Shown one piece after another: positions 1-64,000 of a DNA stretch of 64,000 nucleotides (position 1 is its first letter; every line of letters starts with the position of its first letter). The position numbers were made by a program, and so were the translations under genes. The DNA lies in assembly GCF_006265115.1 (NCBI RefSeq), contig NZ_SMDR01000001.1:1178001-1242000 (forward strand), read 5' to 3'. The DNA comes from Arenimonas terrae. Lineage in GTDB: Bacteria > Pseudomonadota > Gammaproteobacteria > Xanthomonadales > Xanthomonadaceae. A model generated the notes under the pieces. That model was given only the letters and a program-made list of their open reading frames with translations. It made no database searches and was not told the DNA's origin.

Positions 1-34
1 GGAGCGAATAGCGGGCGGAGGTGGCGTCGGTCAT
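1..34 (-). CDS. possible 5-prime end of a gene running off the left edge
   Basis: On the minus strand an ATG at 34-32 opens a frame that stays open to the window edge and begins MTDATSARYSL. It lies 49 bases downstream of the stop of the serine hydrolase gene on the same strand, so it could be the next gene of that unit. No convincing ribosome binding site is seen and only 11 codons are visible, so no function can be given. Confidence 0.3.
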   Translation of the reverse strand, partial: MTDATSARYSL

Positions 35-83
35 GGCCGGCGAAGGATACCGTGCGGACCGCGGCGGCAGCGGGCGTCCCGGC

Positions 84-1727
84 TCACGGCCGGGCCCCGC
101 GCAGCACCTGGCCGCCCTGGTGCAGGACGACCGCGACCACGCGGCCGGCGGCGTCGCGCTCGAAGCGGATCTCGGCGCCGACGGCGTCCACGGTGAACAC
201 GTCCTTGGCCACCGCCACCGTTTCCAGCGCGGGCTGGCCGCTGCCCTGGACGAAGAGCCGGCCGTCGCGCTCGAACACCTTCAGCGAGAACTCCGGCATC
301 AGCGGGTAGTCGCCGGCATAGGCCTGCAGCGCTTCGGCGGACGGCGCCGGCATCGCCGGCTTCGGCGCCAGGTCGCGGCGGACGGCGGCGAGCTGCGCGC
401 CCATCTGCACCCAGGTGAAGCCGTAGCTTCCGTCGGCCTTGCGCTGCGGCCGGAGCAGCGCGTCGAAGGCCAGCGGATAAAAATCGCCGGCGTCGTCGTG
501 GCCCATCTCGAAAGCCGGCTGGCCTTCCGCCTGGATCACCAGCGCTTCGCCCTTGCGGCTGAGCTCCATCTTCATGCCGCCCTGCAGGGTGTAGTGGCCG
601 ACCAGCGCGTCCACGAGCTCGGCAGGCGCGGCGACGACCTTGCGCGGCTTGCCCAGCGGCACCGAGGCATCGGCCAGGTGCAGGCCGAGGCTGCCGAGGC
701 CACCCAGCGAATGCAGCGCCGTGTCCGACAGCACGATCACGCCGCGTGCGGCCGCGCGGTCGAAGGCGACGAAGGACGAGAAGCCGCCGGTGCCGCCCTC
801 GTGCGCATGCCAGGTGCGGCCGTTGAGCGGCGCCAGCATCCAGTTCATCGCCATCGCCGGCTGCGCGCCGGGATTCACCGGCTGCTGGCTCAGCGCCAGC
901 GCCGCGGCCAGCGGTTCCGGCGCAGCGCCGAGCTGGCCCTGAACGTAGCGGACCATGTCGTCGAGCGTCGCGCGCACGCCGCCGACGCCGGCGACGTCGG
1001 TGCGGAAATCCCAGGCCGGCGTCGGCTGCCCGTTCGGCAGATGGCCCTGGGCGACCCGCACGCCGTCGGGGCGGCGGTTGATGTGGGCGCCGGTCATGCC
1101 CAGCGGCGTGAACACCCGCTCGTCGAGCAGGGTCTCGAAATCGGCGCCGGCGCGGCGAGCGACCGCGTAGCTGAGCAGCATCGAGGCGAAGTTCGAATAG
1201 TCGAAGCCCGCGCCCGGCGCCCGCGACAATTCGCTGCGCTCGAGCGCGGCGAGCAGCATCTCGGCGGTCACCGGCGCATACGGATTGGCGGCGTTCTCGA
1301 TCGCGACGCCGGGCGGCAGCGCCGCCAGGCCGCTGGTATGGCTGACCACATGACGCAGCAGGATCGGCTGGCCCTCGAAGCCCGGCACCTTGATGCCGTC
1401 CGGCAGCCAGGCCGACAGCGGGTCGTCCAGCGAGCCCTTGCCTTCGTGGATCAGCCCGGCGAGCAGGGCCGAGGTCATCGTCTTGCTGACCGAGCCGATC
1501 TCGAAGGCGGTGTCGGGTCCGACGCGCAGCGCCTTGTCCGCATCGGCACAGGCGAAGGCGCGGGTGACGTTTTTGTCGACCACGGCCACCGCGAAGCAGG
1601 CGCCGGTGCGGTCGCCGTGCAAGCGCTGCGCCAGCTTGGCCTCGAGGTCGGCCTGGCTCAGGGCCTGGGCGGGGGACGCGGCCGCGACGGCGAGGGCCAG
1701 GATCAGGGCTTGGCTGGGCAGGGACAT
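84..1727 (-). CDS. secreted beta-lactamase-family serine hydrolase
   Basis: A 547-residue serine hydrolase of the beta-lactamase class C / penicillin-binding-protein fold (Pfam Beta-lactamase). A signal peptide occupies about residues 1-22. The catalytic triad motifs are visible: S79-V-S-K82 (nucleophile and base), Y177-S-N179, and H309-E-G as the third motif in place of KTG. Residues after about 370 form a C-terminal beta-rich extension of the kind found in periplasmic esterase, D-aminopeptidase or carboxypeptidase relatives, which are longer than true beta-lactamases. The start is supported by CGGAG about seven bases upstream. Substrate is unknown; a D-amino-acid peptidase or esterase is as likely as a beta-lactam hydrolase, and no ampR-like regulator is adjacent. 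Confidence 0.85.
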   Translation of the reverse strand: MSLPSQALILALAVAAASPAQALSQADLEAKLAQRLHGDRTGACFAVAVVDKNVTRAFACADADKALRVGPDTAFEIGSVSKTMTSALLAGLIHEGKGSLDDPLSAWLPDGIKVPGFEGQPILLRHVVSHTSGLAALPPGVAIENAANPYAPVTAEMLLAALERSELSRAPGAGFDYSNFASMLLSYAVARRAGADFETLLDERVFTPLGMTGAHINRRPDGVRVAQGHLPNGQPTPAWDFRTDVAGVGGVRATLDDMVRYVQGQLGAAPEPLAAALALSQQPVNPGAQPAMAMNWMLAPLNGRTWHAHEGGTGGFSSFVAFDRAAARGVIVLSDTALHSLGGLGSLGLHLADASVPLGKPRKVVAAPAELVDALVGHYTLQGGMKMELSRKGEALVIQAEGQPAFEMGHDDAGDFYPLAFDALLRPQRKADGSYGFTWVQMGAQLAAVRRDLAPKPAMPAPSAEALQAYAGDYPLMPEFSLKVFERDGRLFVQGSGQPALETVAVAKDVFTVDAVGAEIRFERDAAGRVVAVVLHQGGQVLRGARP

Positions 1728-1835
1728 GGCGGACTCCGGATGAGGGACCGTTTCAGGCTGCCCGCCCGGACGGCCACCCGGGGCGGCTTGCGATGGAAGG
1801 CCGCGGGCTGGCGACGGAACCCCCGCAGCGCCGGC

Positions 1836-3134
1836 TCAATCCGCCAGCAGGTCCTTCATCGCCTCGCCGTAGCGGCGGGCGATGTCGTCGTGGTCGCGGT
1901 GCCGGGCCTGGGCCACCACGGTCTGGCCGGCGACATGGACCTCGTGCACCAGGCCGCGGTTGCCGCCGAACACGAAACGGTCGAGCAGGTCGGCAGGCGT
2001 GGCGCCGGCCAGCGCCGGCGCGCCCGGGTCGAGCACGATCCAATCCTGCGCGGCCGCCGGCTGGCCGCAGGCGCGCAGGCCGCCGGCCAGGGCCTGGGTG
2101 TAGAGCAACTCGCCGGTGCTGGGCTGGTCGGCACTGACGGCGATGTTGCGGCGGCGCGTGACCAGGCGCTGGCCGTATTCGAGCCAGCGCAGCTCCTCCA
2201 CCGGCGACACCGACACGTGCGAATCCGAACCGATGCCCCAATGGCCGCCGGCGGCAAGGAAATCGCGCAGCGGGAACAGGCCGTCGCCGAGATTGGCTTC
2301 GGTGGTCGGGCAGATCGCCACCGTGGCGCCGCTGGCGGCGATGCCCTGCACTTCCGCGGTTTCCAGATGGGTGGCGTGCACCAGGGTCCAGTGCGCATCC
2401 ACCGGCGCATTCGCCAGCAGCCATTCGACGGGGCGGGCGCCGCGCAGGGCCTGGCAGTCCTGCACTTCGCCGATCTGTTCGGCGATGTGGATATGCACGG
2501 GCATCGGCGTGCCGGCGATCGCCGCCAGCAGCTCGTGCATCGCCGCTTCCGGCACGGCGCGCAGGCTGTGCAGGGCGACGCCGACCTTCAGGGTGTCGTG
2601 CTCGAGCGCGCGCAGCGACTGCAGCAGCGCCAGGAAGCCGTCGAGCGTGTGGCCGAAGCGGCGCTGGCGTTCCGACAGCGGGCGGCCGTCGAAACCGCCG
2701 GTCATGTACAGCACCGGCAGCAGGGTCAGGCGGATGCCGGTGTCGCGGGCCGCGGCGATGAGCGCCTTCGACATCGCGGCCGGGTCGTCGTAGGGGCGAC
2801 CGTCGGGCTGGTGGTGCAGGTAATGGAATTCGCAGACGGTGGTGAAGCCCGACTCCAGCATCTCCGCGTAGAGCTGCCGTGCGATGGCGTACTGGGTGTC
2901 CGGCGTCACCCGGCCGGCGAAGCGGTACATCAGCTCGCGCCAGGTCCAGAAGCTGTCCTCGGGATGGCTCTGGCGTTCGGCAAGGCCGGCCATCGCGCGC
3001 TGGAAGGCGTGCGAATGCAGGTTGGGCAGGCCGCTCATGCGCCAGCGGGCGACGGCCGCGTCGACGCTGTCGACCGCGGCCAGCTTGGCCCAGCCTTCGG
3101 GCGTGAACAGGTGTTCGGTGGGCAGGTCCGGCAT
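1836..3134 (-). CDS. hutF: formimidoylglutamate deiminase HutF
   Basis: Deaminates N-formimino-L-glutamate to N-formyl-L-glutamate and ammonia in the five-step (HutF/HutG) histidine degradation route. It is a 432-residue amidohydrolase with the metal-site signatures LHSHAFQRA (HxH, near residue 40), HIHIAEQ, LVHATH and the catalytic Asp in GSDSHVS. The start at 3134 was chosen because it gives [10 protein letters not shown], which matches the family N-terminus, whereas longer upstream frames run into the divergent gene. The N-terminal small beta domain is shorter than in Pseudomonas HutF. The gene is divergent from the CoA-transferase/hutI pair and shares a roughly 50-base promoter gap with it. 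hutH, hutU and hutG are not in the window. Confidence 0.9.
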
Positions 3135-3167
3135 GGCGCGAGTTTCGCATGACCGCATCCGGGCCGC

Positions 3168-3174
3168 ATACAAT
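3168..3174. promoter_or_regulatory. overlapping divergent minus-10 boxes, hutF and CoA transferase
   Basis: ATACAAT contains TACAAT on the plus strand (3169-3174) and TTGTAT on the minus strand. From the plus box, transcription would begin within about two bases of the ATG at 3183, giving a nearly leaderless mRNA; hutF would have a leader of about 27 bases. No clear minus-35 is seen. Confidence 0.45.
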
Positions 3175-3182
3175 GCCGGCCC

Positions 3183-4343
3183 ATGAATGCCCTGTCCGGA
3201 ATAACGGTGCTGGAACTGTCGCGGGTCCTGGCCGGGCCGTGGTGCGGCATGGTGCTCGCCGACCTGGGCGCGGACGTGATCAAGCTCGAGTCCTTCGACG
3301 GCGACGACACCCGCGGGCTGGGCCCGCCCTTCCTGGACGGCATGTCGGCGTACTTCGCCTGCTGCAACCGCAACAAACGTTCGCTGGCCATCGACCTGCG
3401 CGCGCCGGCCGCGCGGCCGCTGCTGGAGGCGCTGGTGCGCGAGGCCGACGTGCTGGTCGAGAACTACCGCACCGGCGGCGCCGAGTCGCTGGGCGTGGGC
3501 TACGAGGCGATGGCGAAGATCAATCCACGCCTGGTGTACTGCTCGATCTCCGGCTATGGCCGTTCGGGACCGGGCGCGCAGCTGCCGGGTTACGACTACG
3601 TCGTGCAGGCCGAGGCCGGGCTGATGTCGATCACCGGGCCGGCCGACGGCGAACCGCACAAGGTCGGCGTGGCCGTGGCCGACCTGTCCACCGGCCAGAA
3701 CGCCGCCACCGCCATCCTGGCCGCGCTGATGCAGCGCCACCACACCGGCAGGGGCCAGCGCATCGACGTGTCGCTGTTCGACAGTCAGCTGGCCCTGCTC
3801 GCCAACGTCGGCAGCAATGCGCTGTTCACCGAAGGCGGGGCGGCGCGCTACGGCAATGCCCACGCCAGCATCGTGCCCTACCAGGCCTTCCACGCCCGCG
3901 ACGGCGAGTTCGTGCTGGCGGTGGCGAGCGAAAAACTCTGGATGCAGACCTGCGAGGCGCTGGGCCGCAGCGAATGGCTGCGCGATCCACGTTTCCTCAA
4001 CAACGCGGCGCGGGTCGAACACCGCGAGGCGCTGTGCGGCGACCTGCAGGCGCTGTTCGCCGGCGAAACGACCGCGCACTGGCTGGCGCTGTTCGAACGT
4101 GCCGGCGTGCCGGCGGCACCGATCAATTCGGTGCGGCAGGCGCTCGACCACCCGGTGGCGCAGGCGCGCGGCATGCGCATCGCCATCGACGGCGTGCCGA
4201 TGGTCGGCAGCCCGCTGAAACTGTCCGCCTCGCCGCCGCGGCTGGAGCGCGCACCGCCCGCCCTGGGCCAGCACAGCGACGAGATCGCGCGGCACTACGG
4301 CTTCGACCCGGCCAGCCTGCGCACGCAGGGAGCGATCCGGTGA
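3183..4343 (+). CDS. family III CoA transferase (CaiB/BaiF family)
   Basis: A 386-residue formyl-CoA-transferase/CaiB-type enzyme, expected to move CoA between carboxylic acids through an aspartyl-CoA thioester. The N-terminal [17 protein letters not shown] and the segment [17 protein letters not shown] (residues 137-152) are family hallmarks; D138 is the expected catalytic aspartate. Length is normal for the family. Its stop overlaps the GTG start of hutI (GTGA), so the two are translationally coupled. Family III members act on many acids and the substrate cannot be read from sequence. Its position between hutF and hutI suggests, but does not prove, a role in carboxylic acid catabolism linked to histidine or glutamate breakdown. 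Confidence 0.88.
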
Positions 4344-5578
4344 TCGGCCGGCTCGCGCCGCCCTGGGACCGGCTGCTGCTGGACGCGCGCCTGGCGACGC
4401 TGCGCGACGACCTGGGCGGCTACGGCGCCATCGACAACGGCGTGCTGGCCTGGAAGGACGGGCTGATCGCCTATGCCGGTCCGCGCGGCGACCTGCCGGG
4501 CGAACCCGCCGCCCTGGCCGCGCGCGTGGATTCCGCGCAGGGGCGCTGGATCACGCCCGGCCTGGTGGACTGCCATACCCACCTGGTGTTCGGCGGCGAC
4601 CGCGCGGTGGAATTCGAGCGCCGCCTGCAGGGCGCGACCTACGAACAGATCGCCCGCGAAGGCGGCGGCATCGTCTCGACGGTGCGCGCCACCCGCGCGC
4701 TGGACGAGGAGGCGCTGCTGGCCGCGTCGCTTCCGCGCGCCCGCGCGCTTCGGGCCGACGGCGTGACCACGCTCGAAATCAAGTCCGGCTACGGCCTGGA
4801 CCTCGACAGCGAGCGGCGGATGCTGCGCGCGGCGCGGCGGCTCGGCGAGGCGCTGGGCCTGACGGTGCGCACCACCTATCTGGCCGCGCATGCGCTGCCG
4901 CCGGAATTTGCCGGCCGCGCCGACGATTACATCGCCGCCGTCTGCGAATGGCTGCCGGTGCTGCACGCCGAAGGCCTGGTCGACGCGGTCGACGCCTTCT
5001 GCGAAGGCATCGGCTTCTCGCCGGCGCAGACGCGGCGGGTGTTCGAGGCCGCGCGCGCGCTCGGCCTGCCGGTGAAGCTGCACGCCGACCAGCTCAGCGA
5101 CCTCGGCGGCGCGGCCCTGGCCGCGGAGTTCGGCGGGCTATCGGCCGACCACATCGAATGGACCGGCGAAGCCGCCGTGCGCGCGATGGCGAAAGCCGGC
5201 ACGGTCGCTGTGCTGCTGCCCGGGGCCTTCCACGTGCTCCGGGAAACGAAGCTGCCGCCGATCGCCGCGCTGCGCGAACACGCCGTGCCGATGGCGGTCG
5301 CCACCGACCTCAACCCCGGCACCTCGCCGCTGCAGTCGCTGCGGCTGGCGATGTCGCTGGCCTGCACCCACTTCAAGCTCACGCCCGAAGAGGCCCTGCG
5401 CGGCGCCACCGTGCATGCCGCCGCCGCGCTCGGACTGCACGACCGCGGCCGGCTGCAGCCGGGCCAGCGCGCCGACTTCGTGCAGTGGAACATCCAGCAT
5501 CCGGCGGAGCTGTGCTACTGGCTCGGCGGCGACGTGGCCTATGCCGTGCACATCGCCGGGCGCCGCGTCAGCGACTGA
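4340..5578 (+). CDS. hutI: imidazolonepropionase HutI
   Basis: Hydrolyses 4-imidazolone-5-propanoate to N-formimino-L-glutamate, the step before HutF. The 412-residue amidohydrolase shows [10 protein letters not shown] (metal HxH), [14 protein letters not shown] with [33 protein letters not shown] and the catalytic aspartate in VATDLNPGT. The GTG at 4340 was chosen because it overlaps the preceding stop by four bases and gives the family length; the long upstream extension of the frame lies inside the CoA-transferase gene. A strong hairpin follows immediately (5593-5618). Confidence 0.93.
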
Positions 5579-5592
5579 GCGCCCGGAAACGA

Positions 5593-5618
5593 CGAAGCCC
5601 CGCCGGAGCGGGGCTTCG
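5593..5618. terminator. bidirectional hairpin between hutI and the bTHX-like gene
   Basis: An 11-bp perfect stem (CGAAGCCCCGC / GCGGGGCTTCG) with a CGGA loop lies between the convergent ends of hutI and the small ribosomal-protein gene. There is little T-tract on either side, so efficiency is uncertain. Confidence 0.65.
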
Positions 5619-5641
5619 AACCAGCAACGCGCGGGGCGCGA

Positions 5642-5818
5642 TTACTTGGCGGCGGCGGCCTTCTTGGCCGGAGCCTTCTTGGCCGGGGCCTTGGCGACCG
5701 GGGCCTTCACGGTGGCAGCCTTCGCGGCGGTCGGCTTCTTGACCGTCTGCGGACGGGCATTGCCGTGGCTGCCGGTGAAACGCTTGCCCTTGGCGGTCTT
5801 CTTGTCGCCCCTACCCAT
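5642..5818 (-). CDS. bTHX-like small ribosomal protein with lysine/alanine/proline tail
   Basis: A 58-residue, very basic protein. Residues 1-22 (MGRGDKKTAKGKRFTGSHGN and following) match the bacterial THX family of tiny 30S-head proteins, whose signature is MGKGDKKTxxGKxxxGSxGxxRP. Residues 27-58 form an AKAP/AKKAP-type tail resembling histone H1 or AlgP-like C-termini. The ATG is preceded by an AAGGAA-type purine stretch on the minus strand (complement of 5820-5830). The likely place of action is the 30S head, with the tail contacting RNA. The tail alone would suggest a histone-like DNA-binding protein; the N-terminus makes the ribosomal assignment better. Confidence 0.8.
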   Translation of the reverse strand: MGRGDKKTAKGKRFTGSHGNARPQTVKKPTAAKAATVKAPVAKAPAKKAPAKKAAAAK

Positions 5819-5902
5819 GGTGATTCCTTAGAAAGTGATGTTCGGTGAGGCGCGTAGCCTACCACCGCGCGCCCTGCCGACCAAGATGGCCGGCCCGGTG
5901 CC

Positions 5903-6313
5903 TCAGTGCGAATGGCCCCAGGACAGCCGCAGGTTGACCAGATGCGCCAGTGCGATCAGCACACCGCCGATGGCCATGGCCACCGCATGCGGCGTGATCG
6001 AATCGTGCAGCGGCGGATACAGATAGGCGCCCCAGATCAGCAGCAGGCCCGGCGCGACCAGCAGCCAGGCGTGGTAGGCGCGGTGGCCGCGGTAGCCCAG
6101 GTACAGGCTGATCAGGGCCAGCACCGTGGCGAAACTGCTGAAGGCGAATTCGAAGCCGTGCCAGGCCACGAGGCCCAGACCCAGGGCCGGCACCACCGCC
6201 AGCGCCACCGGGATCAGGGCGCAGTGCAGCGCGCAGATGAATGCGCCGACGGCGCCCAGGCGGTCGGCCCAGTGCGGCAGGTGGAACCTTCGCGGTTTGA
6301 TCAGGCTGGCCAT
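5903..6313 (-). CDS. MerC-family membrane protein, probable zinc/metal role
   Basis: A 136-residue inner-membrane protein with four predicted helices and the MerC-domain signature DRLGAVGAFICALHCALIP, whose two cysteines (CALHC) are the presumed metal ligands. MerC relatives move soft metal ions. No mer genes are nearby; instead it is divergent from a ZnuD-like TonB receptor, with a Zur-box-like site between, so a part in zinc uptake or homeostasis is more likely than mercury resistance. The start at 6313 (MASLIKPRRF) is preferred over a start 33 bases upstream, because the upstream one would place the start nearly on top of the predicted promoter/operator. Confidence 0.75.
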   Translation of the reverse strand: MASLIKPRRFHLPHWADRLGAVGAFICALHCALIPVALAVVPALGLGLVAWHGFEFAFSSFATVLALISLYLGYRGHRAYHAWLLVAPGLLLIWGAYLYPPLHDSITPHAVAMAIGGVLIALAHLVNLRLSWGHSH

Positions 6314-6339
6314 GACGTCCGGGGGATTGCGCTCAAGTT

Positions 6340-6357
6340 GGAACAATATAACATTCC
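6340..6357. promoter_or_regulatory. Zur-box-like operator overlapping divergent minus-10 boxes
   Basis: GGAACAATATAACATTCC lies midway between the MerC-family gene and the TonB receptor. The half TATAACATTCC matches 10 of 11 positions of the gammaproteobacterial Zur half-site TATAACATTTC; the other half is degenerate. On the minus strand it contains TTATAT and TATATT, and on the plus strand TATAAC and TAACAT, so a bound repressor would cover both promoters. The zur gene itself is about 3.9 kb away. Confidence 0.55.
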
Positions 6358-6387
6358 GCCCCGAGCCCAGACAACCGGACCGTGACC

Positions 6388-8460
6388 ATGCCCCGAATCC
6401 CCCGCCCCGCCGCCCTGACCACCGCCATCCTGCTGGCCCTGCCCGGCCTGGTCCTGGCCGACAACCGCGGCGACGCGCACGACCACGACACCGCCCGCAC
6501 CCTCGATGCCGTCGAAGTGACGGCCTCGCCGCTGCGCAACGCCATCGACGACCTGGCCCGCCCGGTCGAGGTGCTCGCCGGCGAAGAGCTCGACGCCCGC
6601 AAGGCCGGCACCCTGGGCGAAACCCTGGAGCGCCAGACCGGCGTGCAGTCGTCCTACTTCGGCGCCGGCGTCGGCCGGCCGATCATCCGCGGCCAGGACG
6701 GCGCGCGCGTGCAGGTGCTCACCGGCGGCACCGGCGCCGCCGACGTGTCGACCATCAGCGCCGACCACGCGGTCACCATCGAACCCTTCCTCGCCGACCA
6801 GATCGAAGTGCTCAAGGGCCCCGCCACCCTGCTCTACGGCAGCGGCGCGATCGGCGGCGCGGTGAACGTGGTGGACGGCCGCGTGCCGACCCAGCGCGCC
6901 GGCCGCGACCTCACCGGCCGGGCCGAGATCCGCCACGGCAGCGTGTCGGACGAAAACACCGGCATGGGCCGCATCGACGCCGACGCCGGCCCGCTCACCT
7001 TCCACGCCGACCTTTTCCGCCGCGACAGCGGCGACTACCGCATTCCCGGCTACGCCTTTTCGCCCGAGCTCATCGCGGAGGAACTGGCCGAAGGCGAGGA
7101 GCTCGAACACTTCGCCCGCGGCAGGCTGCCCAACAGCGCGCTCACCACCGAAGGCGGCGCCGTCGGTGCCAGCTGGTTCGGCGAGCGCGCCTGGTTCGGC
7201 GCTTCGGCCAACACGTATCGCAGCAACTACGGCATCCCGCCCGGCGCGCACGCGCACGAAGGGGGCGAAGAGGAAGACGAGGAACACGGCGAGGAAGTCG
7301 TGCGCCTGGACCTGCGCCAGGACCGCCTGGACCTGCGCGGCGGCTTCCGCGGCCTGGGCCCGCTGCAGGAACTGAATTGGCGCGCCACCCGCAGCCAGTA
7401 CGAGCACACCGAGTTCGAGGGCGACGCGGTCGGCACCGTGTTCGAGAACGAAGGCACGGAAGTGCGCCTGGAGGCGGTGCAGAACGAGATCGCCGGCTGG
7501 CGCGGCGCCTTCGGCCTGCAGTACGGCCGGCGCGATTTCGCCGCGATCGGCGACGAGGCCTTCGTGCCGCCTTCGGTCACCCGCGATGCCGGCCTGTTCC
7601 TGGTGCAGGAGCGCGACTTCGGCGACTTCAAGCTCGAGCTCGGCGCGCGCCACGACCGCGTGCGCATCGACCCCGAGGGCGCGCTGGCCGACGTCGAACG
7701 CAACGCCACCAGCCTCGCGGTCGGCGGCCTGTGGCGCTTCAGCGAGCTGATGCACCTGAGCATCAACCTGGACCGCGCCGAACGCGCGCCGACCGCCGAA
7801 GAGCTGTTCTCCGACGGCCCGCACATCGCCACCCAGAGCTACGAAATCGGTGACGCCGCGCTCGACAAGGAGTCGGCGACCAGTGCCGAGCTTGGCCTGC
7901 ACCTGCACCAGGGCCGCTTCGAGGGCAAGCTGTCGGTGTACCGCACGGCCTTCGACGACTTCATCTACCTGTCCGACACCGGCGCCGAACTCGACGGCCT
8001 GCCGGTGCGCGCCTGGATCCAGGGTGACGCGACCTTCACCGGCTGGGAAGCCGAAGGCTCGGCCGAGTTGTTCGAGAACGCCAGCGGCCTGTGGACACTG
8101 CGCGTGTTCGCCGACGGCGTGGACGCGAAGCTCGACGATGGCGGCCGACTGCCGCGCATCGCGCCCGGCCGGGTGGGTGCCGACCTGAACTGGTCGCTGG
8201 CCGGCTGGCGCGCACGCATCGGCGCGGTGCGCGTGGCCGAGCAGGACGAGGTCGCGGCCGGCGAAAGCGCCACCGACGGCTACACGCTGGTCGACGCCGG
8301 CCTGGCCTATCACTGGGATGTCGGTGCGACCGGCTGGGAAGCCTTCCTCGAAGGCCGCAACCTGACCAACCAGGAAGCGCGCGCACACACGTCGTTCCTG
8401 AAGGACTTCGCGTCCCTGCCCGGCCGCAACGTCGCGGTGGGCCTGCGCGTCAGCTTCTGA
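6388..8460 (+). CDS. ZnuD-like TonB-dependent outer-membrane receptor
   Basis: A 690-residue outer-membrane receptor. Signal peptide at about 1-24; plug domain about 40-150 (VEVTASPLRNAIDDLARPVEVL, IIRGQDGARV, LLYGSGAIGGAVNVVDG); 22-strand barrel ending in the terminal aromatic GLRVSF. A loop at residues 288-303 reads HAHEGGEEEDEEHGEE, and the mature N-terminus is HDHD-rich; such His/acidic clusters are typical of zinc receptors related to Neisseria ZnuD. The ATG at 6388 is preferred to a GTG two codons earlier. Divergent MerC-family gene, a Zur-box-like site and a nearby zur gene support zinc as substrate. Specificity is inferred, since other TonB receptors share the fold. Confidence 0.82.
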   Translation: MPRIPRPAALTTAILLALPGLVLADNRGDAHDHDTARTLDAVEVTASPLRNAIDDLARPVEVLAGEELDARKAGTLGETLERQTGVQSSYFGAGVGRPIIRGQDGARVQVLTGGTGAADVSTISADHAVTIEPFLADQIEVLKGPATLLYGSGAIGGAVNVVDGRVPTQRAGRDLTGRAEIRHGSVSDENTGMGRIDADAGPLTFHADLFRRDSGDYRIPGYAFSPELIAEELAEGEELEHFARGRLPNSALTTEGGAVGASWFGERAWFGASANTYRSNYGIPPGAHAHEGGEEEDEEHGEEVVRLDLRQDRLDLRGGFRGLGPLQELNWRATRSQYEHTEFEGDAVGTVFENEGTEVRLEAVQNEIAGWRGAFGLQYGRRDFAAIGDEAFVPPSVTRDAGLFLVQERDFGDFKLELGARHDRVRIDPEGALADVERNATSLAVGGLWRFSELMHLSINLDRAERAPTAEELFSDGPHIATQSYEIGDAALDKESATSAELGLHLHQGRFEGKLSVYRTAFDDFIYLSDTGAELDGLPVRAWIQGDATFTGWEAEGSAELFENASGLWTLRVFADGVDAKLDDGGRLPRIAPGRVGADLNWSLAGWRARIGAVRVAEQDEVAAGESATDGYTLVDAGLAYHWDVGATGWEAFLEGRNLTNQEARAHTSFLKDFASLPGRNVAVGLRVSF

Positions 8461-8492
8461 GTTCCACCGGCGCAAGAAGCCGGCGGCGGGGA

Positions 8493-9743
8493 CTATTCGT
8501 AGTCCTCGCCGTCCTCGACCTCGGCCGCTTCGGGCCGCTCTTCCGGATCTTCGGCCACCGGTTCGGGCGCATGCGGCATCGCCGCTTCCTGCACCGCCTG
8601 CTGTTCGCTGGTCTCGGTGCCCAGGTGGAAGGCGGCGTAACCCGGCAGCACGGCCTGGTTCTGCGACATGCCGATCACGCGGCCCGGCACCGGCGCCAGG
8701 ATGTAGCGCTCGATATTGCTGACCGGGTCGACCACCCGGCCCAGGCGCTGGCCGGCGACCACCCGCTGGCCCAGCGCGACTTCGCTGATCAGCAGGCCGC
8801 CGGAATTGGCGCGCACCCAGCGCGAGTCCAGGAAGATCGGCGCCGGTTCGGCCTGCGCAGCCAGCGGCACGGCGTTGATCTCGACCACGTCGGCCTCGGC
8901 CTGGCGCATGCCCAGCTTGAGCATCAGCCGGTCGATGGCGGCGACGGCCTGGGCGATCTCGGCCGGTTCAAGCCTGGTCGGCGCGCCTGCCTCGAACGTG
9001 ACCGAGGGAATGCCGACCGCGGTCGCGGCGGTACGCAGCATGCCGCGGTTGCCCGGGCTGTGCAGCACCACGGTGGCGCCGAAGCCGCGGGTGAACTCCA
9101 GCACGTCGGGCTGGGTCAGGTCGGCGCGCACCTGCGGCAGGTTGCTGCGGTCGAAGCTGCCGGTGTGGAAATCCACCAGCACATCGCAGTGGCGCACGAT
9201 GTCCTGGAAGAAGCCATTGGCGATGCGCGAGGCGATGCTGCCGTGGCGGCTGCCCGGGAACGAACGGTTGAGGTCGCGCCGGTCCGGCAGGTAGCGCGAG
9301 CCGCGCGAATAGCCGAACACGTTGACGATCGGCACGCCGATCACGGTGCCCGACAGCCGGGTCGGGTCCACCGAGTGGGCGATGCGGCGCACGATCTCGA
9401 CGCCGTTGATCTCGTCGCCGTGGATGCCCGCGACCAGGCACAGCACCGGGCCGGCCATCGCGCCGCGCGCCACCACCACCGGGCTGGCGATCTCGGCATT
9501 GCTGATGCCGCCGGCCGGGCGCCATTCCAGCTGCAGGCGCGTGCCGGGCACGACCAGGCGGTCGAGGATGGCCAGCGGCGTCACCAGCTCGGGCGCCGGC
9601 GGCAGCATTTCCGGCAGGGCGATGCCGGCCGGCGGCGTGGTCGGCGGCGTCGGCTCGCCGCCGGGCGGATCGACCGGGAAATCCTGCGCGGCCGCCGATG
9701 CGGCGGCCAGGGACAGCGCGAGCGCCAGCGCGCGGGTGCGCAT
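8493..9743 (-). CDS. secreted AstE/aspartoacylase-family zinc hydrolase
   Basis: A 416-residue protein of the succinylglutamate desuccinylase/aspartoacylase family (M14-related). Signal peptide about 1-20 (MRTRALALALSLAAASAAA) and a Pro-rich linker; zinc ligands in AGIHGDEIN and DFHTG; Arg-rich substrate region DRRDLNRSFPG; a C-terminal beta domain (IEAPVPGRV-like) and an acidic tail. The start at 9743 is chosen because its ATG overlaps the zur stop as TGATG, giving tight coupling; the start eight codons upstream would lie inside zur. Such proteins deacylate N-acyl amino acids or trim peptides, but the substrate is unknown. Coupling to zur suggests a link to zinc supply. Confidence 0.8.
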   Translation of the reverse strand: MRTRALALALSLAAASAAAQDFPVDPPGGEPTPPTTPPAGIALPEMLPPAPELVTPLAILDRLVVPGTRLQLEWRPAGGISNAEIASPVVVARGAMAGPVLCLVAGIHGDEINGVEIVRRIAHSVDPTRLSGTVIGVPIVNVFGYSRGSRYLPDRRDLNRSFPGSRHGSIASRIANGFFQDIVRHCDVLVDFHTGSFDRSNLPQVRADLTQPDVLEFTRGFGATVVLHSPGNRGMLRTAATAVGIPSVTFEAGAPTRLEPAEIAQAVAAIDRLMLKLGMRQAEADVVEINAVPLAAQAEPAPIFLDSRWVRANSGGLLISEVALGQRVVAGQRLGRVVDPVSNIERYILAPVPGRVIGMSQNQAVLPGYAAFHLGTETSEQQAVQEAAMPHAPEPVAEDPEERPEAAEVEDGEDYE

Positions 9744-10231
9744 CAGGCCGCCGAACAGGTTGCGCACAGGCCGTGCACCTCGAGGGTCTGCGCACGCGGC
9801 ACGAAACCCAGGGCCTTGGCCTGGCTGTCGAGCAGCTGCGGGATGCGTTCGTCCTCCAGCTCGGTCGCCGCCTGGCAGTTGTCGCAGATCAGGAAGGGCA
9901 CCGAATGGCGCGCGTGCGGGTGGTGGCAGCCGACGAAGGCATTGATCGAGGCCAGGCGGTGGATGAAGCCCTGCTCGAGCAGGAAATCCAGCGCCCGGTA
10001 GACCGTCGGCGGCGCGCTGCTGCCGTTCTGCGTCTTCATCGAATCGAGCAGGTCGTAGGCCTTCACCGGCTTGCCGGCCGCGGCGATCAGGCCCAGCACC
10101 TGGGCCCGCAGCGGGGTCAGGCGCAGGCCGCGCTCTTCGCAGGCCTTTTCGACCGCGTGCACGTAGCCGCTGGCATCGTGCACGTGATGCTCGGGGCTGG
10201 TGCAGTCGGTGTCGTGGGCGTGGCGTGGCAT
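9743..10231 (-). CDS. zur: zinc uptake regulator Zur (Fur family)
   Basis: A 162-residue winged-helix Fur-family repressor that senses zinc. The segment RLTPLRAQVLGLI through AYDLLDSM and PPTVYRALDFLLEQGFIH follows E. coli Zur closely. Structural zinc site cysteines are present as CDNC and CATC near the C-terminus, and a HHPHARH segment supplies regulatory-site ligands. The N-terminus (MPRHAHDTDCTSPEHHVH) is unusually His-rich. Its stop is shared with the start of the downstream AstE-like gene (TGATG). gltX ends 64 bases upstream on the same strand. Likely target in this window: the divergent promoter near 6350. Confidence 0.92.
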   Translation of the reverse strand: MPRHAHDTDCTSPEHHVHDASGYVHAVEKACEERGLRLTPLRAQVLGLIAAAGKPVKAYDLLDSMKTQNGSSAPPTVYRALDFLLEQGFIHRLASINAFVGCHHPHARHSVPFLICDNCQAATELEDERIPQLLDSQAKALGFVPRAQTLEVHGLCATCSAA

Positions 10232-10295
10232 GGGGCTAGGGTGGGCCTTGGCCGGGGCGAAATCAATTCGCCGCGAGCCGTGCGGGGGCTCGGGT

Positions 10296-11696
10296 TCAGG
10301 CGGGAATCTTCGCCAGCGCGGCGTCGATGCGCGCCAGCGCGGCCTCGCGGCCGGCCAGGAACACCGTGTGGTCGATCGAGGGGCTGACCTGGGTGCCGGT
10401 GATGGCCACGCGCAGCGGCTGGGCGATCTTGCCCAGGCCGACGCCCAGCGCCGCGGCGGTGGCGTCCAGCGCGCCGTGCACGGCCGGAACCGACCACTCG
10501 CCCAGCTTCGCCAGTTCGCCGCGCACGGTGTCCAGCGGCGCCTTCGCGGCGGCCACCAGATGCTTGGCCACGGCCGCGTCGTCGTACACGGCCAGCGGCT
10601 GGTACCAGACCGCGGCGCGTTCGGCCATTTCCTTAAGGGTCTGCACGCGGTCGCGCAGCGCCACCACGACATCGGCGGGTTTCGGGCCCTTGGCCAGGTC
10701 GTAACCCGCGGCAACGAGCTGCGGCTCGAAGTGTTTCGCCACCTCGGCCGGATCGTCGGTCTTGAGGTAGTGCTGGTTGAGCCAGCCCAGCTTGGCCGGG
10801 TCCAGGCGCGAGGCCTTCTGGTTGACGTCCTCGATCGCGAACAGCGCCTTGAGCTCGTCGCGGCTGAAGATTTCCTGGTCGCCGTGCGACCAGCCCAGGC
10901 GCGCCAGGTAGTTCACCAGCGCATGCGGCAGATAGCCCTCTTCCTTGTACGACATCACGTTGGCCGCGCCGGAGCGCTTGGACAGCTTGGCGCCCTCCGG
11001 GTCGAGGATCATCGGCATGTGCGCGAAGTGCGGCACCGTCGCGCCCAGGGCCTTGTAGATGTTGATCTGGCGCGGGGTGTTGTTGACGTGGTCGTCGCCG
11101 CGGATGACGTCGGTGATGCCCATGTCCAGGTCGTCGACCACGACCGCGAAGTTGTAGGTCGGATAGCCGTCGGAGCGGAAGATGACGAGGTCATCGAGCT
11201 CGTCGTTGCTCCATTCGATGAGGCCCTTGATCTTGTCGTCGAACACCACCGTGCCGCCGATCGGGTTCTTGAAGCGGATCACCCGGTTCGGATCGTCGCG
11301 GTACGGCTCGTTGCGTTCGCGGTAGTGGCCGTTGTAGCGCGGCTTGAGCTGGGCGGCCATCGCCGCCTCGCGCATGGCCTCGAGCTCTTCCTTGGTCTCG
11401 TAGGCGTAGTAGGCCGTGCCGGCGGCGACCATCTGCTCGGCCACCTCGCGGTAGCGGTCCAGGCGCGCGGTCTGGAAGACCGGACCCTCGTCGTACTCCA
11501 GGCCCAGCCAGTCCATGGCCTCCAGGATCGCGTCGATCGCGGCCTGGGTGCTGCGCTCACGGTCGGTGTCCTCGACCCGCAGGATGAACTGGCCGCCGCG
11601 GCGGCGCGCCTCGAGGTAGCAGTACAGCGCCGTGCGGGCGCCGCCGATATGCAGGAAACCGGTCGGGCTGGGGGCGAAACGGGTGCGGCAGGTCAT
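10296..11696 (-). CDS. gltX: glutamyl-tRNA synthetase
   Basis: Charges tRNA-Glu with glutamate in the cytoplasm. A 466-residue class I synthetase: [14 protein letters not shown] at the N-terminus (HIGH motif as HIGG, residues 16-19), KLSKR at about 237-241, and an alpha-helical anticodon-binding C-terminal half. The start [13 protein letters not shown] at 11696 is supported by the promoter: a start 11 codons earlier would use an ATG that is part of the minus-10 box at 11728-11733 and could not be in the transcript. Monocistronic or read through into zur. Confidence 0.95.
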
Positions 11697-11727
11697 CGGG
11701 CCGGGCTCGGGGAACGGGAAGCCGGGC

Positions 11728-11733
11728 ATTTTA
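11728..11733 (-). promoter_or_regulatory. minus-10 box of gltX
   Basis: TAAAAT on the minus strand, followed by GCCCGGC, gives a predicted leader of about 25 bases before the gltX ATG at 11696. Confidence 0.55.
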
Positions 11734-11741
11734 CGCGCTCG

Positions 11742-11767
11742 CCCCGGCCCCTGCTCGGGGGCCGGGA
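11742..11767. terminator. GC-rich hairpin after the DUF4399 gene
   Basis: A CCCCGGCCCC / GGGGGCCGGG hairpin with a short loop lies between the DUF4399 stop and the gltX promoter. There is no T-run, so this is only a possible terminator. Confidence 0.4.
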
Positions 11768-11780
11768 CGGGCGGACCGGG

Positions 11781-12206
11781 TCACTTCACCGTGATGGTGA
11801 TGACCTCGGAGGCCACGACCGGGTCGTGCGGGATGTGGCTGTGGTCGCCGACCAGCAGCTGCAGGGTGTGCTTGCCGGGCGCCAGAGTGAGCGTGGTCTC
11901 GGTCTGGCCCTTGCCGAAATGCAGGTGCCGGGCGTCGTTCGGGATCGGCTGGCCGGCGGGAGGCAGCGGCGCGTCCACGATCAGGTGGTGGTGACCGGTA
12001 CCTTCGGCGACAGTGCCGGCCGGCGCCACGCCCATGCCGCGCAGGCCGAAGCGCACCTGCACCGGGCCGGTGACCGTTTCGCCGTCCTGGGGGCTGATGA
12101 AATACACCGCTGCGTCCGCGGGCGACGGTGTGCGCGGCAGCTCGGCGGCCAGGACAGCGCCGGCGAGCAGGCAGAGGGTGGACAGGCCGAGGGCGAGCGG
12201 CTTCAT
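11781..12206 (-). CDS. secreted DUF4399 protein
   Basis: A 141-residue exported protein with a signal peptide at 1-20 and the DUF4399 pattern: AAVYFISPQDGETVTGP, a GHHHLIVD segment, HLHFGKGQTE and HTLQLLVGDHSHIPHDP. The conserved histidine clusters suggest metal binding, but no activity is established for the family, and database labels of RodA-type shape proteins for it are misannotations. A GGAG lies seven to eight bases upstream and a minus-10 TAGGAT at 12242-12237 gives a leader of about 24 bases. It is divergent from the cyclophilin gene. Confidence 0.82.
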   Translation of the reverse strand: MKPLALGLSTLCLLAGAVLAAELPRTPSPADAAVYFISPQDGETVTGPVQVRFGLRGMGVAPAGTVAEGTGHHHLIVDAPLPPAGQPIPNDARHLHFGKGQTETTLTLAPGKHTLQLLVGDHSHIPHDPVVASEVITITVK

Positions 12207-12236
12207 GGACGGATCTCCGTATCGATGGGGTTTTCC

Positions 12237-12289
12237 ATCCTACCCGCGCCCGCCGCCGGCCGGGCTGAGGGCGGAGCCTGCGGTACCAT
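12237..12289. promoter_or_regulatory. divergent minus-10 boxes, DUF4399 and cyclophilin genes
   Basis: TAGGAT on the minus strand (12242-12237) serves the DUF4399 gene; TACCAT on the plus strand (12284-12289) lies about 33 bases before the cyclophilin ATG. Minus-35 elements are not evident. Confidence 0.4.
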
Positions 12290-12321
12290 GACCGTCGATC
12301 CTGCCTGCCCCGGAGCCGCGG

Positions 12322-12999
12322 ATGCCGGTCCGTCCGATCCTGCTTTTCGCCTGCCTGCTGCTGACGCCACCCGCCTTCGCCACCGCCGTGCCGGCGCCGG
12401 CCGCGCCGCTGACGCCGCCGGTGGTCGCGCCGGCGCCGCAGCGGGTGCTGATGGTGACTTCGCTCGGCGAGATCACGATCGAACTCGACGCCGCCGCCGC
12501 GCCGAAGACGGTCGAGAACTTCCTGGCCTACGCGCGCGATGGCCACTACAACGGCACCGTCTTCCACCGCGTGGTGCCGGGCCTGCTGGTGCAGGGCGGC
12601 GCATTCACGCCCGACCTGCAGCAGAAACCGAGCCGCGCACCGGTGCCCAATGAGGCCGGCAACGGCCTGTCCAACCGCCGCGGCACGATCGCCGCCGCGC
12701 GCGACCGCGGCGTCAGCGATTCGGCCACGGCGCAGTTCTTCATCAACCTGGCCGACAACCCGCATTTCGACCGCGGCGACGGCGACAGCGCCTACACCGC
12801 CGGTTATGCCGTGTTCGGGCGCGTGCTGCAGGGCCTGGACGTGGTCGAGCGCATCGCCGCGCTGCCCACGTCCGCGCGCGGACCGTTCCCGGCCTGGGTG
12901 CCCGACACGCCGGTGGTGATCGAACGCGTGCAGCTGCTCGATCCGCTGCCGCCGCCCGCGCCGTCGCCGGCCGAACCGACGGAGCCTTCGACCCGATGA
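12322..12999 (+). CDS. periplasmic peptidyl-prolyl cis-trans isomerase, cyclophilin type
   Basis: A 225-residue exported PPIase that speeds proline isomerisation during folding of envelope proteins. Signal peptide about 1-20, a Pro/Ala linker, then a bacterial cyclophilin core (ELDAAAAPKTVENFLAYA, GTVFHRVVPGLLVQGG, ATAQFFINL) and a Pro-rich C-terminal tail. Residues FHR, QFFIN and the final RVQ strand match the active-site framework. The stop overlaps the lpxH ATG by four bases (ATGA), so the two are translationally coupled, an arrangement also seen in related bacteria. Confidence 0.9.
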   Translation: MPVRPILLFACLLLTPPAFATAVPAPAAPLTPPVVAPAPQRVLMVTSLGEITIELDAAAAPKTVENFLAYARDGHYNGTVFHRVVPGLLVQGGAFTPDLQQKPSRAPVPNEAGNGLSNRRGTIAAARDRGVSDSATAQFFINLADNPHFDRGDGDSAYTAGYAVFGRVLQGLDVVERIAALPTSARGPFPAWVPDTPVVIERVQLLDPLPPPAPSPAEPTEPSTR

Positions 13000-13712
13000 C
13001 CGTGCTGTTCGTCTCCGACCTGCACCTGGACGCCTCGCGCCCGGCGATCACGGCCCTGTTCCTGGACTTCCTGGCCGGCGAAGCGCGCCAGGCCGAGGCG
13101 CTCTACATCCTGGGCGACCTGTTCGAAGCCTGGGTCGGCGACGACGATCCCGGCGAACCCGGCGCCTCGGTGTGCGCGACGCTGCGGGCGCTGGCCGCCC
13201 GCGGCGTGCCGGTGTTCCTGATGCGCGGCAACCGCGATTTCCTGTACGGCCAGGCCATGGCCGAACGCTGCGGCGCGACGCTGCTGCCCGACCCGTGCGT
13301 CATCTCGCTGCACGGCCGCCCCACCCTGCTGATGCACGGCGACCTGCTGTGCAGCGACGACGCGGCCTACCAGGCGTTCCGGCGCCAGGTGCGCGATCCG
13401 GCCTGGCAGGCGAACTTCCTTGCGCAACCGCTGCCGGCGCGGCAGGCCTTCGCCGCGCAGGCGCGCGCGGCCAGCAGGCAGCACCAGGCCGGCGTCTCGG
13501 AAATGATCACCGACGTCACGCCGGCCACGGTCGAAAGCACGCTGGCGAGCTACGGCGTCGACCGCCTGATCCACGGCCACACCCACCGCCCGGCCATCCA
13601 TGCGCTGACCGTGAATGGCCAGCCCGCGATCCGGGTCGTGCTCGGCGACTGGTACGAGCAGGGCTCGGTGCTGCGCGCCAGCGCCGACGGCCTCGCGCTC
13701 ACCGCGATCTGA
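12996..13712 (+). CDS. lpxH: UDP-2,3-diacylglucosamine diphosphatase LpxH
   Basis: Fourth enzyme of lipid A synthesis: cleaves UDP-2,3-diacylglucosamine to lipid X and UMP at the inner membrane. A 238-residue calcineurin-like phosphoesterase with FVSDLHLD (DxH), ILGDLFE (GD), MRGNRDF (GNRD), LLMHGDLLC (H) and the closing IHGHTHRP. Length and order match the LpxH family rather than LpxI or LpxG. Coupled to the upstream cyclophilin gene. Confidence 0.95.
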   Translation: MTVLFVSDLHLDASRPAITALFLDFLAGEARQAEALYILGDLFEAWVGDDDPGEPGASVCATLRALAARGVPVFLMRGNRDFLYGQAMAERCGATLLPDPCVISLHGRPTLLMHGDLLCSDDAAYQAFRRQVRDPAWQANFLAQPLPARQAFAAQARAASRQHQAGVSEMITDVTPATVESTLASYGVDRLIHGHTHRPAIHALTVNGQPAIRVVLGDWYEQGSVLRASADGLALTAI

Positions 13713-13739
13713 CGCCGGCGCCCCGTGCGCCGCGCGAAC

Positions 13740-14444
13740 TCAGTCCAGCAGCGCCGGCGGCGGGCGGAAGCCGCCGACCTCGAACTCGAAGACCGGGACC
13801 AGGTGGCCCGAGCGCGGCAGCTGGACGCGCACGCGCTTGGCCGCGCGCATCGCGGCGAGGAAGCGTTCGCGCTCCTCGATGAACAGCGCCGGCCCCGTGC
13901 CGGTGTCGGCCGGGTCGCCGACGTAGGACTGCGCCTGGCCCTCGTCGAAGCGGATCTGCAGCCGGCACGGCGGCCCGCATTCGAGCGCCTTCTGGGTCAG
14001 CACCAGGTAGACGCTGTCGCCCCATTCGGGATGCCGGCGCAGGATCAGGCGCGCGTCCGGGATCGCCGCCACTTCGTCCTCTTCCGACTCGGGGCTGGTC
14101 TCGACCCGGCTGTAGATCGCGGCCGTGTGCTGGGTGCCGCCGGCGGCGGGAATGGCCTGGTATTCCCAAAGGCCGGCCAGACGGCGCATCTCGCGCATCG
14201 CCTCGGCTTCGGCGCGCACCTGGTCCAGAGTCGCGCGCATCGTCTTCGCGGCCTCGGTCTCGCCGTGGCGGCGGCGAAGCTCGTCGCCCCTGGCTTCGGC
14301 GATCTCCCAGTCGGCGTCGGCGCGCGCGGCCTCGTAGGCCTTCAGCAGTTCGGCGCCCTTGGCCTCGTCGAAGGCGGGGTCGACCTCGGCGGGCTGGCAG
14401 GCGGCCAGCGCCAGCGCGGACATCAGCAGCAGCTTGCGGATCAT
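13740..14444 (-). CDS. hypothetical lipoprotein
   Basis: A 234-residue lipoprotein of unknown function. The start at 14444 gives MIRKLLLMSALALAACQP with a lipobox (LAAC, Cys16) and signal-peptidase II site; starts further upstream would lie inside the DUF455 gene. Residues about 30-105 are Glu/Ala/Arg-rich and helical, possibly coiled coil; the rest has beta character with a CGPPC pair. No family was recognised. It starts five bases before the stop of the DUF455 gene, so the two may be co-transcribed. Confidence 0.7.
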   Translation of the reverse strand: MIRKLLLMSALALAACQPAEVDPAFDEAKGAELLKAYEAARADADWEIAEARGDELRRRHGETEAAKTMRATLDQVRAEAEAMREMRRLAGLWEYQAIPAAGGTQHTAAIYSRVETSPESEEDEVAAIPDARLILRRHPEWGDSVYLVLTQKALECGPPCRLQIRFDEGQAQSYVGDPADTGTGPALFIEERERFLAAMRAAKRVRVQLPRSGHLVPVFEFEVGGFRPPPALLD

Positions 14445-14448
14445 GCGG

Positions 14449-15249
14449 TCACTCCATCGCCTCGAGCAGGCGCATCTCGTCGTCATCAAAACCGGCGGCG
14501 GCGCGCGCCGGGCGGTTGAAGGGGCCCCGCACCGAACTGCGCGCGACCTCGCGCACCAGCCGGATGAACTCGGGCCCGGGCGCCAGGCCCTCGCGCGCGC
14601 AGCACCAGTGGTACCAGCGGGTGCCGGCGGCGACGTGGGCCACTTCCTCGCGCAGGATCACTTCCAGGATCTCCGCCGATACGGCGTCGCCGTTGCCGCG
14701 CAGCCGCGCGATCATGCCCGGCGTCACGTCCAGGCCGCGCGCCTCGAGCACGCGCGGCACCAGGGCCATGCGCACGCGGCAGTCGTCGGCGGTCTTTTCC
14801 GCCATCTCCCACAGGCCGTTGTGCGCGGCGTGGTCGCCGTAGGCCGCGCCCAATTCGGCCATCCGCGCGGACAGCATCGCGAAGTGGCGGGCCTCGTCGT
14901 CGGCCACGCCGACCCAGTCGGCGTAGTACCCGACTGGCATGCCGCGGAAGCGGTAGACCGCATCCCAGGCCAGGTTGACGGCGTTGAATTCGATGTGGGC
15001 AATGGCGTGCAGGAAGGCGGCGCGGCCTTCGACCGTGCCCATCCCGCGCTGCGGCACGTCGCGCGGATGCACCAGCCGCGGCGTTTCCGGCCGGCCCGGC
15101 GCGGTGATCGGCGCCGGCGGCGGCGCGTCGTCGGGAATACCAAGCTCGCCTGCGCGGAAGGCCGTCGCCGCGGCGTGCGTCAGCGCGACCTTGCGGGCCG
15201 GCTCGGCCTCGTCAAGACAGGCGCGGGCGGCATCGAACAGCGAGCGCAT
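14449..15249 (-). CDS. DUF455 ferritin-like protein
   Basis: A 266-residue DUF455 family member. The pattern AAFLHAIAHIEFNAVNLAWDAVYRF, DEARHFAMLSARM and EEVAHVAAGTRWY gives the repeated E and ExxH ligands of a ferritin-like four-helix bundle, suggesting a di-metal site. Function is not established; some relatives resemble MiaE-type tRNA hydroxylases. It follows purF by 19 bases on the same strand and so may be part of the SPOR protein-cvpA-purF unit. Confidence 0.8.
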   Translation of the reverse strand: MRSLFDAARACLDEAEPARKVALTHAAATAFRAGELGIPDDAPPPAPITAPGRPETPRLVHPRDVPQRGMGTVEGRAAFLHAIAHIEFNAVNLAWDAVYRFRGMPVGYYADWVGVADDEARHFAMLSARMAELGAAYGDHAAHNGLWEMAEKTADDCRVRMALVPRVLEARGLDVTPGMIARLRGNGDAVSAEILEVILREEVAHVAAGTRWYHWCCAREGLAPGPEFIRLVREVARSSVRGPFNRPARAAAGFDDDEMRLLEAME

Positions 15250-15268
15250 GTCTCCGCCCGGCGCCGGC

Positions 15269-16741
15269 TCAGGACGCGCGCCGCTTGCGCTTGGCGTCGT
15301 CGCTGCGAAGCTGCTGGATGCGTTCGAAATAACCGGGCTCGATGCCGGTGACGTATTCGCCGCTGAAGCAGGAGCTGTCGAAACGTTTGCCCGGGAACTT
15401 CGGGCCGGCGACCGCCGCCTCGAGGTCGGCCAGGTCCTGGTAGATCAGCCAGTCGCAGCCGAGCAGCTTCTCGATCTCGGCCTCGCTGCGGCCGTGCGCC
15501 ACCAGCTCCTCGGCCGAGGGCATGTCGATGCCGTAGATGTTCGGGTGCCGTACCGGCGGCGCCGCCGAGGCCAGGTACACCTTCTTGGCGCCGGCGTCGC
15601 GCGCCATCTGCACGATCTGCTGACTGGTGGTGCCGCGCACGATCGAGTCGTCCACCAGCAGCACCACCCGGTCCTTGAACTCCAGCGGGATCGGGTTGAG
15701 CTTGCGGCGCACCGATTTCACGCGCTCGCCCTGTCCCGGCATGATGAAGGTGCGGCCGACGTAGCGGTTCTTGATGAAACCCTCGCGGTACTTCACGCCC
15801 AGCACGTTGGCGATCTCCAGCGCGGCGTCGCGCGAGGTGTCCGGGATCGGGATCACGGTGTCGATGCCGTGGTCGGGCCGCAGGCGCAGGATCTTCTGGC
15901 CCAGGGTCACGCCCATGCGCATGCGCGCCTTGTGCACCGAGATGTTCTCGATCATCGAGTCCGGGCGGGCGAAATACACGTACTCGAAGATGCAGGGCGC
16001 GTGCTGCTGCGCCTCGGCGCAGACCTCGGCGTGCAGCTGGCCGTTGCCGGTGATCACCACCGCCTCGCCCGGCTGGATGTCGCGCTCGCGCACGAAGCCC
16101 AGGATGTCGAGCGCGACGCTTTCCGACGCCACCGCGTAGTCGGTGCCGCCGTCGGCGCGCTGGCGCTTGCCCAGCACCAGCGGCCGGATGCCGTGCGGGT
16201 CGCGGAAGGCGACCAGGCCCAGGCCCAGCACCATGCTCACCACCGCGTAGCCGCCGGTGCAGCGGCGGTGCACGCCGGCGACCGCGGCCACCGCGGCCTG
16301 CGGCGTCAGCGCGCCCTGCGCCTGCAGTTCGTGCGCGAACACGTTCAGCAGCACCTCGGAGTCGGACTCGGTGTTGACGTTGCGCTTGTCCTGCTCGAAC
16401 ACCAGGCGCCGCAGCGCGTCGGTGTTGATCAGGTTGCCGTTGTGCGCCAGGGCGATGCCGTAGGGCGAGTTCACGTAGAAGGGCTGCGCTTCATCCGAAC
16501 CTTCTGAACCGGCGGTCGGGTAGCGGCAGTGGCCGATGCCCACTCGCCCGGTCAGCAGCGCCATCGCGTCCTCGTCGAAGACCTCCTTCACCAGGCCGTT
16601 GCCCTTGTGCAGGCGGACCTTGTTGCCGTCCATCGTGGCGATGCCGGCCGCGTCCTGGCCGCGGTGCTGGAGCACCGTCAGGCCGTCGTACAGGGCCGCC
16701 GCGACGTCGCTGGCGCCGGCGATTCCGATGATGCCGCACAT
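15269..16741 (-). CDS. purF: amidophosphoribosyltransferase PurF
   Basis: First committed enzyme of de novo purine synthesis, making 5-phosphoribosylamine from PRPP and glutamine. 490 residues. After loss of Met1, Cys2 (MCGIIGIAG) becomes the N-terminal nucleophile of the class II glutaminase domain; [17 protein letters not shown] and AHNGNL follow. The phosphoribosyltransferase domain carries [15 protein letters not shown] as the PRPP loop. It lies five bases downstream of cvpA, the conserved cvpA-purF pairing. Confidence 0.96.
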
Positions 16742-16746
16742 AGGTT

Positions 16747-17313
16747 TCAGGTCTCCGGAACAGGGGGGGCGGCCGCGTCCTGCGGCTCGCCGGAAAGGAA
16801 AGGTTCGGTCGCCTCGGGCGGCGCCTCGAACCGGACATGCTCGGCCGCGGCCGGCGGCAGGAAACCCACCATCCACTCGGCGCCGCGCTGCACGCCCGGG
16901 ATGAAGCGCGACTGCGACCACCAGGCGTCCTGCGGCACCGGTGTGAAGCCCAGCAGCATCACTGCCACGCAGGCCAGCACCAGGCCGCGCGCCAGCCCAA
17001 AACCCAGGCCCAGCACCCGGTCGGTGCCCGACAGCCCGGTATTGGCGATCAGCTTGCCGATGCCCCAGGTGGCCAGGCCGCCCAGGACCAGCACGACCAG
17101 GAACACGCCGGCATACCCGAGGAACAGCCGCGCCGAGGGTTCGTCGACGCCGGTGAGATATGCGGCCACATCGGCGCCGAACCCGATCGACAGCCAGAAC
17201 GCACCGATCCAGACCGTGAGCGACAGCACCTCGACCACGAAGCCCCGCCACACGCCGATCGCCATCGAGATCGCGAGCACGACCAGCAGCGCGTAGTCGG
17301 CCCAGTTCAGCAT
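16747..17313 (-). CDS. cvpA: CvpA family membrane protein
   Basis: A 188-residue inner-membrane protein with four predicted helices (about 6-26, 28-50, 65-85, 103-123) and a hydrophilic C-terminal tail. The N-terminus [23 protein letters not shown] is typical of the family, named for colicin V production. CvpA is needed for envelope stress tolerance in several bacteria, but its biochemistry is unsettled. It sits between the SPOR protein and purF as in many gammaproteobacteria. Confidence 0.9.
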
Positions 17314-17329
17314 CGGCGGCAGGTCCGGG

Positions 17330-18394
17330 TCACGGGTGCGAGACGACGATCGCGTCCTTCAGGCCCAGCTTGCTGGCCACCTGCTCGCGCAGCCGGTCGG
17401 CGGCGGCACGGTCGGCCTCGGGGCCCACGCGCACGCGCCAGACGGCGCCACGGTCGGTGTTGATGCGCTGGTGGAAGGCGACGAAGCCGGCCGCTTTGGC
17501 GCGGTCGCGCAGGGCGCTGGCATCGGCCTCGGAGCTGAGCGCGCCGAGCTGGACCGCGAAGCCCACGTCGGCGGCCGCCGCAGGGCGCGGCGTCGGCGCA
17601 CTGGCCGCCGGGGCCGGACGCGCCGCCGCCCCGGCATCCAGGGCAATCACCGGCGCGGACCCGCCGGTCACGCCCTCCACGCGCAGGCGCGCGGCTTCGG
17701 CGACGGTGCGCTCGGCGTAGGGGCCGACGCGCAGGCGCATCGCCGGCTTGCCGCCGACGTCCACCGTCTCGCTGGTCAGCGGCAGGCCCTGGGCGCGCAG
17801 CTTGTCGGCCAGGGCGCGGGCATTGGCGAGGTTGGAGAAGCTGCCGACGTTGACCACGTAGCGGCCACCGGCGGTGCTGGCCGGCAGCGGCGCGGCGGGT
17901 GCGGGTGCGGGTGCGGGTGCGGGTGCGGGTGCGGGTGCGGGTGCCGGGGTGGCGGCGACCGGCGCCGGCGCGGGAGTTTCGGGTTCCGGCGTCGCGGGCG
18001 TCGGGGCCAGGGGCTCGCCGCTGGCGGCGTCCACCGCCGCGATGGGTTCTTCGTCCACCGGCGCCACGACCGGATCGGCGGCGTCCGGGCCCGCGCTGCC
18101 GCCCACCGGCCGGCCGTCGGGGCCGAGCGTGACCAGGGCATCGGGATCGGCCGCGCCCGGGGGCGCGGTGTCCAGGCCCAGCACGCCGTCTTCCGGAGTG
18201 TCCTGGGCGGGAAGCGTCAGCGGCAGTTCGCGGGTCTCGAACTCCTGGTCCGGCGCGGCCGGCATGTCCAGCGGCACCTGCGCGGCATCGGGTTCGGCGG
18301 TGTCGGGCCCCATCAGCAGCATGGGCAGGAAGATCATGGCCAGCGCCACCAGCACGGCGGCGCCGACCAGGCGCTGTTTCAGGGCGGAATCCAT
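17330..18394 (-). CDS. DedD-like inner-membrane protein with two SPOR domains
   Basis: A 354-residue protein with one N-terminal membrane helix (about 8-26) and a long, low-complexity Pro/Ala/Asp-rich periplasmic linker. It ends in two SPOR domains, about 174-250 (RYVVNVGSFSNLANARALAD) and 272-352 (DVGFAVQLGALSSEADASAL). SPOR domains bind peptidoglycan stripped of stem peptides at the septum. E. coli DedD, in the same folC-dedD-cvpA-purF order, has only one, so the doubling is notable. The linker holds an (Ala-Pro)8 run encoded by a perfect hexamer repeat. The start follows a TATAAT box by about 32 bases. Confidence 0.85.
   Translation of the reverse strand: MDSALKQRLVGAAVLVALAMIFLPMLLMGPDTAEPDAAQVPLDMPAAPDQEFETRELPLTLPAQDTPEDGVLGLDTAPPGAADPDALVTLGPDGRPVGGSAGPDAADPVVAPVDEEPIAAVDAASGEPLAPTPATPEPETPAPAPVAATPAPAPAPAPAPAPAPAPAAPLPASTAGGRYVVNVGSFSNLANARALADKLRAQGLPLTSETVDVGGKPAMRLRVGPYAERTVAEAARLRVEGVTGGSAPVIALDAGAAARPAPAASAPTPRPAAAADVGFAVQLGALSSEADASALRDRAKAAGFVAFHQRINTDRGAVWRVRVGPEADRAAADRLREQVASKLGLKDAIVVSHP
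17897..17944 (-). repeat. 8 x 6-bp microsatellite inside the SPOR-protein linker
   Basis: Eight perfect copies of GGGTGC on the plus strand encode an alternating Ala-Pro stretch on the minus strand. Because the unit is six bases, copy-number changes would alter linker length without a frameshift. Confidence 0.95.
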
Positions 18395-18425
18395 CGGGAT
18401 TTCAGTCCGGCCGGGAGAGGCGCGA

Positions 18426-18431
18426 ATTATA
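18426..18431 (-). promoter_or_regulatory. consensus minus-10 of the SPOR protein-cvpA-purF operon
   Basis: A perfect TATAAT on the minus strand lies 24-29 bases downstream of the folC stop and about 32 bases before the SPOR-protein ATG. It suggests this operon has its own promoter separate from folC. Confidence 0.65.
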
Positions 18432-18454
18432 GCCGGGATGCCGGCGCCGCCGGT

Positions 18455-19702
18455 TCAGTCGGCGGCCAGGGCTTCAGCCACCGTGTGGAATGAACCGAAT
18501 ACCAGCACGCGGCCGTCGGGCCCGGCCGCGCGCGTCGCCGCGGCCAGGGCCTCGGCCAGGCTGCGGTGCGGGTGCAGGATCTCGGCCGGCAGGTGCTCGG
18601 CCAGGCGCCGCGCCAGTTCCTCGACGGCGAGCCCGCGCGGGCCGGCGTCGGTGATCGGGCCCAGGTGCCAGCCCTGCAGGTAGGGCGCGACCGGGGCGCT
18701 GATGCCGGCCAGGTCCTTGTCGGCCAGGGCGCTGAACACCGCCACGGTCGACTTCGGGTGGGCCGCCAGCCATTCGGCCAGCTGGCGCGCGCCCTGCGGA
18801 TTGTGGGCCACGTCGAGCACGCGCTCGGGGCGGCCGGGCAGCCGCTGCAGGCGGCCGGGCACCCGGGCCGAACGCACGCCTTCGCGGATCGCCGCGTCGG
18901 GAATCGGCAGATCCAGCGCGCGCAGCGCCGCGATCGCGGCCGCCGCGTTGCCGCGCTGGGCCGGCGCTTCCAGCGCGGGTTCGGGCAGGTCGATCTGGTA
19001 ACCCGGCTCGCGCCAGCGCCAGCCGCCCTCGATGACGTCGATCAGGTAATCCGAATGGCCGCGGATGGCGAACGCACCGATCGCGTAGGCGCGCCGCAGC
19101 ACCGACGAGGGAGGGTCCTTCTCGGCCAGCACTGCGGGCCTGCCGGCGCGCAGGATGCCGGCCTTCTCGGCGCCGATGCTTTCGCGGTCGTCGCCCAGGT
19201 AGTCCTGGTGGTCCAGGTCCACCGTGGTGATCACCGCGACGTCGGGGTCGATGATGTTGGTGGCGTCCAGGCGGCCGCCCAGGCCGACCTCGAGGATCGC
19301 CAGGTCCAGCCCCGCGGCCTCGAAGAGCAGCAGCGCGGCCAGGGTGCCGAATTCGAAGTAGGTCAGCGGGATCTCGCCGCGGGCGGCCTCGATGCGCTCG
19401 AAGGCCGCGACCAGCGCGGCATCGTCCGCGTCGGCGCCATCGACGCGCACCCGCTCGTTGTAGCGGCGCAGGTGCGGCGAGGTGTAGGCGCCGACCTTCA
19501 GCCCAGCGGCGCGCGCGATCGCCTCCAGGAAGGCGACCGTCGAGCCCTTGCCATTGGTGCCGCCGACCGTGACCACGGCGCGCCCGGGACGGCCCAGGCC
19601 GAGCCGGCGCGCGACCTCGCCCACCCGTTCCAGGCCCATGTCGATGGACTTGGGGTGGACCGACTGCTGATAGTCCAGCCACTGCGCGAGGGTTCGATTC
19701 AT
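18455..19702 (-). CDS. folC: bifunctional folylpolyglutamate/dihydrofolate synthase FolC
   Basis: Adds glutamate to dihydropteroate and to folates. A 415-residue Mur-ligase-fold enzyme: P-loop GGTNGKGS at 47-54, YTSPHL, EVGLGGRLDATN, TTVDLDHQDYLG, and a C-terminal VLDVAHNPQGA and VFGSFHTVAE. Length fits the family. Predicted to be expressed from a leaderless transcript: GATAAT at 19714-19709 is only six bases from the ATG. Confidence 0.94.
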   Translation of the reverse strand: MNRTLAQWLDYQQSVHPKSIDMGLERVGEVARRLGLGRPGRAVVTVGGTNGKGSTVAFLEAIARAAGLKVGAYTSPHLRRYNERVRVDGADADDAALVAAFERIEAARGEIPLTYFEFGTLAALLLFEAAGLDLAILEVGLGGRLDATNIIDPDVAVITTVDLDHQDYLGDDRESIGAEKAGILRAGRPAVLAEKDPPSSVLRRAYAIGAFAIRGHSDYLIDVIEGGWRWREPGYQIDLPEPALEAPAQRGNAAAAIAALRALDLPIPDAAIREGVRSARVPGRLQRLPGRPERVLDVAHNPQGARQLAEWLAAHPKSTVAVFSALADKDLAGISAPVAPYLQGWHLGPITDAGPRGLAVEELARRLAEHLPAEILHPHRSLAEALAAATRAAGPDGRVLVFGSFHTVAEALAAD

Positions 19703-19708
19703 GGCGGC

Positions 19709-19754
19709 ATTATCCGCCGCCGGACCGCCGCGGAGCAGCCCCAGCGGTTAGACT
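19709..19754. promoter_or_regulatory. divergent minus-10 boxes, folC and small charged protein
   Basis: On the minus strand GATAAT (19714-19709) is followed by GCCGCC and then the folC ATG, so transcription should start at or next to the start codon. On the plus strand TAGACT (19749-19754) gives a leader of about 21 bases for the gene at 19782. Confidence 0.45.
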
Positions 19755-19781
19755 GGCGGCATTCCAGACGCCGAGCGCCCC

Positions 19782-19943
19782 ATGGCCAAGCCCAATTATT
19801 CGTTCGAGAAGCGCCAGCGCGAACTCGCCAAGCAGAAGAAGAAGGCCGAGAAGGAAGCCGAGAAGGCGGCCCGCAAGCGTGCCGGCCAGCCGCCCGAGGC
19901 CGAAACCCCCGAAGACGCTGATCCGGCCGCCTCCGCGGACTGA
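19782..19943 (+). CDS. 53-residue highly charged small protein
   Basis: MAKPNYSFEKRQRELAKQKK begins a Lys/Glu/Ala-rich helical segment to about residue 34, followed by an acidic Pro/Glu/Asp tail. The frame is bounded by a plausible minus-10 and by a good start context, and codon third positions are almost all G or C as in neighbouring genes. Small proteins with a KPNYxxEKRQ-type N-terminus occur in other proteobacteria; their role is unknown. The charge pattern suggests nucleic-acid or ribosome contact, which is speculative. Confidence 0.72.
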   Translation: MAKPNYSFEKRQRELAKQKKKAEKEAEKAARKRAGQPPEAETPEDADPAASAD

Positions 19944-20011
19944 TCCCGCGAGGGCCGATGGACCCAACGACCGTGACGCCAGGATCGGCCTGATCCTGGC
20001 GCCCTCGCCGC

Positions 20012-20662
20012 TCACAGCGCCCGGTGCACCGCCTCGCCGAACAGCGCGGTGTGATGGCCGCAGTCGTTCAGCCGCACCACCTCCAGCGCATCGGCCGACG
20101 GTCCCTCGAGCAGGTTGATCGTGGTCGGCGCCTGCCGGAAGGTCCACAGCCGCGACAGCGGCAGGCCGAGGATGCGGCACAGGATCACGCGGTTCACCGC
20201 GTCGTGCGCCACCACCAGCAGCGTGTCGTCGGCGCCCAGGCCGGCGCAGGCGCGCTGGAACGCCGGCCAGGCGCGGTCGAGCACTTCCACGATCGACTCG
20301 CCGCCGGCGCCGGGCATCTGCACCGTCTCGGGCTTTTCGCGCCAGGCGCGCAGGCGCACCGGATCGCGTTCGCGGATCTCCGCGGCCAGCAGGCCCTCCC
20401 AGTCGCCGTGCGCGATTTCCTTCAGGCCCTCGTCGAAACGCAGGCTGGCCGCACGCGCCTCGCCGAGCGCGAGCTCGGCGGTGCGGCGCGCGCGCACCAG
20501 GGGCGAAGCGACGGCGCGCGCGATGTCGACGCCGGCCAGGCGTTCGCCGAGCAGGCGCGCCTGGCGCTCGCCGTTTTCCGACAGCGCGATGTCCATCTGG
20601 CCCTGGTAGCGGCCTTCGGCGTTCCAGGGCGTTTCGCCGTGGCGTGCGAGCAGGACCTTCAT
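20012..20662 (-). CDS. histidine phosphatase family protein (phosphoglycerate mutase-like)
   Basis: A 216-residue histidine phosphatase: LLARHGETPWNAEGRYQGQ gives the RHG motif with catalytic His8, and VVAHDAVNRVI supplies the second histidine. It resembles GpmB/CobC-type phosphatases rather than dPGM. The ATG overlaps the serA stop as TGATG, so it is coupled to serA. Some members of this superfamily act as phosphoserine phosphatases, which would complete the serine pathway from SerA; that role is an inference from coupling, not shown by sequence. Confidence 0.85.
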   Translation of the reverse strand: MKVLLARHGETPWNAEGRYQGQMDIALSENGERQARLLGERLAGVDIARAVASPLVRARRTAELALGEARAASLRFDEGLKEIAHGDWEGLLAAEIRERDPVRLRAWREKPETVQMPGAGGESIVEVLDRAWPAFQRACAGLGADDTLLVVAHDAVNRVILCRILGLPLSRLWTFRQAPTTINLLEGPSADALEVVRLNDCGHHTALFGEAVHRAL

Positions 20663-22224
20663 CAGACCTGCTCCATCGCGACGATGCCCGGGATGCCGCG
20701 CAGCGAAGCCAGCTGCGCCTCTGGCACCTCGCGATCGACCGTGATCGCCGCCACCGCGCCGCCGTCGCCGGTGGCGCCCAGCGAGAAGTTGACGATGTTC
20801 ACGCCCGCCGCGCCCAGGTGCGAACCGACCAGGCCGATCACGCCGGGTTTGTCCTCGTTGCGCATCAGCAGGATGTGCGCCAGCGGATCGAAATCGAGTT
20901 CGACGCCGTCCAGGCGCACCACGCGCGGGCCGCGGTGCAGGGTCGCCTCGATCTCCCGCACCACGCCGCCGCCCTGCACGCGGATGCGCAGCAGGCGGTC
21001 GAAACCGTCGCCGTCGCCGCCCAGGGTTTCGGCCACTTCCAGCCCACGTTGCGCCGCTTCCTGCAGCGCGTTCACCGGCGTGACGCGGCCAGAGGCCGGG
21101 CCCAGCAGCGAGGCGACGAGCAGGCGTGTCAGCGGCCGCGTATCCAGGCCCTCGGTGCGGCCGGCATAGGTGACCTGCAGCTTCACCGGCGCCGGAACCA
21201 GCTTGGCCGCGAGCTTGCCCAACGCGGTCATCAGCGGCATCCACGGCCCCACTTCGCGCGCGGTTTCCGGCGTCAGCGGCGGCAGGTTGACGCAGCCGGC
21301 GACGGCGCCGGTGGCGACGAAGTCGATGATCTGCCGCGCCAGGATGGTGCTGACCGCCTGCTGCGCCTCGCCGGTGCTGGCGCCCAGGTGCGGGGTCAGG
21401 ATCAGTTTCGGGTTGCCGCGCAGGGGCGAGTCCTTGGGCAGCGGTTCGGTCACGAAGGTGTCGAGCGCGGCGCCGCCCAGGTGGCCTTCGTCCAGCAGCT
21501 TCAGCAGCGCGTCCTCGTCCACCAGGCCGCCGCGGGCGGCGTTCACCAGGAAGGCGCCCTTCTTCATCGTGCGCAGGCGCGCCTCGTTGAGCAGGTTGGT
21601 GGTTTCCTTGGTGCGCGGGATGTGCAGCGTGATCACGTCGGCCCAGGCCAGCAGCTCGTCGAGCGCCATCAGCGGCACGCTGCCCTTGCCCGCCGCGGAC
21701 GCCGGCAGGAAGGGATCGTGCGCGGCCACTTCCATGCCGATGCCCTGGGCCTTGCGCGCGACCGTGGCGCCGATGCGCCCGAGACCAATCACGCCGAGCT
21801 TCTTGCCCTCGAGCTCGAAACCGGTGAGGCCGGCCTTGGGCCATTCGCCGGCCTTCATGCCGGCGTCGGCGCGCGGCACGTGCCGGGCCAGGGCGAACAG
21901 CAGCGAGATCGCATGTTCGGCGGCAGCCAGGGTATTGCCGTCGGGCGCGTTCATCACGGCGATGCCGCGGGCAGTGGCGGCCTCGACGTCGATGGTGTCG
22001 ACGCCGGCGCCGGCGCGGCCGATCACCTTCAGGGCGCCGGCCTTGGCCAGCGATTCGGCCGAGACCAGGGTCGCCGAGCGAACCAGCACCGCGTCGAAGC
22101 CCTCGAGCTTCGCGGCGAGTTTCGCGGCGTCCTTGATCGGTTCGGACACCTCGACCGTCCATCCCGCATTGCGGAACAGCGCCAGGCCGTCCTCATGGAT
22201 GCCATCACAGGCCAATACGCGCAT
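20662..22224 (-). CDS. serA: D-3-phosphoglycerate dehydrogenase SerA (long, ACT-containing form)
   Basis: First step of serine synthesis: 3-phosphoglycerate to 3-phosphohydroxypyruvate with NAD. 520 residues: substrate domain at the N-terminus (RVLACDGIHEDGLALF), Rossmann domain with GVIGLGRIG, catalytic residues in NAARGGLVDEDALL and TPHLGAST, an intervening ASB domain from about 320, and a C-terminal ACT domain (NEDKPGVIGLVGSHLGAAGVNI) that binds serine in relatives. The start at 22224 is supported by GAGGAG a few bases upstream. Confidence 0.95.
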   Translation of the reverse strand: MRVLACDGIHEDGLALFRNAGWTVEVSEPIKDAAKLAAKLEGFDAVLVRSATLVSAESLAKAGALKVIGRAGAGVDTIDVEAATARGIAVMNAPDGNTLAAAEHAISLLFALARHVPRADAGMKAGEWPKAGLTGFELEGKKLGVIGLGRIGATVARKAQGIGMEVAAHDPFLPASAAGKGSVPLMALDELLAWADVITLHIPRTKETTNLLNEARLRTMKKGAFLVNAARGGLVDEDALLKLLDEGHLGGAALDTFVTEPLPKDSPLRGNPKLILTPHLGASTGEAQQAVSTILARQIIDFVATGAVAGCVNLPPLTPETAREVGPWMPLMTALGKLAAKLVPAPVKLQVTYAGRTEGLDTRPLTRLLVASLLGPASGRVTPVNALQEAAQRGLEVAETLGGDGDGFDRLLRIRVQGGGVVREIEATLHRGPRVVRLDGVELDFDPLAHILLMRNEDKPGVIGLVGSHLGAAGVNIVNFSLGATGDGGAVAAITVDREVPEAQLASLRGIPGIVAMEQV

Positions 22225-22778
22225 AACCCTCTCCTCATTCGACAGCGGTGGGAGACCGGACGGCACGCCCCGGAGCCGGGGCGCGCAGGCCGGGCTCGGA
22301 TTCAGGTCGCGGAAACGCCAACGCCCGCCGCGGCGGGAGCTTGGGTACGCAGGAAATCCACCGTCTGCCGGCGCACGGACGTGCGGGCAAGGAGAGACGA
22401 CGCCGGGAGGCGATCGAATCGCGCGATTGCGCTGTGACCTTCAGAAAGCCGATGCGGAACGACGCCACCGGCGTGACTGCGGGTCTGGAGACGGGGCTTC
22501 ATGAGCATGGGAGTCCAGGACCTACGAGCCCACCATAACGAACAACGAGGCCAAAGAAAACCGGCCCGTCATTGCCCGACCAGGTAGCGAGCCCCGTCCC
22601 CTCTTCGGCAAAGCCGAAGCCCCCTCCCGCCCCCCGCCCGAAATCGGCGGTGAGGAGCTGGACGCGCCCCCCTCGCACCCGCACTCGCGAAAAGCCCGCC
22701 AAAGCATGACCAATGGCCTACACCCAGCCCCACCAAACCCCCTACCCTCGCCGTTCCGTACCCGCATCCGGACCCGCC
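22225..22778. other. 554-base gap with no convincing gene; serA leader hairpins
   Basis: Upstream of serA on the minus strand there are two GC hairpins, GCCCCGG-AG-CCGGGGC at 22267-22282 and the palindrome CCCGCCGCGGCGGG at 22324-22337, which could be leader or attenuator structures. Short open frames here have no recognisable product or ribosome binding site. The stretch 22590-22680 is C-rich and low in complexity. No RNA gene or known riboswitch was recognised. Confidence 0.4.
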
Positions 22779-24884
22779 ATGACCCCGCGCCTGAAGCCGC
22801 TCGCCCTCGCCCTTTCGATCACCGTCGCCCTGGCCGCCTGCCAGAAACCGGCCGAGGCGCCCGCGGACACCGCCGCCGCCGCCGAACCGCCCAAGCTCAC
22901 GATCGACCTGGCCAAGGTCGCCCAGCAGCCGATCTCGCTGCAGGCCGCCGACCTCGACCCGTCCATCGCTGCCTGCCAGGACTTCAACGGCTTCGTGAAC
23001 GCGAAATGGCTCGCTGCCAACCCGGTGCCGGGCGACCGCACCACCTGGGGCGCCTTCGCGGCGCTGGGCGAGCGTTCGCTGCAGGTCCAGCACGAGCTGG
23101 CCAAGGCCGCGGCCGCCGGCACCTGGGCCGCCGGCACGATGGAACAGAAGGTCGGCGACTTCTTCGCCGCCGGCATGGACGAGGCCAAGATCGAGGCCGC
23201 CGGCATCACGCCGATCCAGCCCGACCTGGACCGCATCGCCGCGCTCACCGCCACCTCCGAGATCCCCGCCTACCTCGGCGAGGCCTACGCCAAGGGCCAG
23301 GGCATGCTGTTCGGCTTCTTCGCGATGGCCGACTACAACGACTCGAACACCAACATGGCCTACGCCATCCAGGGCGGCCTGTCCCTGCCCGAGCGCGCCT
23401 ACTACCTGGAAGACCGCGAGGACTACAAGACCGCGCGCGCCGCCTTCCTCGAACACGTGGCCAAGGTGCTGACGCTCGCCGGCGCCGATGCCGAAACCGC
23501 CAAGGCGCAGGCGCAGCAGGTCATGGATTTCGAGACCCGCCTGGCCAAGGCCTCGCTGGGCCGACTCGAGCTGCGCGACCCGGCCAGCCGCTACAACCCG
23601 GTCGCGCTGGCCGACGCCGACGCCAGCACGCCGAACTTCAGCTGGACCGCCTTCTTCGCCGCGCTCGACGTCGAGGCGCCCAAGACCTTCTCGCTGGCCA
23701 CGCCGGGCTTCTTCAAGGAATTCGACGCGATGCTGGCCGATGTGCCGCTGGAGCAGTGGCAGACCTGGCTGCGCTTCCGCACGATCGACGGCGCCTCGCC
23801 CTACCTCAGCAGCGCCTTCGAGCAGGCCAACTACGAGTTCTACCGCAAGACGCTGGCCGGCCAGGCGCAGATGCAGGAGCGCTGGAAGCGCGTGCTCGGC
23901 GCGCTGAACGGCTCGATGGGCGAAGGTTTCGGCCAGATCTACGTCGCCCAGGCCTTCCCGCCCGAATCCAAGGCCAAGATGGAAGCCCTGGTGCAGAACC
24001 TGATGGCTTCGCTCAAGGGCCGGCTGGAGAACCTGGAGTGGATGAGCGCCGAGACCAAGGCCAAGGCGCTCGAGAAGTGGTCCAGCTTCACGCCCAAGAT
24101 CGGCTACCCGGACAAGTGGCGCGACTGGAGCGGCCTGTCGGTGGCGCGCGACAGCTACGCCGCCAACCTGATGGCCGCCGCCGCCTTCAACATGCGCTAC
24201 AACCTCGACAAGATCGGCAAGCCGGTGGACCGCAGCGAATGGGGCATGAGCCCGCAGACGGTGAACGCCTATTACCGTTCCACCGCCAACGAGATCGTGT
24301 TCCCGGCCGCGATCCTGCAGCCGCCGTTCTTCGACGCCAATGCCGACGACGCGCTCAACTACGGCGGCATCGGCGCGGTGATCGGCCACGAGATGCTGCA
24401 CGGCTTCGACGACCAGGGCAGCAAGTTCGACGCCGCCGGCAACATGGCCAACTGGTGGACCGACGCCGACCGCGCCAAGTTCGAGGCCGCGACCACCAAG
24501 CTCGCGGACCAGTACAGCGGTTACGAGGCGCTGCCGGGGCTGTTCGTCAACGGCAAGCTGGGCCTGGGCGAGAACATCGCCGACCTCGGCGGCGTCACGG
24601 TCGCCTACGACGCGCTGAAGAAGGCGCAGGGCGAGAACTTCTCCGACCCGATGATCGACGGGTACACGCAGGACCAGCGCTTCTTCATGAACTGGGCGAC
24701 GGTGTGGCGCGTGGCCTTCACCGAGGCGCAGCTCAAGCAGCAGATCACGGTCGGCCCGCATTCGCCGGGCATGTTCCGGGCGGTCGGCCCGGCGCAGAAC
24801 CTGCCGGCCTTCGCCGCCGCCTTCCAGTGCAAGGCCGGCGACAAGATGGTCCGCTCCGAAAACGACCGCGTCGTCATCTGGTAA
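22779..24884 (+). CDS. M13-family zinc metallopeptidase lipoprotein, copy 1
   Basis: A 701-residue neprilysin/PepO-type endopeptidase. The start at 22779 gives a lipoprotein signal ending LAAC-QKP, so it should be anchored in the envelope. The zinc site is intact: HEMLH at 537-541 within VIGHEMLHGFDDQG, the third ligand in GENIADLGG, and NAYY plus the invariant C-terminal region FQCKAGDKMV and VVIW. The N-terminal domain carries the FVNAKWLAANPVP pattern of M13. It is the first of three tandem paralogues and is followed by an intrinsic terminator. M13 enzymes cleave short peptides; the natural substrate is not known. Confidence 0.93.
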   Translation: MTPRLKPLALALSITVALAACQKPAEAPADTAAAAEPPKLTIDLAKVAQQPISLQAADLDPSIAACQDFNGFVNAKWLAANPVPGDRTTWGAFAALGERSLQVQHELAKAAAAGTWAAGTMEQKVGDFFAAGMDEAKIEAAGITPIQPDLDRIAALTATSEIPAYLGEAYAKGQGMLFGFFAMADYNDSNTNMAYAIQGGLSLPERAYYLEDREDYKTARAAFLEHVAKVLTLAGADAETAKAQAQQVMDFETRLAKASLGRLELRDPASRYNPVALADADASTPNFSWTAFFAALDVEAPKTFSLATPGFFKEFDAMLADVPLEQWQTWLRFRTIDGASPYLSSAFEQANYEFYRKTLAGQAQMQERWKRVLGALNGSMGEGFGQIYVAQAFPPESKAKMEALVQNLMASLKGRLENLEWMSAETKAKALEKWSSFTPKIGYPDKWRDWSGLSVARDSYAANLMAAAAFNMRYNLDKIGKPVDRSEWGMSPQTVNAYYRSTANEIVFPAAILQPPFFDANADDALNYGGIGAVIGHEMLHGFDDQGSKFDAAGNMANWWTDADRAKFEAATTKLADQYSGYEALPGLFVNGKLGLGENIADLGGVTVAYDALKKAQGENFSDPMIDGYTQDQRFFMNWATVWRVAFTEAQLKQQITVGPHSPGMFRAVGPAQNLPAFAAAFQCKAGDKMVRSENDRVVIW

Positions 24885-24900
24885 TCCCGCGCGTTTCTCA

Positions 24901-24930
24901 CCCCGGGCAGTCCGCTGCCCGGGGTTTTCT
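24901..24930 (+). terminator. intrinsic terminator after M13 copy 1
   Basis: A 10-bp perfect stem CCCCGGGCAG / CTGCCCGGGG with a TCCG loop is followed by TTTTCTTTT. Confidence 0.88.
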
Positions 24931-25000
24931 TTTACCCCCGGCCGCGTGCTCCGCAAGTAGATCAAGTGCTCGCGGGCGGTTGATCCGGCGTGCGCCGTCC

Positions 25001-25395
25001 CGCATCGCTATAGTCCCCTGCCCGCTCAGTCGGCGCGGCGTCCTGCCCACCGATTCGCGGCCGCTACGGCATCCTGCCTTCGCTTCAGGGGACTATAGCG
25101 ATGCGTGCCGTCGCCACGACTCTTCCTCGCGGGCCGATGGGACAAGCGCGTGCCCCCAAAAGGCACGAAGGCTCGTCGCCGGAACAACCGGTCTCGCCAA
25201 CAGGCCAGGACACCCGATGCTGCCTTTAGATCGAAACCCCGGCCCGGACGGTCCGGAGGCCGTCGTGCGAGGGTCATTTTCCGGGGCATCGAAAACACGG
25301 ACGTTTTCGATGAGCCTCCATGGATGGATTCACGGCGTCCCCGGGAAATGACCCTCGTGCGGCGGCCTGTCGCCAAGCACGATCCCGGCGCCACC
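25001..25395 (+). repeat. structured intergenic element, copy A
   Basis: It contains two large hairpins. Hairpin 1 has perfect 20-bp arms (25001-25020 and 25086-25105) around a 65-base spacer. Hairpin 2 has 19-bp outer arms (25268-25286 and 25339-25357, one G-T wobble) enclosing a nested perfect 10-bp hairpin, CATCGAAAAC / GTTTTCGATG (25287-25312). The region after hairpin 1 aligns in blocks with the reverse complement of 51282-51723. It has no credible gene, although an open frame runs across it. It separates M13 copies 1 and 2. Confidence 0.8.
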
Positions 25396-25519
25396 AAGGT
25401 GAGGGGTGACCTTCGACCTATGCCGGGTCCCGGCGAAGGGTCCAGAATCAGCCGCCCGCCGCGCTGCCGACGGCCGATCCCACCTTTCCGAACGCGCCCC
25501 GCGGCGCCTGGAGCCATAC

Positions 25520-27616
25520 GTGACCCTTCGCTCGATCAAACCCCTGACCCTGGCCCTCGCGGTCACCGTCGCCCTCGCCGCCTGCCAGAAGACCGAGGCC
25601 CCGGCCGAAACCGCCGCCGCGCCGGAACCCGCCAAGCCCCTGGTCGACCTGGCTGCGCTCAAGACCCCGATCATCTCCTTCCAGGCCGCCGACCTCGACA
25701 CCAGCATCGCCGCCTGCACCGACCTCAACGGCTTCGTCAACGGCAAGTGGCTGGCCGCCAACCCGGTGCCGGCCGACCGCACCACCTGGGGCAGCTTCGA
25801 ACTGCTGGCCGAACGTTCGCTCGAGATCCAGCAGAAACTGGTCGAGAACCTGGCCGCGCAGACCGACGCCACCGGCACCGCCAAGCTCATCGGCGACGTC
25901 TGGGCCACCGGCATGGACGAGGCCGCGATCAATGCCGCCGGCCTGACCCCGATCCAGCCGATCCTGGACGAGATCGCCGCCGTCGACTCCCCGGAAGCCA
26001 TCGCCGGCCTGCTGCGCAGCAGCTACGCCAAGGGCCAGGGCTACGTCTTCGGCTTCGGCCCGAGCCCGGACTTCAAGAACTCCACCGTCAACATCGCCTA
26101 CGCCGGCCAGGCCGGCCTGGGCCTGCCGGACCGCGGTTACTACTTCGACGAGAAGCATGCCTCGGTGCGCGAAGCCTATGTCGCCCACATCGGCAACATC
26201 CTCAAGCTCGCCGGCGCCGACGACGCCACCGCCGCCGCGCTGGCCAAGGACGTGATGGCCTTCGAGACCCGCCTGGCCAAGGTCTCGATGTCCAGCGAGG
26301 AGCTCTCGCGCGACGTGTCCAAGTACTACAACCCGGTCTCGGTCGCCGACGCCGACGCCCTGACCCCGAACTTCAAGTGGTCGGCCTTCTTCGAATCGCA
26401 GGGCCTGGCCGCGCCGGAGATGTTCTCGCTGGCCCAGCCGGACTTCCACAAGGAAGTGAACGCGATGCTGGCCGACGTGCCGGTCGCCACCTGGCAGGCC
26501 TACCTGCGCTACCAGACCATCGACAATGCCGCGCCCTTCCTGGCCGATGCGTTCGCGCAGGAAAACTTCAACTTCTACGGCAAGACCCTGCGCGGCCAGC
26601 AGGAAATGCAGCCGCGCTGGAAGCGCGTGCTCAACACCATCAACAACCAGATGGGCGAGGCTCTGGGCCAGGAATACGTCGAGGTGGCGTTCTCGCCGGA
26701 AGCCAAGGCGCGCATGCAGACCCTGGTCGGCAACCTCGGCGAAGCCCTGAAGGCGCGCATCGAGGCGCTGGACTGGATGGGCGCCGACACCAAGGCCAAG
26801 GCCCTGGAGAAGTGGGCGGCCTTCACGCCGAAGATCGGCTACCCGGACAAGTGGCGCGACTGGAGCGGCCTGAGCACGGCCCGCGACAGCTATATCGCCA
26901 ACCTGATGGCCACCAGCGAGTTCAACTACAAGTTCAATCTCGCCAAGATCGGCCAGCCGGTGGACAAGACCGAATGGGGCATGAGCCCGCAGACGGTGAA
27001 CGCGTACTACAACCCGCTGGCCAACGAGATCGTGTTCCCGGCCGCGATCCTGCAGCCGCCGTTCTTCGACGCCAACGCCGACGACGCGCTCAACTACGGC
27101 GGCATCGGCGCCGTGATCGGCCACGAGATGATCCACGGCTACGACGACCAGGGCAGCCGTTTCGACGCCAAGGGCAACTTCGAGAACTGGTGGAGCGACG
27201 AGGACATGAGCGGCTTCAAGGCGCGCACCGACAAGCTGGTGGCGCAGTTCGACGCCTACGAGTCCATCGACGGCCTGCACGTGAACGGCAAGCTGACCCT
27301 GGGCGAGAACATCGCCGACCTGGGCGGCCTGGCCGTGGCCTACGACGCCCTGCAGCGCGAGCTGCAGAACAAGCGCGTCGCCGAAATCGACGGCTACAGC
27401 CCGGACCAGCGCTTCTTCATGAACTGGGCCACCGTCTGGCGCCGCAACTTCAAACCCGAAGAGCTGAAGGTGCGCCTGGAAACCGACCCGCACGCGCCGG
27501 CCAACTTCCGCGCCATCGGTGCGCCGTCGAACCTGCCGACCTTCGCCGCCGCGTTCGGCTGCAAGGCCGGCGACGCGATGGTCCGGGCCGACGACGCCAA
27601 GGTCGCGATCTGGTAA
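25520..27616 (+). CDS. M13-family zinc metallopeptidase lipoprotein, copy 2
   Basis: A 698-residue paralogue of copy 1 with the same layout: GTG start at 25520 (CTGGAG just upstream), lipobox LAAC-QKT, intact HEMIH at 535-539, GENIADLGGLAV and the terminal FGCKAGDAMV plus VAIW. Upstream in-frame ATG codons would add a long tail not seen in copy 1, and the GTG aligns exactly with the copy 1 start. Blocks of the two genes are nearly identical at DNA level around the active site, pointing to recent duplication or gene conversion. It ends in a strong terminator. Confidence 0.93.
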   Translation: MTLRSIKPLTLALAVTVALAACQKTEAPAETAAAPEPAKPLVDLAALKTPIISFQAADLDTSIAACTDLNGFVNGKWLAANPVPADRTTWGSFELLAERSLEIQQKLVENLAAQTDATGTAKLIGDVWATGMDEAAINAAGLTPIQPILDEIAAVDSPEAIAGLLRSSYAKGQGYVFGFGPSPDFKNSTVNIAYAGQAGLGLPDRGYYFDEKHASVREAYVAHIGNILKLAGADDATAAALAKDVMAFETRLAKVSMSSEELSRDVSKYYNPVSVADADALTPNFKWSAFFESQGLAAPEMFSLAQPDFHKEVNAMLADVPVATWQAYLRYQTIDNAAPFLADAFAQENFNFYGKTLRGQQEMQPRWKRVLNTINNQMGEALGQEYVEVAFSPEAKARMQTLVGNLGEALKARIEALDWMGADTKAKALEKWAAFTPKIGYPDKWRDWSGLSTARDSYIANLMATSEFNYKFNLAKIGQPVDKTEWGMSPQTVNAYYNPLANEIVFPAAILQPPFFDANADDALNYGGIGAVIGHEMIHGYDDQGSRFDAKGNFENWWSDEDMSGFKARTDKLVAQFDAYESIDGLHVNGKLTLGENIADLGGLAVAYDALQRELQNKRVAEIDGYSPDQRFFMNWATVWRRNFKPEELKVRLETDPHAPANFRAIGAPSNLPTFAAAFGCKAGDAMVRADDAKVAIW

Positions 27617-27641
27617 GTCCCCGCCGCCACGCGGCTGAAGG

Positions 27642-27672
27642 AACGGCCCGGCTTGTCCGGGCCGTTTTTTTT
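27642..27672 (+). terminator. intrinsic terminator after M13 copy 2
   Basis: A 10-bp perfect stem AACGGCCCGG / CCGGGCCGTT with a CTTGT loop is followed directly by a run of T. Confidence 0.9.
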
Positions 27673-27694
27673 GGGGCGGGCGGGGGCGGGGCGT

Positions 27695-27700
27695 TAGAAT
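27695..27700 (+). promoter_or_regulatory. minus-10 box of the third M13 gene
   Basis: TAGAAT lies 25 bases before the ATG at 27726. TGGAG at 27715-27719 is the ribosome binding site and favours that ATG over the one four codons upstream. Confidence 0.5.
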
Positions 27701-27725
27701 CCCCTCCCCCCTCGTGGAGCCAACG

Positions 27726-29630
27726 ATGTCCTCCCGCCCGAAGCCCCTGCTCGCCCCCCTGCTCGGCAGCCTGCTGCTGACCCTGGCCGCCGCCCCGGTG
27801 GCCGCCCAGCGCGCCCCGGCCGTCCCCCAGGCCTGCGCCGACTTCTATTCCCACACCAATGCCGCCTGGCTGCGGGCCAACCCGCTGCCGGCCAATGCCG
27901 ACCACTTCAGCCGCTGGGACCAGCTGATCGCCCTGGGCCGGACCCAGCGCGACCAGGTGCTGGCCGCGACCACGGCCCCGGCCGGCGCCACGGTGTCGGT
28001 GCGCCTGGCCGACCTGTTCGCCAGCGCCGAGAACGAGGCCGCGATCGAAGCCGCCGGCCTGCGCCCGATCGAGCCGCTGCTGGCCATCGTCAACCGGATC
28101 AAGCGCACGAAGGACGTCGCCAAGGCCGTCGCCAGCCTGCATGCGGCCGGCATGCCGGTGCTGGTGGACCTGCAGGTGCTGCGCGACAACACCGGCAAGC
28201 CCTATGCCCAGGTCGGCCCGGCCGGCATGGGCCTGCCCGACCCGGGCTTCTACGCCAGCACCGACCCGCTGGTGCAGCCGGTCGAGCAGAAGTACCAGGC
28301 CGCGGTGTCCGAGTGGCTGCGCCTGACCGGCACGCCGGCGAACAAGCTGGCGGCGGAAACCGCCGCGGTGCTGCAGATCGAGCGCGACCTCGCGAAATCC
28401 GTGCTGGCCGCCGCGCCGTTCCAGGTGATGGCTGCCAAGGACGCGGCCAAGGTGGCCGGCGCGCTCGACCTCGACGGCGTGCTCACCGCCCACGGCCTCA
28501 AGGCCAGCCAGGTCGCGATGACCGGCCCCGGCTTCTTCCAGGCCGTGAACCAGCACCTGGCCAAGACCAAGCCCGAGCTGTGGCGGGCCTATCTGCGTGC
28601 GCAGATCGCCCGCGACATGGCCCCGACCCTGGGCAAGGCCTTCCATGGTCCCTGGGCCGACCTGTACGAAGTGACGCTGGCCGGCCAGCCCGCGCCGACC
28701 TCGCGCGCCATCCGCGCGCGCCAGGTGCTGGAAGCGCGCGTGCCGGAGTTCCTGGACGCGGCCTACACCCAGCGCTTCCTGCCGGTGCCGCGCCAGCAGC
28801 GCGCGCAGGCGATCGCCACGGCCGTGAAGGCCAGCGCGCTCGCCGCCGTCGACCGTGCGGCCTGGCTCAGCGCCGAGGGCAAGGCCGGTGCCCGCCAGCG
28901 CCTGGAGGCGATGCAGGTGCAGGTCGGCAGCGAAGTGCCGGACAACGTCTTCGACGATCTGCGCTTCTCGCGCGACGACCTCGCCGGCAACGTGCTCAAC
29001 CTGCGCCGCTGGCTGATGAAGTACGCGCTGGTGCGCGCCCGCTTCGCCTGGCCGGCCGAACAGTGGCAGCCGCTGGTGGTCTGGCTGCCGCAGGAGAACC
29101 GCCTGCTGGTCACCGCCGCCACCCTGCAGCCGCCGCTGCTCGACGATGGCGGCAGCGCGGCCGACTTCGGCGGTCTCGGTGCGCTGGTCGGCCAGCAGAT
29201 GAGTCTGGCCCTGCAGACCTGGAGCGGCGCCGACGCCGCCGCCTGGAACGCGCGCACGCAGCCGCTGGTTGCGCAGTACAACGTCTATTCCGCCACCGGC
29301 GGCGCGACCCGCGTGAACGGCACCCGCAGCTTCGCCCAGAACCAGGCCGACCTGGCCGGGCTGGAGCTGGCCTGGGGCGCGCTCAACGCCGGCGGCGCGC
29401 CGGATGCCAACGCTTCCAAGGCCTTCTTCACTGGCTGGGCCACGCTGTGGGCGCGCCAGGACAAGGCGACCGCGCTGGCCGCGGCGCAGGCGACTGCCGA
29501 CCACGCGCCGTCGAAGTGGCGGGTGAACGGCCCGCTCGCCAACCTGCCCGCCTTCGGCCAGGCCTTCGGCTGCCGCGCCGGCAGCGCGATGCAGCGCCCG
29601 GCCAAGCAGCAGGTCGCCCTGTGGCGTTGA
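27726..29630 (+). CDS. M13-family pseudopeptidase (zinc site lost), copy 3
   Basis: A 634-residue secreted M13 paralogue. Signal peptide about 1-27 (cleavage after AAPVAA), not a lipoprotein. The fold is recognisable: FYSHTNAAWLRANPLP, LPDPGFY, the NLPAFGQAFGCRAGSAM end and the VALW terminus. The catalytic motif GHExxH is replaced by G489-Q-Q-M-S-L, so both zinc histidines and the glutamate are gone, and the third-ligand motif ENIADLGG is QNQADLAG. It should not bind catalytic zinc. The reading frame is intact and codon use is normal, so it looks like a maintained non-enzymatic protein rather than a decaying gene. rapA begins two bases after its stop. Confidence 0.88.
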   Translation: MSSRPKPLLAPLLGSLLLTLAAAPVAAQRAPAVPQACADFYSHTNAAWLRANPLPANADHFSRWDQLIALGRTQRDQVLAATTAPAGATVSVRLADLFASAENEAAIEAAGLRPIEPLLAIVNRIKRTKDVAKAVASLHAAGMPVLVDLQVLRDNTGKPYAQVGPAGMGLPDPGFYASTDPLVQPVEQKYQAAVSEWLRLTGTPANKLAAETAAVLQIERDLAKSVLAAAPFQVMAAKDAAKVAGALDLDGVLTAHGLKASQVAMTGPGFFQAVNQHLAKTKPELWRAYLRAQIARDMAPTLGKAFHGPWADLYEVTLAGQPAPTSRAIRARQVLEARVPEFLDAAYTQRFLPVPRQQRAQAIATAVKASALAAVDRAAWLSAEGKAGARQRLEAMQVQVGSEVPDNVFDDLRFSRDDLAGNVLNLRRWLMKYALVRARFAWPAEQWQPLVVWLPQENRLLVTAATLQPPLLDDGGSAADFGGLGALVGQQMSLALQTWSGADAAAWNARTQPLVAQYNVYSATGGATRVNGTRSFAQNQADLAGLELAWGALNAGGAPDANASKAFFTGWATLWARQDKATALAAAQATADHAPSKWRVNGPLANLPAFGQAFGCRAGSAMQRPAKQQVALWR

Positions 29631-29631
29631 C

Positions 29632-32526
29632 GTGAACAATTTCGCGCCCGGACAGCGCTGGTTCTCCAGCGCCGAACCCGAACTCGGCCTGGGCACGGTG
29701 CTGCGCCTGGCCGGGCGCCAGGTGCAGATCGTCTTCACCGGCACCGGCGTGGTGCGCATGTACGCGCTGGGGTCGGCGCCGCTGCTGCGCGCGGTGTTCC
29801 GTCCTGGCGAGCGCGTGCGCATCGGCGGCGCCGACAAGACCGTCGAACGCGCGGAGCTGCACGAGCTGCTGATCCACTACACCTGCGACGGCCAGGTGCA
29901 CCCCGAAGGCGAGCTCGACGCCGAACAGCCGGTGTCGCAGGCCGACTCGCGCCTGCTGTCCGGGCGCGTGGACCGCAACGACCAGTTCGAGTTCCGGCGC
30001 GAATGCCTGCAGCGCCGCGCCGAGGCGCGCGCGCATGCCGGCTGGGGCGTGCTGGGCGCGCGCATCGACCTGATCCCGCACCAGCTGCGTGTCGCCGCGA
30101 TGGCCGGCGAGCGCCGGCCGCCGCGCCTGCTGCTGGCCGATGAAGTCGGCCTGGGCAAGACCATCGAGGCCTGCCTGATCGCCGCCCAGCAGCTGGCGAC
30201 CGGCCGCGCGCGGCGCGTGCTGGTGCTGGTGCCGGAAAGCCTGGTGAACCAGTGGTTCGTCGAACTGCTGCGCCGCTTCAACCTGCCCTTCGCGATCTAC
30301 GACGAAGAGCGCTGCGAATCGCTGGAGCTGACCGAGCCCAAGGCCAACCCGTTCGAGGACGAACAGTGCGTCATCGCCTCGGTGGACTGGCTGGCCAGCC
30401 ATGAAAAGCGCGCACGCCAGGCCCTGGCCGCGGGCTGGGACCTGCTGCTGGTGGACGAGGCGCACCACCTGGTGTGGACGCCGGAGTTCTCCAGCCCCGG
30501 CTACGCCCTGGTCGAAGCGCTGGCGCTGCGCACGCCGGGCCTGCTGCTGCTGACCGCGACGCCGGAGCAGCTCGGCCTCGGTGGCCACTTCGCGCGCCTG
30601 CGCCTGCTCGACCCGGCGCGTTACACCGACCTGGAAGCCTTCCGCGCCGACGCGCGCGGTTACCTCGAACTGTCCGCGCTGGCCGAACGCCTTCTCGACG
30701 GCCAGACCCTCACCACCGGCGACATGCAGCGGCTGGCTGCGCTGTTCCCGGACGAAGGCGATGAGCTGGCGCGCCGCCTGGGCCGCATCGCCGGCGGCGA
30801 CGAGGGCGAGCGCGACGCCCTGCTCGCCGACCTGGTCGACCGTCACGGCACCGGCCGGGTGATGGTGCGCAACCGCCGCGCCGGTCACTCCCGGCATCCT
30901 GCCTCCCGTGACACTGGTGCATCCATGCACGGCGCGGTCGGCGGTTTCCCGCGCCGCCTGCCCGCGATCACCGCCCTGCCCGACCCGGACGAACCGACCG
31001 TTCTGGGCCGTCTGCGCGCCGAGTTCGCGCACGACGTCGGCGAGACCGACGATGAGCCTTCGCACGACTATGCCCGCGATCCGCGCACCGACTGGCTGCT
31101 CGGCATCCTCGACGCCGTCGCGCCGGCCAAGGTGCTGCTGCTGTGCCGTTCGCGCGCCAAGGTGCAGGCGCTGGAGGAGGCGCTGCGCCTGCGCAGCGGC
31201 CTGCAGGTCGCGCGTTTCCACGAAGACATGAACCTGCTGCAGCGCGACCGCAACGCCGCGTTTTTCGCCGACCCGGAGGGCGCGCGCCTGCTGATCGCCA
31301 GCGAGATCGGCGCCGAGGGCCGCAACTTCCAGTTCGCCCAGCACCTGGTGATGTGGGACCTGCCGCTGCACCCGGACATGCTGGAGCAGCGCATCGGCCG
31401 CCTGGACCGCATCGGCCAGCGCGGCGACGTGGTGATCCATGCCGCGGCGGTGCCCGGCAGCGCCCAGGAAGTGCTGCTGCGCTGGGTGCACGAGGGCCTG
31501 GACGCCTTCCGCGGCGTGCTGGCCGATGGCCGTGAGCTGCTGCGCGCCTTCGGCGCCGAACTGCTGCAGCTGGCGGCGCAGGACGCCGACGCGCGCGAGC
31601 CGGCGCTGACCGAGCTGATCGAACGCAGCAGGGAAAAACACGCCGAACTCGCCCGCATCATCGCCGAGGGCCGCGACCGCCTGCTCGAACTCGGCAGCCG
31701 CGGCAGCGACGGCGGCGAGCTGCTGGCCGCGCTGCAGGAAGACGACCGCCACGCCGGCATGGACGACCATGCCCTGCGCCTGCTCGAGCAGTTCGGCGTG
31801 CACAACGAGCCGCTGGCCGCCGGCCTGTGGCTGCTCGATCCCGAACACGTCACCGTGGACGGCTTCGAGGAGCTCAAGAACGGTCCGCGCACCGCCACCT
31901 TCGACCGCGCCACCGCGCTCGCGCGCGACGACCTGCTCTACCTGCGCGCCGACCACCCGTTGCTGCTTTCCGCCGGCGAACTGCTGGTGTCGGGCGAAAC
32001 CGGCAACGCCGCCTTCCTGGTCGACGACAGCCTGCCGCCGCGCACCGTGGTGCTGGAGGCGGTGAACGTGCTCGAGTGCGTCGCGCCCGCGGGCCTGGAC
32101 ATCGAACGCTACCTGCCGCCGGCGCCGCTGAGCGTGGCGGTGGACACGCGGCTGCAGGTGCGCGCCGATTTCGCGCCCGGCGAGCGCGCGCGCCTGCGTG
32201 CGGGCGACCGCGTGTTCGACCTCTCGCCGCAGCGCAAGATCCTCGCCGCCCTGGTGCCGCCCATGCTCGAGCGCGCCCGCGAGGAAACCCAGGCCGTGGC
32301 CCAGGCCCGCATCGCCGAAGCGATCGCCAAGGCCGACACGCTGCTGTCGAACGAAGCCCAGCGCCTGCGCGCCCTGGCCCGGGTCAACCCGGCCGTGCGC
32401 CCGGAAGAGATCGCCGCGCTGGAAAAGGAGCGCGAGTCCCTGCTCGCGATCCTGCCCACCGCCCGCCCGCGCCTGGACAGCCTGCGCCTGGTGGCGAGCA
32501 CGGACTTCCTGCAGCTGCGGCGCTGA
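29632..32526 (+). CDS. rapA: RNA polymerase-associated ATPase RapA (SNF2 family)
   Basis: A 964-residue RapA/HepA protein that recycles stalled RNA polymerase by ATP-driven translocation. N-terminal Tudor-like RNA-polymerase-binding domains (FAPGQRWFSSAEPELGLGTV); Walker A in ADEVGLGKT (170-177), DEAH at 275-278, LLTATPEQLG, and the helicase C part with GAEGRNFQFAQHLVMWDLP and RIGRLDRIGQRGDV. GTG start two bases after the M13 copy 3 stop. A 17-residue in-frame insertion (418-434) interrupts the otherwise conserved RNTR-x-GVKGFPxR linker between the two helicase lobes. Confidence 0.94.
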   Translation: MNNFAPGQRWFSSAEPELGLGTVLRLAGRQVQIVFTGTGVVRMYALGSAPLLRAVFRPGERVRIGGADKTVERAELHELLIHYTCDGQVHPEGELDAEQPVSQADSRLLSGRVDRNDQFEFRRECLQRRAEARAHAGWGVLGARIDLIPHQLRVAAMAGERRPPRLLLADEVGLGKTIEACLIAAQQLATGRARRVLVLVPESLVNQWFVELLRRFNLPFAIYDEERCESLELTEPKANPFEDEQCVIASVDWLASHEKRARQALAAGWDLLLVDEAHHLVWTPEFSSPGYALVEALALRTPGLLLLTATPEQLGLGGHFARLRLLDPARYTDLEAFRADARGYLELSALAERLLDGQTLTTGDMQRLAALFPDEGDELARRLGRIAGGDEGERDALLADLVDRHGTGRVMVRNRRAGHSRHPASRDTGASMHGAVGGFPRRLPAITALPDPDEPTVLGRLRAEFAHDVGETDDEPSHDYARDPRTDWLLGILDAVAPAKVLLLCRSRAKVQALEEALRLRSGLQVARFHEDMNLLQRDRNAAFFADPEGARLLIASEIGAEGRNFQFAQHLVMWDLPLHPDMLEQRIGRLDRIGQRGDVVIHAAAVPGSAQEVLLRWVHEGLDAFRGVLADGRELLRAFGAELLQLAAQDADAREPALTELIERSREKHAELARIIAEGRDRLLELGSRGSDGGELLAALQEDDRHAGMDDHALRLLEQFGVHNEPLAAGLWLLDPEHVTVDGFEELKNGPRTATFDRATALARDDLLYLRADHPLLLSAGELLVSGETGNAAFLVDDSLPPRTVVLEAVNVLECVAPAGLDIERYLPPAPLSVAVDTRLQVRADFAPGERARLRAGDRVFDLSPQRKILAALVPPMLERAREETQAVAQARIAEAIAKADTLLSNEAQRLRALARVNPAVRPEEIAALEKERESLLAILPTARPRLDSLRLVASTDFLQLRR
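30883..30933 (+). repeat. 51-bp in-frame insertion in rapA, possible REP-like remnant
   Basis: The inserted DNA encodes GHSRHPASRDTGASMHG. It contains the inverted repeat TGCATCCATGCA and the 11-mer GGCATCCTGCC, which also occurs inside hairpin 1 of the structured element at 25072-25082. The flanks read RNRRA on the left and AVGGFPRR on the right, matching the uninterrupted E. coli motif RNTRNGVKGFPKR. Confidence 0.55.
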
Positions 32527-32544
32527 TCGCGGCGCAGCCCGGAC

Positions 32545-33426
32545 TCACTGCGTGACCGGTGCCAGTGCGGCACGCGGCGGCGCGCCGCGGATCCGGTTGA
32601 AGCGCATGTCCTCGGCGAGTGGCCGCAGCGCCGCGCCCGCCTCGGGACCAGGCAGCGAGTCGATGAGCAACGCCTGGTCCACCCGGCCGTTGGCGCCGAC
32701 GACCAGATGGAAGACCGCGACGCCCGGGGTGCTGAGCTTCTTGCCTGAGCGGGCGGGCGTCATCACGTAATAGCGGCCCTTGTACTGCAGGGGCCAGCGC
32801 TCGTTGTCGTGGAACGGCGGGCAGGCGAAGTCCTTGGGGCCGGAGATCCGGCGACGGATCCCCGCGTCGATCTTCGCGCCATTCTCCGCGACGAACTGCC
32901 GGAACGCGCCCAGGATTTCCGGATCGTCGGTCGCCGACGGCGCGCGGCCCAGGTCCTCGAACGCCCGGGCAACCAGGCCGGCCTGATACCGGCGCAAGGT
33001 CGCCTGTTCACCGCGTGGATGCTTGGCGTCGTAATGCACGACGGCCTGCGCGAGCACCATGGCCTCCATTGCATGCCCCGTGGCGAGCTCCAGTTCCGCC
33101 AGGGCGGACATGGCCCCCAGGTTTCCGTCGAGCGCAGCCCTGCGCAACCAGACGCGCGCGGCCTGGGGATCGAGCGGCAGCCGGGATGCCGGATGCGCGG
33201 GCCCCAGGCGATAGAGCGTGCCCAGCAGGTAGGCCGCGTAGGCATCGCCTGCATCACCGGCCGCCCGCAGCTTTTCCATTTCAGGCGCCACCGCCTCGGC
33301 GGACAGCGCGGGATCGAACACGCGCTCGGCGCGGAAGCACGGCCGCTCCGGCGACTCCAGTTCAGCCCGGGAAAGGCCCGGCAACGACGCCGCGAGCAGC
33401 AACACGCCGACAATGAGCTTCTTCAT
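32545..33426 (-). CDS. secreted Sel1-repeat protein with TonB-like C-terminus
   Basis: A 293-residue exported protein, signal peptide about 1-21. Residues about 55-145 contain Sel1/TPR-type helices (AYAAYLLGTLYRLG, AARVWLRRAALDGNLGAMSALAELE). Residues 230-285 (GVAVFHLVVGANGRVDQALLIDSLP) resemble the beta-alpha-beta C-terminal domain of TonB-family proteins. No membrane anchor is seen beyond the signal peptide. Function unknown; the combination suggests a periplasmic adaptor. It follows the rhomboid gene by 13 bases on the same strand. Confidence 0.65.
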   Translation of the reverse strand: MKKLIVGVLLLAASLPGLSRAELESPERPCFRAERVFDPALSAEAVAPEMEKLRAAGDAGDAYAAYLLGTLYRLGPAHPASRLPLDPQAARVWLRRAALDGNLGAMSALAELELATGHAMEAMVLAQAVVHYDAKHPRGEQATLRRYQAGLVARAFEDLGRAPSATDDPEILGAFRQFVAENGAKIDAGIRRRISGPKDFACPPFHDNERWPLQYKGRYYVMTPARSGKKLSTPGVAVFHLVVGANGRVDQALLIDSLPGPEAGAALRPLAEDMRFNRIRGAPPRAALAPVTQ

Positions 33427-33439
33427 CACTTTCCAGCGC

Positions 33440-34096
33440 TCAGCGCACCAGCCGCGGCCCGCGCGGCCGGAACGGGGGCTGGCCGCGCCAGTAGCGGATC
33501 ATCAGCCAGCCGAACAGCATGCCGCCCAGGTGCGCGAAATGGGCGATGCCGGACTGGGTGTTGAACACGCCCAGCCCCAGCTCGATCGCGCCGAAGACGA
33601 TGACGAAGGTGCGCGCCTTCATCGGGATCGGCGGGATCAGCAGCATCACCTGCCGGTTCGGGAACAGCATGCCGTAGGCCAGCAGCAGGCCGAACACGCC
33701 GCCGGAGGCCCCCACCGTCTGGTAGATGCCCTGACCGGTGATGCCCGAGGTGACCACGACGAGCTGGATCAGGCCGGCACCCGCGACGCAGACCAGGTAG
33801 TAGGTGAGGAACCGCTGGCTGCCCCAGGTCTGTTCCAGCGAAGACCCGAACATGTACAGGGCCAGGCCGTTGAAGAACAGGTGGCCGAAGCTGCCGTGCA
33901 TGAAACCGTAGGTCAGTATCTGCCAGGGCAGGAAACCGACGCTGACCGGCGAGCCGTCCTCGGCGAACCCGGCCGGGTACTCCCCCAACGGCCAGAGCGA
34001 AAAATAGTGCATGTATTCGGGACCGATAACCTGCTGGAGCAGGAAGCCGATGCCGATGGCCCAGAGCAGGGCAGTGGTGGCCGGGGGCAGTCGCAT
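33440..34096 (-). CDS. rhomboid family intramembrane serine protease
   Basis: A 218-residue six-helix membrane protein. Catalytic Ser131 lies in GASGGVFG and the catalytic histidine is most likely H188 in AHLGGMLFG; the HGSFGHLFFNGLALYMFG segment forms the HxxxxHxxxN oxyanion region. It cleaves transmembrane segments of other membrane proteins; the substrate is unknown. Divergent from the 2OG oxygenase gene, sharing overlapping promoter boxes. Confidence 0.9.
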   Translation of the reverse strand: MRLPPATTALLWAIGIGFLLQQVIGPEYMHYFSLWPLGEYPAGFAEDGSPVSVGFLPWQILTYGFMHGSFGHLFFNGLALYMFGSSLEQTWGSQRFLTYYLVCVAGAGLIQLVVVTSGITGQGIYQTVGASGGVFGLLLAYGMLFPNRQVMLLIPPIPMKARTFVIVFGAIELGLGVFNTQSGIAHFAHLGGMLFGWLMIRYWRGQPPFRPRGPRLVR

Positions 34097-34124
34097 GCGG
34101 GAAGGCTCGTGCGGAACGTGGCCG

Positions 34125-34132
34125 TATCATAG
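34125..34132. promoter_or_regulatory. overlapping divergent minus-10 boxes, rhomboid and 2OG oxygenase
   Basis: TATCATAG supplies TATCAT on the plus strand (34125-34130) and TATGAT on the minus strand (34132-34127). The plus box is six bases from the ATG at 34137, so the oxygenase mRNA should be leaderless; the rhomboid leader would be about 24 bases. Confidence 0.5.
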
Positions 34133-34136
34133 CCGC

Positions 34137-34766
34137 ATGACCCCTGCCCCCACGTTCCCGCCCGATGCCGCCACGCTCGACGGCCTGGCCGCGCGACTGC
34201 GCGATGCTGACTGGGCCGTGCTCACGCTGTCTGCCGACGATCCGCTGCTGCGGGCAGCCGGTGCGGAAGCCCGCGAACTCGCCGAGGCCGGCCACCTGCG
34301 CCCCGCCGCCACCGGGCGTTCGGACGATCGCCGCTTCGCGGGACTGCGCGGCGATTCCACGCTGTGGCTGGACGATCCCGCCTGCGGCTCGGCGGCCGCC
34401 GCGCTGCTGGCGGCGCTGGACGGACTGCGCGGCGAACTCAACCGCCGCCTGCTTCTGGGCCTGGACTCGGTCGAAGCGCACTTCGCGCACTACCCGCCCG
34501 GCGCCGGTTATGCGCGCCACCGCGACCGCTTCCGCAGCGACGACGCGCGCGTGCTGTCGCTGGTGGTCTATCTCAATCCCGACTGGCCCGACGATGCCGG
34601 CGGTGCGCTGCGCCTGCACCTGACCGAAGGCCCGCTCGATATCGCGCCGCGCCTGGGCACGATCGCGATCTTCCTCAGCGAATCGGTCGAACACGAAGTG
34701 CTGGCGGCCGACCGCCCGCGTTTCAGCGTCGCCGCCTGGTTCCGGCAGCGGCCGCGGGGCGGCTAG
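34137..34766 (+). CDS. 2-oxoglutarate/Fe(II)-dependent oxygenase, prolyl-hydroxylase type
   Basis: A 209-residue 2OG-Fe(II) dioxygenase related to SM-20/PHD-type prolyl hydroxylases. Iron ligands H128 and D130 (YARHRDRF) and H186 (VEHEVL), with R195 in RPRFS as the 2-oxoglutarate anchor. The start MTPAPTFPPD at 34137 fits the leaderless promoter; upstream in-frame codons lie in the divergent promoter and rhomboid gene. Bacterial members hydroxylate EF-Tu or ribosomal proteins in some species; the target here is unknown. Its last 44 bases overlap the end of the convergent alkyltransferase-like gene. Confidence 0.85.
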   Translation: MTPAPTFPPDAATLDGLAARLRDADWAVLTLSADDPLLRAAGAEARELAEAGHLRPAATGRSDDRRFAGLRGDSTLWLDDPACGSAAAALLAALDGLRGELNRRLLLGLDSVEAHFAHYPPGAGYARHRDRFRSDDARVLSLVVYLNPDWPDDAGGALRLHLTEGPLDIAPRLGTIAIFLSESVEHEVLAADRPRFSVAAWFRQRPRGG

Positions 34767-35136
34767 CCTTCGGCTTGGGCTCCGGCGGCGCCCAGAGCAT
34801 TTCGTCCAGGGTCGCGGCGGCACGCTGGCCGCGCACCTTGCCGGCTTCGATGCGCACGCCTTCGGCGCGCAGCCGCTGCACCTGCTCGTCGTAGCCGGGC
34901 GAGCCCTCGGGAAAGGCGACCCGGCCGTCGGAGCGCAGCACGCGGTGCCAGGGCAGTCCGGGTTCGTCGCCGGTCGAAAGCACGCGCGCCACCAGGCGGG
35001 CCCGGCCCGGCAGGCCGGCGCGGCGGGCGATTTCGCCGTAACCGGCGACCTGGCCACGCGGAACGGCCCGCACCGCCGCCAGGATCAGGCGGCGGCTGCG
35101 CTGGGTTTCGGTCTCGTCCTTGGGGTTTGCCGGCAT
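34723..35136 (-). CDS. alkyltransferase-like protein (ATL)
   Basis: A 137-residue homologue of the DNA-binding domain of O6-alkylguanine-DNA alkyltransferase. The active-site PCHR motif is changed to PWHR (W63 in LPWHRVLRSDG), the hallmark of ATL proteins, which bind O6-alkylguanine and flag it for nucleotide excision repair without transferring the alkyl group. Helix-turn-helix and arginine-finger segments (GQVAGYGEIARRAGLPGRAR) are present. The C-terminus is Pro/Ala/Arg-rich and overlaps the convergent oxygenase gene. Confidence 0.9.
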   Translation of the reverse strand: MPANPKDETETQRSRRLILAAVRAVPRGQVAGYGEIARRAGLPGRARLVARVLSTGDEPGLPWHRVLRSDGRVAFPEGSPGYDEQVQRLRAEGVRIEAGKVRGQRAAATLDEMLWAPPEPKPKASRPAAAAGTRRRR

Positions 35137-35142
35137 GGGGTT

Positions 35143-35148
35143 TAGGAT
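35143..35148 (+). promoter_or_regulatory. minus-10 box of the gene at 35177
   Basis: TAGGAT, predicted leader of about 22 bases. Confidence 0.4.
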
Positions 35149-35176
35149 ACCCCTCCCCAACGGAATCCATCCCGCC

Positions 35177-35584
35177 ATGCAGAACTTCGAACAGATCCGC
35201 GGCCATCTCCAGGGCAAGTACAAGCTCACCACCAGCGAGCCCTACCTGGTCTGCGTGCAGCTGTCGCTGGCCCAGGGCCGGCGGCACCAGAGCATCTTCC
35301 TGTCGGAGCTGGTGGGCGACGATGGCCGCGAGTACCTGCGCGTGAACACCGTGCTGGCGCCCATGACCGGCATCGACGCGCGCCGCATGCTGGCCTTCAA
35401 CTGGCAGAGCCGCGTCGGCTACCTCGCCATCGGCGAGCTCGATTCGGTGCCCTACCTGCAGCTGTGCGAGAACCGCCCCTACGACACCCTGACGGCCTCC
35501 GAGCTCGACCGCCTGGTGCTGGAGATCGGCGGCCTGGGCGACCAGATGGAGCGCATGCTCTCGGCCGGTGGGGACTTGCTGTAG
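35177..35584 (+). CDS. uncharacterised 135-residue protein
   Basis: A soluble, acidic protein of 135 residues (MQNFEQIRGHLQGKYKLTTS start) with no signal peptide or membrane segment. Alternating beta strands (YLVCVQLSLAQGRRHQSIFLSEL) and a C-terminal helix give a pattern like the CesT/YbjN chaperone-type fold, but no family was recognised with confidence. The start is the first ATG after the TAGGAT promoter; an upstream frame extension overlaps the ATL gene. Its stop codon touches the 112-bp tandem repeat. Confidence 0.65.
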   Translation: MQNFEQIRGHLQGKYKLTTSEPYLVCVQLSLAQGRRHQSIFLSELVGDDGREYLRVNTVLAPMTGIDARRMLAFNWQSRVGYLAIGELDSVPYLQLCENRPYDTLTASELDRLVLEIGGLGDQMERMLSAGGDLL

Positions 35585-36030
35585 TTCCCGGGCATTCGCC
35601 CTGGAACTCCCACGATCCGCTGCGCGTTTCGCGGGCCCCGACTCATCACTTCCGATCCCCGCGCCTTCGGCGCGCCCCCTTACCAAGGGGAAGTAGTTCC
35701 CGGGCATTCGCCCTGGAACTCCCACGATCCGCTGCGCGGATCGCGGGCCCCGACTCAGCACTTCCGATCCCCGCGCCTTCGGCGCGCCCCCTTACCAAGG
35801 GGGAGTAGTTCCCGGGCATTCGCCCTGGAACTCCCACGATCCGCTGCGCGTTTCGCGGGCCCCGACTCATCACTTCCGATCCCCGCGCCTTCGGCGCGCC
35901 CCCTTACCAAGGGGAAGTAGTTCCCGGGCATTCGCCCTGGAACTCCCACGATCCGCTGCGCGGATCGCGGGCCCCGACTCATCACTTCCGATCCCCGCGC
36001 CTTCGGCGCGCCCCCTTACCAAGGGGGCTT
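35583..36030. repeat. four tandem copies of a 112-bp unit (two 224-bp dimers)
   Basis: Units begin at 35583, 35695, 35807 and 35919. Units 1 and 3 share GCGCGTTTCGCGGG, while units 2 and 4 share GCGCGGATCGCGGG, so the array is a duplicated dimer. Each unit has an AGTTCC/GGAACT hairpin enclosing GGGC/GCCC, and the palindrome CGCGCCTTCGGCGCG; units 2 and 4 also have GATCCGC-TGC-GCGGATC. There is no coding signal beyond open frames caused by the periodicity. It fills the gap between the gene at 35177 and pit. The remaining bases to 36063 hold nothing notable. Confidence 0.95.
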
Positions 36031-36063
36031 TCGGTTGCCGGCAGCAAGCTTGCGGCGGGTGGC

Positions 36064-37188
36064 CTAGCTCCAGCCGAGGGCGATGAGGCCCTTGAGCATC
36101 AGCCAGGCGATGCCGCCGGCAGCCGGGATGGTGAGGATCCAGGCCCAGACGATCTTCTGGATCACCGTCCACTGAAGGGCGCGGGGGTTCTTGGCCACGC
36201 CCACGCCCATGATCGCGGTCGAGATGCTGTGCGTGGTCGACACCGGCATGCCGAAGTGCGCGGCCAGGGTGAGGATGGTGGCCGAGCTGGTTTCCGCCGC
36301 GAAGCCGTGGATGGGATGCAGCTTCACCATCTTGTGGCCGAGCGTCTTGATGATGCGCCAGCCGCCGGCGGCGGTGCCCGCGGCCATGACGATGGCGCAG
36401 GTGATCACGATCCACGTCTCGATGCCGTCGCCGTCGCCGGGGTGCATGAAGGCCAGCCAGCCCGGCAGGTTGTCGAGCGTGCCGGCCGCCTCGGCGCCGA
36501 TCAGGGCCAGGGCGATGATGCCCATGGTCTTCTGCGCGTCGTTGGTGCCGTGCGCGAAGCCCATGTAGGCGGCCGAGACGATCTGGGCCTTGCCGAACAG
36601 CGCGTTCACCCAGCGCGGGCGCGAGATCCGCGCGATCCAGCCGCCGGCGCCGTTCATCGCGCTGATGATGGCCATCAGCGAACCCATCAGCACCAGGCCG
36701 AGCGTGAAGCCGGCCAGCGGCGAGCTGATCATCGGCACCACGACCTTCCAGAAGATGCCCTGGTTCTTGGTCCAGTGTTCGGCCTCGCGGGCCCAGATCA
36801 ACGCGTCGAAGCTGTTGTCGGCGGCGGCCAGCGCGGCGCCGCACAGGCCGCCGATCAGGGCGTGGCTGGACGAGGACGGCAGGCCGAACCACCAGGTGAT
36901 CAGGTTCCAGATGATGCCGCCCGACAGCGCGCAGATGATCAGCTGCGAGGTGACCGTGACCACCTGGTCGTCGATCAGGCCCGAGGAGATGGTCTTGGCG
37001 ACCGCGGTGCCGGCCAGGGCGCCGATCAGGTTCATGCCGGCAGCCAGCATCACCGCCTGGGTGGGCGTGAGCACCTTGGTCGCGACCACGGTGGCGATCG
37101 AGTTCGCCGTGTCGTGGAAACCGTTGATGTACTCGAACACCAGCGCCGTCAGCACGACGACGAGCACGAGGGTCAGGGCGAGGGTCAT
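36064..37188 (-). CDS. pit: low-affinity inorganic phosphate transporter, PiT family
   Basis: A 374-residue, roughly ten-helix permease. It has the duplicated PiT signatures: GFHDTANSIATVVATKVL near the N-terminus with FGLPSSSSHALIGG, and AHGTNDAQKTMGI with GMPVSTTHSIS in the second half. It moves phosphate (as metal-phosphate) with protons across the inner membrane. It is preceded four bases upstream by the DUF47 gene, the usual PiT accessory partner, so the two form an operon. Confidence 0.94.
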   Translation of the reverse strand: MTLALTLVLVVVLTALVFEYINGFHDTANSIATVVATKVLTPTQAVMLAAGMNLIGALAGTAVAKTISSGLIDDQVVTVTSQLIICALSGGIIWNLITWWFGLPSSSSHALIGGLCGAALAAADNSFDALIWAREAEHWTKNQGIFWKVVVPMISSPLAGFTLGLVLMGSLMAIISAMNGAGGWIARISRPRWVNALFGKAQIVSAAYMGFAHGTNDAQKTMGIIALALIGAEAAGTLDNLPGWLAFMHPGDGDGIETWIVITCAIVMAAGTAAGGWRIIKTLGHKMVKLHPIHGFAAETSSATILTLAAHFGMPVSTTHSISTAIMGVGVAKNPRALQWTVIQKIVWAWILTIPAAGGIAWLMLKGLIALGWS

Positions 37189-37192
37189 GGCG

Positions 37193-37822
37193 TCAGGCGT
37201 TCTTCAGCACCACGCCATAGATCACGTTGCCGGCGTCGCGGCAGCGGTCGATGGCCTTCTCCAGGATCTCGAACAGGTCCTTGAGGATCAGGTAGCGCAT
37301 CGGATCCTTCTCGTTGGTGTAGGTGTCGCGGTAGAGCTCGAGGATCAGGCGGTCGGCCTCGGCCTCGATCGCCTGCAGCTTGTCGTTCAGGCCCTTGGTG
37401 GTTTCCAGGTTCATGCCCTTGCGCAGCAGGCCGACCATCTCCTCCAGCACGGCGCAGGCGCGCTCGAGCATCGCGGCACGGGCGATGAAGTCGACGTCGC
37501 CGATCCGCTCGCTGGCCAGGGTGTAGCGCTCGGCGAACTTCTCGACCACCTTCGGGATCTTGTACAGCGCGTTCGACAGCGCCTCGATGTCCTCGCGCTC
37601 GAGCGCGGTGACGAAGGTGTTCACCAGCTCCTGGCTGATCTGGGCGGCCAGACCCTTCTCGCGCTGGCGGGCCAGCTTGAACTTCTCCAGCGAACGCTGG
37701 GCCGGCGGCGTGGCGAGCAGCTCGCCCAGGGCGCGGGCGCTCTCGCGGGCGGCGGCGGCGCTGGCCTCGAGCAGGCCGTAGAACTTGTCGCCCTTGCCGA
37801 AGATGGTCTGGAGGGAAAACAT
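37193..37822 (-). CDS. DUF47 family PhoU-like protein, Pit accessory
   Basis: A 209-residue helical PhoU-fold protein of the DUF47 family (MFSLQTIFGKGDKFYGLLEASAAAARE). Members sit next to pit genes and modulate phosphate or polyphosphate handling; acidic ExxxD clusters suggest metal binding. Predicted promoter TAACAT at 37877-37872 gives a leader of about 43 bases. First gene of the DUF47-pit operon. Confidence 0.88.
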   Translation of the reverse strand: MFSLQTIFGKGDKFYGLLEASAAAARESARALGELLATPPAQRSLEKFKLARQREKGLAAQISQELVNTFVTALEREDIEALSNALYKIPKVVEKFAERYTLASERIGDVDFIARAAMLERACAVLEEMVGLLRKGMNLETTKGLNDKLQAIEAEADRLILELYRDTYTNEKDPMRYLILKDLFEILEKAIDRCRDAGNVIYGVVLKNA

Positions 37823-37871
37823 GCGGGACCCCGTGTCTGGCCGGGAACCGCCCGGCCCAAATGTGGCGGCA

Positions 37872-37877
37872 ATGTTA
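37872..37877 (-). promoter_or_regulatory. minus-10 box of the DUF47-pit operon
   Basis: TAACAT on the minus strand, preceded by TG (TGTAACAT). No Pho-box-like direct repeats were seen near it. Confidence 0.45.
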
Positions 37878-38019
37878 CAACGTCCACCCGGCGACCGGCT
37901 CCCCCGGAGCGCCCGGCGGCCCGCGCATGCGCCCCGGAAACGGCTCGGAACCGCGCAAAAATCCCGCCGGGGCGCGCTGCCGGGTGTTGGCCCCGGCCGG
38001 CCGCCCGGCCGGCCTGTGG

Positions 38020-38025
38020 CATAGT
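38020..38025 (+). promoter_or_regulatory. possible minus-10 of the CNNM/CBS gene
   Basis: CATAGT followed by GCCGGC, about 55 bases before the ATG at 38080, similar in context to other boxes in the window. Confidence 0.35.
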
Positions 38026-38079
38026 GCCGGCTCGCCCCACCCCCGATTCGGAAGACTTTGCCGGCCCGCCCGGCGGCCC

Positions 38080-39399
38080 ATGACCCTAGAACTCGCCCTG
38101 GTCCTGCTGTTGATTCTCTGCAACGGCTTCTTCGCCCTGTCGGAGATGTCCGTGGTCACCTCGCGCAAGCCCAAGCTGCGGCAGATGGCCCAGGAAAGCC
38201 GCCGCGCCAAGACCGCGCTGGAGCTGGCCGAGCACCCCGAGCGTTTCCTCTCGACCGTGCAGGTCGGCATCACCTCGATCGGCATCCTCACCGGCGTGTT
38301 CGGCGGCGAAAGCCTGGGCAACCGGGTGGCCGAGCTGATCGCGCCGCTGGGCCTGGACGACAAGTGGACCCAGGGCATCGGCACCGGCGTCGCGGTCACC
38401 CTGATCACCTACTTCAGCATCATCATCGGCGAGCTGGTGCCCAAGCGCATCGCCCTGCTGGCGCCCGAGCGGATCGCCAGCGTGGTGGCGATGCCGATGA
38501 ACGCCATCTCGTGGATAACCACGCCCTTCGTCTACCTTCTTTCGCTGAGCACCCGCACCCTGATGCGCCTGCTCGGCCTCAACCGCGGCAACGACAACCA
38601 GGTGACGGAAGAGGAGATCCGCCTGCTGGTGGCCGAGAGCCACGAGCAGGGTGTGATCGACGCCGACGAACGCAACATGATCAACCGCGTGCTGCGCCTG
38701 GGCGACCGCAGCAGCGCCGGGCTGATGACGCCGCGCACGCGCATCGTCTGGCTCGACGCCGCCGCCGGCGTCGAGGAGAACCTGGCGACCATGCGCGAGA
38801 CGCCCTATGCGCGCTATCCGGTCTACCGCGGCAGCGACGCCGAGGTGCTGGGCGTGCTCGAGGTCAAGTCGCTCACCGGCCTGATCTGCAGCGCCGGCAC
38901 CACGCGGCCCGACCTGTTCCGGGAACTGCGCCCGGCCCTGTTCGTGTCCGAATCCACGCATGCGCTGAAACTCCTGGAGATCTTCCGCGAGGAACAGCAG
39001 ACCCTGGCGCTGGTGGTCGACGAATACGGCGACATCCAGGGCATGGTCTCGGCCAACGACCTGCTCGACGCCGTGCTCGGCCGCGTCCAGGCCAGCGAGG
39101 CCAGCGAGACCGAGGCCCTGGTGGTGACCCGCGCCGACGGTTCCTTCCTGGTCGATGGCCGCCTGTCGAGCGAGGAGCTGCGCGAGCTGCTCTCGCTCAA
39201 CACCCTGCCCGGCGAAGAGGAACACGACTTCCACACCGCCGCCGGCCTGGTGATCGCGCGCTTCGGCCGCATCCCGCACGCGGGCGAGCACTTCGACTGG
39301 CAGGGCTGGCGGCTCGAGGTCGTGGACCTCGACGGTGCCCGCATCGACAAGCTGCTGATCGCCCGCCTGCCCGACCCGCTGGCCGACGACGGGGTTTAG
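38080..39399 (+). CDS. CNNM/CBS/CorC_HlyC-domain membrane protein
   Basis: A 439-residue protein of the hemolysin/CNNM family: DUF21 membrane domain with four helices (about 1-180, ALVLLLILCNGFFALSEMS and GELVPKRIAL), a pair of CBS domains (about 210-330, MTPRTRIVWLD and ALVVDEYGDIQGMVSANDL), and a C-terminal transporter-associated CorC_HlyC domain. Relatives export magnesium or cobalt and confer magnesium tolerance; the hemolysin label is historical. The start MTLELALVL at 38080 fits the membrane domain. Confidence 0.9.
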   Translation: MTLELALVLLLILCNGFFALSEMSVVTSRKPKLRQMAQESRRAKTALELAEHPERFLSTVQVGITSIGILTGVFGGESLGNRVAELIAPLGLDDKWTQGIGTGVAVTLITYFSIIIGELVPKRIALLAPERIASVVAMPMNAISWITTPFVYLLSLSTRTLMRLLGLNRGNDNQVTEEEIRLLVAESHEQGVIDADERNMINRVLRLGDRSSAGLMTPRTRIVWLDAAAGVEENLATMRETPYARYPVYRGSDAEVLGVLEVKSLTGLICSAGTTRPDLFRELRPALFVSESTHALKLLEIFREEQQTLALVVDEYGDIQGMVSANDLLDAVLGRVQASEASETEALVVTRADGSFLVDGRLSSEELRELLSLNTLPGEEEHDFHTAAGLVIARFGRIPHAGEHFDWQGWRLEVVDLDGARIDKLLIARLPDPLADDGV

Positions 39400-39435
39400 G
39401 GCGGATAAAGGCATCGCCTTCCAGACTGCCCGCCC

Positions 39436-40038
39436 ATGAGCCCAGAGATCAGCACACGCGCCCTGCTCGACACCCTGGCCGAGGGTGCGGGCGGCGAGGC
39501 GCTGACGCTGGGTGGTCTGCTCGACCAGTTCCGCGAGCGCGCCTACGGTGTCTTCCTTCTGGTGTCGGTGCTGCCGGCTTTCGTGCCGCTGCCGATCGGC
39601 GCCGGTGCGATCAGCGGTCCGCTGGTGAGCCTGATCGGCCTGCAGCTGCTGGCGCAGATGGACCACCCCTGGGTGCCGAAATTCATCGCCCGGCGCGAGC
39701 TCTCGCGCGACGGCGTCACCAAGTTCCGCAACCGCACCCAGCGCCTGCTGGGCTGGATCGAGAAGGTCAGCCGCCCGCGCACCGAAACCCTGATCGACCA
39801 CCCGGTTGCGCGCACCTTCACCGGCGGACTGCTGGTGGTGCTGGGGGCCCTGCTGGCGCTGCCGCTGCCGGCGACCAACTACCCCTTCGGCCTGATCCTG
39901 CTGGCCTATGCGATCGCGCTGATCGAACGCGATGGCCGCCTGATGGCGATCGCCTGGGTGCTGGGCGTGGCCGAGATCGCGACCATGGCGCTGTTCTCCG
40001 GCCAGATCGCCGCCTGGGTGGCGAAACTCTTCAGCTGA
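39436..40038 (+). CDS. ExoD-family membrane protein
   Basis: A 200-residue membrane protein of the exopolysaccharide synthesis ExoD family: GGLLDQFRERAYGVFLLVSVLPAFVP, GPLVSLIGLQLLAQMDHPWVPKF and the C-terminal hydrophobic segments. ExoD mutants of Sinorhizobium are alkali sensitive and defective in nodule invasion; the molecular activity is unknown. Convergent with the GGDEF/EAL gene; a CTGACCG / CGGTCAG hairpin (40035-40051) spans both stop codons. Confidence 0.88.
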   Translation: MSPEISTRALLDTLAEGAGGEALTLGGLLDQFRERAYGVFLLVSVLPAFVPLPIGAGAISGPLVSLIGLQLLAQMDHPWVPKFIARRELSRDGVTKFRNRTQRLLGWIEKVSRPRTETLIDHPVARTFTGGLLVVLGALLALPLPATNYPFGLILLAYAIALIERDGRLMAIAWVLGVAEIATMALFSGQIAAWVAKLFS

Positions 40039-40047
40039 CCGCCCCGG

Positions 40048-42174
40048 TCAGTTGATCTCGCGGAAGCTGCGCTGGATGTCGGCAGCGACCATCGGCCGGC
40101 CCAGCCAGAAGCCCTGGCCCTGGTCGCAGCCGCGTTCGCGCAGCACCGCGTACTGGCCCTCGGCCTCGATGCCCTCGGCGACCACGGTGATGCCCAGCGA
40201 ATGCGCCATCGCGATGATGGCCGAGGTGAGCGCCAGGTCGTCGGGATCGCGCAGCACGTCGGCGACGAAGCTGCGGTCGATCTTGACGCCGTCCACCGGC
40301 ACACGGCGCAGGTGGCTCAGGCCCGAGAAGCCGGTGCCGAAATCGTCCAGCCACACCTTCACGCCGGTCGCGCGCAGGCGCGACAGCAGGGCGCTGGCCT
40401 GGACCTCGTCGCCGAGCACGGCGGTTTCGGTCAGCTCCAGATGCAGCTGCTGCGGCAGCACGCCGGTGGCGGCGAGCGCGCTGGCCACGACGTCCGGCAG
40501 GTCGCCGGTACGCAGCTGGCGAGGCGAGATGTTCACCGACACGAAGGGGCGTTCGCCGCCCGGCGGCGTCCAGCTCGCGGCGTCCTTGCAGGCCTGCACC
40601 AGCACGTGCCGGCCCAGCGATTCGATCAGGCCGCTCTGCTCGGCCACTTCGATGAAGACCGACGGCGGCACCACGCCCAGGCGCGGGTGGTTCCAGCGGC
40701 ACAGCGCCTCGGCGCCCATCAGGCGGCCGTCGGCCAGGCGGTAGATCGGCTGGTAGTGCAGGCTCAGTTCGCCGCGGTCCCAGGCGCCGCGCAGCTCTTC
40801 CTCCAGCTGCACGCGGCGTTCGACCGCCTGGTCCATGGCCTTGGAATAGAAGCGGTAGCAGCCCTTGCCGGCGACCTTGGCCTGGTACATCGCGATGTCG
40901 GCGTTCTTGAGCAGCTGGCCGGCGCTGGCGGCGTCGAATGGGAACAGGGTGATGCCGACCGACGCGCCCAGGAACACCTGGCGCCCGCGCAGCACCAGCG
41001 GCCGCTGGATCTCCTCGATCAGCGATTCGGCCAGGCGGCCGGAGCTGGTGCGGATGTCCTCGGCCATGAACAGCACGATGAACTCGTCGCCGCCGAAACG
41101 TGCGATCTCGGTGCCCAGGCCGCCCAGGCGTTCGACCGCCATGCGGATGCGCATCGACAGCTGGCCCAGCACCTCGTCGCCGGCCTCGTGGCCGAGCGTG
41201 TCGTTGACGCGCTTGAAGTCGTCGAGGTCGACGAACAGCAGGGCCAGCTCGCCGCTGCTGGCCTGCAGGGTCATCAGGCGCTCGTCCAGGGCCTCGCGGA
41301 AGGCCAGGCGGTTGGACAGGCCGGTGAGCGAATCGGTGTAGGCCATGCGGCGGATGTCGCGGTCGTGGCGCGCCACCGACTCGCTCATGCGCGAGAACGC
41401 ACGCACCAGTTCGCCGATCTCGTCCTGGCGGTCCGAATGCAGCTTCACGTCGGCGTAGCGGCCCTGCTCGATGCGCGCGGCCGCCACCGCCAGGCCGGCG
41501 ATCGGCTGGACGATGCGCCGCTGCAGCAGCACCATCGCCGCGACCGCGATGCCGATCAGCGCGACCAGCAGCGCCATCAGCCAGGCCAGGTGCTCGTTGC
41601 TGGCGGCCTGCAGGCGGTCGCCGAGCGGGCCGAGCATCTCTATCTCGCGGCGGTTGGCGTTGTCGCGCGACAGGCCGACGCGCACGCCGCCGATGCGCTC
41701 CTCGCCGATGCGGATCGGGCTGGCGACGTCGAGCAGCTTGTCGCTCCACTGCCCGTGCACGCCCTGGGCGTTGAGCGCCTCGTAGGCCATCGGATCGGAC
41801 ATGGGCTGGCCGAAGGCCGGGATGTCGCCGGAGCCGTCGTGCACGACCTGGCCGTTGGCGTCGTGGATGACGACGTACACCACGTCGGGCTGGCGCAGCG
41901 TGGCCCGCGCGAGTTCGCCCAGCTTGGCCAGGTCGAGGTAGTACAGCGGATTGGTGGCGGCGTCGGCCAGCTGGCTCGACAGGGTCTGGCCGCGGCTGAG
42001 CAGGCCCTCGCGCGCGAGCTCGCGCATGGCGCTGGCGCTGAGTTCGCGCACGTCGGCGTTGCTGCGCTTTTCGTGCCACCACAGGGCCGCGAACAGTGCG
42101 ATCACCACCACCAGCACCGCCGCCACCAGCAGCAGCAGCTCTCCGCGCAGACCCAGCCGGAACGGCAGCCTCAC
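40048..42174 (-). CDS. membrane GGDEF-EAL cyclic-di-GMP enzyme with HAMP
   Basis: A 708-residue sensor. Membrane helices at about 12-34 and 198-218 flank a periplasmic sensor domain; then HAMP (about 219-270), GGDEF domain with intact GGDEF at 361-365 and no RxxD inhibitory site upstream, and an EAL domain with E489-A-L plus ELTE, DDFGTGFSG, KIDRSF and EGIE motifs. Both diguanylate cyclase and phosphodiesterase sites look functional. Its ATG overlaps the stop of the PhnD-like gene (ATGA), so the periplasmic binding protein is probably its sensory partner. Confidence 0.92.
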   Translation of the reverse strand: MRLPFRLGLRGELLLLVAAVLVVVIALFAALWWHEKRSNADVRELSASAMRELAREGLLSRGQTLSSQLADAATNPLYYLDLAKLGELARATLRQPDVVYVVIHDANGQVVHDGSGDIPAFGQPMSDPMAYEALNAQGVHGQWSDKLLDVASPIRIGEERIGGVRVGLSRDNANRREIEMLGPLGDRLQAASNEHLAWLMALLVALIGIAVAAMVLLQRRIVQPIAGLAVAAARIEQGRYADVKLHSDRQDEIGELVRAFSRMSESVARHDRDIRRMAYTDSLTGLSNRLAFREALDERLMTLQASSGELALLFVDLDDFKRVNDTLGHEAGDEVLGQLSMRIRMAVERLGGLGTEIARFGGDEFIVLFMAEDIRTSSGRLAESLIEEIQRPLVLRGRQVFLGASVGITLFPFDAASAGQLLKNADIAMYQAKVAGKGCYRFYSKAMDQAVERRVQLEEELRGAWDRGELSLHYQPIYRLADGRLMGAEALCRWNHPRLGVVPPSVFIEVAEQSGLIESLGRHVLVQACKDAASWTPPGGERPFVSVNISPRQLRTGDLPDVVASALAATGVLPQQLHLELTETAVLGDEVQASALLSRLRATGVKVWLDDFGTGFSGLSHLRRVPVDGVKIDRSFVADVLRDPDDLALTSAIIAMAHSLGITVVAEGIEAEGQYAVLRERGCDQGQGFWLGRPMVAADIQRSFREIN

Positions 42175-43103
42175 TCCAGGGCCTCGCGCACGTCGCGGGC
42201 ACCGCGGCGCAGCTGGTCCAGACGGGCCTGGGTGCCGGCATCGACTTCGTAGAAGCCGGTGGTGCGGAAGAACTGCCGCAGCGCGTCGCGCGCCTGCGGA
42301 TCGGCACTGGCGCCCAGCAGCACCTGCTTGAGGCGCTCGGCGACCGCGGGCGGCATGCCGCCGCTGACCACTTCCATCGCGCGCGGCACCGGTTCGGTGG
42401 TGTGGATGATGACCAGGTCGCGGCGGAAGGCTTCCGACACGCGCTGCAGCGAGGCCCAGTCCTGGTCGCTGAAGCCGCCGGCATCCACCAGCTTCTTGTG
42501 CACCCAGGCGGCGAGGTTGGCATCGGTGTTGGCGAAAACATAGCCGACACTGCCGGCATCGGCGCCCTCCAGCGGCGACACCATCAGGCTCATCGCCAGG
42601 CCCTGTTCGCGCAAGGCCATGGCCGGCACCAGGTAGGCGCTGGTCGAGGACGGCGACTGGAAGGCGATGGTCTTGCCCTGCAGCTGGGCCAGACTGGTGA
42701 TGCCGCTGTCGCGCCGCGTGAAGATGACGCTGCGGTACTCGCGGGCGCCGCTGCGTTCGGTCAGCAGCAGCGGGCGGGCGCCGGCGCGGTCGGCCAGCAG
42801 CAGGCCGGTACCCGGGGTCTCGGTGACCCAGTCGACCTTGCCGCGGCGCAGGTAGCTCATCATCTGCTGGGGGTCGCGCGCCATCAGCACGCGGCCCTCG
42901 GTGATGCCCACCGACTTCATGCGCGGCACCACGTAGTCCAGCAGCGGCTGCAGCTGTTCGTAGTGGCGGCGCGGGTCGTCGCTGATGCGGCCCAGCACCA
43001 GCACGCCGTCGGCGGCCTGGGCCAGTCCGGCGGCCAGGAAAAGCAGGAGGAAACTCAGACGTCGCAAACCGCCGGGAACTGCGCTGGGAAACGTTGACGT
43101 CAC
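42171..43103 (-). CDS. PhnD-like periplasmic substrate-binding protein
   Basis: A 310-residue exported protein of the phosphate/phosphonate-binding PhnD family. Signal peptide about 1-30; core signatures LGRISDDPRRHYEQLQPLLDYV, GKVDWVTETPGTGLLL, LQGKTIAFQSPSSTSAYLVP and FANTDANLAAWVHK. No permease or ATPase genes accompany it; instead it is coupled to a GGDEF/EAL gene. This suggests a sensory rather than transport role, as known for other solute-binding-protein/diguanylate cyclase pairs. The ligand is not determinable here. Confidence 0.88.
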   Translation of the reverse strand: MTSTFPSAVPGGLRRLSFLLLFLAAGLAQAADGVLVLGRISDDPRRHYEQLQPLLDYVVPRMKSVGITEGRVLMARDPQQMMSYLRRGKVDWVTETPGTGLLLADRAGARPLLLTERSGAREYRSVIFTRRDSGITSLAQLQGKTIAFQSPSSTSAYLVPAMALREQGLAMSLMVSPLEGADAGSVGYVFANTDANLAAWVHKKLVDAGGFSDQDWASLQRVSEAFRRDLVIIHTTEPVPRAMEVVSGGMPPAVAERLKQVLLGASADPQARDALRQFFRTTGFYEVDAGTQARLDQLRRGARDVREALE

Positions 43104-43183
43104 AGAAGGCTCGGAGGCGGCTTGGATCGGGCCGGCCTACTGTATGCGCCCTGCCCCGGCGGCGCTAGGCTCCGCCGTGCGGC

Positions 43184-43951
43184 CTAGGTTCGGCGGTCGC
43201 GGGCCAGGCGGGCCATGCGCTGGGCCTCGGACAGGATGCCGCGCAGGATCTTCACCTCGCGGCTGTCCAGCCCGGCCCGCAGGTACAGGCGGCGCAGGCG
43301 GGCCATCACCATCTCGGGCGGCCGGCCCTTGTGGAAGTCGATCTCGTCCAGGGTCAGGCGCATGTGGCCGAAGAAGCGCTCCAGTTCGTCGGCGGTGGCC
43401 GGCGGCTCCTGCTCCGGGGCCGGCATCGGCCGGCCCGACGGCAGCGCGCCTTCGGCAGCGGCCAGCAGGGCCAGGCGCAGCTCGTAGGCCAGGACCTGCA
43501 CCGCGGCCGCCAGGTTGAGCGAACTGAAGTCCGGGTTGGTCGGGATGCCCACCGAGGCATGGCAGCGCTGCAGCTCTTCGTTCTCCAGGCCGGTGCGCTC
43601 GCGCCCGAACAGCAGGGCCACCGGGCCGCGGCCGGCGGCCTCGACCAGCTGGCGGGCGGCCTCCTGCGGACTCAGCTCGGGCAGGGGCACGTGCCGGCGG
43701 CGGGCGCTGGTGCCCAGGACGTAGGTGCATCCGGCCAGGGCCGCATCCAGGTCGGCATGCACGGCCGCCCCGGCCAGCAGGTCGTCGGCGCCAGCGGCCA
43801 GGGTATTGGCCTCGGGGTCGGGAAATCGCTCGGGCGCGACCAGGTGCAGGGCCGACAGGCCCATGGTCTTCATGGCCCGGGCCGCCGAGCCGATGTTGCC
43901 CGGGTGCTGGGTGCCGACCAGGACGATTCGCAGGTTCGGAAGGGTATTCAT
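43184..43951 (-). CDS. trmJ: tRNA (cytidine/uridine-2-prime-O-) methyltransferase TrmJ
   Basis: A 255-residue SPOUT-class RNA methyltransferase that 2-prime-O-methylates position 32 of tRNAs with [27 protein letters not shown] is the N-terminal TrmJ signature; [15 protein letters not shown] and [22 protein letters not shown] form the knotted SAM site; a helical C-terminal extension ([18 protein letters not shown]) is typical of TrmJ rather than TrmL. Divergent from suhB, as in many gammaproteobacteria. Confidence 0.93.
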
Positions 43952-43984
43952 GGGGTTCTAGAGGCCCGGCTCGGGCCAACCTGC

Positions 43985-43990
43985 TATCCT
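43985..43990 (+). promoter_or_regulatory. minus-10 box of suhB
   Basis: TATCCT, predicted leader of about 60 bases before the ATG at 44057. The leader is longer than elsewhere in this window. Confidence 0.4.
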
Positions 43991-44056
43991 TTGCGCCGCG
44001 CCGGCTCGACCGGCCCCTTGTTCTTCACACAATCCAGCGGTCATCGGACGGGATCC

Positions 44057-44863
44057 ATGCAAAAACCTGTCGTCAACGTCATGGTCAAGGCGGCCCGTTC
44101 GGCCGGCAACCTGATCCTGCGGCACATGGGCAAGCTCGACGCCCTGAACGTCTTCGAGAAGTCGAAGCAGGACTACGCCAGCGAGGTCGATTCCCAGGCC
44201 GAGGCGGAGATCATACGCGAGCTGCGCCGCGCCTTCCCCGACTACGCCATCCTCGGCGAGGAATCGGGCGCCATGGGCACGGGCCGCTACACCTTCGTCA
44301 TCGACCCGCTGGACGGCACCTCGAACTTCCTGCGCGGGCTGCCGCATTTCTGCGTGTCGATCGCGCTGTGCGAGGGCGGCGAGCCGATCCACGGGGTGAT
44401 CTTCGATCCGCTGCGCAACGAGCTGTTCACCGCCTCGCGCGGGGCCGGTGCGGTGCTCAACGACAAGAAGATCCGGGTGGCCGAGCGCAAGGACCTCGGC
44501 GGTGCGCTGCTGATCACCGGTTTCCCGCCGCGCGAGCGGGCGCGGGTGCCGGCGCAGCTGGAGTGCATCAACAAGCTGCTGCTCGAGGCCGAGGACATCC
44601 GGCGCACGGGTTCGGCGGCGCTGGACCTGGCCTATGTGGCCTGTGGCCGGGCCGACGCCTATTTCGAGGCCGGGGTGAAGCCCTGGGACATCGCCGCCGG
44701 CCTGCTGCTGGTGCGCGAGGCCGGTGGCCGGGTCTGCGATTTCCGGGGCGGCAGCGACAAGCTGCTGATGTCGGGCCAGATCGTGGCCGGCAACCTCAAG
44801 ATCAGCGATTCGCTGCAGAAGGCGATCGTCTCGTCCAACTACGCGGCGGCCTTCTCGGTCTGA
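44057..44863 (+). CDS. suhB: inositol-1-monophosphatase / SuhB
   Basis: A 268-residue magnesium-dependent phosphatase. GEESG and [17 protein letters not shown] carry the metal ligands, and [15 protein letters not shown] the C-terminal one. SuhB also joins the rRNA transcription antitermination complex in E. coli. The start [18 protein letters not shown] matches the family N-terminus. An intrinsic terminator follows at once. Confidence 0.93.
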
Positions 44864-44886
44864 CCTGCTTTTCTTCCCGCTTCCGG

Positions 44887-44915
44887 AAAAGCCGCCTTCT
44901 GGGCGGCTTTTTCTT
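44887..44915 (+). terminator. intrinsic terminator after suhB
   Basis: AAAAGCCGCC / GGCGGCTTTT, 10-bp stem with a 5-base loop, followed by TTCTT. Confidence 0.88.
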
Positions 44916-44936
44916 GCTCGCGGCTTGAGGGGCTGG

Positions 44937-45654
44937 CGCCGGCAGCACCGGAGGAGCGAGGCCCTCTTTCTGCTCAGTGAAGCCTCATTTCGCAGAAAGA
45001 GGGCCTCGCTCCTCCGGCACTGCCGGTGCGGATCGTCCGGGTTGCTGACTGGAGTTCCTGAGGGCATCGGCGCCCTGCTTGCGCGTAGGCCTGGCGGGCT
45101 TCCGCGTGCGGGATCTTTCCTGCGCCTTGTCGTTGGCTAAGGCGCATGCGTCCCTTGTCGACGGCGCGCCTCCCGTGGGGCGCGTTCCCCTGAACGCGTC
45201 CGGTGCCATTGCCGCACACTGGCCAGGAGTGCCCGCCGCTGCGCGGCGCAGAGCCCCGACAAGAAGCAGAACCAAAGCAAGGGCCGGGGCCGGGGACTAT
45301 CCTGCCGTTGCCGTTGCCGTTGCTGTTCGCCGCGCAGCGGCGAGCACTCTTCGCAAGCTTGCCGAAATGGCACCGGACGCGTTCAGGGGAACGCGCCCCA
45401 CGATAGGCCGCCCTGCTCCGATCTTTAGCGCGCTCCCGCTTGACCGACATGTGGCGCAGGAAAGATCTTGCATGCGGAAGCCCGCCCACCGCACGCGCAA
45501 GCAAACCGCCGATGCCACCCAGGAACTCCCTTCCCGAAACCGCGTTGGTCGAACCGGCGGTGCCGGAGAGCTGGAGGTCTCTTTCTGCGAAATGAGGCTT
45601 CACTGAGCAGAAAGAGACCTCCAGCTCTCCGGTGCCGACGGCGCCAGATCGGTA
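44937..45654. repeat. about 700-bp imperfect palindrome made of two inverted structured elements (C1, C2)
   Basis: C1 (44937-45250) and C2 (45330-45654, inverted) align along their length around a unique centre of about 80 bases. Each has an end hairpin with perfect 25-bp arms and a 20-base loop: 44948-44972 / 44993-45017 and 45563-45587 / 45608-45632. Loops and inner stems are identical, but eight of ten bases in the middle of the stem differ, with matching changes in the other arm. Further shared blocks are GAGTTCCTG, GGCGGGCTTCCGC, GATCTTTCCTGCGCC and GCGCGTTCCCCTGAACGCG. Open frames here are not credible genes. It lies between suhB and secF, which converge on it. Confidence 0.88.
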
Positions 45655-45665
45655 CGCGCAAAAAG

Positions 45666-45691
45666 AAAGGGCCCGCCGAAGCGGGCCCTTT
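45666..45691 (-). terminator. intrinsic terminator of the yajC-secD-secF operon
   Basis: An 11-bp perfect stem AAAGGGCCCGC / GCGGGCCCTTT with a 4-base loop. Read on the minus strand it is followed by CTTTT, consistent with termination after secF. Confidence 0.82.
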
Positions 45692-45712
45692 GCATGAAGC
45701 GGTGGCGAAGCG

Positions 45713-46681
45713 TTACGGCCGGCGCGCCAGTTCTGCCTCGAGGTCGTCGCGGGCCTTGGGCATCAGGTCCTGCTTGGTGACGCCCAGCGCCAGGAGCAGC
45801 GGGCAGGCGACCAGGATCGACGAGACCGTGCCGATCACGATGCCGATCATCTGCGACAGCGCCATGCCCTGCAGCGACTGGCCGCCGTACAGATACAGCG
45901 CCAGCACCGTCAGGAAGGCCACGAAGGACGTGATGATGGTGCGCGAAAGCGTCTGGTTGACCGAACGGTTCAGCACTTCCTTGGGCTCGAGCTTGCTGAG
46001 CAGGCGGAAGTTCTCGCGCACGCGGTCGAACACCACGATCTTGTCGTTGATCGAGAAACCCATCACCGACAGGATGCCGGCCAGCACCGTCAGGTCGAAC
46101 TCGTGCTGGCTGATCGCGAACCAGCCGCAGACCAGCAGGATGTCGCCGAGCGTCGAGGCCACGGCCGCGATCGCGAACTTGTACTCGAAGCGGATGGCGA
46201 TGTAGGCCAGGAAGCCGATCGCGACGAAGATCGCCGCGTACATGCCGTTGAGCGCCAGCTCGCCGCCGATCTGCGGGCCGACGAAGTCGCTGCGCAGCAC
46301 CCGGCCCGGGTTGTCCGGGGTCTGGGCGGCCTGCAGGATCGCGGTGCCGGTCTGCTCGCTGGGCGTGGCCTCGACCGGGCCGGCGCTTTCATCGACTTCC
46401 GGCGGCTGCAGCCGGATGACGATGTCGGTGCCCGAGCCGAAGGTCTGCACGATCGGGCTCTCGTAGCCGGCCGCGTTCAGGCGCGAACGCACGCCCTCGA
46501 CGTCGATCGGCTTCTGGAACTCGACCTCGACCACGGTGCCGCCGGTGAAGTCGAGCGCGTAGTTGAAGCCCTTGGCGGCGAGCGCGCCGATCGCGGCCAC
46601 GGACAGCGCCGCGAACACGACCAGGGCCGCGACCCGGATCTTCATGAAGTTGATCTTGCTGTTGGACGGGAAGAGTTCCAC
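45713..46681 (-). CDS. secF: protein translocase subunit SecF
   Basis: A 322-residue RND-fold inner-membrane protein that works with SecD to pull proteins across the membrane using the proton gradient. N-terminal helix, periplasmic domain P1 (NYALDFTGGTVVEVEF), then five helices with the family motifs ILSVMGFSINDKIVVFDRVREN and LNRSVNQTLSRTI. A mid-periplasmic insertion (about 90-115, acidic and Pro-rich) is slightly longer than in E. coli. 19 bases downstream of secD. Confidence 0.95.
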   Translation of the reverse strand: MELFPSNSKINFMKIRVAALVVFAALSVAAIGALAAKGFNYALDFTGGTVVEVEFQKPIDVEGVRSRLNAAGYESPIVQTFGSGTDIVIRLQPPEVDESAGPVEATPSEQTGTAILQAAQTPDNPGRVLRSDFVGPQIGGELALNGMYAAIFVAIGFLAYIAIRFEYKFAIAAVASTLGDILLVCGWFAISQHEFDLTVLAGILSVMGFSINDKIVVFDRVRENFRLLSKLEPKEVLNRSVNQTLSRTIITSFVAFLTVLALYLYGGQSLQGMALSQMIGIVIGTVSSILVACPLLLALGVTKQDLMPKARDDLEAELARRP

Positions 46682-46700
46682 GTCGCCTCCTGGAAAACGG

Positions 46701-48578
46701 TTAGATCGAGACCTTGGCGAGCTTCTTGCGCTTGCCGTAGATCAGGGTGGCGATGCCTCGCGAGACCGAGACCGCGGTGTACATCGAGGTCAGGATGCCG
46801 ATGATCAGCGTGATGCCGAAGCCGCGGATCGGGCCCGAGCCGAACACCGCCATCGCGATGCCCGCCAGCAGCGCCGTGACGTTGGCGTCGGCAATGGTGC
46901 CGGAGGCCTTGTCGTAGCCGTTGGCGATGCTGGCCAGCGGGGTGTTGCCGTTGCGCAGCTCTTCGCGGATTCGCTCATTGATCAGCACGTTGGCGTCCAC
47001 CGACATGCCTACGGTCAGGGCGATGCCGGCCAGGCCGGGCAGCGTCAGCGTAGCGCCAACGACGGACATCACGGCGATCACCATCAACAGGTTCAGCAGC
47101 AGCGCCAGGTTGGTGACGATGCCGAACATCTTGTAATAGACCAGGAAGAAGGCCAGCACGAAGGCGAAGGACCAGAACACGGCGGTCAGGCCGCGCTCGA
47201 CGTTCTCGGCACCCAGGCTCGGGCCGATGATGCGCTCTTCGATGATCACCATCGGCGCCGCCAGCGAACCGGCGCGCAGCAGCCGGGCCATGTCGCTGGC
47301 CTCTTCCATGCTGTCGAGGCCGGTGGTCTGGAAGTTGCGGCCGAACACGCCCTGCAGGGTCGCGGCGTTGATCACCTCCTCGCTCACGCGCGAAGTGCGC
47401 ACTTCCTTGCCGTCGACGATCTTCACTTCCGGGATCGTCTCGATGTAGACCGCCGCCATCAGCTGGCCGACGTTTTCGCGGGTGTGCGCCTGCATGCGGT
47501 CGCCGCCGAGGCGGTTGAGTTCGATCGACACCGTCGGCGTGCCGGACTGCGGATCGAGCAGCGAGGTCGCATTCACCAGCTGGTCGCCGGAGACGATGAT
47601 GCGGCGCGAGAGCAGGATCGGGCGCGGCTTGCCGTCCGGACCGATGTCGCGGGTGCGGTACAGTCGGGCGTTGGGCGGCACGACGCCGGTGTTCGCCGCC
47701 TCGACCGCCTTGCTGCCGTAGTCGATGACGTGGCGGTATTCGAGCGTGGCGGTCGCGCCGATCAGCTTGCGGGCCTCGGCGGTGTCCTGCACGCCCGGCA
47801 GCAGCACGACGATGCGGCTGTCGCCCTGGCGCTGGATCACCTGCTCGCCCACGCCCAGGCTGTTGATGCGGTTGTCGAGCGTGGTGCGGTTCTGCTCGAT
47901 CGCGCCGTCCATGATCTCCTTGATCACGGTCGGCGTGATGCGCGCCAGCAGGCGGGTCGGCTGGCCCGGGTCGGCCACCAGCTCCAGCTCGGGCGCCTCG
48001 CGGGTGATGGCGGCGCGCACGGCGGCCATGTCGGAGGCGTTCTTGATCTCGACCTGCACGCCTTCGGGCGCGCGGGCGACGCTGGTGTAGGCGAACTTGC
48101 CGTCGCGCAGCACCGTGGAGATCTCGTCGGCGAAGGCGTTGCTGCGCTTCTCGATCGCCGCCTTCTGGTCCACCTCGAGCAGGAAGTTGACGCCGCCCTG
48201 CAGGTCCAGGCCCATCGACATGGGCCGGGCGCCGAAGCTGCCGAGCCATTCGGGCACCGTCGAGGCCAGGTTCAGCGCCACCGTGTAGCCGGTGCCCAGC
48301 GAGCCGCGCAGCTGGTCGGCGGCGGCGGTCTGGTGGTCGGGGTTGGTCGTGCGCACGACCACGTTGCCCTTCTCGATCGCCACCGACTTGACCGGGACCT
48401 TGGCTGCCTCGAGCGCGCCGCGCACGCGCAGCACCAGCGAGTCGTCCACCACGTTGCCGCGGTTGGCCGCGACCTGCACCGCGGGATCCTGCGGGTAGAT
48501 GTTGGGCAGCGAGTAGAACAGGGACAGCGCGATCACCAGCGCGGCGACGACGTATTTCCAGGTGGAGTACTGAAGCAT
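46701..48578 (-). CDS. secD: protein translocase subunit SecD
   Basis: A 625-residue partner of SecF with a large periplasmic P1 head ([33 protein letters not shown]) and six helices ([56 protein letters not shown]). The ATG at 48578 ([11 protein letters not shown]) is preferred to a TTG three codons earlier. It lies 57 bases downstream of yajC in the same operon. Confidence 0.95.
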
Positions 48579-48634
48579 GGGCGACAACCGGTGGCGGCCC
48601 GATCAGGGCCGTGGGTGGATCGGATGGGGACGGC

Positions 48635-48973
48635 TCAGGCGGACTTCAACGTGCCCTTGGGCAGGACCGCGGTGACCGCGCCGCGCTGGATCTTGATGCT
48701 GACCTTGTCGGCGACTTCGACGCTGACGAAGTTCTCGTCCAGGCCGTCGATGCGGCCGGCGATGCCGCCGCTGGTGATCACTTCGTCGCCCTTCTGCAGC
48801 TTGGACACCAGCTCGCGGTGTTCCTTGGCGCGCTTCATCTGCGGACGGATCATCAGGAAGTACATGCCGATGAAGACGGCGCCCATCAGCAGGAAGCTGG
48901 GCAGCGGGCTCGGGGCGGCCTGGCCGGCGGCCTGGGCGGCCGCGGGGGAAATCAGAATATCGAGCAGGGACAT
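48635..48973 (-). CDS. yajC: preprotein translocase subunit YajC
   Basis: A 112-residue single-span protein that associates with SecDF. The membrane helix is at about 25-45 ([19 protein letters not shown]), followed by [23 protein letters not shown], the YajC signature. First gene of yajC-secD-secF; a CATACT minus-10 on the minus strand (49013-49008) gives a leader of about 28 bases. Divergent from queA. Confidence 0.94.
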
Positions 48974-49007
48974 GGACTTGGCGTCTCGCTAGGGAATCAA
49001 GCGCGCA

Positions 49008-51249
<2,242 letters not shown>

Positions 51250-51281
51250 GTTTTTCGCGTCGTATTGAGCTTCGGGGTAGT

Positions 51282-51723
51282 TCCTGGTGCCGGGATCGTT
51301 CCTGGCGATAGGCCGCCGTACGTGAGGTCTTTTTCCGGGGACGCCGTGAATCCATCCATGGAGGCTCTTCGAAAACGTCCATGTTTTCGAAGCCCCGGAA
51401 AAAGCCCTCACGCACGACGGCCCGCGGACCATCCGGGCCGGGATATCGAATTGGAGACGCTCGCTTTAGCGAAGCCTTCGGCAATTTCGCCTTCGACTTG
51501 CGGCTCGCCCGGATCTGTCCTCGAAGCCGATTCCATCCAATCTGCGAGCTTCCGCGCCCTCTGGGGGCACGCGCTTATCCCAACGGCTCGCGATACCGAG
51601 TCGTGGCGACGACGTAGACAGGGGGGTATGGCTGAAGTGGAGGGCAGGAAGCCCGCAACGGCCGGTCGTAAGCTGGTCATGGATGACGCTCGCGCGCGAC
51701 CGGGCAGCCATACCCCACTGTCT
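51282..51723 (-). repeat. structured intergenic element, copy B (inverted relative to copy A)
   Basis: Reverse-complement relative of 25001-25395. Hairpin 1 has 18-base arms (51616-51633 / 51706-51723, 17 of 18 pairing) around 72 bases. Hairpin 2 has 20-bp outer arms (51321-51340 / 51393-51412, one wobble) enclosing a perfect 10-bp hairpin, CTTCGAAAAC / GTTTTCGAAG (51367-51392). The shared 28-base block with CCATGGATGGATTCACGG is identical in both copies. The middle part (about 51440-51560) is longer than in copy A. It fills the gap between tgt and the response regulator; no gene is evident there. Confidence 0.8.
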
Positions 51724-51793
51724 GCGGCGGCGCACGCCAGATCAATCGCCCGCGAGAACTTGATCTTCTTGCGCGACGCGCAAGCGCGGAGGG

Positions 51794-52396
51794 TTAGAGC
51801 CAGCCCTTGGCGCGCGCCGTGCGATAGGCCTCGATGCGGTTGGCGGCGCCCAGCTTGCCGATGGCTTCGGAAAGATAGTTGCGCACCGTGCCCTGCGACA
51901 GATGCAGACGCTCGGCGATCTCGGCGCTCTTGACGCCCTCGCCGGCCAGACGCAGCACCTGACGCTCGCGCTCGGTGAGCGGATCGTCCTCGCCCCAGGC
52001 GGCGACGGCCAACTGCGGATCGATCGCCCGGCCGCCGGCCTGCACCTGGCGCAGCGCCTGCGCCAACTGCGCCGAGGGCGCGTCCTTGAGCAGATAGCCG
52101 CGCACGCCGGCGTCGAGCGCGCGGCGCAGATAGCCGGCGCGCGCGAACGTGGTGAGGATGACCACACGCGTCGCCAGTCCGGATTCCTGCACCTTCAGCG
52201 CCAGGTCCAGGCCGGTGAGCGCGGGCATCTCGATGTCGGTGACCAGCAGGTCGGGGCGGTGCTCGTTCACCGCGCGCCAGGCTGCCTCGCCGTCGCCGGC
52301 CTCGGCCACGACCTCGAGGTCCGTTTCCAGGCGCAGCAGCGCGGCCAGCGCGCCGCGCACCATCGCCTGGTCCTCGGCCAGCACCAGGCGGATCAT
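51794..52396 (-). CDS. NarL/LuxR-type response regulator (DesR-like)
   Basis: A 200-residue response regulator. Receiver domain with acidic pocket (LAEDQ), phospho-acceptor D54 in LLVTDIEMPALTG, conserved Thr in VVILTTF and Lys in LLKDAPS; C-terminal LuxR helix-turn-helix (LTERERQVLRLAGEGVKSAEIAERLHLSQGTVRNYLSEA). Its ATG overlaps the stop of the sensor kinase gene by four bases. It probably controls the ABC exporter operon of which it is the last gene. Confidence 0.93.
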   Translation of the reverse strand: MIRLVLAEDQAMVRGALAALLRLETDLEVVAEAGDGEAAWRAVNEHRPDLLVTDIEMPALTGLDLALKVQESGLATRVVILTTFARAGYLRRALDAGVRGYLLKDAPSAQLAQALRQVQAGGRAIDPQLAVAAWGEDDPLTERERQVLRLAGEGVKSAEIAERLHLSQGTVRNYLSEAIGKLGAANRIEAYRTARAKGWL

Positions 52397-53523
52397 GGCG
52401 CCGGCCCTTCGATCGCGGCGGCCGGAAGCTTCAGCAACAGTCGGGTGCCGGCGCCGGGCGGGCTGTCGATGTCCAGCGTGCCGCCCACCGCCGCCAGCCG
52501 CTCCCGCATGCCCAGCAGGCCATTGCCGGGCGTCGCGGCGCCGCCGCGGCCGTCGTCGCTGATGGCCAGGCACAGGGCCGCGCCGCGCCGCGACAGCTCC
52601 ACCTCCACGCGCGTGGCGCCGGCGTGGCGCAGCACGTTGGTGACGGCCTCGCGCAGTGCCATCGCCAGCACCGGTTCGGCCGCGGCCGACAGCGCCAGCG
52701 GTTCGAGCCGCTGGTCGAGGCGGATTTCCGCCGACAGCAGGGCCAAGCGCGCCGCCGCGAGTTCGGCCTGCAGGCCGGTGGCGCGGATGCCGACCACGGC
52801 CTCGCGCACCTGGGCCAGGGCCTGGCGCGCGACGGTTTCGACTTCGCCGATCTGGGCTTTGGCGGCGGCCGGGTCGCGGTCCACCAGCCGGCCGGCGAGC
52901 TCGCTCTTGATCGCCACCAGCGACAGCGTGTGCCCGAGCAGATCGTGCAGGTCGCGGCCGATGCGCTCGCGTTCGGCCATCGCGGCCAGGCGGCCGACTT
53001 CGTCCTGGGTCAGGCGCAGTTCGGCGTCGCGCCGGGCCTTGTGCCGCGAGAACAGCGTGCCGGTGAACACCATCGCCGACACCAGCACCGCCATGCCGGT
53101 CCAGGCGAGGGCCAGCCGCAGCGTCGGCATCACGAGGAAAAACTCCGCGACCAGCAGGCTCATCATCAGCGCCGCGACCGCCGTGGCCAGCCGCGGTCGG
53201 AAACTCCAGCCGGCCATGGCGCAGGCGTAGACCAGGAAGGTCTGGCCGCCGGCGTTGAACGGCACCAGGGCATAGCCGATCAGGGCGACCGCGAACACCA
53301 GCAGCGGCCTTTCCGGCGCCGCGACCCGGTAGAACCGGAAGTGCAGCGGAAGGAAGAGGAGGATCGCCAGCAGGCTGGCCCCCAGCGGCCAGCCGGTGGC
53401 GCCGGGGTAGAACACCAGCGGCACGAACACGAAGGCCAGGTACAGCAGGGTCAGCCACGGGTTCTCGTGGATGTCGTCCCGCGGCCGGGGTTTGCTTTCG
53501 ACGAGGGCGGCCGGTGTTTCCAT
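52393..53523 (-). CDS. DesK-like sensor histidine kinase
   Basis: A 376-residue HisKA_3 kinase. Four or five membrane helices at about 25-155 with almost no periplasmic loops, so it probably senses membrane state. A short coiled coil follows, then phospho-acceptor H193 in ERERIGRDLHDLLGHTLS, and an ATPase domain with REAVTNVLRHAGAT (N box) and DDGRGGA / GNGLLGMRERL (G boxes). Relatives (DesK, LiaS-like) respond to lipid order or envelope attack. Pairs with the coupled response regulator. Confidence 0.93.
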   Translation of the reverse strand: METPAALVESKPRPRDDIHENPWLTLLYLAFVFVPLVFYPGATGWPLGASLLAILLFLPLHFRFYRVAAPERPLLVFAVALIGYALVPFNAGGQTFLVYACAMAGWSFRPRLATAVAALMMSLLVAEFFLVMPTLRLALAWTGMAVLVSAMVFTGTLFSRHKARRDAELRLTQDEVGRLAAMAERERIGRDLHDLLGHTLSLVAIKSELAGRLVDRDPAAAKAQIGEVETVARQALAQVREAVVGIRATGLQAELAAARLALLSAEIRLDQRLEPLALSAAAEPVLAMALREAVTNVLRHAGATRVEVELSRRGAALCLAISDDGRGGAATPGNGLLGMRERLAAVGGTLDIDSPPGAGTRLLLKLPAAAIEGPAP

Positions 53524-53534
53524 AGGGCGCGACC

Positions 53535-55346
53535 TTAGCGGATTTCGACCTGGTCGAGGTCGAATTCGAAGGCGCCGGCCGGGCCGTCCGTGGTGATCGC
53601 GAACGCGCGCAGCTGCGACGGGTCGGCGCCGGCGAAACCGTCCAGCGCCAGCCGGTGCTCGCGCCAGGCCGGGCCGGTCGGCACGCGCCGAACCGCGGGC
53701 GCCCCGCCCTGCGCGCCGGAGAACAGCATCACGCTCAGCTCGCGGCCGTCGCCGCGCACGCGCAGCACCAGTTCACGGCCGGGCCCGACGTCCAACGCCT
53801 GCATCATCTGCTCGCCCGGGTTGTAGAAGGCGCCGGCCCACACCTGGGTGCCGCCCGCTTGCACGTTGCCGCTGACGCGCAGCGCGCCGGCGCTGCCGTC
53901 GGCGCCGCCGGCGACGCGGTCGATGCGGGCCTGGGAGCGGCCGCCCGCCATCTGGTCGCTGGTCGGGACCCAGCCGCTGCCGACCCGGCCGTCGATGGCC
54001 TCGCCGTCGAAGTGGCTGATCGGGCCCGGCTCCAACACCGGCGTGGCCGTGGGCTCGACGCGGCGATCGACGCGATGGCCGTTTTTCCAGATCGTGGCGA
54101 TGGCGCGGGTGGCGCGGATGTCCTGGCGCGGATCGCCTTCGACGAGCACCAGGTCGGCGCGCAGGCCGGGCGCGATGCGGCCGCGGTCGGCCAGGCCGAA
54201 GGCGCGGGCCGGCGCCGACGTGGCGGCAGCCAGCGCGGCCTCGACGCCCAGGCCGGCGTCGGCGAGCCGGGCGATTTCCTCGTGCAGGGAAACGCCGTGC
54301 GCGGTGTTCGGGTTCGGCGCGTCCGTGCCGGCCAACACCACCACGCCGGCCGCGTGCAGACGGCGCACGCTTTCGACCGCGTTCGCGAGCATCACCGGGT
54401 TGGCGGCGCCTTCGTGCATGCGTCCCGCCAGCGTTTCGCGCTGCCCGGCGCTCAGCCACGCCGCGAGCCGCGGATCGTCGGCCAGCGCGCTGCGCTCGCC
54501 GGAGAAGCCGGCGATCACGGTGAGCGTGGGCACGACGAAGGCGCCGCGCGCTTTCGCCAGCGCCACGACGTCCTCGTCGGCGGGCTGGTCCTGGAACACG
54601 TGCACCAGGCCGTCGGCGCCGTCGCGCAGCGATTCGCGCGCCGCGTCCTGGGCCGAAGCGTGCACCACGGCGCGCAGCCCGGCGGCGTGCGCCGCCGAGA
54701 TCACCGCCGCGGACGTCGCCGCATCCAGCGTCGGCAGGCGGCGGGCGTCGGTGTAGACGTGCAGGTCCTCGCGCACGATCTTGATGAAGTCCGAGCCTTC
54801 GGCCTGGCGCGCGGCCACCCAGGCCGGCGCCTCCGCCGGCGTCGCCAGGGTCGGCACGGCGAGCCCGAACTGCGTGCCGTGGCCGCCTTCGGCGGTGGCT
54901 AGCGTGCCGGCCGACCACAGGTCGGCCTGGTCGCCGCGGGACAGGTCCGCGCGTTCGGCCTTCGCCACCGCCAGCTGGCGATGGTCGCTGAACATGTCGA
55001 GCTGGGTGGTGACGCCGAAACGCAGCGCGTCGCGGCGCGCCTCGCCCCAGGTGTGCACGTGCGCGTCGATGAGGCCGGGTAGCAGGGTACGGCCACCGCC
55101 TTCGACCACCTCCCAGCCGGCGGGCGCCGCGACGTCCGCGCCCACCGCTTCGATCAGGCCGTTCCGCACCCGCACCGTCGCGCGCTCGACGAAGGTTTCG
55201 CCATCGAACACGCGCACGTCGCGGATCACGAAGCGCGTCGGGTCCGGGCGCGCCGGCGCGGTCGCCGCCGGTTCCGGGGCCATCGTCCACAGCAGGCCCG
55301 CCAGGGCGACGGCGCTGGCGGCCGCGCCGATCTTCAGCAGCTTCAT
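53535..55346 (-). CDS. secreted metal-dependent amidohydrolase with C-terminal CIA30-like beta domain
   Basis: A 603-residue amidohydrolase, probably exported (N-terminal hydrophobic helix about 6-22). Metal site: LIDAHVHTWGEA (HxH), FIKIVREDLH (bridging Lys), AVVHASAQDA, LVHVFQD and AGTDAPN (Asp). About 435-603 form a separate beta-rich region (FDGEAIDGRVGSGWVPTSDQMAGGRSQA to EFDLDQVEIR) resembling the CIA30/galactose-binding jelly roll. Substrate unknown; the imidazolonepropionase-like part suggests a cyclic amide or dipeptide. Lies between the ABC permease and kinase genes. Confidence 0.82.
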   Translation of the reverse strand: MKLLKIGAAASAVALAGLLWTMAPEPAATAPARPDPTRFVIRDVRVFDGETFVERATVRVRNGLIEAVGADVAAPAGWEVVEGGGRTLLPGLIDAHVHTWGEARRDALRFGVTTQLDMFSDHRQLAVAKAERADLSRGDQADLWSAGTLATAEGGHGTQFGLAVPTLATPAEAPAWVAARQAEGSDFIKIVREDLHVYTDARRLPTLDAATSAAVISAAHAAGLRAVVHASAQDAARESLRDGADGLVHVFQDQPADEDVVALAKARGAFVVPTLTVIAGFSGERSALADDPRLAAWLSAGQRETLAGRMHEGAANPVMLANAVESVRRLHAAGVVVLAGTDAPNPNTAHGVSLHEEIARLADAGLGVEAALAAATSAPARAFGLADRGRIAPGLRADLVLVEGDPRQDIRATRAIATIWKNGHRVDRRVEPTATPVLEPGPISHFDGEAIDGRVGSGWVPTSDQMAGGRSQARIDRVAGGADGSAGALRVSGNVQAGGTQVWAGAFYNPGEQMMQALDVGPGRELVLRVRGDGRELSVMLFSGAQGGAPAVRRVPTGPAWREHRLALDGFAGADPSQLRAFAITTDGPAGAFEFDLDQVEIR

Positions 55347-55350
55347 GCCT

Positions 55351-56133
55351 TCACTCCTTGCGCAGCCGCAGCGCGGCCAGCGACAGGAACAGCGCGGTGG
55401 TCGCCAGCAGCACGGCGGCATGCAGGCCGTAGCGCACCTCCGCCACCTGCCCGACCACGCCCAGCGCCATCTGGCCCAGGTGCCACGACGGCCAGACCAC
55501 CGCCATCTTCTGCAGGAAGGCCGGGAACACGAACAGCGGCAGCCACAGGCCGCTGAGCAGGGCCATCGGCAGGTAGACCAGGTTGACGATCGCCACCGCC
55601 GCCTGCCCCTTCACCAGGGTGCCGATCCACAGGCCGATCGCGCAGAACGGCAGCGTGCCCAGCATCAGCACGCCGACCAGGCGCAGCCAGTCGAGCGCGC
55701 CGATCTGAACGCCGCCGAAGCCGATCGCCGCGACCGACAGCATCGCCACCACGGCCAGGCCGAAGGCCAGGCTCATGGCGATTTTGGCGAGGAAATACGC
55801 CGAGGTCGGCATCGGCGACACGCGCTTGAGTTCCAGCAAGCCCTGCTGCCGCTCCAGCGCCAGGCCGACGCCGAAGCCGAACAGTGCCGGGCCGATCACG
55901 CCGAAGGCCGAATAGGTGGCGAACAGATAGGACGCCTTGTGCAGGTTGCCCCAGGACCCGGGCACCAACAGCGCGAACACCACGTAGAACACCAGCGGGA
56001 AACTCAGGGTCGGCAGCGCGAAGGCCGGCGTGCGCAGCACGCGCAGGAACTCGAACCAGGCTTCGAGCGCGTGGATGCGCAGCGCGGAGGGGCGGCCCAG
56101 GCGGGCCAGCGCGGGATGCAGGGCGGTGTTCAT
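55351..56133 (-). CDS. ABC-2 type exporter permease
   Basis: A 260-residue permease with six predicted helices of the ABC-2 type (FALPTLSFPLVFYVVFALLVP, FGVGLALERQQGLLELKRVSPMPTSAYFLAKI and PMALLSGLWLPLFVFPAFLQK). Its start overlaps the stop of the ATPase gene (ATGA), so both subunits are made together. Expected to export a drug, lipid or peptide; the DesK-type sensor nearby suggests response to membrane disturbance. Confidence 0.9.
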   Translation of the reverse strand: MNTALHPALARLGRPSALRIHALEAWFEFLRVLRTPAFALPTLSFPLVFYVVFALLVPGSWGNLHKASYLFATYSAFGVIGPALFGFGVGLALERQQGLLELKRVSPMPTSAYFLAKIAMSLAFGLAVVAMLSVAAIGFGGVQIGALDWLRLVGVLMLGTLPFCAIGLWIGTLVKGQAAVAIVNLVYLPMALLSGLWLPLFVFPAFLQKMAVVWPSWHLGQMALGVVGQVAEVRYGLHAAVLLATTALFLSLAALRLRKE

Positions 56134-57050
56134 GCGGTCACCTCGTCGGTGGAAGCGGCGGTCAGGGACAGGAAGGCCTCTTCGAGGTTGAGCGGGCGCA
56201 CCTCGAGTTCGGCCAGGCCGGCGTCGGCGGCCAGCCAGCGGCGCAGCAGGCCTTCGACGTCGGCGGCGGTGACGTCCAGGCGGCCGTCGTCCGACTGCAC
56301 CCGCGACACGCCCGGCCAGCGGGCGATCTCGGCCGCGGACAGCGCGCTGCGGGCGCGCACGCGCTTGCCGGCGGCGCGCGCCTTCAACCCGGCCGGCGTG
56401 TCCTGCGCCAGCACGCGGCCGCGGCCCAGCAGCACGACGCGATCGGCGAGCGCGTCGGCCTCTTCCAGGTAGTGGGTGGTCAGCACGATCGCGGTGCCCT
56501 CGTGGCGCAGGCGGCGCAGCACCGACCAGAAGTTGCGGCGCGACTCGACGTCCAGGCCCACCGTGGGTTCGTCCACGAACAGCAGCGGCGGCCGGCCGCA
56601 GATCGCCAGCGCGAACTGCACGCGGCGCTGCTGGCCGCCCGAGAGTTCGGCGTAGGGCCGGCGCGCCAGGTCCTCCAGGCCGGCCAGGGCCAGGGTTTCC
56701 GCCAGCGGGCGCGGGTCGGCGTAGTAGCTCGAGAACAGGCGCACGTGTTCGGCCACGCGCACGGTGTCGGCCAGGCCGCCGTCCTGCAGCATCACGCCGA
56801 TGCCGCGGCGCACGGCCGGGTCGCGCGGGTCGGAGCCGAAAAGTTCGACCTCGCCCTCGTCCGGGCTCAGCCGGCCGGTCAGCAGGCCCAGGGCGGTGGT
56901 CTTGCCGGCGCCGTTGGCGCCCAGCACGGCCAGCACCTCGCCGGGCAGGACGGCGAGGTCGATGCCGTCGAGCGCGGTCAGCGCGCCGTAGCGCTTGCGG
57001 GCGCCGCGCAGTGCGGCAAGGGGACGGACGGGGGACAGACTGGCATTCAT
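56130..57050 (-). CDS. ABC exporter ATP-binding protein (DrrA/CcmA-like)
   Basis: A 306-residue ATPase: Walker A GANGAGKTT (44-52), Q-loop MLQDGG, signature LSGGQQRR, Walker B LLFVDEP, switch His in LTTHYLEEAD. A C-terminal DUF4162-like domain (about 225-300) is typical of drug or antibiotic exporters. First gene of the operon ATPase, permease, amidohydrolase, kinase, regulator; a palindromic candidate operator lies 78 bases upstream. Confidence 0.93.
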   Translation of the reverse strand: MNASLSPVRPLAALRGARKRYGALTALDGIDLAVLPGEVLAVLGANGAGKTTALGLLTGRLSPDEGEVELFGSDPRDPAVRRGIGVMLQDGGLADTVRVAEHVRLFSSYYADPRPLAETLALAGLEDLARRPYAELSGGQQRRVQFALAICGRPPLLFVDEPTVGLDVESRRNFWSVLRRLRHEGTAIVLTTHYLEEADALADRVVLLGRGRVLAQDTPAGLKARAAGKRVRARSALSAAEIARWPGVSRVQSDDGRLDVTAADVEGLLRRWLAADAGLAELEVRPLNLEEAFLSLTAASTDEVTA

Positions 57051-57127
57051 CGGGCACCTCCTGGGGTGCGGCCACTGTCCCGCACAGGCCGGGGCCGTCC
57101 CCAGTAGCGGCCGTCAGCACTTGCGTC

Positions 57128-57139
57128 TGACAGCTGTCA
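57128..57139. promoter_or_regulatory. perfect 12-bp palindrome, candidate response-regulator operator
   Basis: TGACAGCTGTCA lies between the divergent ABC operon (start 57050) and the aminotransferase gene (start 57280). NarL-family regulators bind short inverted repeats, and the operon encodes one, so autoregulation is plausible. Confidence 0.4.
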
Positions 57140-57191
57140 TACCCGCCCGGATTTCAAACACCTGGGGGTTACGCCGCCTGGAGTGCAGTGG

Positions 57192-57197
57192 TAACAT
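57192..57197 (+). promoter_or_regulatory. possible minus-10 of the class III aminotransferase
   Basis: TAACAT in a GGTAACATCGCC context, 83 bases before the ATG at 57280. Confidence 0.35.
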
Positions 57198-57279
57198 CGC
57201 CGCCAAGTATTTGATTTTCAACGCAAGACTCGGCAAACGGGCGCCTCCTGGCGCCCCATCTCCGGGTCCGGAGACCGCC

Positions 57280-58779
57280 ATGAGCCTGCTCGACACCCTC
57301 GCCCCGCTGCGCAAACACGCCGGCGCCGTCCGCACCCGCGGCCTCGATGACGCCACCGTGCTCCGCCTCGCGGCGAAGTTCCCGGAACTCGCGGCCGCCG
57401 TGCAGGCCGCCGCCGAACAGTACGCCGCGATCCGCGGCGAATTCGCCGACCTGCTCGACCTCGACGAGCAGGCGCAGATCGAGGCCGTGCAGGCGGGCTT
57501 CGTCAACTTCTATTCCGACGATGCCGTGAACCCTTACGTCGCCCTCGCCGCGCGCGGCCCCTGGGTGGTGACGCTCAAGGGCGCCGTGCTGCACGACTCC
57601 GGCGGCTACGGCATGCTCGGCTTCGGCCACACGCCGGAAGCGATCATCGCGACCATGGCCAGGCCGCAGGTGCTGGCCAATGTGATGACGCCCTCGCTGT
57701 CGCAGCTGCGCGTCGTGCGCGCGCTGCGCGCCGAGATCGGCCACAGCCGCGGCGGCTGCCCTTACGTCCGCTTCATGTGCCTCAACTCCGGCTCCGAGTC
57801 GGTGTCGCTGGCCGGCCGCATCGCCGACGTCAACGCCAAGCTGCAGACCGAACCGGGCGCGCGCCACGCCGGCCGCGTGATCAAGCGCCTGGCGGTGAAG
57901 GGCGCCTTCCACGGCCGCACCGAGCGTCCGGCCCTGTATTCGGACTCCAGCCGAAAGACCTATCTCCAGCACCTGGCCAGCTTCCGCGGCGAGGACAGCC
58001 TGATCACCGTCGAGCCGTATTCGATCGAGCAGCTGCGCGCCGCGTTCGCGGCCGCCGACGCCAACGGCTGGTTCATCGAGGCGATGTTCCTGGAGCCGGT
58101 GATGGGCGAAGGCGACCCGGGCCGCGCCGTGCCGCCGGAGTTCTATGCCGCCGCGCGCGAACTGACCAAGGCGCACGGCGCCCTGCTGCTGGTGGACTCG
58201 ATCCAGGCCGGCCTGCGCGCCCACGGCGTGCTGTCGATCGTCGACTACCCGGGCTTCGAGGGCCAGGAAGCCCCGGACCTGGAGACCTATTCCAAGGCGC
58301 TCAACGGCGGCCAGTACCCGCTCAGCGTGCTCGCCGTGAACGAGCGCGCCGCCGGCCTGTACCGCAAGGGCGTGTACGGCAACACCATGACCGCCAACCC
58401 GCGCGCGCTCGACATCGCCTCGACCGTGCTGGGCCAGCTGACGCCGGCGTTGCGCAAGAACATCCGCGAGCGCGGCCAGGAATTCCTGGACAAGCTGGCG
58501 AAGCTGCGCGACGAACTGGGCGGCGGCCTGATCACCAAGATCCAGGGCACCGGCCTGCTGTTCTCCTGCGAGCTCGATCCGTCGTTCAAATGCTACGGCG
58601 CTGGCTCGACCGAGGAGTTCATGCGCGAGCACGGCATCGGCGTGATCCACGGCGGCACCAATTCGCTGCGCTTCACCCCGCATTTCAACGTCACCAGCGA
58701 GGAAGTGGACCTGGTTATCGACAGCATCCGGGTCGCGCTGCGCGACGGCCCGCGCAAGACGCAGGCCGAAGCCGCGTAA
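57280..58779 (+). CDS. class III PLP-dependent aminotransferase
   Basis: A 499-residue fold-type I aminotransferase. Core signatures: LHDSGGYGMLGFGHTPEAI, CLNSGSESVSLAGRIAD (phosphate-binding region), FHGRTERPALYSDSS, MFLEPVMGEGDPG, LLVDSIQAG and the PLP lysine K339 in TYSKALNGG. Longer than ornithine or acetylornithine enzymes by an N-terminal helical region of about 90 residues. CGGAG before the ATG fixes the start. The amino donor and acceptor cannot be told from sequence; lysine, ornithine or a polyamine are possible donors. Confidence 0.87.
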   Translation: MSLLDTLAPLRKHAGAVRTRGLDDATVLRLAAKFPELAAAVQAAAEQYAAIRGEFADLLDLDEQAQIEAVQAGFVNFYSDDAVNPYVALAARGPWVVTLKGAVLHDSGGYGMLGFGHTPEAIIATMARPQVLANVMTPSLSQLRVVRALRAEIGHSRGGCPYVRFMCLNSGSESVSLAGRIADVNAKLQTEPGARHAGRVIKRLAVKGAFHGRTERPALYSDSSRKTYLQHLASFRGEDSLITVEPYSIEQLRAAFAAADANGWFIEAMFLEPVMGEGDPGRAVPPEFYAAARELTKAHGALLLVDSIQAGLRAHGVLSIVDYPGFEGQEAPDLETYSKALNGGQYPLSVLAVNERAAGLYRKGVYGNTMTANPRALDIASTVLGQLTPALRKNIRERGQEFLDKLAKLRDELGGGLITKIQGTGLLFSCELDPSFKCYGAGSTEEFMREHGIGVIHGGTNSLRFTPHFNVTSEEVDLVIDSIRVALRDGPRKTQAEAA

Positions 58780-58800
58780 GCGCGGCGCTTGCGCGAAGAC

Positions 58801-58826
58801 AAAAGGCCGGGCTTGCCCGGCCTTTT
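58801..58826. terminator. bidirectional intrinsic terminator
   Basis: A 12-bp perfect inverted repeat AAAAGGCCGGGC / GCCCGGCCTTTT between the convergent aminotransferase and hydroxylase genes, with T-runs on both strands. Confidence 0.9.
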
Positions 58827-58851
58827 CCGTTTTCGGCCCCGGTGCGTTGCC

Positions 58852-60033
58852 TCAAAGCCCGGCGGCGTGTTTCCAGAGCGCGCGCGTCAGCGGCGGCAGC
58901 CGGCCGGCCAGGCCGAGCGCGTGGCCGCGCAGCAGGGTCGGCAGCATCGCGTCGTTGCTGAAAGCACGGTTGATGGTTTCGAAGGCGTGGGCGGCGAGCG
59001 CATTTTCGCTGCGCCTCGCCCGCGCCCAGCGGGCCAGCCGGTGCGGCGACGCAAAATCGTTGCCGCGGTCCGCCGCGTCGCGCCAGGCCGCGCGCAGGGC
59101 GCCGACGTCGCGCAGGCCCAGGTTCACGCCCTGCCCCGCCAGCGGATGCACGACGTGGGCGGCATCGCCGGCCAGGGCCACGCGGCCGGCGACATAGTCC
59201 TTCGCCAGCTGCCGCCGCAGCGGGAAGGCCACACGTTCGGACACTGTGGTGACCTCACCCAGGCGCGCGTCGAAGGCGCGGGTGAGTTCGCGCCGGAACG
59301 TCGCCTCGTCCACCGCCAGCAGGCGCGCGGCGGCGTCTTCGGGCAGGGTCCAGACGATCGAGCAGCGGCCGTCGGCGCAGGGCAGGAAGGCCAGCGGCCC
59401 GCTCGGCAGGAAGCGCTGCCAGGCGGTGTCCTCGTGGGCCCGCTCGGTGCCGACGTAGGCGACCAGGCCGCGCTGGTGGTAGTCGTGGCGGTCGCTGTCC
59501 AGGCCGGCGAGCGAACGCACCTTCGACGCGGCGCCGTCGGCGCCCAGCAGCAGTCGCGCGCGCAGGCGCTGCCCGTCGGCCAGCACCGCGGTCACCGCCT
59601 CGTCGTCCTGTTCGATCGACTCCAGGCGCGCCGGGCAGATCCGCTGCAGGCCGGGTTCCCGCCCGCAGGCGGCCCAGAGCCGGTCCACCAGCAGGGTGTT
59701 CTCGACGATATGGCCCAGCGCGTCGCGGCCCAGCGCATCGGCATCGAAGGCCAGCTCGCCGCCACCGGCGGCATCCCAGACGCGCATGCGCCGGTAGCCG
59801 TGCGCGCGCGCGGCCAGCACCGCCGGCCATACGCCGAGGTCGGCCAGCAGCGCGGCGTTGTCGGGTGCGAAGGCATAAACCCGCAGGTCGGGCGCGTCGG
59901 CGCGCCAGGGCGTCGGCTCCTGCGCCTCGACCAGGGCCACGCGCAGGCCGTCGCGTGCGGCCGCCAGGGCCGCCGCGCTGCCGACCACACCGGCACCGAC
60001 CACCACCAGGTCGAAGGCGACGCGACGGGTCAT
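58852..60033 (-). CDS. UbiH/UbiF-family FAD-dependent hydroxylase (UbiI-like)
   Basis: A 393-residue flavoprotein monooxygenase of the ubiquinone hydroxylase group. FAD-binding DLVVVGAGVVGSAAALAAARDG at the N-terminus, LLLGADGAASKVRSLAG in the middle and RVALAGDAAHVVHPLAGQGVNLGLRDV near the end. It is translationally coupled (ATGA) to ubiH upstream. Likely hydroxylates another ring position (C5 or C6) in ubiquinone synthesis; which one is uncertain. Confidence 0.88.
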   Translation of the reverse strand: MTRRVAFDLVVVGAGVVGSAAALAAARDGLRVALVEAQEPTPWRADAPDLRVYAFAPDNAALLADLGVWPAVLAARAHGYRRMRVWDAAGGGELAFDADALGRDALGHIVENTLLVDRLWAACGREPGLQRICPARLESIEQDDEAVTAVLADGQRLRARLLLGADGAASKVRSLAGLDSDRHDYHQRGLVAYVGTERAHEDTAWQRFLPSGPLAFLPCADGRCSIVWTLPEDAAARLLAVDEATFRRELTRAFDARLGEVTTVSERVAFPLRRQLAKDYVAGRVALAGDAAHVVHPLAGQGVNLGLRDVGALRAAWRDAADRGNDFASPHRLARWARARRSENALAAHAFETINRAFSNDAMLPTLLRGHALGLAGRLPPLTRALWKHAAGL

Positions 60034-61241
60034 GCTCCACCCCGCGACAGCATCGGCACCCGGCCGCGGAAGCCCATTGCGCCGGCGACCAGCGGATCGG
60101 CCAGACCCGGCATCCGGCCGAGCGCGAGCAGGCCGAGCGAACGCAGCACGTGCATCGGGAATCCGTCGTTGGCGGTGGCGCGCGCCAGGCCGTCGCTGAA
60201 GGCCAGGGTGCGCTCGCGGTCCTCGTGGCGCATCGCGGCATAGGCCGCCAGCCGCACCGGTGCGCCGGGATCTTCACCCACCAGGGTCTCGGCCAGCGAC
60301 AGCGCGTCGCGCAGGCCGAGGTTGAAGCCCTGGGCGCCGATCGGGTGCAGGGTCTGGGCGGCGTTGCCCATCACCACCAGACGCGGCGCGGTGATGGCGT
60401 CGGCGAGGATGCGCACGAGTGGATAGCCGCTGCGTGCGCCGACCCTCTGCACGCGGCCGGCGCGCCAGCCGAAACGCTGCTGGAAATAGGCCGCGTAATC
60501 GGCGTCGGGGAGCGCGAGCACCCGTTCGGCGTCGCTGCGCGCGACGCCGCAGATGGCGCCGTAATGGCCGCCGGCCATCGGCAGCAGCGCCACCGGGCCC
60601 TGCGCGGAGAAACGTTCGTAGGCGGTGCCATCGGGCGCGCGGTCGGTGGCCAGGCTGCAGACCACCAGGGTCTGGCCATAGTCGTGCTCGCTCGTGCCGA
60701 TGCCGTGCGCGGCCCGCGCCAGCGACCGGCTGCCGTCGGCGGCCACCAGCAGGCGGGTGCGCAGGCGGCGCGTGGCGCCGTCCTGTTCGATCGTGACCCG
60801 CGGCCCGTCGGCGTCGCTCTCTACGGCGGTGACGCGGGCCGGGCGGTGGCGGACCAGGCCGGCGCAGGCGTCCAGTCGCGACTCCAGGGCCAGGCCCAGC
60901 TCGCGCGCCAGCACCACGCCGCCGAAGGCGTCGCGGCCGTGTTCGGCGGCGTCCAGACGCACGCTGCCGAAATCGCCGGCGCGGCTGACGTGGATGCGGC
61001 GGATCGGCGCCGGCGGCGTGGCCAGGCGCGGCAGCACGTCCAGCGCCTGCAGCGCGTTCAGGCTGGCCAGGGCCAGCGCGAGTTTCCGCTCGTCGAAGCC
61101 GGGCGCGCCCAGCGCCGGTGCGCTGGCCTCGACCTGGGCCACGCGCCAGCCGCGGCCGTCGAGGGCGCAGGCCAGGGCGCTGCCCACCAGGCCACCGCCG
61201 AGGATCAGGATGTCGTGGTCGAAGCCGTCGTCACGCGCCAT
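60030..61241 (-). CDS. ubiH: 2-octaprenyl-6-methoxyphenol hydroxylase UbiH
   Basis: A 403-residue FAD hydroxylase of ubiquinone synthesis. DILILGGGLVGSALACALDGRGW binds FAD; LLVAADGSRSLARA and RLVVMGNAAQTLHPIGAQGFNLGLRD are the other family motifs, the last being more UbiH- than UbiI-like. The ATG at 61241 is six bases from a TATCAT box on the minus strand, predicting a leaderless mRNA, and excludes the longer upstream frame. First gene of a two-gene operon. Confidence 0.9.
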   Translation of the reverse strand: MARDDGFDHDILILGGGLVGSALACALDGRGWRVAQVEASAPALGAPGFDERKLALALASLNALQALDVLPRLATPPAPIRRIHVSRAGDFGSVRLDAAEHGRDAFGGVVLARELGLALESRLDACAGLVRHRPARVTAVESDADGPRVTIEQDGATRRLRTRLLVAADGSRSLARAAHGIGTSEHDYGQTLVVCSLATDRAPDGTAYERFSAQGPVALLPMAGGHYGAICGVARSDAERVLALPDADYAAYFQQRFGWRAGRVQRVGARSGYPLVRILADAITAPRLVVMGNAAQTLHPIGAQGFNLGLRDALSLAETLVGEDPGAPVRLAAYAAMRHEDRERTLAFSDGLARATANDGFPMHVLRSLGLLALGRMPGLADPLVAGAMGFRGRVPMLSRGGA

Positions 61242-61247
61242 GCCGCG

Positions 61248-61313
61248 ATGATACGCGCCCACCCCGGGTCCGGCCCACGCCCGGCCCGCAAGCGCGCCCA
61301 CTTCCGCTAAAAT
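61248..61313. promoter_or_regulatory. divergent minus-10 boxes, ubiH and 61343 gene
   Basis: TATCAT on the minus strand (61253-61248), six bases before the ubiH ATG, and TAAAAT on the plus strand (61308-61313), about 23 bases of leader before 61343. No cobalamin riboswitch sequence is seen between them. Confidence 0.5.
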
Positions 61314-61342
61314 GCCGGCCTGCCCTTCGGAAGCCGGATGCC

Positions 61343-61933
61343 ATGACCCTGACCCACCGCTCGCGCCTGACCATCTTCCTGGTGCTTGCCGCCGTGATGG
61401 CCGCCACCCGCCTGAACCACTTCGGCGCGGTACCCGATGCGTCCTGGGCCGTGTTCTTCATCGCCGGCTTCTACCTGCGCGGCAGCGCGCGCTGGGCCTT
61501 CCCGGCGCTGATGGTGCTGGCCGTGGCGGTGGACTACGTGGTGATCACGCAGGCCGGCCTGAACTTCTGGAGCCACTACTGCGTGTCGCCGGGCTACTGG
61601 TTCCTGCTGCCGGCGCACTTCAGCCTGTGGGCAGCCGGCAGCCTGCTGCGCCGCCACTACCACGGCCTGCAGCCCCAGGCCCTGGGTCTGCTGGTGCTGA
61701 GCGTGTTCGGCGGCGTGGCGCTGTGCCACTTCTTCGCCCAGGGCGGCTTCTACTGGCTCAGCAGCAGCGTGGCCGACCCGACCGCCGCCGGCTGGGCCAA
61801 GAACTACGCCGACTGGTTCCTGCCCTACCTGCGCACCACCGGCATCTATGTCGCGGTCGCCACGGTCGCGCACGTCGCGATCGCCCTGATGGCCCGACAC
61901 GCGCCGGCCGCCACGGACCGCGCCGCGCGCTGA
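61343..61933 (+). CDS. membrane protein, possible cobalamin-related permease component
   Basis: A 196-residue protein with about five membrane helices (TIFLVLAAVMAATRL, WAVFFIAGFYL, WAFPALMVLAVAVDYVVI, LLVLSVFGGVALCHFF and YVAVATVAHVAIALM). Relatives next to adenosyltransferase genes are often labelled cobalamin transporters, but no transport residues are recognisable; the label rests on context. It lies six bases before the PduO gene, so they are co-transcribed. Confidence 0.75.
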   Translation: MTLTHRSRLTIFLVLAAVMAATRLNHFGAVPDASWAVFFIAGFYLRGSARWAFPALMVLAVAVDYVVITQAGLNFWSHYCVSPGYWFLLPAHFSLWAAGSLLRRHYHGLQPQALGLLVLSVFGGVALCHFFAQGGFYWLSSSVADPTAAGWAKNYADWFLPYLRTTGIYVAVATVAHVAIALMARHAPAATDRAAR

Positions 61934-61939
61934 CCGCCG

Positions 61940-62494
61940 ATGGGCAATCGCCTGTCGAAGATCTACACCCGCACCGGCGACGACGGCAGCACCGGGCTGG
62001 GCGACGGTTCGCGGGTCTCCAAGGACTCCGCCCGCGTCACCGCCTACGGCACTGTCGACGAGGCCAATTCGGCGATCGGCCTGGTGCTGGCATGTGACAT
62101 CCCGGAGGACGTGCGCGCGGTGCTGGTCTCGGTGCAGCACCAGATGTTCGACCTCGGCGGCGAGCTGTGCATTCCCGGCCATGCCGCCGTCTTCGACGCC
62201 GACATCCAGCGGCTCGAGGACCAACTCGACGGCTTCAACGCCGACCTGCCGCCGCTCAAGGATTTCATCCTGCCCGGCGGCGGCCTGGCTGCCGCGCACT
62301 GCCACCTGGCCCGCACCATCTGCCGCCGCGCCGAACGCGAGGCGGTGACGCTGTCGCACCATGACGCGGTGCGGCCCGAGGCGATCCGCTACCTCAACCG
62401 CCTGTCGGACCTGCTGTTCGTGCTCGCTCGTGTGCTGGCCCGCGCCAGCGGCCACGGCGAGGTGCTCTGGAACCACGAGCGCCGCAAGGGCTAG
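61940..62494 (+). CDS. PduO-type ATP:cob(I)alamin adenosyltransferase
   Basis: A 184-residue trimeric helical-bundle enzyme that makes adenosylcobalamin. KIYTRTGDDGSTGLGDGSRVSKDSARV is the N-terminal ATP-binding signature; FILPGGGLAAAHCHLARTICRRAERE and RYLNRLSDLLFVLAR complete the active site. It serves corrinoid-dependent enzymes elsewhere in the genome. Follows the membrane protein gene by six bases and precedes the HDAC-like gene by two. Confidence 0.94.
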   Translation: MGNRLSKIYTRTGDDGSTGLGDGSRVSKDSARVTAYGTVDEANSAIGLVLACDIPEDVRAVLVSVQHQMFDLGGELCIPGHAAVFDADIQRLEDQLDGFNADLPPLKDFILPGGGLAAAHCHLARTICRRAEREAVTLSHHDAVRPEAIRYLNRLSDLLFVLARVLARASGHGEVLWNHERRKG

Positions 62495-62496
62495 GC

Positions 62497-63408
62497 GTGC
62501 TGTTCTATACCCACTCCGCCTGCCTGGCGCACGACCCGGGCGCCGGCCATCCGGAGTGCCCGGCCAGGCTGGAGGCGGTGCTGCATGCGGTGCGGGCCGC
62601 CTTCCCGACCCACCCCTGGCGCGATGCGCCGCGCGCGCCGCGCGATGCGCTGCTGCGGGTGCACAGCGCCGCCCTGGTGGCGGACGTGCTCGACACGCCG
62701 TTCCAGGGATCGCGTCGCCTCGACGAAGACACGGCGCTGTCCGCCGACTCGCCCGAAGCTGCACTGCGCGCCGCCGGCGCCGGCATCGCGGCGGTCGACG
62801 CGGTGCTCGGCGGCGAAGCACGACTCGCCTTCTGCGCCGTGCGGCCCCCGGGCCACCACGCCACGGGCGACACCGCGATGGGCTTCTGCCTGTTCAACGC
62901 CGTCGCGGTCGCCGCCGCGCATGCGCTGCATGTGCACGGCCTGCAGCGCGTCGCCATCGCCGACTTCGACGTGCACCACGGCAACGGCAGCCAGGACATC
63001 TTCGCGCGCGAGCCGCGGGTGATGTACGTGAGCTCGCACCAGTCGCCGCTGTATCCGAACACCGGCCTGGCCAGCGAGACCGGCGTGGGCAACCTCGCCA
63101 ACGCGCCGCTGGCGCCCGGCGCGGGCAGCGAGGCCTTCCGCGCGGCCTGGTCAGGCGCCCTGCTGCCGGCGCTGGACCGCTTCCGGCCGCAGCTGCTGCT
63201 GGTGTCGGCGGGTTTCGACGGCCATCGCCTCGACCCGCTGGCAGACCTGGCGCTGGAGGCCGACGACTACCGCTGGCTCGGCGCCGAACTGGCGACCCTG
63301 GCCGCCCGCCACGCCGATGGCCGCGTGGTCTCGATGCTCGAAGGTGGCTACAGCCTCGCGGCACTGCGCGCCTGCAGCGTGGCCCACCTGCAGGGCCTTG
63401 GCGCCTGA
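62497..63408 (+). CDS. histone deacetylase-family zinc hydrolase (AcuC/APAH-like)
   Basis: A 303-residue arginase-fold deacetylase. AVRPPGHHATGDTAMGFCLFN holds the tandem active-site histidines; IADFDVHHGNGSQDIF and SAGFDGHRLDPL hold the zinc aspartates and His; the closing EGGYS motif is present. GTG start two bases after the PduO stop. Prokaryotic members act on acetylpolyamines or on acetyl-lysine; substrate unknown. Confidence 0.92.
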   Translation: MLFYTHSACLAHDPGAGHPECPARLEAVLHAVRAAFPTHPWRDAPRAPRDALLRVHSAALVADVLDTPFQGSRRLDEDTALSADSPEAALRAAGAGIAAVDAVLGGEARLAFCAVRPPGHHATGDTAMGFCLFNAVAVAAAHALHVHGLQRVAIADFDVHHGNGSQDIFAREPRVMYVSSHQSPLYPNTGLASETGVGNLANAPLAPGAGSEAFRAAWSGALLPALDRFRPQLLLVSAGFDGHRLDPLADLALEADDYRWLGAELATLAARHADGRVVSMLEGGYSLAALRACSVAHLQGLGA

Positions 63409-63473
63409 ACCGTCCGTGTTGCCCCATCCGACGCCTTAAGCCAAGCTAGCGCGTCTTTTCCCGGGAAGTCTCC

Positions 63474-64000
63474 GTGCGCCGTCCAGCCCTCCGACTGTTG
63501 CCCGTCTGCCTGGCCATGGCCTGCGCCGCCCGCGCCCAGGAAGTTCCACCCGCGACCTGGGAGCTCTGCCCCGTTCCGGATTCCCTGCCGCTGTTCCAGC
63601 CGCTGCCCGGCTCCGACGCCGGCACGCCCCGCGACGGCGTGCCCACCGACGTCAGCGCCGAGAACCTGGACGTCAGCAAGGAAAAGGTCACCGTGCTCAC
63701 CGGCAAGGTCGAGCTCACGCGCGGCGACCAGTGGCTGGGCACCGAGAAGCTGACCTACCAGCACGAGGCCGAGACCTTCGTCACCGAGGGCGGCGTCAAG
63801 TACCAGGACCGCGGCCTGCGCTTCGTCGCCGAGAAGGCCGAAGGCGACCAGAAGGCCGACGTCATCCGCCTGGACAAGGTCCGCTACCAGTTCAACGACA
63901 ACCTGGGCAACGGCGTCGCCGACGTCATCACCCTGCGCGGCGACCAGGGCAGGCTGGACCAGGCCACCTATTCCACCTGCCCGCCGGGCCAGCGCCAGTG
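63474..64000 (+). CDS. lptD: LPS-assembly protein LptD, N-terminal part (runs off the right edge)
   Basis: The first 175 codons are visible. A GTG start at 63474 gives VRRPALRLLPVCLAMACAARA as signal peptide, then WELCPVPDSLPLF and an LptA-like beta-jelly-roll region (ENLDVSKEKVTVLTGKVELT, GDQWLGTEKLTYQHEAETF, DNLGNGVADVITLRGDQG) ending at TYSTCPPGQRQ, a signature shared by LptD proteins. LptD with LptE inserts LPS into the outer leaflet. The cysteines at CPVP and STCPPG belong to its disulfide pattern. The 65-base gap upstream shows no clear promoter. Confidence 0.92.
   Translation, partial: MRRPALRLLPVCLAMACAARAQEVPPATWELCPVPDSLPLFQPLPGSDAGTPRDGVPTDVSAENLDVSKEKVTVLTGKVELTRGDQWLGTEKLTYQHEAETFVTEGGVKYQDRGLRFVAEKAEGDQKADVIRLDKVRYQFNDNLGNGVADVITLRGDQGRLDQATYSTCPPGQRQ

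Follow-up and report, generated by a model that had tools for sequence, protein, structure and literature searches.

Elements A (about 24951..25395, plus strand) and B (about 51285..51776, minus strand) of the window, that is, the whole stretch of 64,000 nucleotides of Arenimonas terrae DNA analysed here, are on balance probably MITE-like elements that carry bivalent decoy RNAs for RsmA/CsrA. In the mechanism that we propose, a non-autonomous mobile element would be composed of a pair of structured RNA modules, placed on opposite strands and directed outward. In each of them an outer stem would hold two short hairpins whose A(N)GGAN loops are of the kind targeted by the dimeric CsrA/RsmA protein, and a sense transcript across a module would present a bivalent RsmA site. 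Reading an outward pair from either side would yield one sense module, so the orientation of an insertion would be irrelevant. The transcripts would most likely act as dispersed RsmA/CsrA decoys, or else the element's own RNA would be tied to RsmA; this reading presumes transcription in this organism, binding by RsmA and an effect as a decoy. For the wider family the balance is about even that mobile DNA throughout Gammaproteobacteria carries bivalent CsrA/RsmA decoys, forming a dispersed and evolvable sponge that was built at least twice (types 1 and 2) and often as outward pairs; alternatively, CsrA may control the element's own RNA and its spread.

Structure of elements A and B

A preliminary description of the window had reported two copies of a structured element, at 25001-25395 and, inverted, at 51282-51723. 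Both copies are real: they can be aligned with each other end to end, and as single strands they fold far more stably than shuffled sequences (z = -7.22 and -7.19 for A and B, respectively; none of 100 dinucleotide shuffles was equally low). Their extent had been underestimated, as the elements reach approximately 24951-25395 and 51285-51776. According to our gene calls, no gene overlaps A or B and no transposase lies between the predicted genes adjoining them, in agreement with the earlier description.

Element A comprises a type-1 module, a middle part, a type-2 module and a 3' unit, as delimited by the alignment of 21 full copies; its left end motif, a hairpin end followed by AGATC...TGCTCG (24951..24972, plus strand), was located by pattern search. 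The type-1 module (hairpin 1; 24993..25112, minus strand) was defined from alignment A4, covariance model R2 (19 modules) and the minus-strand wobble cells, and consists of an outer stem and two mini-hairpins with GGA pentaloops. These loops, identified from the sequence and the loop count, are AGGAC (25040..25044) and AGGAT (25071..25075), both on the minus strand. The long arms and spacer described for hairpin 1 proved correct, the spacer measuring 65 nt (A) and 70 nt (B). The type-2 module (hairpin 2; 25255..25372, plus strand; 125.9 bits with covariance model R1, alignment A2) has a YPAL/Ysr224-like core, with the P2 loop ACGGAC at 25297..25302 and the P3 loop ATGGAT at 25320..25325, both on the plus strand. 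The nested 10-bp hairpin noted previously in hairpin 2 is present, and that picture was incomplete in that a second mini-hairpin, CCATGGATGG, turns the module into a three-way junction.

Element B has the same architecture, inverted in the window, according to the alignments. Its type-1 module (51608..51732), for which the plus strand would be the RNA sense, carries the loops AGGAA (51646..51650, from sequence and loop count) and ATGGAT (51679..51684) on the plus strand, the latter a hexaloop versus the pentaloop AGGAN of other copies. Its type-2 module (51307..51424, minus strand; 137.4 bits with R1) carries the P2 loop ATGGAC (51377..51382) and the P3 loop ATGGAT (51354..51359) on the minus strand, and the end motif was found by pattern search at 51753..51774 (minus strand).

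Outside element A, the peptidase gene upstream has a terminator-like structure (24900..24932, plus strand), a G+C-rich hairpin followed by TTTTCTTTT, which gave weak matches to terminator parts of several Rfam families (search of 24900-25500, E up to 10). On the other side of element A is a conserved sequence that precedes the next gene. A run of three similar peptidase-like genes, which we take to be of the M13 type, occupies 22779-29630 of the window on the plus strand. The 3' part of tgt and a response-regulator gene are neighbours across element B (window 49091-52396), and in many relatives of the genus the two stand in an inverted relation a few kb apart; this gene order points to a local inversion that had one of its junctions at element B.

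Copies in the genome

With copy A as the query, a DNA search of the genome (3,314,558 bases, 7 contigs) matched 55 pieces. The family was counted from 33 sequence stretches, with the weak matches L037-L041 left out, and comprises 35 hairpin-2 (type-2) modules at 30 loci: 21 full type-1/type-2 elements (A, B and 19 others), 5 type-2 pairs and 4 solo copies of hairpin 2. Covariance model R1 returned the same 35 places on the better strand, and the other 30 of its 65 rows were opposite-strand echoes. All 30 loci examined (28 others, A and B) were intergenic according to a home-made gene caller based on codon usage. The preliminary description had proposed a search with covariance models and regarded a lack of further copies, or uncompensated stems, as grounds for abandoning the idea; further copies with compensated stems were found in the genome and in relatives.

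The elements are about 440-490 bp long and contain two different modules in a common order: an end hairpin (e.g. CTTGCGC..GCGCAAG) and then TAGGTCnnnTGCTCG, hairpin 1, a variable middle, hairpin 2 and at least one 3' unit of the CGGCGGCCTATCGCCaGGAACGATCCCGGCACC type. TAG or CAG comes directly after the end hairpin, an inverted end motif stands at the right end in several copies, and all 27 matches to the end motif in the genome (0-2 mismatches) are located at elements. Three parts make up hairpin 2: P1, the long outer stem; P2, an inner hairpin with a hexaloop; and P3, the hairpin GCC-UCC-AUGGAU-GGA-UUCAC-GGC. Hairpin 1, read on the other strand, has an outer stem around two hairpins of the type GGGC-AGGAU-GCCC, and at L018, L022, L023 and L031 an extra segment inserted in the type-1 module adds GGA-loop hairpins (GGACAGGAGTCC, GGGCAGGATGCCC).

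Covariation and strand asymmetry

The compensated stem changes first noted between A and B extend through the family. Double changes occur at 29 of 39 pairs on 31 hairpin-2 modules of the genome and at 36 of 39 pairs in alignment A3, which holds 113 distinct gammaproteobacterial rows. In A3, 94.5% of cells are paired versus 58.8% after shuffling, and the covariation score is 0.720 versus 0.155 shuffled and at most 0.094 slid, figures that lean towards the model structure to which the alignment was fitted; its rows come from 78 of at least 118 loci, and 4 of them are opposite-strand echoes. For type 1 (19 rows, MAFFT), 97.5% of cells are paired, 23 of 39 pairs show double changes and the score is 0.497 versus 0.163 shuffled, with the structure predicted from the same 19 rows.

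The residual mismatches differ between the strands. On the plus strand of the type-2 modules in the genome, G.T cells outnumber A.C cells by 55 to 5 (inner and outer stems), with 32 of the 53 outer G.T cells in two columns. For type 1 the plus-strand count is 1 G.T versus 21 A.C (1 versus 20 on recount), equivalent to G.U on the minus strand, and this count is thin, as 14 of 20 A.C cells lie in one column and the ratio elsewhere is 6 to 1. Copies within one genome share descent, so these counts are not independent, and the wide gammaproteobacterial set is for that reason the better strand test. In that set, which covers type 2 and treats all non-Watson-Crick cells alike, 87 outer stems contain 112 G.T versus 16 A.C cells, and 59 versus 11 when one stem is kept per distinct arm (56 arms); per module, 51 have more G.T, 6 have more A.C and 30 are equal (sign test, 6e-10). 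Type-2 modules are constrained on one strand. Hairpins 1 and 2 appear to be constrained on opposite strands, and from their sequences the modules appear to face outward, type 1 leftward and type 2 rightward, the strand of type 1 being indicated mainly by its loops.

Selection on the arms and copying between them had both been offered to account for the paired changes. A structured repeat family under selection on pairing is supported; copying alone is insufficient, because the residual mismatches are strand-asymmetric and the loop letters are kept while the stems change. Template switching in palindromes is a familiar idea, and some hairpin-1 stems are almost wholly different between copies and still paired, as functionless palindromes kept perfect by switching between arms would be. 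The same asymmetry and loop conservation, together with the outward pairing of the modules, count against that explanation and make it very improbable.

GGA loops and CsrA/RsmA

In the 21 full elements, A(N)GGAN hairpin loops are confined to one strand of each module: for type 1, 46 on the minus strand versus 0 on the plus (shuffle averages 1.6 and 0.2), and for type 2, 41 on the plus strand versus 0 on the minus (shuffle averages 1.7 and 1.1). The middle parts hold 15 more GGA loops, every one of them on the plus strand. Type-1 modules carry two loops in 17 elements and three in 4 elements, and type-2 modules carry two in 20 elements and one in a single element, so that each element has multiple A(N)GGA(N) loop motifs, as in sRNAs that sequester CsrA/RsmA.

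The P2 loops provided a fair test of loop conservation, since P2 had been left out of the scan pattern. Among the matches listed, 126 distinct pattern hits comprised 92 with an ANGGAN hexaloop, 10 with an AGGAN pentaloop, 10 with another GGA loop, 3 with an inverted NTCCNT loop and 11 with none of these; the corresponding figure for random windows was 30 of 2520. Pentaloop binding has reportedly been observed for RsmE. All 92 hexaloops are closed by a stem of at least 4 pairs, the closing pair is C-G in 89, and the variable letters are T (63), G (25), A (3) and C (1) at N2 and T (79), C (7), G (4) and A (2) at N6. A diverged form in three genomes has a longer P3 stem (GGGCC-AGGGAT-GGCCC) and keeps both loops and UUC(A/G)CGGC, and weak relatives (L279-L282) have the same two loops. 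At L130 (about 885-1000), L165 and L215, the P2 hairpin looks inverted (loop ATCCCT/ATCCAT), possibly through recombination between the arms of an outward pair.

Judged by its letters, the A(N)GGAN loop matches the CsrA/RsmA target, for which a preference for 5'-RUACARGGAUGU-3' in hairpin loops is given in the available text of PMC7937890. The genome contains one csrA match. Across the class, csrA was matched in 59 of 63 motif-bearing genomes versus 254 of 306 others (Fisher p = 0.033), a marginal difference and weak evidence; three of the four motif-bearing genomes with no csrA match (G068, G128, G255 and G402) are under 90% complete. In P. putida, RsmA, RsmE and RsmI pull down intergenic RNAs beside ISPpu8 and a 'long palindromic region' (PMC7937890, in the part available), which is a lead only, the palindrome being at most a candidate type-2 module. 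RsmA still bound X. campestris RsmU with altered GGA motifs in vitro, according to the accessible part of PMC7694677, so binding may depend on more than the GGA motifs.

Distribution, pairing and gene context

The pattern scan of Gammaproteobacteria gave at least 118 loci with the type-2 motif. Its hosts, among the matches listed, include Xanthomonas, Stenotrophomonas, Luteimonas, Thermomonas, Halopseudomonas, Marinobacter, Rheinheimera, Alteromonas, Methylotuvimicrobium, Cellvibrionaceae, Sodalis, Yersinia similis and others. The motif was present in at least 20 of 61 relatives, at least 14 of 27 genomes of the same genus, at least 63 of 369 class genomes and at least 18 of 299 phylum genomes, with all positives in the same class or closer; for both module types, scans of more than 40 genomes are lower bounds, as they used stricter filters and scored few candidates per genome. 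Patchiness is seen even among genomes of the one genus. A wide family of type 1 was considered and rejected: under the strict filters, model R2 found this module in the Arenimonas terrae genome only among 369 class genomes, and among 49 loci examined it scored above 80 bits in G003, G026 and G021 only. Six more hits in these 49 loci scored 26-35 bits; of these, L052 (G021) occupies a separate place and another is an opposite-strand echo.

All 23 adjacent module pairs in the relatives' loci (gap of at most 300 nt) face outward, in 2-2, 1-2 and 1-1 combinations, one of them (L052) relying on a weak type-1 match of 28.6 bits. In a wider set of 28 adjacent pairs, 20 were outward, 4 inward (three in alternating arrays and one close pair) and 4 tandem. 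At L284 (350-1500), in a genome of the same class, tandem type-2 modules alternate with TTTTGTAGGAGCGGCTTCAGCCGCGATAAGCG-like REPs.

Gene context was counted for 102 pattern hits, the remainder of 137 distinct hits after 35 at contig or locus edges had been dropped. They lay in 45 convergent gaps, 7 divergent gaps and 50 gaps between tandem genes, and the background of 232 gaps of 150-900 bp comprised 51 convergent, 51 divergent and 130 tandem. Within the 50 tandem gaps, no strand preference was found (27 sense versus 23 antisense, p = 0.67). The scarcity of divergent gaps and the similar sense and antisense counts indicate that the elements avoid promoter regions and have no sense preference; the latter weakened the idea of modules as sense parts of 3' UTRs, which was set aside. 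Among the 21 full elements of the genome, 12 have a same-strand upstream gene and 15 a convergent downstream gene (counted by eye).

Intergenic hairpins that are rare in divergent gaps might also be mRNA-end structures that tune the stability of neighbouring transcripts by shielding them from RNases or promoting their cleavage, a role suggested for YPAL and ERIC, and the available text of PMC2229807 describes a possible influence of YPAL on the RNA stability of upstream transcripts. Stability of this kind does not need conserved GGA loops or the GCC..UUCACGGC core, tandem genes show no strand preference, and at locus A a terminator-like hairpin stands between the gene and the element; we regard this explanation as improbable. 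The decoy reading is itself challenged by the lack of strand bias in tandem gaps and by the Rfam annotation of Ysr224, which lies on the strand without the GGA loops, and at locus A the terminator-like hairpin before the element would be expected to limit read-through from the preceding gene.

Insertion polymorphism and mobility

Locus A is filled in G000 and G003, the insertion in G003 occupying the same position (84% identity across 1,691 bases of the query). It is empty in G023 and G010, which have the terminator and a short spacer only, and in G012, which has less still. In G026 it holds a different element, a pair of type-1 modules enclosed by two GTGCGC..GCGCAC hairpins, of which G023 has just one. 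Filled and empty sites, with insertion near dyad symmetry and duplication of the target, are the pattern expected of YPAL/RU-2; a duplicated hairpin-like target was seen at this locus in G026 only (L261), and element A shows no clean duplication. A plain REP doublet stands here in G019, whereas other palindromes follow the same peptidase gene in G020 and G021 (L259 and L260). The varied inserts indicate that this gap has been hit repeatedly, and the filled and empty sites indicate that the elements move, empty sites having been examined at locus A alone. The elements are MITE-like in being non-coding, multicopy and polymorphic for insertion, the polymorphism being that of this one locus.

Y1_Tnp genes occur in 44 of 61 relatives, and two are present in the genome studied. 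The preliminary description had suggested a linked RAYT gene, and this suggestion is not supported for the copies of this genome: the element end motif was not found at the flanks of either Y1_Tnp gene of the genome, one of which has GGGGTCAGAGTG ends of its own. At L084, a Y1_Tnp (RAYT-like) gene at about 1095-1990 has inverted ends GGGGTCAGAGTG..TTTATCTT, unlike the element ends. In some relatives, modules lie between inverted REPs of the TGTAGGAGC type, which flank some RAYT genes too; such REPs were near the gene on both sides at 3 of 29 transposase loci scanned (L107, L110 and L111).

The main competing view is that of a purely selfish MITE, whose hairpins and GGA loops would be recognised in single-stranded DNA by some transposase or recombinase, perhaps of the HUH type, with no role for CsrA. 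Mobility and the patchy distribution, both among relatives and at locus A, agree with this view, as does the proximity of some relatives' modules to REP and RAYT sequences. The excess of G.T over A.C, too, would follow from strand-specific recognition of DNA hairpins, which tells against the decoy reading, and YPAL is reported to be mobile with target duplications of 3-26 bp (PMC2229807, in the portion available). This view leaves unexplained why the loops fit the CsrA consensus while their other letters vary, and why type-1 and type-2 modules, otherwise dissimilar, have this loop in common; the Y1_Tnp loci of the genome, as noted, lack the element end motif. We consider a purely selfish MITE rather unlikely, though a more serious contender than mRNA-end hairpins.

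If the loops are RsmA/CsrA sites, as the decoy reading holds, a large and old family of 'junk' repeats would join the Csr/Rsm network, and mobile elements would be spreading the binding sites of a regulator at the RNA level. Genomes with tens of copies (here 35 type-2 and 21 type-1 modules) would own a dispersed and evolvable CsrA sponge, and RsmA buffering would become directly testable in bacteria such as Xanthomonas, reported to be without classical Csr sRNAs.

Comparison with known systems

The opposite strands, the GGA loops, the evidence of mobility and the kinship with YPAL/Ysr224 had all been overlooked in the preliminary description. A literature search joining YPAL and CsrA found no paper, and among the matches listed for repeats with CsrA/RsmA or for Xanthomonas MITE-like hairpins (titles and the starts of abstracts) the family was not described; the available parts of PMC8406273 and PMC12889724 held nothing useful on repeats. 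In the literature searched, we found no mention of the type-1 module or of the outward design with two modules, nor of a covarying family spanning the class or of the CsrA-loop reading.

The type-2 part is a relative of a known Yersinia element, the palindromic element YPAL/RU-2 (168 bp), to which Rfam Ysr224 (RF02770) corresponds. YPAL/RU-2 is likewise intergenic, dispersed and reported mobile, and the RU-2 sequence in the accessible part of PMC2759123 contains the type-2 core (GGA-loop hairpin, GAGCCTACATGGATGTATTTACGGCGTC and outer stem). A Yersinia similis copy (L167) carries this core and scores 126.5 bits for Ysr224 and 59.4 bits for R1 (E 3.8e-11). The Yersinia unit measures 167-168 bp, whereas the window elements reach about 440-490 bp and have a second, dissimilar type-1 module on the other strand; the Rfam model, moreover, is annotated on the strand that lacks the GGA loops. 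Copy A scores 17.9 bits for Ysr224, on the minus strand, against a gathering cut-off of 70 and is not a member by the Rfam rule; at the gathering threshold, Rfam gave no match in the whole window. Several Ysr224 copies are expressed, and differently so, in Y. ruckeri (available text of PMC12112432), and YPAL/Ysr224 ranks in the top 20 of annotated bacterial sRNAs by prevalence (PMC9029176, part available). The available text of PMC9029176 and of the other YPAL/Ysr224 sources states no molecular target for it.

REP/REPIN sequences with RAYT are also palindromic intergenic repeats that form inverted pairs, and REPs flank modules in some relatives. The REP unit is 20-40 nt long, tagged GTAG/CGTC and accompanied by RAYT, whereas the modules described here are about 120 nt long with conserved loops, and in this genome their end motif is not linked to a RAYT gene. 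The sRNAs that sequester RsmA/CsrA (CsrB/C, RsmX/Y/Z and Xanthomonas RsmU) present several GGA motifs in hairpin loops, as the elements do. Such sRNAs are further characterised by binding and antagonising CsrA/RsmA, by a promoter of their own and by expression under GacA/UvrY control. Xanthomonas genomes are reported to be without the classical Csr/Rsm sRNA families in the available part of PMC7694677. Where those regulators are encoded by one or a few sRNA genes, the present family consists of dispersed mobile repeats that are, by sequence only, candidate binders of the same protein.
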